Source: a virus
Strand: one strand, 5' to 3'
Virus record (IMG/VR): IMGVR_UViG_3300013285_000056
Location: 1-28,606 of that record
Length of the DNA stretch: 28,606 bases
How positions within the stretch are numbered: position 1 is the first letter of the stretch; the number at the start of each line of letters is the position of its first letter. Of this stretch, positions 1 through 28,606 are shown in pieces. The position numbers and the translations under genes were made by a program. The notes below the pieces were generated by a model. It ran no database searches and had not been told where the DNA came from. It worked only from the letters and a program-made list of their open reading frames with translations.

Positions 1-1979
1 AGTTTTGCACTCTTATCTACACCAACTGAAGCATTTAAGAATACGCCATCTACGATTTCGGTATTTGCAGTAGCACGGATGCTGCCAACAGTTTTGAAAT
101 CTTTACTCTGTGTAACACGAGTTTCAACCCCAAAGTTATTATCAAAATCATATCTCAATCCAACATATGGATTGAAAGAAGTAGTTGATTTTTCTGTTGG
201 GACAGTTGAAAGGAATGGGCTACCGGTTTCACTCATACCACCGAGTGAACTGCTTACTATAGTTGCACCTACTAATGGTCTAATATCAAAGTATGTATCT
301 GCACTATATATAGTTACATCCCCATATATGTTCTTTTGATTAAACTTAGCAGTATTTGATAATGCAAAGATTGGAAGAGTAGTAGTACCATTGTATTTGC
401 TATAGCCAAGTCCTACAGCAGTCTTTACCCAAAGAATTGAATCTTTAATCAAAGCGTAAGCAGTAGAATCAAAGCTATCATTCTCAACCTTACTGAAGTC
501 TAACCTTCCACTTTTAGCATTAGTGTAACTAACAGCAACACCAAAAGTATTGTTATCTACAGTCCATTGGTATCCAGCACCGGATCCGCCACTTGACATA
601 CTACTTGAGGTCTTGTAATAGCTGGCAGTTGGACTTACCCACGCACCATCTTTTTTACTAAGTGGATCAATTAGGAAGACGTTAAATGTTCTCAACTTAA
701 CAGCATTTACAAACCCAGTGTTATTGAAACTTACACTATTTGATGTTGTGCTACCTAGACGCTGCTCGTTTGGTCTACCGGTATCTTCATTATACAGTGT
801 GCCGTTAGTCTTAACAACTGTGCTATCACTCATATCTTGATTAGTAACAGGAGTAACAGAAACTCTGCTGATAACTGCTCTTACATCATACTTGTCAATT
901 GTGCGAGTAACAACACCTATTTTATCAGTATTGGTTTTTACATCAGTTTGAACAGTGACAAATGGGGTCCATCCACCGTATACAAAGAATGGAGCTCCTC
1001 TAACATATGTTAGATATGGAACGCCCACAGGAGTTGGACCAGTAGGTGGAGTTACACCTCCCATAGTGCAACCGGTAGTGCAACCTGGAACAACACCCCG
1101 AGTTCCGCCGCCTGCACCTGAAGTAACAGCAGTAGTCCCAGCGTCTAGTGTGCTTGGTCCAAAGATATAAGCGTATTCAAATGTTGCTGAAGCACCAGCA
1201 GCAAGTGTTGGCAGATAAAACCCAAGACCAATAGTATAATCACCATTTCCGCCATTTGTTCCATTGTAATAGTTTACTGGATCTGTAGTCCAGCTACTAC
1301 TAATACCTGCACCTGAGTTAGCAGCAGCAGTATAAAGACCTAATGCATACTTACTAACTAGTGCTTCACTGAATACAACATTCTTAGCACCAATTGGGCT
1401 GAATCCTAATGTATTATTAGTTGCATTACTATCACCAGTAGCTGCTCTTGCATCCGGATCTGTGTATCTTCCAAAATATAAGTTAGTCATATTAACACTT
1501 GTAGTAAGTGTTGTTTTAATGTTTACTACTTTATCTGGATTATTGAATCCAACATCATTCTTTACAGTAAAATCAGTAGTAGATCCAGTCCAAACAGCAC
1601 GATTATCATATGTAATACCAGCATAAGCAACGCCATTATAACTGGTTAGCAAACCTCCAGTAATCTGAGGTCCGGTATACATAGCATTGTTGTTCATCTT
1701 ACTAATAGTAACACCAGCATCGTTGGTATATTTAACAGTGAATCCTTCAAATGGACTGCCTGGAGTTAAGTAATCGTATGCTGGGTTGAAAGTTCTAGTT
1801 CCGGTATTATCATATTGAATACCCGGGAGAGTGTTACCGTTTGAACCAATAGTTCCAACATTATTAACACCAATCTTGACAAAATCACCTTGTAATATTA
1901 GTGGAATTGTTGATACAGTTTGCGAATATGCAGAGGACACAAATAGAATCCCAGCTGCTGCTAATAGATTTCTAATCAC
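1..1979 (-). CDS. Secreted beta-rich outer-membrane/autotransporter-like protein, 3' part outside window
   Basis: An open frame of about 659 codons runs from a GTG at 1979 off the left edge of the window. The GTG is the only plausible start: an in-frame stop lies seven codons upstream, and GGAG sits about seven bases before it. The product begins MIRNLLAAAGILFVSSAYSQ, a typical Sec signal peptide with probable cleavage after AYS. The rest is rich in Thr, Ser, Asn and Gly. After a long N-terminal part there is a Gly/Pro-rich linker (about residues 285-315) with a CTTGC pair. The last 200 visible residues show alternating hydrophobic/polar strands such as FNPYVGLRYDFDNNFGVETR, as in the translocator barrel of autotransporters or other outer-membrane barrels. 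A late-type box lies at 2045-2051 and a perfect TATAAT at 2020-2025. I recognise no specific family. The barrel assignment is inference from strand pattern. It could also be a virion adhesin. Confidence 0.72.
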   Translation of the reverse strand, partial: MIRNLLAAAGILFVSSAYSQTVSTIPLILQGDFVKIGVNNVGTIGSNGNTLPGIQYDNTGTRTFNPAYDYLTPGSPFEGFTVKYTNDAGVTISKMNNNAMYTGPQITGGLLTSYNGVAYAGITYDNRAVWTGSTTDFTVKNDVGFNNPDKVVNIKTTLTTSVNMTNLYFGRYTDPDARAATGDSNATNNTLGFSPIGAKNVVFSEALVSKYALGLYTAAANSGAGISSSWTTDPVNYYNGTNGGNGDYTIGLGFYLPTLAAGASATFEYAYIFGPSTLDAGTTAVTSGAGGGTRGVVPGCTTGCTMGGVTPPTGPTPVGVPYLTYVRGAPFFVYGGWTPFVTVQTDVKTNTDKIGVVTRTIDKYDVRAVISRVSVTPVTNQDMSDSTVVKTNGTLYNEDTGRPNEQRLGSTTSNSVSFNNTGFVNAVKLRTFNVFLIDPLSKKDGAWVSPTASYYKTSSSMSSGGSGAGYQWTVDNNTFGVAVSYTNAKSGRLDFSKVENDSFDSTAYALIKDSILWVKTAVGLGYSKYNGTTTLPIFALSNTAKFNQKNIYGDVTIYSADTYFDIRPLVGATIVSSSLGGMSETGSPFLSTVPTEKSTTSFNPYVGLRYDFDNNFGVETRVTQSKDFKTVGSIRATANTEIVDGVFLNASVGVDKSAK

Positions 1980-2044
1980 AGTATTTCTCCAATTTGATTA
2001 GATTAGTCGAAATACTATTATTATAATTGAATTATTCTGCGATG

Positions 2045-2051
2045 TATTTAT
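2045..2051 (-). promoter_or_regulatory. T4-type late promoter box (ATAAATA)
   Basis: On the minus strand the sequence reads TAATAAATAC, matching seven of eight positions of the T4 late consensus TATAAATA. It overlaps the stop codon of the DpdA-like gene and lies about 65 bases upstream of the GTG of the secreted protein, so a leader of about 60 bases is expected. T4 late boxes are read by host RNA polymerase carrying gp55, with gp33 and the gp45 clamp. Confidence 0.5.
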
Positions 2052-3502
2052 TACTCAAACAGTACATTAAACTGCGTACTTGCATTCACAGTTTTCTTAC
2101 CGGTATATCCACGCTGCCCTACGATGCTGATCCAGAACTTACTGTGTTCCTCAATGAGATCCAAACTTTTTTGATTAACTGCATTGGCGACAATCTCATC
2201 AACAATGTTACGAAATTTAGTAATAGTATGTGTCTCACGGATCAACATGCCTGGACTTAATCCCAGGTCATACTGTTCATTTGCTGTTAATACTGCATTG
2301 ATATGCATCCAAACATTATGGGCCATCTGCAGAGCATAGCTAAAGCTATCCCACGATGTCTTACCTTCTTTACCAATCATATTAAGAGCACCAGGAGCAT
2401 ATGTGCAAACATCGTTAACCTGCAGATGCTTGCTAATATGACTGTCCATAAAGTTTTTAATGATCAGATCATCTCTTGCAACATCGCCATATAGTCTAGT
2501 ATCAGTAGCGTATTTCTTATTGTCAATGCCTGCTTCCATACTATAAGTCCACTTGCCGCCATCTTCCATCCTTAGCTGATCATACACAAGTCCTTTAGCA
2601 TTAGCAAGGAATGGACTTGCACAGTCAAAGCTAATAGTAAAGTCTTCATTATGATGCTTACGAACAGCACGTTGTAAATCAGTTAGTAAACAAGCCCACT
2701 CGAGCTTACTAGTTCCTAAGAAGTGCATCCAATCATGTGTGCCTTTTTCAAGTAGACCATCACGAATCATCTGCACTATACGACGCAGCACAAGATGAAT
2801 ATCACACATATTCTGCCCACCCATGGCCCAACCATTAAAGTGTGTGCCAGGATATAGTTTAGGATCGCAGAAGTCCTTCATCTGCTCATACCAATCATCC
2901 GCTTCAGTATGGTTCTCGCCCTGTAGCACATTAAGGAACTTGCAACGACCTGTGCGATGCTTCATCCAATATTCGTTATTGATACGTGTGCCTTTTACAG
3001 CTTCCGCATAAGTGCTAATGCCAGTGGCACGAGCACCAGCAGGGCTACGAGCAACCCAAGCGGGTATATCAAGAACCATACCGTAATCCATATAAGCATC
3101 CATCCAACGCAAAACACCATCACGCTTAGAATGCGCACGAGGGCAATTAGGATCTCGCCAATCGCCTTCCCAAACTCCCTTACCAATTTGGAATCCACCT
3201 GAATCTCCTAGTACAAAGCTGCTGGGGTCTCTTAATCGGACCATTTCTTCTTTTTCTTCAGGACGTACATCTAGAATAGCATGTCCTGCAGAATAAAGAC
3301 ACCACGGATAATAAAAGTAGCTGTCTTTTGGATCTAAAAAGTTAAGTCCTGCAATACCATTTTGCATCGAAGATGGTATGCGACTGGCTTGTATTTTCTT
3401 ACCATACTTACAGATTTGAAAACTGTAAAAGCTACTTAGTGCTGGCAAAAACACTGCTTGATCTGACTTGCGGCGCAATGCCATATTATCCTGTGGTATC
3501 AT
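2051..3502 (-). CDS. DpdA-like DNA guanine transglycosylase (TGT superfamily)
   Basis: A 483-residue protein of the tRNA-guanine transglycosylase superfamily. In order it has GDSGGFQ at 99-105 (the TGT Asp-Ser-Gly-Gly-Phe-Gln base-binding motif), VLDIPAW around Asp145, NVLQG at 191-195, GWAMGG at 224-229 (bacterial GLAVGE), FLGTS at 261-265, and FDCASPF with Asp293 aligned to the catalytic nucleophile of FDCVLPT. The usual CxCx2C zinc site is not visible: only Cys366 remains near the expected place, with His395 in MAHNVWMH. Known phage members (DpdA) swap guanine in DNA for 7-deazaguanines such as preQ0, which blocks host restriction; cellular members act on tRNA. Choosing DNA over tRNA is inference. 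Start: the frame is open to 3571, but ATG 3502 has AAGGA five bases before it and avoids overlap with the next gene. No preQ0 synthesis gene is in the window. Confidence 0.82.
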   Translation of the reverse strand: MIPQDNMALRRKSDQAVFLPALSSFYSFQICKYGKKIQASRIPSSMQNGIAGLNFLDPKDSYFYYPWCLYSAGHAILDVRPEEKEEMVRLRDPSSFVLGDSGGFQIGKGVWEGDWRDPNCPRAHSKRDGVLRWMDAYMDYGMVLDIPAWVARSPAGARATGISTYAEAVKGTRINNEYWMKHRTGRCKFLNVLQGENHTEADDWYEQMKDFCDPKLYPGTHFNGWAMGGQNMCDIHLVLRRIVQMIRDGLLEKGTHDWMHFLGTSKLEWACLLTDLQRAVRKHHNEDFTISFDCASPFLANAKGLVYDQLRMEDGGKWTYSMEAGIDNKKYATDTRLYGDVARDDLIIKNFMDSHISKHLQVNDVCTYAPGALNMIGKEGKTSWDSFSYALQMAHNVWMHINAVLTANEQYDLGLSPGMLIRETHTITKFRNIVDEIVANAVNQKSLDLIEEHSKFWISIVGQRGYTGKKTVNASTQFNVLFE

Positions 3503-3510
3503 TTTGTTCC

Positions 3511-3864
3511 TTACAAAAATTTCTGAACTAATATAATTGAGCTTAACCAAACCCATATAGAATGGAACCATATAAGTGTTGGAAGTCCTTTCTTTTGACT
3601 AACCCAAATTAGGAACATACTTGTACACAAATTTGGCCAAAACAAGTAAAACGGACTGTAGTGAAAAATTAAACCTGACACTATTATAACAGATTTAGTT
3701 GCAAGACTTAAAAATTCAACAATGTTGACGAGGCTCCAATAAGGACGGGTTAACCATAAACCAACACACTCACCAACATTCTTAAATCCAATAACACTAA
3801 AAGCCAGTGTTACTATTACTGCTGCAATGCAGCTACCTATGAGTATACTATTCAATAATTCCAT
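3511..3864 (-). CDS. Small multi-pass membrane protein, unknown
   Basis: A 117-residue hydrophobic protein with about three to four membrane segments: residues 5-27 (start ILIGSCIAAVIVTLAF), about 45-67 (VEFLSLATKSVIIVSGLIF), 70-88 and 95-115. The ATG at 3864 is preceded by a strong GAAGGAG ribosome site. It lies eight bases before the start of the DpdA-like gene and twelve bases after the DUF2061 gene, so the three probably share a transcript. I see no catalytic motif. It might affect the host envelope or superinfection, but nothing in the sequence decides this. Confidence 0.7.
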   Translation of the reverse strand: MELLNSILIGSCIAAVIVTLAFSVIGFKNVGECVGLWLTRPYWSLVNIVEFLSLATKSVIIVSGLIFHYSPFYLFWPNLCTSMFLIWVSQKKGLPTLIWFHSIWVWLSSIILVQKFL

Positions 3865-3876
3865 TTTTTCTCCTTC

Positions 3877-4077
3877 TCATATTTTGCCCCAATTAATTTT
3901 GAGCCAAATTCTTTCGTGAATGTAATAATCAATACTTAGAAGAATATGCAAGGCTGTTGCAAATCCAGTGGCATTGGCAATATCACCTGTGAACAAGTAT
4001 GTCCACAGGATGGTGAAAAACCACGCTGTAATGCGATAAGTCACCATCCTTACTATTGTTCTTTTCTTAGTTTCCAT
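3877..4077 (-). CDS. DUF2061-like small membrane protein
   Basis: A 66-residue protein matching the DUF2061 pattern: basic N-terminus followed by VTYRITAWFFTILWTYLFTG, then IANATGFATALHILLSIDYYIHERIW. The pattern R(x)nYR...TxxWT..TGD....G.....l...yYxHERxW is characteristic, with two membrane segments (about 13-30 and 35-52) and the conserved YYIHERIW near the end. The function of DUF2061 is unknown in bacteria, where it is a short inner-membrane protein. The ATG overlaps the stop of the sliding-clamp gene as TAATG, so translation is likely coupled to gp45. Confidence 0.8.
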   Translation of the reverse strand: METKKRTIVRMVTYRITAWFFTILWTYLFTGDIANATGFATALHILLSIDYYIHERIWLKINWGKI

Positions 4078-4811
4078 TACTTGCTCTGTGCTGGGATGAT
4101 ATAACGATATTCAATCAATCCAGTATCAACTGTAATCTCAGCAGCACCTTCATCACTAAATCGCATGATCTTATCTCCATAAAGTCCTAGGATACCCAGC
4201 ACCCTAAGAATTGGCCAGTTCCATTCCTTTGTAAGCTTGCCTGTAATGCCACTGTGAAATACAAAGTTACCAGCATGTGTGCTATGATCGCCAAAGTAGA
4301 ACTTCAAATCTGTTCCATCTGTCTTAGCAATAAACTGAACTTCTTCACTATTAGCACCTGCTTGAAACTTAAAACGCTGTAGTGCATTCTGTGCTGGAGT
4401 GAACTCTACATCCCACTTAACTCCTCTAAACTTTGAAGTCTTAAGCTTCTCATTAATAACATTGACTGGCATGAAACGATAATCATTCTTGAAGTCGCCT
4501 AACTCATTCTCAAAGTGCAAACCACAAGGAATTTGATTACCTGTCTCATCAGCCTGAGTAATTAGATCAATCTTAGCTTTTTCCTTGTATTCTGGAATGT
4601 TCAAAATTGTGTTTAGCTTAACCAAGTTTGGCATACCAAATGTTCCTGCAAATGCTGCATTAGGTTGCTTAAACTTTGCCTTAATTACAACACTCTTATC
4701 GTCACTGATAGCTTCGATTGCTGTTGAATCCTTATCACCTTCAATCTTAATAAGATCAATACAGCCCAGTGCCTGTGTGTGCGAAACGATGTCTAATAGA
4801 AAATCTCTCAT
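4077..4811 (-). CDS. 45: Sliding clamp, DNA polymerase processivity factor (T4 gp45-like)
   Basis: A 244-residue protein, close to the 228 of T4 gp45. The N-terminal half (about 1-115) is the PCNA-like N domain ending in the conserved stretch FKNDYRFMPVNVINEKL; the C domain starts at VKWDVEFTPAQNALQRF and runs to LIEYRYIIPAQSK. The protein forms a trimeric ring that tethers the polymerase to DNA, and in T4 it also activates late transcription. The ATG has AAGGA about nine bases upstream. A sigma70-like promoter (4841-4869) lies directly before it, so it can be expressed independently of the polymerase and methyltransferase genes upstream. The downstream DUF2061 gene overlaps its stop. Identification rests on recognisable gp45 sequence and the position near gp43. 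Confidence 0.9.
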   Translation of the reverse strand: MRDFLLDIVSHTQALGCIDLIKIEGDKDSTAIEAISDDKSVVIKAKFKQPNAAFAGTFGMPNLVKLNTILNIPEYKEKAKIDLITQADETGNQIPCGLHFENELGDFKNDYRFMPVNVINEKLKTSKFRGVKWDVEFTPAQNALQRFKFQAGANSEEVQFIAKTDGTDLKFYFGDHSTHAGNFVFHSGITGKLTKEWNWPILRVLGILGLYGDKIMRFSDEGAAEITVDTGLIEYRYIIPAQSK

Positions 4812-4840
4812 TAATTGATTCCTTGTTGAATACTAATTAG

Positions 4841-4869
4841 ATTTTATACGAAAGGGTCTCTTCTGTCAA
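4841..4869 (-). promoter_or_regulatory. Sigma70-like early promoter for gp45
   Basis: The minus strand carries TTGACA (4864-4869), a 17-base spacer and TAAAAT (4841-4846), then about 30 bases to the gp45 ATG. The -35 box is perfect and the -10 matches five of six positions. It lies inside the 3' end of the methyltransferase gene, whose stop codon falls within the -10 box. Confidence 0.6.
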
Positions 4870-5704
4870 TAATTCTTGCAGAAGCACTTGACAGTTTAAA
4901 TGGAATTATGTCGCCAGCTTTTTTAACTAACATTGTTGATGCGTAGTTTGGTTCTAGATTCTTACTGACAATTTCATATCCAATGTTTTTAAAGAGTTCT
5001 TCAAGGCGTATGTGATCAATTGCAGTAAGTCGATATTGTTCAGTTAGTTTCAACCCCCAAACTGTATCTACTGGGATGAAGTTAAAAATAAAGTATCCAC
5101 CAGGACGTAATACTTTATGAACTTCTTTTGCCCATGACAGAATAAAATCTATATTTCTAACAAAAAAATAATTATAGCAGAAGGCCACACCAAATTGTTC
5201 CTGTGGTAATTTTGATAAATCAAAATCTCTAACTACAGCTTTCATTAAACGTCTAGTAGAATAAAATGGGTTAAATCTACTTGCGGCATGTTCCAGCATT
5301 TCTTCATAATAGTCTACAATATATAAAGGTTCTCCTGCTACAGCCGCTTCAGTGAAAAACCCTTCCCCTGGAAATAATTCAAGTATAGGATAAGCAAAAT
5401 CAGTTAGTCCTTGAAGAGCACCAATTAACTTTTCTCTCTCATTATCTCTCATTTCAGTAATTTTATAGAAGTATTGAAAATCAATCAGCGTCATATTTTC
5501 AAATGACATCTTGCTACTCAATACATCATTCTTTCGATCAACACTAGCTACCTTGAATGATACTAATGCATTGGCATTCTGAGAGAAACTTTCTAGTGCT
5601 CGCACATTCAACTGTTCTAACTCAGCAGCAGGAAGCTTTGCCTGCATCTCTAGAATTAGATCATTGATAGAATTTACTATTTGTACAAGCTCAGATGTTT
5701 TCAT
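4844..5704 (-). CDS. Class I SAM-dependent methyltransferase
   Basis: A 286-residue protein with a Rossmann methyltransferase core. Motif I is ILELFPGEGF (107-116), an acidic residue after strand 2 is Asp131 (YIVDYYEEML), and the post-motif LRPGGYFIFNF lies at 199-209. About 100 helical residues precede the core. The variant E-L-F-P-G-E-G in place of the usual GxGxG suits small-molecule or protein methyltransferases of the Methyltransf_11/25 type; no DPPY-like DNA-methylase motif is seen. The substrate is unknown. The ATG overlaps the polymerase stop as ATGA, so it should be translationally coupled to gp43. Its place between gp43 and gp45 is not one I know from T4. Confidence 0.75.
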   Translation of the reverse strand: MKTSELVQIVNSINDLILEMQAKLPAAELEQLNVRALESFSQNANALVSFKVASVDRKNDVLSSKMSFENMTLIDFQYFYKITEMRDNEREKLIGALQGLTDFAYPILELFPGEGFFTEAAVAGEPLYIVDYYEEMLEHAASRFNPFYSTRRLMKAVVRDFDLSKLPQEQFGVAFCYNYFFVRNIDFILSWAKEVHKVLRPGGYFIFNFIPVDTVWGLKLTEQYRLTAIDHIRLEELFKNIGYEIVSKNLEPNYASTMLVKKAGDIIPFKLSSASARIIDRRDPFV

Positions 5705-8355
5705 CAGAAACTAAACAAACTTTCATAAGTTGACGATATGTTAGTGCTATTTTCAAGATCCCAATCCAACACACCCAGTAGATTCTCTACCTTCTGTGTA
5801 ATGATGCCTTCCTGCATTGCTTCACTATCAAATGGCATATCTTTAAACCACTGAGGCAAACGCTGCTCATCAGTAGGATAAGCAATGCTTGTTAAACCAA
5901 GCGGATTAGCTCGTAACTTACAAACAATTGCCTTCATACCATCGGTAACTTTCATGCTGCGATTATCACTATGCATACGAAGCATATTGTTCCAGTTGAT
6001 AGCAGCTCGAACATGTCCTGGCATATTGGCACGACCTTGTTTAGTTTCAAGATCACCATAATAGGTCAGCTTGTTAACACGTTTTGGTGTGCCTTTCTCC
6101 CATGCTGGTCTTGCACGAAATACTTCTTTAAACTCTTTAATCTTATCAATGACATCTAATCTAGTACCATCTTCCAGCACAAGATTTAGAATCTCACTGA
6201 GGAATTCTTGAACTACCTTAGGAGTATCACTGCGTTTAAGGTCAAGTCCCATAGCTTTTACTTTACCACTTTTGCCTTCACGATCTAGTCGCTTACCTTC
6301 TAGATCGTAAATTAAGGCAGCATAACGCTTTTTTGTGATAAACAAACTCTTACTTGCTACTAGTTCTCGACCGCCTTTGATAATCTTCCCATTCTCCAAT
6401 GGAACATGAAATGCCTGCTCCATAAATGAAGGAAAGCTGATATTAACTTGATCTGCAATTTGATCATAGAGATTAACGCAGATATCCTTGTCCCATTGCA
6501 TACGTCCTGCTGCAACATCTTCCTTAATTACAGGCCATGCACTGAAATAAACAGAGTCAGTATCACCGTAAATGATACACTTACCAATATAATCATACGT
6601 GCCTGTTAGACATTCATTAACAGTTGCATCCATATGACGTGCAATAACACGACCACTCAGCGTAGTTGATTGTCCAATACGTCTGTCAAAGAATCTACAG
6701 CCTGGATTCAAAATAGCTCCATACAAGCTATTTAGATTAATCTTCTTAACAAGCTGTCTTTTATCCCAAAAGGCTGCTTCTTTTACATCCTTAGCTTCCT
6801 TCTTTTTAGCCTGTAGCTCCTGTCTTTCCTTGTACCATCGTTCAAGCAACCCCGGGACAACACCCTGTTTGTCCAACGTGAATAGTGTACCGTTGGCTGA
6901 CAAACTCCATGTTTGGTTCGAATCAAAGACCATCCGGTGGACTTCTGCTGCACTATACGTTTCACTATTGCCATCCTCCCAATCGATAGTAATCTCTGTG
7001 CCTATCTCCTTGTTCATAACTGCGGTATATTCAATTGTTCCAAACATACCTTCCCATGCATCAGCAAACGTGTTTTTATTAGCCATTTTATTTGCAATAT
7101 AAGCATCAGTCATTACTGGACGTAACTGTCCAATAATAGTTTCAACACTCATATTCAATGCACGAATTGCCGAAGGATACAGTGAATTAATATCAATTGC
7201 ACCAATCCATTCATGTATGCCCTTCTTAGGATAAGCAACATAAGCACCTGCTGCTTGATTATCGTCACTATATCCGTTACGACTAGGAACAACAAGTCCT
7301 CGAGCATGAGCTTCATTGATAATAGCTTGTTCAGTAACAGCAACAGCACCCATTGTTGTCTGTAGCAACACAGTATTAGCATGAGCAAGTTCGTTAGCAA
7401 GTTCGATAAACCGAAGTTTCTTATCAAGCTTATCAAGCAATGCAGTATCCTGCCTGTTATACTCTAGAAACTTTTTAAAGTCATCATTGTATAACTGATC
7501 GAGACTTCCTTCATATGGAATCTTACGATCATTTAGCTCATACTCACCAATTGCATCCAGTGCATAGCTATGACGTTCCTCGTAGGTATACTTACGATAG
7601 AGATTCATATAGTCCATATGAACACGCCCAATGAGATCATATGTTTGACGCTCCAGCCCAAACTTCTCATAAGTGCGATTTTTAGGCATTTGATTCCACA
7701 GGCAATATCGACGTGTGTCGTCCTTGCTGAGGATTCTTGCAGTTCGATTGATCATATAGGGAATATCAAAACCCTCACTGTTCCATCCACTGAGAATATC
7801 AGCATCCTCAATAAGATCCATAAAAGTCTTTAGTAGTTCAGCTTCTTCCTCAAACAAGTAACAGTTGGGAATACTATCACAGATTGCTTTTGCATTTTCC
7901 TGTGACATATTAGGCGGAGCAATGCACAGCGTAACCAATTGATCTAGCCAATTAAGAAACACTGTGACTGCTGTTACTTTAGTAAATGGATCTTCGGGAC
8001 TGCTGTATCCACGGACCTTATCAAAGTCCGTCTCAATATCAAAAAATGCCACATTAAGTTCTGGAGCATCTTGACCCAAATAGTTTTCAGCTAAACATCG
8101 AAAGATTGGGTTGACATCGCTTTCGTATAATGTCATTCCTTTAAAAGCAGCCATCTCTTTACGGAAGTCCTTGCTGCTTCTAGTGCTTACACGATTACAA
8201 GAATCTCCAAACACTGATCTAAACTTCCCACGTGGATCGGGATAATAAAAAACATAGTTTGGGGGATAATCGTGATAAACTCTCTTCCCATCTTGACGCT
8301 CCACGACGTGGATGCGTTCCTTCTCTCGGTCTAATATTGCATCGACATAAGCCAT
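5704..8355 (-). CDS. 43: DNA polymerase, family B (T4 gp43-like)
   Basis: An 883-residue replicative polymerase, close to T4 gp43 (898). The 3'-5' exonuclease is intact: Exo I FFDIETDFD with Asp106 and Glu108, Exo II GWNSEGFDIPYMINR near 190-204 and Exo III YNRQDTALLDKL near 299-310. Polymerase motif A is DINSLYPSAI (388-397), motif B KKINLNSLYGAI (537-548) and motif C YGDTDSVYF (596-604) with the two catalytic Asp. The C-terminus ends in SLFSF, resembling the clamp-binding tail of T4 gp43. It replicates phage DNA with gp45 and the gp44 complex. The ATG at 8355 has AAGGA about nine bases upstream; a hairpin lies 48-81 bases before the start. Confidence 0.97.
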   Translation of the reverse strand: MAYVDAILDREKERIHVVERQDGKRVYHDYPPNYVFYYPDPRGKFRSVFGDSCNRVSTRSSKDFRKEMAAFKGMTLYESDVNPIFRCLAENYLGQDAPELNVAFFDIETDFDKVRGYSSPEDPFTKVTAVTVFLNWLDQLVTLCIAPPNMSQENAKAICDSIPNCYLFEEEAELLKTFMDLIEDADILSGWNSEGFDIPYMINRTARILSKDDTRRYCLWNQMPKNRTYEKFGLERQTYDLIGRVHMDYMNLYRKYTYEERHSYALDAIGEYELNDRKIPYEGSLDQLYNDDFKKFLEYNRQDTALLDKLDKKLRFIELANELAHANTVLLQTTMGAVAVTEQAIINEAHARGLVVPSRNGYSDDNQAAGAYVAYPKKGIHEWIGAIDINSLYPSAIRALNMSVETIIGQLRPVMTDAYIANKMANKNTFADAWEGMFGTIEYTAVMNKEIGTEITIDWEDGNSETYSAAEVHRMVFDSNQTWSLSANGTLFTLDKQGVVPGLLERWYKERQELQAKKKEAKDVKEAAFWDKRQLVKKINLNSLYGAILNPGCRFFDRRIGQSTTLSGRVIARHMDATVNECLTGTYDYIGKCIIYGDTDSVYFSAWPVIKEDVAAGRMQWDKDICVNLYDQIADQVNISFPSFMEQAFHVPLENGKIIKGGRELVASKSLFITKKRYAALIYDLEGKRLDREGKSGKVKAMGLDLKRSDTPKVVQEFLSEILNLVLEDGTRLDVIDKIKEFKEVFRARPAWEKGTPKRVNKLTYYGDLETKQGRANMPGHVRAAINWNNMLRMHSDNRSMKVTDGMKAIVCKLRANPLGLTSIAYPTDEQRLPQWFKDMPFDSEAMQEGIITQKVENLLGVLDWDLENSTNISSTYESLFSF

Positions 8356-8402
8356 TAATTTTCAATCCTTTGCTGCTTAGGGCCAGCTCTGCCACTACAT
8401 GC

Positions 8403-8436
8403 CGAATAAGGTCGACGACCTATGCATACTTATTCG
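8403..8436 (-). other. RNA hairpin between dsbA-like gene and polymerase
   Basis: CGAATAAG (8403-8410) pairs perfectly with CTTATTCG (8429-8436), and the inside contains the near-complete inverted repeat GGTCGACGACC (8410-8420), so an eight-base outer stem encloses a smaller hairpin. It covers the stop codon of the DsbA-like gene and lies upstream of the polymerase start. No U-run follows on the minus strand, so a simple intrinsic terminator is unlikely. T4 gp43 represses its own translation by binding a hairpin at its ribosome site; here the hairpin is further upstream, so a similar role is only a guess. Confidence 0.4.
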
Positions 8437-8702
8437 TCTTCTTGACGAAGATTATCTGTGCTGTTTAAGATACTCTCAATCATATCAAGATCATCGCGAA
8501 CACGATCGAAGTCACGCTTCTGTGCCATCTTAATTGCTCGCTTGAGCAGGCTTGGCTTTAGTTCCATTTCCTCAGCAATATGCTTAATGGTATCGTTAAG
8601 TCCTTCTGTAAGAACTTCTACTTCGGTCATTACAGTGCTCGACTCACTGATAAGCTGCTTTAGCTTTGCTTTTTCTTCTGCATTGAAATTTCTAACAGTC
8701 AT
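8430..8702 (-). CDS. dsbA: DsbA-like double-stranded DNA-binding protein (late transcription)
   Basis: A 90-residue acidic, helical protein. Residues 37-65 (DTIKHIAEEMELKPSLLKRA and the following IKMAQKRDF) match the helix-turn-helix-like core of the T4 DsbA family, which has similar length (89 residues in T4) and binds DNA near late promoters to stimulate late transcription. The ATG overlaps the stop of the preceding gene as ATGA. It lies just upstream of the DNA polymerase gene. Homology is judged from length and the helical core pattern, so moderate certainty. Confidence 0.65.
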   Translation of the reverse strand: MTVRNFNAEEKAKLKQLISESSTVMTEVEVLTEGLNDTIKHIAEEMELKPSLLKRAIKMAQKRDFDRVRDDLDMIESILNSTDNLRQEDE

Positions 8703-9154
8703 TTGTTTTCCTCTTTTGATAGTATCTCTAAAGTCTTAAATTCATTATACGCTTCCAGCAGCGCAGGGTCACTAAGTTTCTGCTTTAATATTGTTTCATA
8801 TTGTTCATATGAATCTTTAAGAGTTGGATTTGAATCAAGTAATGTTTGATTTTTTGGAATGATGCAAAAAACTTCTTTCATCATTTTAATAATATCAATC
8901 AGATCATCAATATTAATTTTATTTTTGTCAGTTGATATAGATGGATTAGGTCCTGATATAAAGACATCTGCATTAATAGATGTTGAACTAAAACTACCAC
9001 CGGAACTACCAGTAGCACCATACCAACTTGTAGGCATTGTAATATTTCCAATACTACTAATGACCCCTCCACCGCCGCCTGATACTACAACCGTAGATGT
9101 GTTTGAATACACCGTTGCTGGTGCAGTGGATGCTTTGACAATTGTTGTAAACAT
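8699..9154 (-). CDS. Unknown protein with Ser/Thr/Gly-rich N-terminal half, possible virion protein
   Basis: A 151-residue protein in two parts. Residues 1-75 are low-complexity Ser/Thr/Gly/Val, including VVVSGGGGGVIS and an internal ATGSSGGSFSSTS, typical of phage structural or adhesin segments. Residues 80-151 are charged and helical (IDDLIDIIKMMKEVFCIIPK and then YEQYETILKQKLSDPALLEAYNEFKTLEIL). The ATG has only a weak GAAGAG site about eleven bases upstream. It overlaps the dsbA-like start as ATGA. I know no named family; a small structural protein is the most likely reading. Confidence 0.6.
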   Translation of the reverse strand: MFTTIVKASTAPATVYSNTSTVVVSGGGGGVISSIGNITMPTSWYGATGSSGGSFSSTSINADVFISGPNPSISTDKNKINIDDLIDIIKMMKEVFCIIPKNQTLLDSNPTLKDSYEQYETILKQKLSDPALLEAYNEFKTLEILSKEENK

Positions 9155-9202
9155 TAGAAAAGCTCTTCAGCAATTCCCAGTAGCTCTGCTACTATTTCAA
9201 AC

Positions 9203-9556
9203 TTATACATGTCTAGGTTTGCCTTCTCTTGACTTCTTATATTGTATAGCATAATCGTCTGGAGTGCAATTAAATTTTTTTACAAACGCTTTATGTAGAT
9301 CATTGGGTTCAACTCGAAATTTCTCACAAATAGTTTGCATCAACATGTTGATATGATCATAATCAGTATTTGGTATATGCTTTAGATTGTGCTTTAGTTG
9401 TTCAACTGCACCCATCATAGTTTGTTTTTGATTTTCCTCAACAGACTTATCATAACGAAAACGTGCGCCCATAAGCCCGCGAGCGCCTGCGCTAATTGGA
9501 TATTTGCTCTGAACGCCAACTGACATTAAAGCTTCCATTATTTCTTTAAGACGCAT
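9203..9556 (-). CDS. Unknown protein with capsid-targeting-type N-terminus
   Basis: A 117-residue protein that begins MRLKEIMEALMS. The I-M-E|A segment (residues 6-9) fits the (I/L)-x-E cleavage consensus of the T4 prohead protease gp21, and the whole N-terminus resembles the capsid-targeting sequence of T4 internal proteins (MKTYQEFIAEA). The remainder has a Gly/Arg-rich patch (AGARGLMGARFRYD, about 23-36) and a helical C-terminal part with a PNDLHKAFVKKFNCTPDDYA motif. Its ATG overlaps the stop of the next gene as TAATG. Function beyond probable head localisation is unknown. Confidence 0.6.
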   Translation of the reverse strand: MRLKEIMEALMSVGVQSKYPISAGARGLMGARFRYDKSVEENQKQTMMGAVEQLKHNLKHIPNTDYDHINMLMQTICEKFRVEPNDLHKAFVKKFNCTPDDYAIQYKKSREGKPRHV

Positions 9557-9747
9557 TATACTTTTCCATTTGATCTAAGTTTAGGTGGTCCATCATTACT
9601 TATTGTAAATCCCAACTTAGCAGCTTGCTTTTTATCTTCGCCTGGGCCAACATCAACAGTTAGTGCATTGGACCAACGTGGGTCTTTAGCTTCTTCATCA
9701 TCCTTAGGTATATGCCCGCTTGATTCAGTTATCTCACTTACTTTCAT
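9556..9747 (-). CDS. Small conserved protein with capsid-targeting-type N-terminus
   Basis: A 63-residue protein that begins MKVSEITESSGH; I-T-E|S (6-9) fits the prohead-protease consensus. The frame is open to another ATG at 9759, but the ATG at 9747 overlaps the upstream stop as TAATG, and only this start gives the same N-terminal pattern as its neighbours, so I prefer it. The body contains DPRWSNALTVDVGPGEDKKQ and AAKLGFTISNDGPPKL, a combination I associate with small proteins of marine T4-like phages without known function. Confidence 0.6.
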   Translation of the reverse strand: MKVSEITESSGHIPKDDEEAKDPRWSNALTVDVGPGEDKKQAAKLGFTISNDGPPKLRSNGKV

Positions 9748-10679
9748 TAGCAATGCCATTTACGCAGTGATTTATTGATACGACTATTAGGATCTCGCTT
9801 GGTCTTTGCACCAGTTCTATGTTTCTTCATACCCTTCATACGGGCGCAGAAGCTCTTGCGACGTTTAGAAGCTTTACTGCCTTTCTTTAGCTTACTGGGC
9901 TTAGTAGTAACTGCGGTCTTTAGTTTACTTCCAGGATGTTCTCTGCGATAACTGTTTACACCCTTCTGATTTAATCCACCATTCTTGTTCTTACCTGAGC
10001 TCTTCTGCCAAGCAGCAGCTTCAAATAGTTCATCGTCTTCTACAGTTTCAAAGTGTTCCCAAATTTCTTCAGAATCAACTCCATAGTGTAGTGCTAGTTC
10101 TTCGACCATCTCTTCAATCATGTCAAACTGTTCGTCTGGCGTTATGTAATCTTCATCAAGATCTTCGTCTTCTTCGATGCTCTCGTTGGGCACACAGTTG
10201 CGTACTTGACCGCCATTCTTGCCCTTCTTAGTGCCTTCTGCATGTTTACCAGGCCAGCATTTGGTGTAACCGTTGCTGTCTTTTTGACCTTTTTGAATTT
10301 CGTTAAGATTACCATGTGCTTCACACATGCCGCAATCTTCGCAGACCATTTCCATTTCAATACTTTCATTATGCTTACGCTTGCCGGCACAATGAGCCTT
10401 TTGACTGAATCCCTTAGGATGCGAACAGTTTATGCTAGATTTATATTTTTGACTCCAAGTTTCCTCCACACTTTCGTTAGGCACACAGTTATTAACTCTT
10501 ATGCCGCCCTTCATCTTAGTGCCTTCTTTATGCTTTCCTGTCCAGCACTTGGCATCAAGTCTCTGTTTAGCTTCGTCTGTTTCTTCTTTTGGCTTCTTGC
10601 CGTGCTTTTTCATATTAATAGCAATAGCTGCTTGCTGTGCTGCATTTGCTGCTTCTGAAATAATATCTTTAACTTTCAT
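9747..10679 (-). CDS. Cys-rich repeat protein with DUF6321-like C-terminus, probable internal head protein
   Basis: A 310-residue basic, Cys-rich protein. It begins MKVKDIISEA, a capsid-targeting-type sequence with I-S-E|A at 7-10. Residues 42-69 and 139-167 are copies of one unit, DxKCWxGKHxEGTK..GG..RxNCVPNES; a diverged third unit at 83-106 is NCSHPKGF...HCAGKRKHNES. Between them is CEDCGMCEAH (113-122), a possible metal site. An acidic helical segment covers 168-220. The last 90 residues (AAAWQKSSGKNKNGGLNQKG to the end INKSLRKWHC) match the DUF6321-type domain of marine T4-like phages, ending in RRKSFCARMKGMKKH. L-F-E|A at 218-221 sits exactly before this domain, and L-N-E and I-E-E sites occur at 125-127 and 168-170, so proteolysis by the prohead protease into fragments is plausible. 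A basic DNA-associated core protein is the likely role (inference). Confidence 0.72.
   Translation of the reverse strand: MKVKDIISEAANAAQQAAIAINMKKHGKKPKEETDEAKQRLDAKCWTGKHKEGTKMKGGIRVNNCVPNESVEETWSQKYKSSINCSHPKGFSQKAHCAGKRKHNESIEMEMVCEDCGMCEAHGNLNEIQKGQKDSNGYTKCWPGKHAEGTKKGKNGGQVRNCVPNESIEEDEDLDEDYITPDEQFDMIEEMVEELALHYGVDSEEIWEHFETVEDDELFEAAAWQKSSGKNKNGGLNQKGVNSYRREHPGSKLKTAVTTKPSKLKKGSKASKRRKSFCARMKGMKKHRTGAKTKRDPNSRINKSLRKWHC
10179..10265 (-). repeat. Coding repeat, second copy of Cys-rich unit
   Basis: Encodes residues 139-167 of the 310-residue protein (TKCWPGKHAEGTKKGKNGGQ and the following VRNCVPNES). The first copy lies at 10473-10556 (residues 42-69). The two differ by substitutions and a short insertion, so they are old diverged duplicates. 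Confidence 0.7.
10473..10556 (-). repeat. Coding repeat, first copy of Cys-rich unit
   Basis: Encodes residues 42-69 of the 310-residue protein (AKCWTGKHKEGTKMKGGIRV and the following NNCVPNES). It pairs with the copy at 10179-10265. Each unit holds two Cys about 20 residues apart and ends in VPNES followed by a V/I-E-E tripeptide. Confidence 0.7.
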
Positions 10680-10825
10680 GGCGCACCTTGTCCTTTATAC
10701 TTCTTAAAGCTGCGTTTCTTTGCTTTATTCATTGAACTCAATTTGATATTACCAACACCTTGGCTAGTCTTTTTGTTATTCTTCATTCTTTCTACTTTGA
10801 CTTCTTTAGTTATTTTACTAGCCAT
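10676..10825 (-). CDS. Small basic protein, 49 residues
   Basis: A short frame with ATG at 10825, GGAG eight bases before it, and a TGA that overlaps the start of the next gene as ATGA. The product begins MASKITKEVKVERMKNNKKT, runs through SQGVGNIKLSSMNKAKKRSF and ends KKYKGQGAP. It is strongly basic (about one third Lys/Arg) and has no hydrophobic segment. Good ribosome site, exact junctions on both sides and one orientation make it a real gene. A nucleic-acid-binding or head-core role is possible but unproven. Confidence 0.7.
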   Translation of the reverse strand: MASKITKEVKVERMKNNKKTSQGVGNIKLSSMNKAKKRSFKKYKGQGAP

Positions 10826-10847
10826 TTGTTGATCTCCCTGTTAATTA

Positions 10848-12113
10848 TTATGCGTCACCAACCATCTTTTTGCCTGGCTTGCCTTTGTCTTTACCTTTGT
10901 AGTAACCAGTAAACTTTGGACCAGTTTCTTTGCTTTCGCCGTATTCCTTACGGCCAAATGAATCATCCTTATAACCAGCCATATAGTCCGCAATCTCTGC
11001 TGGATCGGTTAACTTTACTGCACTGCGCCCACCCTTACCATTATCAACCATTTTATGTGGATTTGGTGCACGACCGTAATAACCATCAGCTACACCGCGA
11101 GCATGTGGGCCATATCCATCACTGCCTTCTGCTAAACTTTCATTGGCTTTCTTCTTACGTGGCTTACGACGCATAATGCTACCTGGTCCGCCATTTGCAA
11201 ATCCATTACCGGCGCCCATACTGCCAGCCATTCCGCCTGAGCTACTTGCTCCGCCACTGGCATCCTCAGCGACAATCTTCATACCTTTGTGATCTTTACA
11301 ATGACTAAATCCAGTGTGATGTGGGGCAGTTAATCCACTACCACTAAATCCCTTGCCACATTGACTACAATGAACTACTTTGGCTTTTGGTTTTTGTTCT
11401 TTACTTTCACCAATTACAGTATAGCCCTGCTGTTGTTTTACTTTAATATCAGTTTGTCGAACCATGATGGGTGTGCCAAGTGGCTTTCTATCTAGGCCTA
11501 ACTTTACCATCTTTACCATGCCATCACTGGTCTGTGTTGGGGTAGCTCCGCCATTTTCTGGAGTTGCACTGGCTTGCCCGGGCTGCATAGTTTGACCGCC
11601 TGTAGTATCTCTTTCAGGATTGTCTGGGTTATCGCCTGGGCCATAAGCAGCAACACTTGCTTCGCTTACTCCTTCACTAGGATTCTGCATTTCATAACTT
11701 AGATAATGATATACACTATCTAGGTAATCAGCTGCTTTAGTAATCTTAGCCTGCACCCAACCCTCAAGTCCCTGCTCTTCACTAATCTGCTTTAGCATCT
11801 TTTCAAGTGATAATGCACTTTTTGCAGCACGATATAGATCGCTGCGAGCCATCTGAACTTCATGATCAGGATGACTGTCATATTCACTAACTGGAACTTG
11901 CTGTGGAAGTATAGGATTATCCATTGGCATTGGACTATTCATCTGATCTTGAGGTAATCCAGTTTCAGCAAGTTGTTTATTAACATGCTCTAGTAATGAA
12001 GTCATCTTATGCAATAAATTATCGCTTGATTCTGTGAAATTAGAATTCTGCAATAGACGAATACGTTGCTCTAATGCATATCGTTGCTTTAATAGGGTAA
12101 TCTTATCGGACAT
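10848..12113 (-). CDS. Conserved T4-like virion-associated protein with Cys/His cluster
   Basis: A 421-residue protein. Residues 1-55 are helical. Residues 88-142 (MARSDLYRAAKSALSLEKML, then LEGWVQAKITKAADYLDSVY) form a helical domain that recurs in proteins of marine T4-like phages. Residues 145-200 are Pro/Gly/Thr-rich linker. Residues 246-272 hold a Cys/His cluster, CSQCGKGF then HHTGFSHC, like a zinc finger (Cys249, Cys252, His265/266, His271 or Cys272). The tail (310-421) is Gly/Lys-rich and basic. (I/L/V)-x-E sites appear in linkers: VSE|A at 149-152, VAE|D at 281-284 and LAE|G at 327-330, which suggests prohead processing. The ATG is preceded by AGGA and by a late-type box at 12137-12143. 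Exact role unknown. Confidence 0.65.
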   Translation of the reverse strand: MSDKITLLKQRYALEQRIRLLQNSNFTESSDNLLHKMTSLLEHVNKQLAETGLPQDQMNSPMPMDNPILPQQVPVSEYDSHPDHEVQMARSDLYRAAKSALSLEKMLKQISEEQGLEGWVQAKITKAADYLDSVYHYLSYEMQNPSEGVSEASVAAYGPGDNPDNPERDTTGGQTMQPGQASATPENGGATPTQTSDGMVKMVKLGLDRKPLGTPIMVRQTDIKVKQQQGYTVIGESKEQKPKAKVVHCSQCGKGFSGSGLTAPHHTGFSHCKDHKGMKIVAEDASGGASSSGGMAGSMGAGNGFANGGPGSIMRRKPRKKKANESLAEGSDGYGPHARGVADGYYGRAPNPHKMVDNGKGGRSAVKLTDPAEIADYMAGYKDDSFGRKEYGESKETGPKFTGYYKGKDKGKPGKKMVGDA

Positions 12114-12136
12114 GAGTCAAAATCCTGTGTTGATAA

Positions 12137-12143
12137 TATTTAG
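12137..12143 (-). promoter_or_regulatory. Late promoter box (CTAAATA)
   Basis: The minus strand reads AACTAAATATTATC, with CTAAATA as a variant of the T4 late box. It overlaps the stop codon of the 233-residue gene and gives an expected leader of about 18 bases to the ATG at 12113, with AGGA inside it. It is weaker than the other boxes because the first position is C. Confidence 0.4.
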
Positions 12144-12841
12144 TTGAATTCAAAAGAACACGAGTCGGCATTGACATCATGCATTATCTGTTGATCAAAT
12201 TTAAGACCAGTTATAATAACTTTATGATTGCTGACATTTTCTATTCTAACTTCGTGTTTACCTGGCAATATATCAACGATAATATTCTCTTCTAGTATAT
12301 CATTGGGTATAATATCATATGGATAAAATCTCTCAGAGATCATAATATTATCAAGAAATAGTCTGTACTTCGCTCCAACTGGCGTTACAGTAGCTTTTGG
12401 ATAGGTCAATACAGTTCTATTCTTTGTATAATTGTCTTTAACTATCACTACTTCAAAATCTCTTACTGTGTCTTTAGTTTTATGTCTTGCTACAGTTAAT
12501 GCAAATGTATAATTTGGAGTAAAGGATATACTAGTACTTGGGACTAAATTATCACGTTGACTGACTCCCAGCTCAATTTCAATGATTAAAATATTAGTTG
12601 ATTGATCAATTATAGGTATCTTTAAATCTGTTGCGATATCCATATTAAAAAATTCAGATGCATTTAGCATATAGGAATTGATTGAAAAATCTTTAGTTTT
12701 TTTATCCCCTAGTTTGGGCATTTCAGCCATACCACTGACGGCAGTAATTGCATCATCGTGGTTTAAGTAAAATTTGGCAAATGAATCAGTTTGAGAATTA
12801 TTAAGTTTTAAGTCCAACCTAACTTTAAGTAGTGCTTCCAT
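12140..12841 (-). CDS. Unknown beta-rich protein, possible structural/carbohydrate-binding-like
   Basis: A 233-residue protein composed of short alternating strands with few helices. The C-terminal part (about 160-225) has the rhythm YRLFLDNIMI, then IIVDILPGKHEVRIENVSNH, which resembles beta-sandwich modules where a 'PGKHEVRI' strand follows a loop. The neighbouring 152-residue protein at 17161 has a similar 'DEGDHVIRIKYF' strand, so the two may share a fold. There is no signal peptide. It starts three bases after the stop of the 92-residue gene. Likely a virion accessory protein; no family recognised. Confidence 0.6.
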   Translation of the reverse strand: MEALLKVRLDLKLNNSQTDSFAKFYLNHDDAITAVSGMAEMPKLGDKKTKDFSINSYMLNASEFFNMDIATDLKIPIIDQSTNILIIEIELGVSQRDNLVPSTSISFTPNYTFALTVARHKTKDTVRDFEVVIVKDNYTKNRTVLTYPKATVTPVGAKYRLFLDNIMISERFYPYDIIPNDILEENIIVDILPGKHEVRIENVSNHKVIITGLKFDQQIMHDVNADSCSFEFN

Positions 12842-12844
12842 CTT

Positions 12845-13123
12845 TTACTTATGAATATTAAAAGCACTTTGAATTTGTTTGGCTAACTCGTTTTTCCTAG
12901 CACGTTCTTCTTTTTTACTATGAGTTTTTAGCTTGTGTGCTTTGGCAATTAATGTGCGTAGCTCACCGCGATTTAACTTCTGTTCGTGCATAATGTCTAG
13001 ATATTCTTTTGCACGATATCTTAAATTAGTATGAGGATTTATTGGATTTATCGACTCGAATTCTTCCAAGATTGATAGGATAAATTCCCAATCATGAGTT
13101 TTAGAAAAGTCTGTGTCATACAT
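12845..13123 (-). CDS. Unknown small helical protein
   Basis: A 92-residue charged protein, mainly helical, beginning MYDTDFSKTHDWEFILSILE. It contains RYRAKEYLDIMHEQKLNRGE and a Lys/Arg-rich C-terminal half (KAHKLKTHSKKEERARKNEL). The ATG has a clear GAGGAG ribosome site seven bases upstream. It lies ten bases after the stop of the large 954-residue gene, so it is in the same transcript. No motif suggests a function. Confidence 0.6.
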   Translation of the reverse strand: MYDTDFSKTHDWEFILSILEEFESINPINPHTNLRYRAKEYLDIMHEQKLNRGELRTLIAKAHKLKTHSKKEERARKNELAKQIQSAFNIHK

Positions 13124-13133
13124 ATTGAACTCC

Positions 13134-15998
13134 TCATTTTACAACTCCTGACTTAGCAATACTCGTAAGTATTTGTGCTACTTGAGGAAATGCCGAGTCG
13201 TCGTATTTGATGCCGATACCACCTGCTGCACGCCATTTACTAATATTAACACCATAATCATCAACCAATATATTAGGAGCACCATCTTCCAATGCACGGT
13301 CTGCTTTGCTATGTGTTAATACTATTTCGACAGGAGGCATATCTGAGAAATGTTTTTTAATCCAAGCTATTTTACCTGGCTTACTGCGTTCGTCACCTGC
13401 TAGTGGTGTTGAACAAATTCTATATTCGCCATAATTTTCAATTACTGTTTTAACTAATGATCTTGCATTAGGTAGCATAGGTAAGTCAATCCAAAATGTT
13501 GGCTGATCTCTTACTAATTGTAAAGATTCTTCAGCATTATTGATATCTTTATAATGATCAACACCAGCTAATCTCGACCATTCACTAAAGAAGTCAGCGA
13601 GCACTCCATCCATGTCTAGATAGACACGAGGCTTTGTACTTTCATCTGTTGCATCCTCGTAAATTGAATAGCGTCTTTTCAACCCTTGAACTTTAAATCC
13701 TGCCATTCTTCCAGCGAGCAGTCTTGGATGAACAGTTTTAATCATATAAATTGTATTACCTGCAGAATCTTCATTTTTTGCTAATGCAATACCAAAACCA
13801 TTCTTAGGTTCTCTTGGAGGACCATTTTCACCTTTGAGTACAAAATCTGTGTTATTTAAGTTATTAATATCTTTACCATGTTGTCTAACTGCTTTTTCAA
13901 TAATCTCATAAATTTCCTCAATATCAACACTACGCTCGCCTTTTCTATCAAGACGCTCGATAGCATGATGTGAGATGAAGACTGGCGCACCCATGATGTC
14001 AATGCCTTCTAATTCCTCACCTCTGCTATAGTCAGTTGTTTCGTTTAAACTTTCATCTAATTCATAAAATTTACTGTCGATTTCCTTTTTTAGATCGGCA
14101 ATAGCTTCATCCTCGCTGCGGCCTTTGGCAATTAATGTCTTTAACGCACCGTCAATGATAGTTTTTGGCTTCTTAGGCTTCTTTGCTTCATTAACTCCAC
14201 GCTTATACATAGAGATACTACTAAGTGGAATAACACCGTGATACTCCAAAGTATTACCTTCGTTATCTTGGACATTTTGATCCATCTTTAATAGTGAAGG
14301 ATTTAAACCAGCAGTTGCGATTTTCAATATGACAATATCATCTAGCCATTCGTCTGGAACAGTTTCGCTTGCTTCAGCATAACTTTCCGCAACATTTGGA
14401 TCAGTAGCAAGATATACTACGCCATGTATGCTGTCTTCCCAACGCTTACGCTCACTACCTTTACCGCCTAAACCTGTCTTTTTAATAGAACGCAATAGCG
14501 CACGATATGTGGCATGATATAATACAGGAGGAATGTTTGTTTCTTCTATTTCTTCGTTGGCTCGCTTCTTGCCGCGACGCATGTTCAGCTGCCAACGTGC
14601 TAATTGTCCTTTACGACCTTCAGCATGACTGGCTTTTTCTAGTTCTGCCACTGTGGCTTTCTTAGGGATACCATGACGCTGACTGTCTCCAGGACGACCT
14701 GGCCCTTTTCCATCAGCGAAATTTTCACCTATCTTTTTTTTTAGATCATCAGTATGTTGAGCAAATCTGCCATCGCTAAATCCACCTTGGCCCAATGCAC
14801 TCTTCATATAGCTGCCTAGGAAGTCTGCTTTTGATTGATCATTAGGTCGAGCATTCATACGATCCATTGCTGCTGATACTGGCTCACCTGGAACAGCTAC
14901 AGCGTCGTCATCTTCTTCCTCAACCTTAGCAAGTCTGGTATAGTAATCTAACTTCTCGCCAATATGATCCATTGCTATTTCAGTGGCAACTTCGATATCA
15001 TTTGTATGTTCAAATTCTATTTTAACGCCGCGATTAATTTGACGATGAACTTCTTCTGGTGTAATTATGTATCTCTTGGCAAGTTCTCTTACGCTAGGTG
15101 TGCGTTTATTAAGTTCTTCGCTTTCGTCAGTTGCTCCTCTGCCAATGCCAATGGCAGTACTTGCCGCTGTTGCAGCAGCTTTTCCAGGAATTAAATTAGT
15201 TGCAAGTTGAGCAGCAGGTAGTAGAGCTTTGCCATACTCTCCCTTGTTGATAGCAGAACCAATCTTGCCTATATCTCCTATGGGAGTATAATTTTTAAGA
15301 GCATTTGATATAGGTGTATCTTTTTGATTTTCTGGACGCATCATGAATGCACGGTGTTCATCTTCATCAGCATCTTCATTGATACTTTCCAACTGCATAC
15401 CTTTACGTACTAACGGAAACAACTGTTTTTCAACAGCAGTTAATAATTTAAGATTAGTAACTTTTCCACCTAATGTGTTACGAGCAAATGATTCTGGATC
15501 ATTATTAACAATACTCTCACGAGACTTTGTAGCACTAGTAAGACGAGGGCTAATAGCAAAGTCTAGTTTCTCAAAGTAGAAACCTTTACCCATCTTAACA
15601 GATTCTGGATTATTACGTCCATGTTCGTTGCCACTTTTAATCATTGTGGCATATGATTCCATATCATCCTCGCCAGCAACAAATGTAGCTTGTCTAAATC
15701 CCTGCTTGTACAACCATGTTGCAGCAATCAGTGGAGTTTTAATTGAAGCATCCTCAACTAAATGTCCTGTTGTTTCAGGAAATAAAGCTTTCACCCAGTA
15801 ACACTTTTGATCGTATGTAAGTGGATTTTTTGCAGGCTCAACTTTACTGCTTAGAAATAGATACCAGTATGCAACTTCCTGTTTGGCAACTGTTTGTAGT
15901 GTCTTAATAACGCCGCCGTGACCATAATGAGGAGGGTTCATCCTGCCGAAGGTAAACACAACTTTCTTAATGGTTTGATCTATTTCATCTAAGCGCAT
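13134..15998 (-). CDS. Multidomain head-packaged-type polyprotein: nucleotidyltransferase, ART-like, BECR-like, HAD phosphatase
   Basis: A 954-residue protein with separate modules. Residues 10-200 are a cytidylyltransferase-like nucleotidyltransferase: GRMNPPHYGHG with HYGH at 24-27, and SATKSRESI at 155-163. Residues 300-360 resemble DUF5661 (ELAKRYIITPEEVHRQINRG ... FEHTNDIEVATEIAMDHIGE). Residues 493-600 look like an ADP-ribosyltransferase or KptA fold (LYHAT, then GVVYLATDPNVAESYA and EYHGVIPLSSI). Residues 670-760 resemble DUF4258/BECR nucleases (ISHHAIERLDRKGERSVDIE). Residues 790-954 are a HAD 5'(3')-deoxyribonucleotidase-like domain: LDMDGVLADFF (Asp795, Asp797), CSTPL (862-866), Lys898 and VDD (912-914). 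The N-terminus MRLDEIDQT resembles a capsid-targeting sequence. Prohead-protease-type sites lie in linkers: INE|D 206, IEE|T 484, LNE|T 651, IYE|D 779. T4 packages its ADP-ribosyltransferase Alt in a similar way. Nucleotidyltransferase and HAD calls are firm; the ART and BECR calls are tentative. Confidence 0.75.
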   Translation of the reverse strand: MRLDEIDQTIKKVVFTFGRMNPPHYGHGGVIKTLQTVAKQEVAYWYLFLSSKVEPAKNPLTYDQKCYWVKALFPETTGHLVEDASIKTPLIAATWLYKQGFRQATFVAGEDDMESYATMIKSGNEHGRNNPESVKMGKGFYFEKLDFAISPRLTSATKSRESIVNNDPESFARNTLGGKVTNLKLLTAVEKQLFPLVRKGMQLESINEDADEDEHRAFMMRPENQKDTPISNALKNYTPIGDIGKIGSAINKGEYGKALLPAAQLATNLIPGKAAATAASTAIGIGRGATDESEELNKRTPSVRELAKRYIITPEEVHRQINRGVKIEFEHTNDIEVATEIAMDHIGEKLDYYTRLAKVEEEDDDAVAVPGEPVSAAMDRMNARPNDQSKADFLGSYMKSALGQGGFSDGRFAQHTDDLKKKIGENFADGKGPGRPGDSQRHGIPKKATVAELEKASHAEGRKGQLARWQLNMRRGKKRANEEIEETNIPPVLYHATYRALLRSIKKTGLGGKGSERKRWEDSIHGVVYLATDPNVAESYAEASETVPDEWLDDIVILKIATAGLNPSLLKMDQNVQDNEGNTLEYHGVIPLSSISMYKRGVNEAKKPKKPKTIIDGALKTLIAKGRSEDEAIADLKKEIDSKFYELDESLNETTDYSRGEELEGIDIMGAPVFISHHAIERLDRKGERSVDIEEIYEIIEKAVRQHGKDINNLNNTDFVLKGENGPPREPKNGFGIALAKNEDSAGNTIYMIKTVHPRLLAGRMAGFKVQGLKRRYSIYEDATDESTKPRVYLDMDGVLADFFSEWSRLAGVDHYKDINNAEESLQLVRDQPTFWIDLPMLPNARSLVKTVIENYGEYRICSTPLAGDERSKPGKIAWIKKHFSDMPPVEIVLTHSKADRALEDGAPNILVDDYGVNISKWRAAGGIGIKYDDSAFPQVAQILTSIAKSGVVK

Positions 15999-16019
15999 TT
16001 ACAGGACCTATCTATAGAA

Positions 16020-16026
16020 TATTTAT
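16020..16026 (-). promoter_or_regulatory. T4-type late promoter box (ATAAATA)
   Basis: The minus strand reads AGATAAATATTC. The box lies between the stop of the ligase-fold gene and the ATG at 15998, with an expected leader of about 15 bases that contains an AGG. It would drive the 954-residue polyprotein gene and the genes after it. Confidence 0.55.
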
Positions 16027-16027
16027 C

Positions 16028-17143
16028 TTAGTGTTCGAAGTTGGCCGCAGAGAATCTTTGACGATCGACTGCTTTATAAGGGCCTGTTCCTGTATGAACC
16101 ATATAACCTTCCTGCCCGGAAACACCTTGCACACTTGCTTGCATAGGAGCAGGATGTTTATCTAGTAGACCAACAATATGATCTTTAACACGCATAATGC
16201 CTATGAATGTTTGGCATAATACTTTATATCCACCTGCATTAGATTGCAGATATACAGCAATATTCTGTTGCATATTTGGACTTACTTTTGCGCCTGCCAT
16301 CCATTCAACAAAGTCAGAACCAAAGTTGCTGAAGTCGCGAGCTCTAACTTTTCCATTAACATACTTTTGAAATATTGTTGGGAAACTACCAATCTTAGCA
16401 ACAGATAATGCAGATTTGTCTAATAGTTTATCTAATGGAGCAGCGTTGCTGTTAATAAATGTTTCAATTGACTTTAGATCAGGTGGAATTTTGACACGAG
16501 GAGGACTAGTAAATTGATCAGTAATAACAAGCAGAGGCCCATTTGTGTTTATACCTCTTAAACTACTAACATGCTTACCTGGTTGTCCGGGAGCAGCAAA
16601 GTAACTATGTGCTACAATTCCGCTCGTGCTCTTAGCAATCTGTTGTCCCAGTGGTTCGCTAACAGGAACAGTATATACAACAGTATTAGGTTGAAACACA
16701 AATGCATTATTTTGTATTGCGGGACGCTGGCTGTAGAGTAAATCGCCAAACATCCATCCTTTGAACCCACTGCTTAGACTTGCCTCAAATTGAGGCCAAA
16801 GTGCTGTCATCATTGCTGATAGTTCTTCTCTGCCGCCGCCTTTACGCTCGGCGTATATTTGTGCTAGTTCTTGTGGACTGTGAGTAATAATCCCTTTAGC
16901 AAACATATGCTTGTCCATCATAGCAAAACCTTGCTCATCTCTACCCCAAACAATAGCAGGTTTGCCATCTGGCTTAATAGAGATAGTCTCAGGATTTGTA
17001 GCCATTTGCTTCAAAGCATTAATAGCTAGTTTTGCACCAGTTGAACCTAAGGCAATAACCTCATCTTCAAAGTGTGGAACTCTAGCTTTCTCTAAGCTAT
17101 AATTTGCCTCTTCAGCTTCAAATAGGAATTCTTGTGCTCGCAT
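16028..17143 (-). CDS. Ligase-fold (nucleotidyltransferase) protein with capsid-targeting N-terminus, DUF6267-like
   Basis: A 371-residue protein. It begins MRAQEFLFEAEEAN: L-F-E|A (7-10) fits the prohead-protease consensus, close to the T4 internal-protein leader. The core resembles DNA/RNA ligases: motif I SIKPDGKPAI with Lys57-x-Asp59-Gly60, then FGDLLY at 133-138 (motif III/IIIa region), EGYMVH at 345-350 (motif IV) and YKAVDRQRF at 356-364 with Lys357 (motif V). Cyanophage relatives of the DUF6267 type carry KWDGAPA at motif I. Ligases of this fold form a Lys-AMP intermediate; whether this one seals nucleic acid is unknown, and no OB-fold is evident. The start is fixed by the leader sequence and by a perfect late box immediately before it; there is no Shine-Dalgarno sequence. 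Confidence 0.65.
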   Translation of the reverse strand: MRAQEFLFEAEEANYSLEKARVPHFEDEVIALGSTGAKLAINALKQMATNPETISIKPDGKPAIVWGRDEQGFAMMDKHMFAKGIITHSPQELAQIYAERKGGGREELSAMMTALWPQFEASLSSGFKGWMFGDLLYSQRPAIQNNAFVFQPNTVVYTVPVSEPLGQQIAKSTSGIVAHSYFAAPGQPGKHVSSLRGINTNGPLLVITDQFTSPPRVKIPPDLKSIETFINSNAAPLDKLLDKSALSVAKIGSFPTIFQKYVNGKVRARDFSNFGSDFVEWMAGAKVSPNMQQNIAVYLQSNAGGYKVLCQTFIGIMRVKDHIVGLLDKHPAPMQASVQGVSGQEGYMVHTGTGPYKAVDRQRFSAANFEH

Positions 17144-17147
17144 CTAA

Positions 17148-17155
17148 TATTTATA
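17148..17155 (-). promoter_or_regulatory. Perfect T4 late promoter (TATAAATA)
   Basis: The minus strand reads TATAAATATTAGATG, so the complete T4 late consensus ends four bases before the ATG of the ligase-fold gene. T4 late transcripts start about five to seven bases after the box, which places the first base at or next to the start codon. The message would be leaderless. Confidence 0.7.
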
Positions 17156-17160
17156 GCACA

Positions 17161-17619
17161 TTATAAGTTTTCTAAAAACCAAAGATAGGTTGGCACTTGA
17201 AATTTAAGTTGCCATTCGCCATTAAATCCCATTGTGGTTTTCTGAGGTAATACTTCATCAAGATCTGGCCTAATAGTTCTATTAGGATAAAATTTGCTTA
17301 ATTTATAAGACAAAAACCCTAGTTCAATTGAATCAATTGAAACAGAATCAACATGTAACAACTGATCAAATAATATTTCTTTCGTTATATAATCAATTAT
17401 AGTGTCGGAGTTTGTTTTATCAAAGTATTTGATTCTGATAACGTGATCGCCTTCATCTAGATGACCTTTCCACTTAATAAGTCTAGACTCTTTATTAATT
17501 TGTTTCTCAGTAACTTTTCCGGTTTCAACAATTTCATCATTTATTAAAAGTTGAAAGCTAGGCGGATTGACATGAAATTTAGCAGACAATTCAACTTCAA
17601 TTTCAACTTCTTCACTCAT
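17161..17619 (-). CDS. Beta-sandwich protein, carbohydrate-binding-module-like
   Basis: A 152-residue acidic protein. Residues 20-105 have the pattern of small calcium-dependent carbohydrate-binding modules (CBM36/60 type): FQLLINDEIVETGKV, then IKWKGHLDEGDHVIRIKYFD, then LLHVDSVSIDSIEL. In that family an 'LxVDGxxV' strand, a 'GxHTVxVxFxND' strand and a 'LyVDxI' strand occur in this order. The last part (MGFNGEWQLKFQVPTYLWFL) is aromatic. The start overlaps the stop of the glycosyltransferase gene by four bases (ATGA), so the two are co-translated. A virion surface or ligand-binding role is likely, by inference. Confidence 0.55.
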   Translation of the reverse strand: MSEEVEIEVELSAKFHVNPPSFQLLINDEIVETGKVTEKQINKESRLIKWKGHLDEGDHVIRIKYFDKTNSDTIIDYITKEILFDQLLHVDSVSIDSIELGFLSYKLSKFYPNRTIRPDLDEVLPQKTTMGFNGEWQLKFQVPTYLWFLENL

Positions 17620-18455
17620 TCTGCTGCTTCCTTTTGAACGATCTCAACTTGGCTAATGTCTGACAGATCAAGTTGAATTTGCGGAGCATTACCAGCAGCA
17701 CCACCGTTAGATACTTGATTAGTTAGTACTTTCTTAAGTTCGTCGATATCACCTGCATACTTGTGATAACCAGTATGATCTAGCTTAATGCCTGTATCAG
17801 CAAATACCTTACCGCCCATCAAACGCCATAGATAGCAGAATGTCCAATCTTCTGACAGATAGTTACCATCAGGATCAATCATTGTGTCAAACAGGCCATA
17901 CATCAATGGCTCATACTGAGCACCAATGCCAATGTTATCACGATACTTTAGTTCAGGATGAGCAGCAATCATCTTCTCGATTACTTCACGTTTAATCAGC
18001 ATAAATCCAGTTCCTAATGTTGAAACTTCAACAAGATCGCCGGTAACCACTGGATTTGGAACTGTATTAATAACATATCGAATTGGGATACGCTTCATTG
18101 GATAAACGCCACCAACTAGATCTTGATTAGCGCAAAGCAAACGTAGGATTGATTCAGCATCAAAACCAAGATCAACGTCAATGAACATTAGATGTGTTGC
18201 AGACTTATTAAACAAGAATTTAGCAACAAGGTTGTTACGACCGCGAGTAATCAATGATTCGTTAACCATTGTGTCGATGCTATAGTTAATGCCTAACTTG
18301 GCAGCAATGATACTGAACTTAATCATCGATATAAAAGTTGCTTCGTTGCAAATGCCATTATACATTGGCAAACAAAAATGAACGTGTGTAGTTCTAAGAT
18401 AAGCTAATACTTCAGGTGGAAGACCGTATGTGTCTTCAGTTGGTTGATCAGTCAT
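17616..18455 (-). CDS. GT-A type glycosyltransferase-like protein
   Basis: A 279-residue protein with a GT-A-like core. It has VHFCLPMYNG (25-34), SLITRGRNNLVAKFL (67-81), FIDVDLGFD with the DxD motif at 93-95, LVGGVYPMK around 112-120, GTGFMLIKREV around 147-157, and SEDWTFCYLWRLMGGKVF near 203-220, followed by DHTGYHKYAGD. DxD proteins of this kind transfer sugars from nucleotide sugars with a divalent metal. The acceptor (phage DNA, virion protein or host glycan) is not evident. The C-terminal 30 residues are Gly/Ala-rich. The gene is coupled to the carbohydrate-binding-like protein after it. Confidence 0.7.
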   Translation of the reverse strand: MTDQPTEDTYGLPPEVLAYLRTTHVHFCLPMYNGICNEATFISMIKFSIIAAKLGINYSIDTMVNESLITRGRNNLVAKFLFNKSATHLMFIDVDLGFDAESILRLLCANQDLVGGVYPMKRIPIRYVINTVPNPVVTGDLVEVSTLGTGFMLIKREVIEKMIAAHPELKYRDNIGIGAQYEPLMYGLFDTMIDPDGNYLSEDWTFCYLWRLMGGKVFADTGIKLDHTGYHKYAGDIDELKKVLTNQVSNGGAAGNAPQIQLDLSDISQVEIVQKEAAE

Positions 18456-18481
18456 TGATAAATTCTCTTTGCTAGTTGATT

Positions 18482-18847
18482 TTAATTATATAGCACACGA
18501 TTGATTGTGCCTGCTGTGAAATTGGTAATGGCAATTCTAATCCAAACAAAATTACCTGTTACATTAATGAATCCACTTTTAGTAAATGTAACAGTTTCAT
18601 TACCCAGTAGTTCAGTAGCACCAAACCAATCGTCTTCGGTAGGATTAGTTGCCAGTGATGCTTGAATCCCAATTTGGCCTACTAAACCTGTTACTTTATA
18701 ACTAAAGGTATGAAGACCATCTGAATAACCGTAGTATCCGCGACCTTGATATTTGGAGCTATACCAATCTAAATCTGTGCCATTATAAGCACCATTACTT
18801 GCACCATGTGCGGTATTGCTGATTATTACAGTCGGTACGATACTCAT
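18482..18847 (-). CDS. Small structural beta-sandwich protein (tail/fibre-associated domain)
   Basis: A 121-residue protein. After an N-terminal segment MSIVPTVIISNTAHGASNG comes a Tyr/Gly-rich stretch (WYSSKYQGRGYYGYSDGLHT). The C-terminal part has IGIQASLATNPTEDDWF, then GFINVTGNFVWIRIAITNFT and AGTINRVLYN. This combination (an 'IQASLA..PTEDDW' strand and a 'GNFVWIR..I..FTAGTI' strand) recurs in cyanophage-type myovirus fibre and baseplate-associated proteins. No signal peptide. Its ATG overlaps the stop of the 54-residue gene as ATGA. Virion localisation is inferred. Confidence 0.65.
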   Translation of the reverse strand: MSIVPTVIISNTAHGASNGAYNGTDLDWYSSKYQGRGYYGYSDGLHTFSYKVTGLVGQIGIQASLATNPTEDDWFGATELLGNETVTFTKSGFINVTGNFVWIRIAITNFTAGTINRVLYN

Positions 18848-19008
18848 TTTATGTTAATTTCCACAAGTCTTTTATCACCAACTAGCTGTTCAATAACTTC
18901 TACTAACTGTGCAATTAATTCTGCATCTAAAATTACAGCAGTTGTTGCGTCATCTCTGACTAGTTCGCTAACTTTGATTTCAATAGTGTCTGAATTGAGT
19001 TTAGCCAT
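18844..19008 (-). CDS. Small acidic protein, 54 residues
   Basis: A short frame with ATG at 19008, AGGAG six bases upstream, a late box at 19023-19029 and a TGA that overlaps the next ATG. The product begins MAKLNSDTIEIKVSELVRDD and continues ATTAVILDAELIAQLVEVIE, ending LVGDKRLVEINIK. It is amphipathic and helical without membrane segments. The promoter, ribosome site and ATGA junction together make it very likely real. Function unknown. Confidence 0.7.
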   Translation of the reverse strand: MAKLNSDTIEIKVSELVRDDATTAVILDAELIAQLVEVIEQLVGDKRLVEINIK

Positions 19009-19022
19009 TTTAGCTCCTATGA

Positions 19023-19029
19023 TATTTAT
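19023..19029 (-). promoter_or_regulatory. T4-type late promoter box (ATAAATA)
   Basis: The minus strand reads GCATAAATATCATAGGAGC, so the late box is followed within about ten bases by the AGGAG ribosome site and the ATG at 19008. The box overlaps the stop codon of the 113-residue gene. It would drive the 54-residue gene, the 121-residue structural gene and probably the glycosyltransferase. Confidence 0.6.
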
Positions 19030-19367
19030 GCGTTTGCAAGATCCTCTTTGCTCTTTCTACCACGCTTTTTACCCGGTGATTGCTTCAGTCCATCGGGTCG
19101 AATGTCATATGCAGCAGCTAGCCGCTCAGGTGCCATGCCATCTACTTCATTGACATGCTCGCAAGGGATACTATACTTTCGTCCAGCACGGGAAATAGTA
19201 TGAAACTTAATTGTGCCTTCTTCAATAACTACACGTTCTACAGTGAGAACAAGCTCCTTGTATGCAGGCATATCTCCCATTGCTACTATTGGACAAGTTG
19301 CAATAATACGAGAATTTGAACCTAGAATTCCACGATTAACTAGTGCTTTTGCTAATGTAACTTTCAC
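19026..19367 (-). CDS. Unknown protein with basic AT-hook-like tail
   Basis: A 113-residue protein starting with GTG at 19367, which overlaps the upstream stop as GTGA and has AAGGA six bases before it. It begins MKVTLAKALVNRGILGSNSR; the middle is beta-rich (LVLTVERVVIEEGTIKFHTI), and the C-terminus SPGKKRGRKSKEDLANA contains a KRGRKS basic patch similar to an AT-hook. DNA binding is therefore possible but weakly supported. No named family recognised. Confidence 0.6.
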   Translation of the reverse strand: MKVTLAKALVNRGILGSNSRIIATCPIVAMGDMPAYKELVLTVERVVIEEGTIKFHTISRAGRKYSIPCEHVNEVDGMAPERLAAAYDIRPDGLKQSPGKKRGRKSKEDLANA

Positions 19368-20047
19368 TTCTTTTCCTTTTCTAAGATACGAAAAACTTTT
19401 TTAATATGACCTGGTGCAATAAAATGAAGCATCATGATATCATCTTCACTCTTCATGTAACAGTTAAATCCATTAAACATGAATAATATTTTACTTTGAA
19501 TATATCTACGTATTAGCTCTTCACTCCATGAAGAAGCTACAACGCTACGATCTTGATATGCATCAGCTACCCAATTGCAAGCACATTCCTGAATTTTTTT
19601 GTCTCTATAGTCCCAATCACCAAAAAATACTTGGAATGGATAGTCTCCAACTTTTCGTCTAAATTTGATATCAGTTACGATACCATTCTCTTCTAAACGA
19701 GATTTATTAGCATTATATCGCTCGCTAGTATAATGCAATGTATGCAAATGATTTAGTATTCTGTAATCATCTAATACATATTCAATTAGTTCCGCGTCTG
19801 AAGTAAAGATACTTTGATGTACTTCACGACGCTTTCTATACTCCCACAGGTTTTTATCAAGATCTTCAATCAAGTCCTGATATAACGTATTCAAACGCCA
19901 AGTAGTTCGCTGGCCCTCTCCGTCATATATTCCAAAATCAAATTCTAGTTTGTATTTGAATTTATTAGCATACCAAGTACCATCGTGTTCAAACGCAAAC
20001 TTCTTCTGCTGTCTCAACCGATTCAGTATGTCCTGCTGACTTGTCAA
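19364..20047 (-). CDS. Unknown 227-residue protein with TTG start
   Basis: The frame has no ATG or GTG near its beginning; TTG at 20047 follows GGAG with a seven-base gap, so it is the best start. This makes its first 59 bases overlap the 3' end of clpA in another frame. The protein begins TSQQDILNRLRQQKKFAFEH and is rich in aromatic and charged residues, with YRDKKIQECACNWVADAYQD near 155 and FMFNGFNCYMKSEDDIMM near 190. It ends in the basic ILEKEKK. I do not recognise the family. The long overlap suggests translational coupling to clpA. Confidence 0.6.
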   Translation of the reverse strand: MTSQQDILNRLRQQKKFAFEHDGTWYANKFKYKLEFDFGIYDGEGQRTTWRLNTLYQDLIEDLDKNLWEYRKRREVHQSIFTSDAELIEYVLDDYRILNHLHTLHYTSERYNANKSRLEENGIVTDIKFRRKVGDYPFQVFFGDWDYRDKKIQECACNWVADAYQDRSVVASSWSEELIRRYIQSKILFMFNGFNCYMKSEDDIMMLHFIAPGHIKKVFRILEKEKK

Positions 20048-22262
20048 CGATCAACTCCAATTCTTCACCAACGGCGCTAACTGTTATTGTAGCATGTCCT
20101 GCAATTTTGTCAAACAGTATTTTCCTTGCCAACGGAACTTTAATCTTCTCGTGTATAAGTCTAGCCATTGGCCTTGCACCCATTGCAGAATCATATCCAT
20201 TGGTAACTAGATAGTCCCAAGCTGTGTCATCAAGCTCAAGTACCAAAGACTTATCTTGTAACTGACTATCCATTTCTTTAATAAACTTTTCAGCAACCTT
20301 GCGAATAGTTTCCTTGCCAAGCTTGTTAAACTTAATAACAGCATCCAATCGATTTCTAAATTCAGGACGGAAGAACTCCTTAACGGCTTTATCATCTTCA
20401 CCTGTTTTAGTCATTGATCCAAAGCCAATGTTATTACGTTCACTATCAGCAGCACCTAGATTACTGGTTAACAATACAATGGCCTGTCGACAGTCTGCCT
20501 TTTTACCATTAGATCCAGTAACAAATCCATCATCCATGATCTGAAGCAATACTTGGACAACATCTGGATGTGCCTTTTCTACTTCATCAAAAAGGATAAC
20601 AGAATGTGGATTCTTAGCTACTTCACTAATCAATAATCCGCCTGCTAGGTTAGCATCTTCGTATCCAACATATCCTGGAGGCGCACCAATCAATCTACTA
20701 ATAGCATGACGCTCGCCATACTCACTCATATCAAAGCGAATAAACTTCATTGAAAGTCTTTCACTTAGTGATTTAGCAAGTTCAGTTTTACCAGTACCTG
20801 TTGGTCCTAACAGCAGGAAACTACCAACAGGTCGGTTGTTACTCTTAAGTCCTGCACGGTTAACCCATACACGATCTAAGATCTGTTCAACAGCTGAATC
20901 CTGCCCATAGACACGCAGTTTGATATCACTTTCAACTGTTGTAATATCAAAGCTTTGTTCTTGCTCTTGCATCTGTGTAATTGGAATACCAGTAATACGA
21001 CTGATCTCACGTTGGATACACAATTCGTTAATAGTTCTGTCTTCAGCATCAGTACTACGCTTCAATGCAGCAGCACTATCAATTAAGTCAATTGCCTTAT
21101 CTGGCAGCTTCTTGTCATTTTGAAAACGAACACTTAACTCAACAGCAGCCTTAATTGCATCATCAGTAATTTCGACATTATGAAATCCTTCATATGCGTC
21201 GCGAATACCTTCAAGTATCTGTTTTGTTACTGCAACTGTTGGTTCGTCAACAATAAGACGATTGAATCGACGCATTAGCGCACGATCTTTCTCAAAATGC
21301 TGTGTATATTCTTCCCACGTTGTAGCTGCAATTACCTTAATATCGCCACGAGCAAGTGCAGGCTTAAGCATATTAGCTAGATCAACAGCACTACTATTGC
21401 CACTACCTGCGCCCCGCATTTGATGCGCCTCGTCAATAAACAAGATGATGTTCTTTAGCTCTTGGGCAGCAGCTAGAATTTCTTGCAAGCGTTCTTCAAA
21501 CTCGCCTCGATATTTTGTGCCAGCAAGTAATGAGCCAATATTTAAGCTATATACTACCCAGCCATTGAGAAACTCTGGAATACGCTCTTCAATAATATCA
21601 AGAACAAGTCCATCAACTACAGCAGTTTTACCAACACCTGCATCACCTACTAGTAGCACATTACACTTGCTCTTTCTAGCTAGTATTTGTTCCATTTCGG
21701 CAATTTCGGAGCTGCGACCAATTACTGGATCCATCTTGCCTTCGCCGGCAAGTGTCATTAAATTTGTGCAATATTGCTCAAGAACCTTTTCTGCATAGTT
21801 CTTATTAGTCTTAGGTCCTTTACGCTGCTTGGTCCACGCCTTAACAACTGCTTCTTTCTCTACGCCATATTTTTGTAGGAAGAAAGCAGCATGGCTGTGT
21901 GACTCGTTTGTAATACTGAGGAATAGATCAATAATTGATATCTGTTGACGCCCACTGAAGATTACTTGTGTAAATGCTCTATTAAACACACGCTCTAAGC
22001 TGGCTGTTTTTTTAGGATCTTCTTGCTCACTATCTTCTTTAAGAAAATAAGTGACACCTTCAAGGTATTGTTCAATTTCGGCAATCAGTAAATCAACCTG
22101 AATTCCTAAATTTTCAAGTATAATGTTAAAGTTTTTCTCATGTAGCAGCCCTAACAACAAATGCTCAATCATAAAGTACTCATGATTTAGTTCGCGAGCA
22201 TACTCGCGAGCTGCTTTTACAATCTTATCAATATCGCCATTGGAACTATAGATATCTTTCAT
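19989..22262 (-). CDS. clpA: ClpA-like Hsp100 AAA+ unfoldase
   Basis: A 757-residue, full-length Hsp100 protein (E. coli ClpA has 758). The N-domain (1-145) is the Clp-N repeat (LNHEYFMIEHLLLGLLHEKN). D1 has Walker A GDAGVGKT (206-213), pore loop KYRGEFE (250-256) and Walker B ILFIDEAH (273-280). D2 has Walker A GPTGTGKT (486-493), pore loop GYVGYE (530-535) and Walker B VILFDE (555-560). There is no ClpB-type middle coiled coil. At 612-614 lies IGF, fitting the (L/I/V)-G-(F/L) tripeptide that docks ClpA and ClpX on ClpP, in the same place as IGL of ClpA. It should unfold proteins and feed them to a ClpP, presumably the host's since none is seen here. DnaJ-like gene lies directly upstream; two promoters precede the ATG. 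Confidence 0.93.
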   Translation of the reverse strand: MKDIYSSNGDIDKIVKAAREYARELNHEYFMIEHLLLGLLHEKNFNIILENLGIQVDLLIAEIEQYLEGVTYFLKEDSEQEDPKKTASLERVFNRAFTQVIFSGRQQISIIDLFLSITNESHSHAAFFLQKYGVEKEAVVKAWTKQRKGPKTNKNYAEKVLEQYCTNLMTLAGEGKMDPVIGRSSEIAEMEQILARKSKCNVLLVGDAGVGKTAVVDGLVLDIIEERIPEFLNGWVVYSLNIGSLLAGTKYRGEFEERLQEILAAAQELKNIILFIDEAHQMRGAGSGNSSAVDLANMLKPALARGDIKVIAATTWEEYTQHFEKDRALMRRFNRLIVDEPTVAVTKQILEGIRDAYEGFHNVEITDDAIKAAVELSVRFQNDKKLPDKAIDLIDSAAALKRSTDAEDRTINELCIQREISRITGIPITQMQEQEQSFDITTVESDIKLRVYGQDSAVEQILDRVWVNRAGLKSNNRPVGSFLLLGPTGTGKTELAKSLSERLSMKFIRFDMSEYGERHAISRLIGAPPGYVGYEDANLAGGLLISEVAKNPHSVILFDEVEKAHPDVVQVLLQIMDDGFVTGSNGKKADCRQAIVLLTSNLGAADSERNNIGFGSMTKTGEDDKAVKEFFRPEFRNRLDAVIKFNKLGKETIRKVAEKFIKEMDSQLQDKSLVLELDDTAWDYLVTNGYDSAMGARPMARLIHEKIKVPLARKILFDKIAGHATITVSAVGEELELIVDKSAGHTESVETAEEVCV

Positions 22263-22268
22263 CCTATT

Positions 22269-22297
22269 AATATAAACAGTGCTAGGTGTTTTGTCAA
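22269..22297 (-). promoter_or_regulatory. Sigma70-like early promoter for clpA
   Basis: The minus strand carries TTGACA (22292-22297), exactly 17 bases, then TATATT (22269-22274). Only six bases (AATAGG) separate the -10 box from the ATG at 22262, so transcription would begin at or beside the start codon. This is one of three perfect TTGACA boxes before early-type genes in the window. Confidence 0.65.
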
Positions 22298-22298
22298 G

Positions 22299-22305
22299 TA
22301 TTTAT
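22299..22305 (-). promoter_or_regulatory. T4-type late promoter box before clpA
   Basis: The minus strand reads CTAAATAAATACTTGACA. The late-type AATAAATA abuts the -35 box of the sigma70-like promoter and overlaps the stop codon of the DnaJ-like gene. A transcript from here would have a leader of about 30 bases, unlike the one from the early promoter. Confidence 0.45.
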
Positions 22306-23150
22306 TTAGGACTCATTGTCTGCACATGTTGAATCAATTTAAGTTGATCACCAGTCAATACTGTTGGTATTAGAACATTAACTTTAATAATAAATTTACC
22401 ATATGTTCTATTTTGTCTTGCAAATCCTTCATCAGTGATACCAAACTGAGCTCCACTCTGTGTACCAGGGGGTATTCTAAGATTTATCTTTTTTCCTCTG
22501 GGGGTATCTAAGTCTATGTTATGTCCTAACATTGCTTGAAAACAATCAATGGTAATATCTGATACAATGTGATCATCTAATCTAATAAATTTTGGATGAG
22601 GAGTTACTCTGATTACAACTTCTAATGTTCCCCTGGGCAAACTTAATATAGCATTATCGCCTCTGCCTGCCATCTGCAATACAGTTTGATCTGTAATACC
22701 AGCTGGTAAATCTAAAGTTATTCTCTCTGACCCACCATTAGTTAGCCCAAATTCAATGGTCTTCTGACAGACGTCTAATGTATCGAGAAAATTTATTTCA
22801 AGTTGAATTCTTACGTTTCTATTTCGAGGGGCTTGTCTTGCGCCTGCGAAAGGAAACCCAAACATCTGACTAAATTGTTCATTAATATCATTGAACACAT
22901 TATTGTCAAATCCTTGATGAAATCCTGGATGACCTTGATGAAACTGTGGTTGTGGATTTCTCAATTGATGATCGTAGTGTGATCTTTTATCGATATCTGC
23001 TAAAGTTTCGTAAGCTTCACTGATCTGTTGAAATTTTGAAACATCTCCCCCGAGATCAGGATGATGTTGTTTAGCAAGCTTTCTATAAGCTGATTTAACT
23101 TCTTCTGGAGTAGCAGTATCTGCTACTCCCAATGTTGCGTAATGTGTCAT
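22302..23150 (-). CDS. DnaJ-like co-chaperone (class B, CbpA type)
   Basis: A 282-residue J-protein. The J domain (1-65) begins MTHYATLGVADTATPEEVKS and has the essential HPD at 30-32, followed by FQQISEAYETLADIDKRSHY. A His/Gln/Gly/Phe-rich linker (about 68-108) corresponds to the G/F region. Two beta-rich client-binding domains follow (110-282), with LDLPAGITDQTVLQMAGRGD and INLRIPPGTQSGAQFGITDE as typical CTD motifs. The CxxCxGxG zinc domain of class A DnaJ is absent. It should stimulate host DnaK ATPase and deliver substrates. Its position immediately before clpA (39 bases) suggests a joint proteostasis module. Confidence 0.92.
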   Translation of the reverse strand: MTHYATLGVADTATPEEVKSAYRKLAKQHHPDLGGDVSKFQQISEAYETLADIDKRSHYDHQLRNPQPQFHQGHPGFHQGFDNNVFNDINEQFSQMFGFPFAGARQAPRNRNVRIQLEINFLDTLDVCQKTIEFGLTNGGSERITLDLPAGITDQTVLQMAGRGDNAILSLPRGTLEVVIRVTPHPKFIRLDDHIVSDITIDCFQAMLGHNIDLDTPRGKKINLRIPPGTQSGAQFGITDEGFARQNRTYGKFIIKVNVLIPTVLTGDQLKLIQHVQTMSPK

Positions 23151-23166
23151 GCATTGTAGTTATTGT

Positions 23167-23757
23167 TCATAACTTGCTTGCCATTTTTTCCTGGCCACGG
23201 CTAAATGCGCTTACACCGAGTATAGCACCAAATGCCAGATGGATTAGACCGCCGTTGCTCAGTGTTAAACTTGACCATGCTTGATATGGCATTACAAGTC
23301 CAAATGGCTTAAAGATGATAGGAAGGAAGATAGTTAGCAATGGAAATCCAACGAAATCCATGAAACAAATAATCATATACAACCATCCCATTGCAGGACG
23401 CCAAAATGCCTTAGCCCAATGTTCATCTTCCTTTTTAGACTGTTCTTGAAATATTTCTTGATCAATATTAGTTTGAGCAAGTCCCACACTGGCCTGTGCT
23501 TGATATTGTGCTGTTGCTTGACTTTGCTGAAAATTCTGCTGGTTCATCATAGCAGCACCCATTCCCATACTGCCGCTTGTATCGACTACTACAGTTTGTT
23601 GAACTGGGGGAGGTGGGGGCGGCGGAGGTAGCGGAGGCGGTAGCGGAGGAGGTGGCGGCAATGTATCAGCAGCGTGTATTTGAGCTACTTCATCTATTGC
23701 TGGTTTAGCCATTGCTTCTGGATCATCTGGTAATGGTGGTGGATTACCTCTTGCCAT
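23167..23757 (-). CDS. Holin (3-TM superfamily) with polyproline N-terminal region
   Basis: A 196-residue protein. Residues 1-115 are soluble, with a long Pro/Leu tract at about 34-51 and a Gln/Ala/Met-rich segment. The C-terminal 80 residues match phage 3-TM holins: WRPAMGWLYMIICFMDFVG, then FPLLTIFLPIIF, then an amphipathic link LTLSNGGLIH and LAFGAILGVSAFSRG. The R-P-A-x-x-W and GGLxHLAxGAILGVxAxxRG patterns are those of cyanophage-type holins. It should form the inner-membrane lesion that starts lysis. It overlaps the lipoprotein gene by 14 bases and sits in a holin/lipoprotein/spanin block. Confidence 0.8.
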   Translation of the reverse strand: MARGNPPPLPDDPEAMAKPAIDEVAQIHAADTLPPPPPLPPPLPPPPPPPPVQQTVVVDTSGSMGMGAAMMNQQNFQQSQATAQYQAQASVGLAQTNIDQEIFQEQSKKEDEHWAKAFWRPAMGWLYMIICFMDFVGFPLLTIFLPIIFKPFGLVMPYQAWSSLTLSNGGLIHLAFGAILGVSAFSRGQEKMASKL

Positions 23758-24145
23758 CTTTAATTTCCTTTGAATCAGTCTTCTTATCGTTATCTTTTTG
23801 ATAATATTCTTTGTATGCTTCTACTTGTGTTTGTAGCTGTTTAATAACTCTTGTCATTTCAGCCATATTAATGCTTAAGCTTTCGTATCCTCTGCTTGTA
23901 ACAGCGAATAAACTATCTGATGATGCCTTCTTCCACACTGTATCAATATGTCCATCTGTACCAGGTTTTGCATCTTTAGTTACAATATTCCAATCAACAT
24001 CTTTTAACTTGATCTTGTCAACATTTGGCAACATCAGTGTAGGCTTTTCTACAGTGACGATTGCAGTAGTTGGGGGAGGGGTTCCAGCACATGCTGCAAG
24101 GTTTAGTGCTATAATACTAGCAGTTAATAATTTAACAACTCTCAT
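23744..24145 (-). CDS. Lipoprotein, probable outer-membrane spanin (Rz1-like)
   Basis: A 133-residue protein with a lipoprotein signal: MRVVKLLTASIIALNLAACAG, lipobox L-A-A-C with Cys19. The mature part begins with a short Pro/Thr stretch, then PTLMLPNVDKIKLKDVDWNI, and has a helical, probably coiled-coil, segment YESLSINMAEMTRVIKQLQT ending in a Lys/Asp-rich tail. This 'L-P...I-L-K-D-V-x-W' and 'GYENLSLNxAE' pattern is one I associate with Rz1-like lipoproteins of marine T4-like phages. Together with the inner-membrane partner it would fuse inner and outer membranes at the end of lysis. It overlaps both neighbours by 14 bases. Confidence 0.7.
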   Translation of the reverse strand: MRVVKLLTASIIALNLAACAGTPPPTTAIVTVEKPTLMLPNVDKIKLKDVDWNIVTKDAKPGTDGHIDTVWKKASSDSLFAVTSRGYESLSINMAEMTRVIKQLQTQVEAYKEYYQKDNDKKTDSKEIKDGKR

Positions 24146-24530
24146 CTTGTTTGCCTTTATTGATTTGATCTTCTATGCAACGAAACACTTTCTTAGTTGC
24201 AGTGTTAGCTCTAGTTTGAACTTCTTTTGGCTTTGCTGATGCAAATTTATCTAAATCTCTTCCATCTTTACGAAACTTGTCTTCAAGCTCATCTACATCA
24301 GCACGAGCTTTATCGTAAGCTTCATTTGTAGTTGCAAGTATTTCTTGTTGTTTCTTCATTGCTTCCTGTTGCTGTGCAATGGTTTCTGTTGCCGCCTTCA
24401 AAGCAAAATCTTTTGTTGCAATCTGCTGATTGAGTTCAGCCATCTTATCTTGCGTATATTTGAAATAGCCAACGGCTGCTGCAATTGCAAGAACTAGTGC
24501 TACTATTTTCCACATACCGCCTCCAAACAT
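24132..24530 (-). CDS. Inner-membrane spanin-like protein (Rz-type)
   Basis: A 132-residue protein with an N-terminal signal anchor (residues 5-23, MWKIVALVLAIAAAVGYFKY) followed by a long Gln/Glu/Lys/Ala-rich coiled coil (about 30-95, with IAQQQEAMKKQQEILATTNE). This is the classic inner-membrane spanin arrangement: one membrane segment and a periplasmic coiled coil. The C-terminal segment has two Cys (VFRCIED and the final ESC), which could form disulphides in the periplasm. It lies next to a lipoprotein and a holin, which supports the lysis assignment. Confidence 0.75.
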   Translation of the reverse strand: MFGGGMWKIVALVLAIAAAVGYFKYTQDKMAELNQQIATKDFALKAATETIAQQQEAMKKQQEILATTNEAYDKARADVDELEDKFRKDGRDLDKFASAKPKEVQTRANTATKKVFRCIEDQINKGKQDESC

Positions 24531-24534
24531 TTGA

Positions 24535-25059
24535 TTATCCTAATCCACTTAGCTTTTTAATCTGACTTAATTCATCTGTGAGATCTTTTTGTTCACTTTG
24601 CACGCCATCAAAATCTTCAATATATTTCTTATATTCACTGGGACTATCAGGCACAACAGCAGCAACAGCTTCTTCATCAAATGGATGATATTCACGTTGC
24701 TTATACCATTTAAATTCCCAGTCTTTAAGTTTAATATCAGTTAAGTGTGATAGATCTTCTAATAGCTCTTTAATTTGTCTGAAGAATCTAGCACGACGAG
24801 GAAGTTCAACGAATACTAAGAATTCCCCATCATCAATTTCGCCACTGCTAACGTCAGCATCCAAACACCAATCGTACCCATTCTCAATGAAGCTTACTAA
24901 ATCCTCAGCAGGCATACGTTGCTTAATTTTAAAGCTGACAGTAATTACATCATCAGGATCACCCATCTTGCTGTCGTATTCGTCAAAGTGAATCTTATTA
25001 CCCACAAGATATTGAAGATCATCTTTCTTCAATCCTTCATTAAGCAATTGGGGGTGCAT
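24535..25059 (-). CDS. Conserved unknown protein of T4-like phages
   Basis: A 174-residue acidic protein. The frame opens at 25098, but ATG 25059 has a strong AAGGAG six bases upstream and cuts the overlap with the upstream gene from 59 to 20 bases, so I take it as the start (MHPQLLNEGLKKDDLQYLVG). It contains PDDVITVSFKIKQRMPAEDL, a beta-rich middle DDGEFLVFVELPRRARFFRQ and ELLEDLSHLTDIKLKDWEFK. No catalytic motif. It travels with the 201-residue protein next to it, with which it may form a pair. Confidence 0.6.
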   Translation of the reverse strand: MHPQLLNEGLKKDDLQYLVGNKIHFDEYDSKMGDPDDVITVSFKIKQRMPAEDLVSFIENGYDWCLDADVSSGEIDDGEFLVFVELPRRARFFRQIKELLEDLSHLTDIKLKDWEFKWYKQREYHPFDEEAVAAVVPDSPSEYKKYIEDFDGVQSEQKDLTDELSQIKKLSGLG

Positions 25060-25645
25060 TAGGAACTCCTTGAGCTGGCATGCCTGGTTGATTAGCATTA
25101 GCCATTTGCTGTTGGCTCATGTCAGGTGTCTGACCTGGCTGTGCTTGTTGATCCATGTATGATTTATCACCTAAATCTTTTTCGTATGCACTCTGTAGAT
25201 CATTGAGATCCACTTCTTCGCCTGCAATTTCTACAGATCCTTGCTTAATTTCTGCCATTAGATGCTTGGGTAACATAATATCAACATACCAAACTTTAGC
25301 ATCTACTAGCTTGCCTTTCTTACTGCCATCACGATAGTCATCGGGGTTGTTAATTTTAATAGGAACACGCACAGTATCTTTTTGATAAGTGATCTTAGCT
25401 CCATATGGCAATAGTCTTTTTCCACCGCTTGGGTCTGGCATTAGATTTTCAGGCCACATAAACTTACACTTAACCCAATACTTACTGATAGTTGGGCCTT
25501 CAACTAACTCTCCAAAGGCCCAATTTGGAAAAGCATATAAATCCATATTATCAAGCACACGTTCGAAATCTAACAACATGTTTAGACTTGAGTCGCTCAT
25601 ATAGATCTTCTTAATATTTTTTACATTATCAATGATATCTGCCAT
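25040..25645 (-). CDS. Conserved unknown protein with Gln/Pro-rich tail
   Basis: A 201-residue protein. The first 150 residues have the conserved pattern SSLNMLLDFERVLDNMDLYA, NWAFGELVEGPTISKYWVKC, FMWPENLMPDPSGGKRLLPYG and VWYVDIMLPKHLMAEIKQGS, which I associate with an uncharacterised protein of marine T4-like phages. Residues 165-201 are a flexible Gln/Pro/Met/Ala-rich tail. A late-type box (25653-25659) lies only six bases before the ATG, and there is no Shine-Dalgarno sequence. Divergent from phoH. Confidence 0.62.
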   Translation of the reverse strand: MADIIDNVKNIKKIYMSDSSLNMLLDFERVLDNMDLYAFPNWAFGELVEGPTISKYWVKCKFMWPENLMPDPSGGKRLLPYGAKITYQKDTVRVPIKINNPDDYRDGSKKGKLVDAKVWYVDIMLPKHLMAEIKQGSVEIAGEEVDLNDLQSAYEKDLGDKSYMDQQAQPGQTPDMSQQQMANANQPGMPAQGVPNAPPIA

Positions 25646-25652
25646 GGTATAA

Positions 25653-25659
25653 TATTTAT
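25653..25659 (-). promoter_or_regulatory. T4-type late promoter box (ATAAATA)
   Basis: The minus strand reads GCATAAATATTATACCATGG. Counting the usual five to seven bases from the box, transcription would start one to three bases before the ATG at 25645, giving an almost leaderless message. Confidence 0.55.
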
Positions 25660-25686
25660 GCTAGTGACTTGATAACTTTAAGGTAA

Positions 25687-25692
25687 TATAAT
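25687..25692 (+). promoter_or_regulatory. Possible -10 box for phoH
   Basis: A perfect TATAAT at 25687-25692 on the plus strand, about 100 bases upstream of the phoH ATG. A second TATAAT lies at 25648-25653 but overlaps the divergent late promoter. Neither has a convincing -35 box (GTGACT at 25664-25669 at 17 bases). Confidence 0.3.
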
Positions 25693-25693
25693 T

Positions 25694-25753
25694 ATGCCGT
25701 TTGATTCAAAAGATGAGTGTATCGTTAACTCTTTAGTCTGCGGCCTTAAATAA
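25694..25753 (+). CDS. Possible leader peptide upstream of phoH
   Basis: A 19-codon frame, ATG to TAA, encoding MPFDSKDECIVNSLVCGLK, begins eleven bases after an AAGG and ends 41 bases before the phoH ATG (two bases before an in-frame TTG). It is not in frame with phoH. It may be a regulatory upstream reading frame or chance; the -10 at 25687 would start transcription inside it, which weakens the case. Confidence 0.25.
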   Translation: MPFDSKDECIVNSLVCGLK

Positions 25754-25794
25754 TTTTGAGCAAGATCAACAATGCTCTAGGAGAACAGAAGTCT

Positions 25795-26520
25795 ATGCAG
25801 AAGCGAAAGCACAAGGAAAAGTTCATTAACAACGTCACTCAAATTGAAAACTACCTAAAAGAACCTGCAAAGAAGAATCGGGTTGAGATTATCCCCCGAA
25901 ACTTAAATCAAGAACATTATCTAAGCCTACTACTAGATTCTCGAAAAAGTATTGTCGTTGCAACTGGTCCTGCCGGAACAGGCAAAACCTTGCTGGCCAT
26001 GATGGCAGCTATCAAAGCACTTAAAGAGCGCCAGATAACAAAGATAATACTTACTCGTCCAGCAGTGGGTGTAGAGGATGAGAAGCACGGTTTCCTTCCA
26101 GGCACACTTCAACAGAAGATGGAACCCTGGACTAAACCGCTCTTCGATGTGTTGCACGAATACTACACTACTCGTGATACTCAATCAATGCTAGAAGTAG
26201 GAACGATTGAGATATGCCCATTGGCATTCATGCGTGGTCGAACATTCAAAAACTGCTATGTTATCGCAGATGAAATGCAGAACGCAACACCCAATCAAAT
26301 GAAAATGCTGCTTACTAGAATAGGCGAAGAGAGTCGCATACTAGTAACAGGTGACATTCGTCAAACAGATAGAAAGGAAGGCGAAAACGGACTATTAGAT
26401 TTTAATAGATTATTAGCAGGATTTGAAAACAGCAAGTATGTAAGTTCAGTAAAATTTGACAACAAAGATATTGAACGTCATCCTGCTGTTGAAGAAATAC
26501 TAAACATTTACGGAGAGTAA
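25795..26520 (+). CDS. phoH: PhoH-like P-loop ATPase
   Basis: The only clear plus-strand gene. From ATG 25795 the product has 241 residues; the frame continues up to TTG 25756 (254 residues), but that codon has no ribosome site, while the ATG follows TAGGAG by eleven bases. The PhoH core has Walker A GPAGTGKT (58-65 from the ATG), TRPAVGVEDEKHGFLPGTLQ, Walker B VIADEMQN and the sensor segment ILVTGDIRQTD. PhoH is widespread in marine phages. In bacteria it belongs to the phosphate regulon and is linked to RNA metabolism; its phage function is not settled, and no Pho box is evident here. A terminator hairpin follows the stop. Confidence 0.9.
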   Translation: MQKRKHKEKFINNVTQIENYLKEPAKKNRVEIIPRNLNQEHYLSLLLDSRKSIVVATGPAGTGKTLLAMMAAIKALKERQITKIILTRPAVGVEDEKHGFLPGTLQQKMEPWTKPLFDVLHEYYTTRDTQSMLEVGTIEICPLAFMRGRTFKNCYVIADEMQNATPNQMKMLLTRIGEESRILVTGDIRQTDRKEGENGLLDFNRLLAGFENSKYVSSVKFDNKDIERHPAVEEILNIYGE

Positions 26521-26530
26521 TTTATAAATC

Positions 26531-26554
26531 AGTAGGGCCCTACTGTCTCTTTTT
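26531..26554 (+). terminator. Intrinsic terminator after phoH
   Basis: AGTAGGGCCCTACT (26531-26544) is a perfect inverted repeat able to form a five-base stem with a GGCC loop, followed by GTCTCTTTTT. It starts ten bases after the phoH stop and overlaps the stop of the convergent 129-residue gene. The stem is short, so efficiency is uncertain. Confidence 0.55.
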
Positions 26555-26929
26555 AGATAATATTTTTAGCAACTGCCAATTTTGGTAAGCATCTTTAACA
26601 GAATCATTCTCATGGTTCTGTTCTTTGATCCAGCTGGCGCCACTGCCCCACCCATTGTCTCCGCCGTTTGCACGGTATATTCTCCATGCCTCTACTAGAT
26701 AGTTTTCATACCAAATGTCGTCACCGTCATCGTCAATGCTTATTCCAAAGAACGCATTACCATCCATCATTGCTAATGTTTCAGCAATTGGGCGTAGCTT
26801 TTCTTTTTCTTTTCTGCTGAATTTTATTTTTCTACTCTGAGGATACGTTGAATCAAGGAACTTTTGTAAACCAGTTCCTTGAGCAATAGTTGAGGCAGTC
26901 CTCACCTTGGTCTTTGGCTTGTTAGCCAT
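26540..26929 (-). CDS. Conserved unknown protein of T4-like phages
   Basis: A 129-residue protein with a basic N-terminus (MANKPKTKVRTASTIAQGTG) and a core IAETLAMMDGNAFFGISIDD, then YENYLVEAWRIYRANGGDNG and DSVKDAYQNWQLLKILSKKR. The 'GNAFFG', 'YLxEAWxxYxANGG' and 'AYxNWQLLKxLS' segments recur in an uncharacterised protein of marine T4-like phages. No catalytic motif is apparent. It overlaps the preceding gene by 28 bases and is convergent with phoH. Confidence 0.6.
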   Translation of the reverse strand: MANKPKTKVRTASTIAQGTGLQKFLDSTYPQSRKIKFSRKEKEKLRPIAETLAMMDGNAFFGISIDDDGDDIWYENYLVEAWRIYRANGGDNGWGSGASWIKEQNHENDSVKDAYQNWQLLKILSKKRQ

Positions 26930-27183
26930 TGGTTAATATAATCTCCATAATGCTTTAGAAAGTATGCCCACAGTTCATCAAACGGACGTTCGGTGAATCT
27001 ATTCTTAATTACCTTTTGTTCAGCAACATCGAGAATTACACTGGCCTCAGAATAATCTTTATTCTTAAGATTCTTTGTAATAAGAACAGCTTCGTTATCC
27101 ATAAACGCATTTTCCCCTCGAAAAGGAGACTTTGGATTGCGAAGTGCTTTGGTATGCCGCGAAACTAAAAACATCCGTGCCAT
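26902..27183 (-). CDS. Unknown protein directly after clamp-loader gene
   Basis: A 93-residue basic protein starting two bases after the gp44 stop: MARMFLVSRHTKALRNPKSP ... with FDELWAYFLKHYGDYINQWL near the C-terminus. In T4 the small clamp-loader subunit gp62 follows gp44, but this protein is half the size of T4 gp62 (187) and I see no gp62 signature, so I do not assign that role. It could be a replication accessory protein by position only. Confidence 0.6.
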   Translation of the reverse strand: MARMFLVSRHTKALRNPKSPFRGENAFMDNEAVLITKNLKNKDYSEASVILDVAEQKVIKNRFTERPFDELWAYFLKHYGDYINQWLTSQRPR

Positions 27184-27184
27184 T

Positions 27185-28108
27185 TTAAATATCCGTCAGT
27201 TCAATTAATGTAGCTGACAAATTAATTTCAGCATCTGCTACCATACTATGATTGATAATACCATTGCGAATAATCACAATAGCTTTATCCTGTTGCTCTG
27301 GTGTTTCGCCCCAAAGATACAAATTATCATACATCCAACGGAATACTTCTTCCATTTCATCAGAACGTACTTGGCTACACATTAACTTCCTTGCATCTCT
27401 AACACGACCTTCTTTGAATAGTTCTACTGTTTGAATCTTATAATCTACAGTACCACTAGAATCAGCAGTTGCTTTTCTAAGTTCACCATTAACACATGCT
27501 GCTTGCAGACTGTTGATGCACTTACGAAGATCAGGATATGTTGCTGTAACATAACTATCTAAAATATCAAGATCAAATATCATATTTTCAGTAACAAGGA
27601 TAGTAGCTACTCGTGCAGTAAACTCAACACGATCTAGCTTCTCCATATGAAATCCTTGGCAACGACTATGTAGCGCAGGAATAATCTTATTAGGATAGTT
27701 ACAGGTTAGGATAAAACGTGCAGTGTCAGCATACGTTTCCATAACGCCACGCAATGCTGCTTGGCCATTGGCAGTGATATAATCAGCTTCGTCCAGTAAT
27801 ACAACTTTGAAAGTACCAAATGGCATTGTCTGCACAAAGCCTGTAATCTTATCGCGTATGGTATCAACACTGTTCTCTCGACTGGCATTGATCTCTAGAA
27901 TATCATATTCGTCAACATCTAATTCATTGAGCAAAACTTTTGCCAGTGTAGTCTTTCCAACGCCTGGTGTTCCACTTAGTAATAGATGTGGAATTGATTT
28001 AGTTGCAACCCACTGCATAACCTGCAGACGTTGAGCTTCATCACGCCAAACATAATCTTCAACTTTATTAGGTCGATACTTTTCAACCCACAACTTATTA
28101 ATAGCCAT
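27185..28108 (-). CDS. 44: Clamp-loader AAA+ ATPase subunit (T4 gp44-like)
   Basis: A 307-residue AAA+ protein, near T4 gp44 (319). It begins MAINKLWVEKYRPNKVEDYV, the RFC/gp44 signature; Walker A GTPGVGKT is at 46-53, Walker B LLDEAD at 104-109, sensor 1 LTCNYPNKIIPAL at 134-146 and the SRC arginine-finger motif at 148-150. The C-terminal part (230-307) is the helical collar. With gp62 it loads the gp45 ring onto DNA. The ATG has GAGG seven bases upstream and a sigma70-like promoter (28123-28154). Unlike in many relatives it lies about 22 kb from gp45. Confidence 0.93.
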   Translation of the reverse strand: MAINKLWVEKYRPNKVEDYVWRDEAQRLQVMQWVATKSIPHLLLSGTPGVGKTTLAKVLLNELDVDEYDILEINASRENSVDTIRDKITGFVQTMPFGTFKVVLLDEADYITANGQAALRGVMETYADTARFILTCNYPNKIIPALHSRCQGFHMEKLDRVEFTARVATILVTENMIFDLDILDSYVTATYPDLRKCINSLQAACVNGELRKATADSSGTVDYKIQTVELFKEGRVRDARKLMCSQVRSDEMEEVFRWMYDNLYLWGETPEQQDKAIVIIRNGIINHSMVADAEINLSATLIELTDI

Positions 28109-28122
28109 TGTTTACCTCTAGC

Positions 28123-28154
28123 ATTATACTATAAGAATTATTGATGAATGTCAA
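28123..28154 (-). promoter_or_regulatory. Sigma70-like early promoter for gp44
   Basis: The minus strand has TTGACA (28149-28154), then either TAGTAT after 17 bases (28126-28131) or a perfect TATAAT after 20 bases (28123-28128). The -35 box abuts the stop codon of the GroES-like gene. The gp44 ATG follows about 15-18 bases after the -10 region with a good ribosome site. Confidence 0.55.
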
Positions 28155-28535
28155 TTAATCACGTAGATGATATGTTGGCGCAACATAATCGTCTGCTGGT
28201 AGTTCATTTGAGGCGAGCAACACATCCTTTGGATCTACCATTCTAACAGTTGTGGTCAGACCTTCTTCATCAGTGAGATCTAGTCCGCGTGTCCATCTAC
28301 CATGTGATACAAGGATATATTCTCCTTTATTAACATCTAGATTCTTTGGACCAACTGCAAGAACATGGCACCAACGTGGGCGAATACCGCGCTCTTCTTT
28401 ATCATCACCTGGCAATATAATACCTCCAGAAGATAAACGCTCACCAAACTCCATATCTGTAACTAGAATATTGCTATGCGTTGGTTTAATATTCTTCCAA
28501 TTTGCCTTAATATGAATCCGTGCTGTATATGCCAT
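28155..28535 (-). CDS. GroES-like co-chaperonin (T4 gp31 counterpart)
   Basis: A 126-residue protein with the Cpn10 fold pattern: IKPTHSNILVTDMEFGERLSSGGIILPGDD (first strands and the mobile loop, about 17-45), then RPRWCHVLAVGPKNLDVNKG and EYILVSHGRWTRGLDL. The GGIILP tripeptide region is the typical GroEL-contact edge of the mobile loop. T4 gp31 replaces GroES so that GroEL can fold the large capsid protein; this gene probably does the same. It lies just before gp44, separated by the gp44 promoter. Low sequence similarity to bacterial GroES is usual for phage versions. Confidence 0.82.
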   Translation of the reverse strand: MAYTARIHIKANWKNIKPTHSNILVTDMEFGERLSSGGIILPGDDKEERGIRPRWCHVLAVGPKNLDVNKGEYILVSHGRWTRGLDLTDEEGLTTTVRMVDPKDVLLASNELPADDYVAPTYHLRD

Positions 28536-28537
28536 TC

Positions 28538-28606
28538 TTAAATTCTCTTTCTCTGTGCTGCTAATCTATCAGCTAGTTCTTGACTACGATTCAATGCATT
28601 TGCCAA
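28538..28606 (-). CDS. C-terminal end of an unknown gene (runs off window)
   Basis: The last 22 codons and TAA of a gene that enters from beyond the right edge: LANALNRSQELADRLAAQRK and RI. It ends two bases before the GroES-like ATG. The fragment is helical and basic. It is too short to identify; it is reported because the frame is open to the edge and the spacing fits an operon. Confidence 0.5.
   Translation of the reverse strand: MANALNRSQELADRLAAQRKRI

Follow-up and report, generated by a model that had tools for sequence, protein, structure and literature searches.

The gene at positions 3502..2051 (minus strand, 483 aa) of the DNA analysed here most probably encodes a DpdA-type DNA guanine transglycosylase that inserts a 7-deazaguanine into phage DNA after replication. 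The analysed stretch, hereafter called the window, is a complete IMG/VR record of 28,606 bases; it covers part of the genome of a large phage that encodes a family B DNA polymerase (PolB). The original prediction, a DpdA-like enzyme for 7-deazaguanine modification of DNA, is supported by a tRNA-guanine transglycosylase (TGT) fold, by DpdA2 as the nearest profile, and by linkage to PolB, FolE and QueE genes. From this evidence we infer DNA as the substrate of the transglycosylase, the identity of the inserted base and a protective role of the enzyme.

The gene had been placed at 2051-3502, with a correct start and the strand left unstated; it lies on the minus strand. Its longest open reading frame spans 3571..2051 (506 aa, minus strand). 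Position 3502 is the better start because the ATG at this position is preceded by a ribosome-binding site (AAGGAAC) and because the homologues in loci L003 and L004, which are 86% identical to the window protein, begin with the same residues, MIPQDN. Residue numbers given below follow the 506-aa frame. All catalytic TGT motifs previously claimed for the protein were found, and LDIP in addition: DSGGFQ (D123), LDIP (D168), LQG (Q217), GWAMGG (G251/G252 in WAMGG) and FDCASPF (D316 in FDCAS, the nucleophile by analogy). Further positions are C389 in a DxC motif and H418-N419 in an HN motif. The five catalytic motifs (DSGG[FL]Q, D, Q-G, GG and the nucleophile D) are retained in 144 of 144 non-duplicate family members, among which LQG varies to LSG in phage PA5oct and to IQG in phage Phosso.

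Matches to the family were found in 13 of 50,697 phage genome records, in all of which the protein is annotated as hypothetical. Eleven of them are Pseudomonas phages of the Wroclawvirus type, among them PA5oct and Paride, with 35% identity; the other two are Vibrio phage 2.275.O and Sinorhizobium phage Phosso, which, like Wroclawvirus, are distant isolate relatives. In IMG/VR the transglycosylase family occupies at least 599 loci of environmental phages. The sole matches among GTDB genome contigs came from four metagenome-assembled bins (L159, L160, L161 and L162; archaeal, Neomarinimicrobiota and Phycisphaerae), which probably contain phage contigs that were grouped with cellular ones.

Single-sequence and profile HMM searches of Pfam, PHROGs, NCBIfam, PADLOC and PDB sequences returned no match for the window protein. 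Likewise, a profile built from 17 family members had no relevant match among PDB sequences, and HMMER gave no link between the family and TGT or PDB sequences. The TGT profile PF01702 did not recognise the window protein over its cut-off; as it also misses the protein of phage 9g and those of other phages tested, it is unsuitable as a test for phage DpdA. The fold was assigned with an AlphaFold model of the transglycosylase (pLDDT 85, pTM 0.87; input, an alignment of 50 sequences). All 26 PDB matches obtained with Foldseek at E <0.001 were tRNA-guanine transglycosylases (top E 1e-6), and unrelated barrels first appeared at E 5e-3. In the VIA alignment all 50 rows shown were TGT (Z 17-18), in a list filled by one domain, such that families absent from it may still match. 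Matches among viral structures included DpdA2 of Vibrio phage nt-1 (E 3.7e-9) and the homologue of Vibrio phage 2.275.O, which was recognised by its length of 596 aa and not by name.

Sequence similarity of the family to proven DpdA proteins is weak. When DpdA and Tgt profiles were compared with hhalign, a check that had been proposed for the window gene, DpdA2 was nearest (probability 90-93, best E 2.5e-7, about 195 columns; no match by BLAST), as against a probability of only 16 for E. coli TGT, 4.8 for the DpdA of Flavobacterium phage immuto and 0.2 for DpdA1 of phage 9g. Nothing was found when the family profile was compared with phages CP220 and HVTV-1. We take CP220, HVTV-1 and immuto to represent DpdA3/DpdA4.

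The window protein had been described as lacking the CxCx2C cluster of the tRNA TGT zinc site, and this cluster is indeed missing from all 147 family sequences. By inspection, DpdA2 proteins also lack it, and the DNA of phage nt-1 is modified nonetheless. Loss of the three cysteines is thus a property of the family rather than decay of a single gene. The expression 'eroded zinc site' holds for the family-wide loss of the Cys3 cluster but not as decay of the window gene alone, and parts of the site are retained. The HN motif with the fourth zinc ligand of TGT, H333 in the E. coli enzyme, is present in 143 of 144 members, and a regular expression detected the D-x-C motif upstream of it in 136 of 144. 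D387, C389 and H418 are candidate metal ligands.

Two rival explanations bear on the zinc site. The missing cluster, together with S in place of Q in the LQG motif of PA5oct, might point to an inactive or repurposed TGT-fold protein with a structural or regulatory role, zinc loss then being decay. This is highly improbable, given that the catalytic Asp and the other motifs are retained in 144 of 144 members from very divergent phages, that the precursor pathway adjoins the transglycosylase, and that DpdA2, equally devoid of the cluster, occurs in nt-1 with its modified DNA. Alternatively, the enzyme might modify tRNA of the host or the phage, raising its content of queuosine or archaeosine for better translation. 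It shares fold and catalytic residues with bacterial, archaeal and eukaryotic tRNA TGTs, and a tRNA role has been proposed for some phages with que genes but without DpdA (PMC6884629). However, the window family lacks the Cys3-His zinc site of those enzymes, with CxCx2C lost in 147 of 147 sequences, and has no significant HMM match to them; PF01702 fails to recognise the protein; the nearest profile is DpdA2 and not TGT; the gene is embedded with a DNA polymerase; and QueA, QueG and QueH were not found in the viruses analysed in PMC6884629. A tRNA-modifying role is therefore unlikely, and a DpdA-type enzyme acting on DNA is the preferred reading.

The transglycosylase gene follows a conserved replication block. 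Directly upstream, at 4077..4811 (minus strand), lies a gene for a 244-aa protein of no known function (phrog_12062), which occupies this position in 109 of 109 loci with at least 5 kb visible upstream. By its position alone it might be a sliding clamp, an idea that no profile supported. The family B DNA polymerase (5704..8355, minus strand) belongs to the same block and is found upstream of the transglycosylase in most related loci. Between the polymerase and the phrog_12062 gene is a class I SAM methyltransferase gene (4844..5704, minus strand), which was rejected as a modification partner since no more than 27 of 141 related loci contain it; it is probably not core to the system. Farther upstream, a 954-aa multidomain protein (13134-15998, minus strand) combines a cytidylyltransferase-like N-terminus, DUF5661 and a 5'-deoxyribonucleotidase-like C-terminus. 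On the other side of the transglycosylase, the contig ends in a truncated surface-protein-like gene (1..1979, minus strand) with a signal peptide, a beta-barrel-like C-terminus and no Pfam match. A homologue of this gene in L003 (L003:13997-15922) sits inside a deazaguanine cluster, and therefore the cluster of the window phage probably continues past the contig end.

Homologues of FolE, QueD, QueE and QueC were searched for in the window and none was found, as the original prediction had stated. Since the contig stops 2 kb past the transglycosylase, their absence from the window says little. The search for precursor genes was extended to the 54 related loci in which 8 kb or more can be seen downstream; of these, 53 encode FolE, 45 QueE and none a recognisable QueC. 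In larger records the counts were 20/22 for FolE, 14/14 for QueE, and 8/22 and 6/11 for QueD. The closest informative relative, L004, carries FolE, QueD and QueE within 10 kb. Because these genes lie 5-10 kb downstream in the closest relatives, those of the window phage very probably lie beyond the contig end. Of the earlier proposal that the precursor comes from the host or from genes elsewhere, the part that stands is genes of the same phage past the contig end, as in relatives. Absence of que genes as a sign of host dependence was rejected: the contig stops 2 kb downstream, and relatives carry FolE and QueE in that region.

QueC bears on the identity of the base. Among records with a family gene, an unambiguous QueC occurs only in Vibrio phage 2.275.O, where the transglycosylase homologue adjoins QueF, YhhQ, QueC and FolE; in the complete PA5oct genome FolE, QueD and QueE are present and QueC is absent. 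A 7-deazaguanine had been predicted in the form of preQ0 or a relative; the 7-deazaguanine is supported, but as most relatives have no recognisable QueC, preQ0 is a less likely identity than 7-carboxy-7-deazaguanine (CDG) or a base derived from it. QueC may also be supplied by the host, and some of the records have weak PP-loop matches that might represent divergent forms of QueC. The latter are matches of PF06508 near or below the cut-off to SGGxDS PP-loop proteins of 204-252 aa, encoded far from the transglycosylase. Such QueC-like proteins were seen in L082, L083, L176, L177, L178 and L179, and several adjoin radical SAM genes; for these reasons they are probably not QueC, and an unrelated modification pathway is possible.

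Further, a set of genes downstream of the transglycosylase is conserved in the 54 loci. It comprises a 174-aa protein of unknown function (52/54), u150 (53/54), a 353-aa protein (54/54) and a phosphoribosyltransferase (46/54). The model of the 353-aa protein (pLDDT 91) has a GT-B fold, with glycogen synthase, BshA and MshA as top Foldseek matches, and PF00534 gave a sub-threshold match; it was assigned to the group 1 GT-B glycosyltransferases and is called GT below. The small protein u150 (phrog_17812, about 125-140 aa) shows invariant H, HxH, SCE and E in alignment. A QueD-like T-fold was considered for it, for which hhalign gave a probability of only 12. u150 occurs together with FolE, frequently also with QueD and QueE, in phages phiST, RHph_I1_18, Ahp1_CNU-2021, Bakedbeans and D479, and is a candidate for an enzyme acting on CDG. 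Genes for u150 near FolE were seen in phages of Cellulophaga, Rhizobium, Aeromonas and Vibrio (L221-L226).

These partners raise the question of hypermodification, which would extend the preferred reading: a CDG-derived 7-deazaguanine, perhaps processed by u150, would be inserted and then glycosylated by the GT-B enzyme. We regard this tentatively, at a little below an even chance. GT belongs to the cluster in all 54 loci, and its homologues occur in only 19-20 of 50,697 phage records, every one of which has a DpdA-type gene (assigned on a partial match in PhiXhv-15, PhiXhv-16 and Ep032). Transglycosylases of this kind occur in 0.17% of records, and for six GT lineages all to fall within that fraction a rough, post hoc independence estimate is about 1e-17, which shows no more than that chance does not explain the association. 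In Wroclawvirus the GT gene overlaps the transglycosylase gene, and in Phosso it lies with FolE and QueE although the transglycosylase is 170 kb away. GT stands beside DpdA2, together with u150, in ACP17 (QueD-FolE-u174-DpdA2-GT-u150-QueE, QueC being absent), X1 (GT-DpdA2-u150-QueE) and BUCT-ZZ01 (QueE-XGPRT-QueD-FolE-DpdA2-u150-GT). Homologues are also found in the PhiXhv phages and Ep032, and that of PhiXhv-12 adjoins Gat-QueC and a PIG-L deacetylase. GT was not found in the QueC-bearing deazaguanine phages KVP40, pf16, 9g, immuto, CP220 and HVTV-1. Synechococcus phage BUCT-ZZ01 carries a second group 1 glycosyltransferase-like gene (L222:3007-4350) directly upstream of DpdA2.

Against glycosylation of the base, phage glycosyltransferases can target host surface sugars or proteins, and CDG, 7-deazaguanine and G+ offer no obvious hydroxyl acceptor. 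Genes for a sugar epimerase and a nucleotidyltransferase lie upstream in many relatives and would also fit a surface pathway, which GT could serve instead. A surface role is made less likely by the co-occurrence of GT with deazaguanine genes in several phages that are not related to one another. The full proposal, in which a widespread group of large phages makes glycosylated 7-deazaguanine DNA through CDG formed without QueC, processing by u150, insertion next to the replication machinery by a DpdA-type enzyme lacking the zinc cluster and decoration by the GT-B enzyme, is held still more tentatively.

Among described systems, the experimentally linked relative is DpdA2 of Vibrio phage nt-1, the DNA of which contains dPreQ0 (PMC6884629). 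DpdA2 proteins (nt-1 YP_008125322, KVP40.0122, pf16 gp80 and ACP17 gp123) share with the window family a TGT core (DSGG[FL]Q, D, [LIA]QG, H[FM]LG, [SF][FY]D) without CxCx2C and a location next to FolE/QueE, and they are its best profile match (probability 93). In addition to the missing BLAST match, they differ in their length of 416-459 aa, in the lack of the N-terminal LYSAGHA region and in that HN at the zinc His is not conserved, whereas the window family keeps it; moreover, KVP40 and pf16 carry QueC. PA5oct was credited with a system for deazaguanine synthesis and incorporation by Iyer et al. 2021 (PMC7824862). Its protein EST35_0316 is a 35%-identical family member adjoined by PolB, QueE, the GT EST35_0317 and the u150 protein EST35_0318, but it is hypothetical in GenBank, and the available portion of PMC7824862 does not describe the subfamily, GT or a route without QueC. 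The TGT-like protein XYR92962 of Xanthomonas phage PhiXhv-12 is matched by the profile (probability 98, E 1e-13) and has a GT homologue in the same phage; it differs in its complete zinc motif (CTCPIC plus HN) and in the use of Gat-QueC. XYR92962 (L209:3635-5341) is annotated as hypothetical, and Gat-QueC, the PIG-L deacetylase and GT lie elsewhere in that genome. Finally, DpdA1 of Enterobacteria phage 9g (dG+) resembles the predicted window system in post-replicative 7-deazaguanine insertion and in a gene position beside polymerase and clamp genes, but has no detectable sequence match to the window family, and 9g possesses Gat-QueC and lacks GT.

In the mechanism proposed for the DpdA-type enzyme, the transglycosylase would bind newly replicated phage DNA, and D316 would act as the nucleophile that displaces guanine, following the covalent chemistry of TGT. 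The place of guanine would be taken by a 7-deazaguanine base that FolE, QueD and QueE of the phage produce, after u150 had perhaps acted on CDG, and GT would perhaps decorate the inserted base. The released guanine might be salvaged by the neighbouring phosphoribosyltransferase, and the modified genome would be protected from host nucleases.

The basic reading of the relatives of the window gene is not new, since the PA5oct system appears in Iyer et al. 2021 (PMC7824862). A subfamily distinct from DpdA1 and DpdA2 and the GT/u150 partner set were not found in the literature searched, which lacked Cui 2023 NAR. That article reportedly defined DpdA3, DpdA4 and the dCDG/dDG modifications; these, along with a named CDG decarboxylase to which u150 might correspond, are said to be treated there and in a 2024 review by de Crecy-Lagard. 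Part of the subfamily or module may already be described by Cui. The conserved GT in the gene set hints at a glycosylated guanine substitute undescribed in the literature searched.

The presence of 7-deazaguanine in DNA is an established means of evading restriction. The transglycosylase subfamily described here is represented in none of Pfam, PHROGs, NCBIfam and PADLOC and is annotated as hypothetical even in the therapy-relevant Pseudomonas jumbo phages PA5oct and Paride. Its gene set without QueC and with GT predicts a new guanine hypermodification in phages that are already in culture. If this prediction is true, glycosylated 7-deazaguanine would be the guanine counterpart of the glucosyl-hydroxymethylcytosine of T4.

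Follow-up and report, generated by a model that had tools for sequence, protein, structure and literature searches.

Prohead-protease-type sites at module borders mark a candidate head polyprotein in T4-related phages

Introduction

According to the cited passages of PMC9026906, the internal head proteins IPI-IPIII and Alt of phage T4 carry a capsid-targeting sequence, are processed by gp21 and, in the case of IPI, have an anti-restriction role. These packaged accessory proteins are cut after Glu and carry at the N-terminus a short leader whose last residues are [L/I]-x-E; in the mature head they have lost propeptides (Alt at both ends) and stay one unit. For the giant phages SPN3US and phiKZ, with their inner-body and ejection proteins, the relevant parts of PMC10052503 and PMC5694885 describe how a gp21 relative extensively cleaves head proteins after Glu; among the 14 sites mapped in SPN3US, 13 serve to take off an N-terminal propeptide and 1 a C-terminal one, with Ala at P3. 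The polyvalent proteins of phages and plasmids (Iyer et al. 2017; PMC5512222) are multi-domain, mosaic, and predicted to be packaged or injected, with ART, ParB-like, and RelA/SpoT domains among them. In the sections drawn on here, processing in cis by protease domains (MPTase, some assemblin-like) is proposed, with a zincin-like MPTase present in ~36% of the described set and not obligatory. Finally, nucleotidyltransferase (NMNAT/cytidylyltransferase) homologues were reported in purified virions of the T4-like cyanophages S-CREM2 and S-SCSM1, detections that per the authors may be carry-over; internal processing is not described in the cited passages (PMC10665884, PMC9602691), where S-CREM2 gp154 has 286 aa.

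Here we analyze P0001, a protein encoded in a window of 28,606 nucleotides (positions 1 to 28,606 of IMG/VR virus record IMGVR_UViG_3300013285_000056), which the original prediction had read as packaged whole and cut inside the head into separate enzymes. P0001 shares its N-terminal module with the cyanophage virion proteins and, like polyvalent proteins, combines several unrelated effector-type domains per chain in a mosaic that changes between relatives. Whereas mature T4 head proteins stay one unit, candidate sites in this group, known from sequence, separate up to ~8 modules per chain. Unlike polyvalent proteins with their proposed cis processing, P0001 and nine relatives (some clipped by contig ends) gave no match to any peptidase family in Pfam scans, and a trans-acting protease would thus be needed for their linkers. 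Compared with polyvalent proteins and internal head proteins alike, what appears new is that prohead-protease-type sites lie between the modules of one chain.

Results

Modules and neighbors of P0001

The features of P0001 and its neighbors are as follows, with residue numbers in brackets and a slash at each predicted cut.

13134-15998, minus: P0001, modular protein, 954 aa (ORF list and translation)
15975-15998, minus: N-terminal leader MRLDEIDQ, with Gln at P1 in this copy
15375-15998, minus: residues 1-208, leader and NadD/NMNAT-like nucleotidyltransferase (phrog_3041, E 8e-30)
15375-15383, minus: border site INE/D (206-208), same site in L011
15123-15374, minus: residues 209-292, spacer module shared with L011
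15123-15131, minus: degenerate border TDE/S (290-292), from homologue comparison
14724-15122, minus: residues 293-425, DUF5661 and linker (PF18905, E 1.4e-7, residues 305-362)
14724-14732, minus: border site IGE/N (423-425), absent from the original prediction
14541-14723, minus: residues 426-486, NFADGKGPGRPGDSQRHGIPK module (small FADGKG unit), in several close relatives
14541-14549, minus: border site IEE/T (484-486), from tripeptide scan and module starts
14187-14540, minus: residues 487-604, ART domain with Tpt1/KptA-like fold (AlphaFold and Foldseek)
14187-14195, minus: border site VNE/A (602-604), from tripeptide scan, homologues, and module starts
14040-14186, minus: residues 605-653, KKPKKPKTIIDGALKTLIAKGRSEDEAI helical module, 97.6% identical to L002 over 41 aa
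14040-14048, minus: border site LNE/T (651-653), from tripeptide scan and module starts
13656-14039, minus: residues 654-781, module called BECR-like in the original prediction, 80% identical to L002 together with the HAD part
13656-13664, minus: border site IYE/D (779-781), from tripeptide scan, module starts, and HAD contexts
13134-13655, minus: residues 782-954 and stop, HAD 5'(3')-deoxyribonucleotidase, NT5C (PF06941, E 8.3e-8, above cut-off; phrog_2643, E 4.6e-19)
16028-17143, minus: upstream neighbor, DUF6267 (PF19782, E 1.1e-32), leader MRAQEFLFE/A
9747-10679, minus: DUF6321 modular protein, leader MKVKDIISE/AANAAQQ (leader scan); internal copy in L003 after STQE, with Thr at P3
9556-9759, minus: 67-aa standalone module, leader KVSEITE/SSGHIPKDD; internal copy in L003 after SVEE
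9203-9556, minus: small protein, leader-like start MRLKEIMEA (leader scan)

Structure prediction placed the nucleotidyltransferase module closest to NadD (Foldseek top match 6kh2, E 2.5e-3, probability 1.00), with a CTP_transf_like match under the cut-off, and the ART module (mean pLDDT 77.5) with Tpt1/KptA (E 4.5e-4, probability 1.00). The ART and HAD assignments of the original prediction hold, the former with a KptA fold; its BECR-like domain at residues 654-781 was not confirmed, having no match in Pfam or in phage isolates and low confidence in the whole-protein AlphaFold model, whose quality is good chiefly in the nucleotidyltransferase and HAD parts. L102 and L104 contain stretches related to the NFADGKGPGRPGDSQRHGIPK module in different surroundings, and the neighbors of the KKPKKPKTIIDGALKTLIAKGRSEDEAI module in L002 differ from those in P0001. 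A search for the T4 late promoter TATAAATA returned 1 match against 3.05 expected by chance, i.e., no evidence for such a promoter.

Placement, not number, distinguishes the tripeptides

All five tripeptides of the original prediction were verified in the sequence: INE/D at 206-209, IEE/T at 484-487, VNE/A at 602-605, LNE/T at 651-654, and IYE/D at 779-782. Their motif is ordinary in number, with 12 [IL]xE seen and 11.3 expected (P = 0.46); those previously unlisted are LDE 3, LVE 80, IGE 346, IGE 423, LDE 647, IEE 693, IYE 696, and IIE 699, among which IGE/N at 423-426 lies at a module border. Homologue alignments gave seven module starts (209, 293, 427, 488, 606, 655, and 789), and an [ILV]xE ends within 10 residues before six of them (random placement mean 1.34, P = 0.00045), or a strict [IL]xE before five (random mean 0.81, P = 0.0004); these P values are indicative, the starts having been set by hand with the sites already known, and seams defined by BLAST provide the fairer test. 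The one unmarked start is that of DUF5661 (TDE/S), where L011 has ADE and other relatives have IEE, VDE, VSE, VEE, VGE, or IKE before the Ser. Six border sites fall in AlphaFold segments with pLDDT <50 (205-244, 398-441, 476-614, 641-665, and 761-786), which lends weak support to their predicted placement in linkers, given a shallow alignment and 427 of 954 residues below 50.

Seams in relatives and in other phage proteins

Homologues shuffle the same modules as P0001 and keep the mark, a Glu with a hydrophobic P3, at most seams. Homologue comparison, the check that the original prediction had proposed, showed protease-type sites to be conserved at module borders and above chance there. Close relatives carry the mark at 34 of 45 sharp BLAST-defined seams (background 21%, shuffle mean 17.7), and other, previously uninspected proteins at 69 of 109 (background 24%), the comparison with within-window shuffles counting 71 of 109 against a mean of 32.1. 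The final close set comprised ten modular proteins only, earlier versions having held 47 seams, with two holin-like proteins (L018 and L020), and then 46, with one; the other set fell from 117 to 109 once eight seams in loci read before were dropped. Collapsed to module families, most members bear the mark in 25 of 39 (P = 1e-7), leaving 14 without, and in 17 of the 27 families that have no close-set member (P = 2e-5). A later test of the ART found it in 6 of 7 new contexts (P = 0.001 against 24%), the ART of L105 lacking it.

Could Glu-rich linkers produce such marks by chance? The ordinary [IL]xE total in P0001 would fit, as would the enrichment, to a lesser degree, of other Glu motifs at Glu-rich seams: in a first run, [ILVM]xE at module starts reached z 9.7 in the close set and z 10.1 in the others, as against z 4.3 for [AGST]xE and z 3.6 for [KRDENQ]xE in the close set and z 4.2 for [KRDENQ]xE in the others, with no enrichment of [ILVM]xD, xK, or xQ. 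At close-set seam ends, [AGST]xE equaled [ILVM]xE (both z 6.0), and the reversed motif was mildly enriched in an earlier close-set run (26 versus 18.4, reached in 18 of 2000 shuffles). Against this, none of 2000 composition-preserving within-window shuffles reached the observed seam count in either set, nor did any for strict [IL]xE, and neither [AGST]xE (38 versus 42.6) nor the reversed motif (34 versus 31.9) exceeded shuffles in the uninspected set. Chance is thus accepted for the total number of tripeptides and rejected for their placement, making it a highly improbable account of the whole.

The linkers frequently read S-[VIL]-x-E, as might be expected were they shared DNA recombination seams carrying no protein signal. 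The codons for Ser, P3, and Glu at seams are instead mixed and near the genes' own usage, which argues that the mark is held at the protein level and makes the recombination account very unlikely.

Among 231 Glu positions at internal seams, P3 is V in 43, L in 28, and I in 24. The (I/L)-x-E consensus of T4 gp21 named in the original prediction does mark module borders in many different phages, and should be broadened to [ILV]xE since V is commonest inside.

Leaders on standalone modules

Standalone versions of several modules begin with a T4-type head-targeting leader whose predicted cut point coincides with the internal seam or is close to it. TLKKVKG follows leader MRAHEFITE/T in L036 and internal seams NLEE/T and SLEE/T; the cut point likewise equals the seam for SSGHIP, AANxAQQAA (one internal copy of which follows STQE), SATAGAT, and S-G...IDKTQKA, and is near it for the ART (SINE/T in Lak-B5, LTE/S in L101, and IYE/N in L106). 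These pairs are a selection of clear readings and not a count, the full listing including many non-fusions (holin-like and ClpB-like proteins, N-terminal extensions). C48C1 (L005) was rejected as a pair, its AEYQGKKV unit following an inner LTE/A and not the leader; a leader is absent from the HAD proteins of phiXF1, L046, and Melnitz gp119, and the Cr30 DUF5661 protein begins FLNA, not FLNE. The leader pattern with Glu matched 54 of 841 proteins, some by chance, since exchanging the Glu of the pattern for S, A, G, or K left 26, 15, 15, and 12 matches; P3 is L or I in 43 of the 54 and V in 2.

The predicted separation of P0001 into enzymes gains from the tripeptides being evolutionary module borders, equal or near to leader cut points on standalone modules, and loses from its own leader and the TDE/S seam. 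That leader has IDQ, a reading shared with L011 and L012, in place of a cleavable [L/I]-x-E such as those of L002 (LNE/A), L015 and L016 (LEE/A), L020 (LEE/E), and L003 and L017 (LHE/E); leaders of L013, L014, L018, and L019 read LDDE/P or LDNE/P. Head targeting by the P0001 leader may nonetheless persist, by analogy with T4 IPIII, in which Asp at residue 10 blocks processing and not targeting.

Standalone/internal pairs would also arise were these proteins packaged and never cut internally, i.e., through repeated fusion of leader-bearing head-protein genes, each tripeptide being the remnant of a lost leader; T4 and SPN3US, where mature proteins result from propeptide removal, offer precedents. 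We consider this unlikely: at HAD seams (mark absent in 4 of 14 contexts) the mark is retained despite changes in P3, P2, and distance to the domain (SIYE, SMYE, SVME, SLIRE, SIME), the seams that were read keep Glu and usually a hydrophobic P3 and not the upstream leader sequence, and the same modules are found beside different neighbors.

Protease, capsid, and virion data

Of 35 records searched for a gp21-type protease (PF03420), two, jumbo-phage G003 and G004, contain one; the search found none in the window or in the fragments of close relatives. Record G001 yielded no protease or capsid genes and 20 further records no protease, an absence that proves little. Besides the protease and modular proteins, G003 and G004 encode a scaffold in which I/L-x-E is enriched and a capsid protein that has YLAE/SASAGAT close to its N-terminus. 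Since seams are V-rich relative to L/I leaders, and the S-CREM2 scaffold shows no enrichment of V at P3 and the jumbo scaffold only a weak one, V-type seams may be poor cleavage sites.

This V-rich P3, and a window lineage represented by fragments in which no gp21 gene was found, might point to another protease or another time of cutting, e.g., after injection. Such an alternative is improbable in our estimation, Glu at P1 after a hydrophobic P3 being the T4 prohead-protease rule in the cited passages of PMC9026906, and relatives' leaders and one capsid protein bearing the same site type.

S-CREM2 gp154 starts MKNFSSFLTE/A. The modular gp160 is also reported in S-CREM2 virions in the published passages, and its LEE/K and ISE/G directly precede two modules that recur elsewhere. 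Across 52 S-CREM2 CDS (gp148-gp199, among 221 annotated features), a leader did not predict virion detection (1/7 versus 2/45, P = 0.36).

Discussion

Comparison of homologues establishes a module mosaic, a cut-site-like mark at most seams, and, in several modules, a match between seam and predicted leader cut point. From these we infer packaging, cleavage, injection, and the activities of the P0001 products, packaging drawing indirect support from the leaders and from homologues reported in published virion proteomics. The best reading, which we regard as probably correct, is that these modular proteins are packaged and that the prohead protease cleaves them in trans.

P0001 would accordingly be a modular polyprotein of a T4-related phage, in which an N-terminal leader like the T4 capsid-targeting sequence would bring the intact protein to the core of the prohead. 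Inside it, a gp21-type prohead protease encoded by the phage itself would cut the linkers in trans after [I/L/V]-x-Glu, releasing a nucleotidyltransferase, a DUF5661 unit, a FADGKG unit, a KptA-like ADP-ribosyltransferase, a helical unit, a further domain, and a deoxyribonucleotidase. The released units would remain with the DNA and be delivered at infection. Modules would swap between standalone genes, with leader and cut site, and internal positions, with the cut site only, making one gene a changeable cassette. More broadly, we lean toward the view that aquatic T4-related phages, jumbo phages included, run a head polyprotein economy, in which dozens of exchangeable effector modules, alone behind a leader or as passengers in chains of up to ~3000 residues, would be freed before injection by the capsid-maturation protease, acting in trans.

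If true, many different effectors would be loaded via one targeting leader and a protease already required for the capsid, in parallel with the use of polyproteins by RNA viruses. The rule that a module starts at the residue after [ILV]xE would serve to locate and delimit novel head-packaged proteins in aquatic phages, and may explain why DUF5661, the KCWxGY unit, and others keep reappearing in these genomes next to different partners. It would also make the set of proteins injected by T4-related phages accessible to mass spectrometry of existing isolates. Ultimately, the arrangement suggests that one gene may supply the head of the virus with a variable assortment of separate proteins.

P0001 and its tripeptides

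The window, a linear virus record of 28,606 bases, holds the modular protein P0001, delimited by its open reading frame and translation:

13134-15998, minus strand, 954-residue frame (P0001)

Above cut-off, Pfam places NT5C at residues 792-928 and DUF5661 at residues 305-362, and gives weak signals for a cytidylyltransferase and KptA; the PHROGs matches are a cytidyltransferase (8e-30) and a 5'-3' deoxyribonucleotidase (5e-19). The predicted model of the whole protein best matched NadD (E 2.5e-3, probability 1.00), and that of the ART module, folded alone with nine sequences as input, matched Tpt1/KptA (E 4.5e-4, probability 1.00); the BECR label previously attached to one module was unconfirmed.

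The original prediction was that P0001 is packaged whole and cut into separate enzymes at tripeptides between its modules, and the five tripeptides it named are all in place (slash, predicted cut point): INE/D at 206-209, IEE/T at 484-487, VNE/A at 602-605, LNE/T at 651-654 and IYE/D at 779-782. Across P0001, [IL]xE occurs 12 times against 11.3 expected from shuffles, so that the number proves nothing and placement alone can; [ILV]xE precedes six of the seven module starts, which were placed by hand.

Elsewhere in the window, a 659-residue frame cut by the window edge (3-1979) has a signal-peptide-like start and no match in Pfam or PHROGs. A further observation (window 2051-3571; locus L007, 2695-4251 and 12474-15605) concerns a conserved 506/518-residue protein that gave no family match; its window copy carries a DSGGFQ motif, typical of TGT/DpdA. 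In relative G001 the protein shares its record with QueE-, QueD- and GTP-cyclohydrolase-like genes, a hint of DNA modification by 7-deazaguanine.

Seams in mosaic homologues

Two relatives came from a first scan and 80 loci from a profile scan. All eight complete close relatives (the window, L002, L003 and L013-L017) begin with the nucleotidyltransferase and end with the HAD domain, and their inner modules differ in set and, in places, in order; identity within one module reaches 97.6%. Their seams, or module borders, carry INE, IEE, VDE, VGE, VTE, VSE, VEE, LTE, LGE, IYE, MYE, VME, IRE and others; the next residue is in most cases A, S, T, D, E or V.

Sharp seams were set by BLAST alone, as stretches of at least 30 residues at at least 50% identity with an unrelated flank. 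At -8 to +6 of the seam start, [ILVM]xE was present in 34 of 45 seams of ten modular close relatives (background 21%) and in 69 of 109 seams of other proteins (background 24%), the latter set omitting eight seams in loci already inspected; a first run had given 36/47 and 72/115 for seam starts, and 23/38 (background 21%) and 85/170 (27%) for seam ends. None of 2000 shuffles of the residues around each seam reached the observed count, for [ILVM]xE and strict [IL]xE alike. The reversed motif was mildly enriched in the close set (18/2000 shuffles) and not in the uninspected set (697/2000). Motifs with D, K or Q replacing E showed no enrichment at seam starts; other Glu-ending motifs were enriched there, less than [ILVM]xE, because seams are Glu-rich, which lowers confidence in the cleavage reading very slightly. 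When seams were collapsed to families, the mark was found in most members of 25 of 39 module families.

A scan for the ART module, run after the idea had formed, found the site in six of seven new distinct contexts (L101, L102, L103, L104, L106 and L108, with the identical L106 and L107 counted once; L105 is without it), or nine of ten once the window, L017 and Lak-B5 are included. The HAD domain has a site in 10 of 14 distinct contexts, in L022 solely within its leader, the short T4-type N-terminal head-targeting sequence. S-CREM2 gp160 holds several [ILV]xE, among which LEE/K and ISE/G directly precede two modules, NCWPGY and GKKDACYH, that are found again in other contexts.

Among other modules, an HD_4 hydrolase directly follows VDE/D in L015 (8001-10754), and L016 and L017 carry ParB_N-like modules. 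Modular proteins of great length (1506 to 2992 residues, some cut by contig ends) contain a putative amidoligase module:

L021, 7977-16952
L046, 240-7925
L031
L036
L044

Modules as standalone genes

Several modules occur both as small leader-bearing genes and inside chains.

Table. Standalone and internal forms of the same modules
TLKKVKG: standalone MRAHEFITE/TLKKVKG (L036); internal NLEE/TLKKVKG, SLEE/TLKKVKG
SSGHIP: standalone KVSEITE/SSGHIP (window 9556-9759); internal SVEE/SSGHIP
AANAAQQ: standalone KDIISE/AANAAQQ (window 9747-10679); internal STQE/AANPAQQ (P3 = Thr)
SATAGAT-type: standalone REITMKE/SATAGAT, MRAKEFISE/TASMGAT; internal SVAE/SASAGAT, SLGE/SATAGAT
IDKTQKA: standalone MKILDIITE/SGG..IDKTQKA (L059); internal ALRE/SG..IDKTQKA (L051)

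One jumbo-phage record has a capsid protein that contains KYLAE/SASAGAT. A short module that starts with S-A-[TS]-x-GATS or nearly so, standalone and internal (L062 12297-12536, L081 5654-5866, L052, L059, L085), resembles the residues that follow the probable maturation site in a jumbo-phage capsid protein (L089). In Prevotella phage Lak-B5 (L097), proteins at 3908-4405 and 7633-8205 have unrelated bodies and a common N-terminal stretch, K-K-x-LYE-x-I-x-KS-x-SKSVKKSINE, a candidate head-targeting leader of Lak megaphages.

Proposed packaging and processing

In excerpts of PMC9026906, the T4 prohead protease gp21 cleaves after L/I-x-E, and its substrates in the mature virion lose N-terminal propeptides. 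Besides a 2561-residue modular protein, jumbo-phage records G003 and G004 encode a gp21-type protease, a capsid protein and a scaffold in which I-x-E and L-x-E are enriched and V-x-E weakly so; searches of the window and of fragments from its close relatives turned up no such protease gene. According to excerpts of PMC10665884, S-CREM2 virion proteins include ORF154, a cytidylyltransferase with 3 unique peptides, and ORF160 with 7, and its authors consider that such proteins may be carry-over; NMNAT is reported in S-SCSM1 virions (excerpt of PMC9602691). S-CREM2 gp154 begins MKNFSSFLTE/A, and a test of leader against virion detection in S-CREM2 was null. The N-terminal parts of the S-CREM2 (L010) capsid protein gp145 and the virion-detected modular gp160 have a GFTGAAAP stretch in common.

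The negative protease search and the null leader test argue against the proposed packaging and cutting. So do two sequence features: P3 is V-rich at internal seams, whereas leaders have L or I, and the leader of P0001 ends in Gln, as do those of L011 and L012. The leader of T4 IPIII ends at residue 10, where Asp blocks processing while targeting is kept (excerpt of PMC9026906); by this analogy, P0001 might be targeted to the head yet keep its leader.

Relation to described systems

Among the open-licence PMC articles listed, titles and abstract openings gave no account of such chains, a scope that leaves novelty unproven. In open-licence PMC full text, polyvalent protein and prohead protease co-occurred in PMC5512222 alone, the latter term in its references, and capsid targeting sequence, polyprotein and phage in a single paper, in which polyprotein refers to a displayed vaccine antigen. 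Polyvalent proteins are the nearest described kind, with processing in cis by their own protease domains proposed by the authors (excerpts of PMC5512222). The mark at module borders holds as an evolutionary rule well beyond the P0001 gene; the biochemical step, cleavage at these seams, is inferred.
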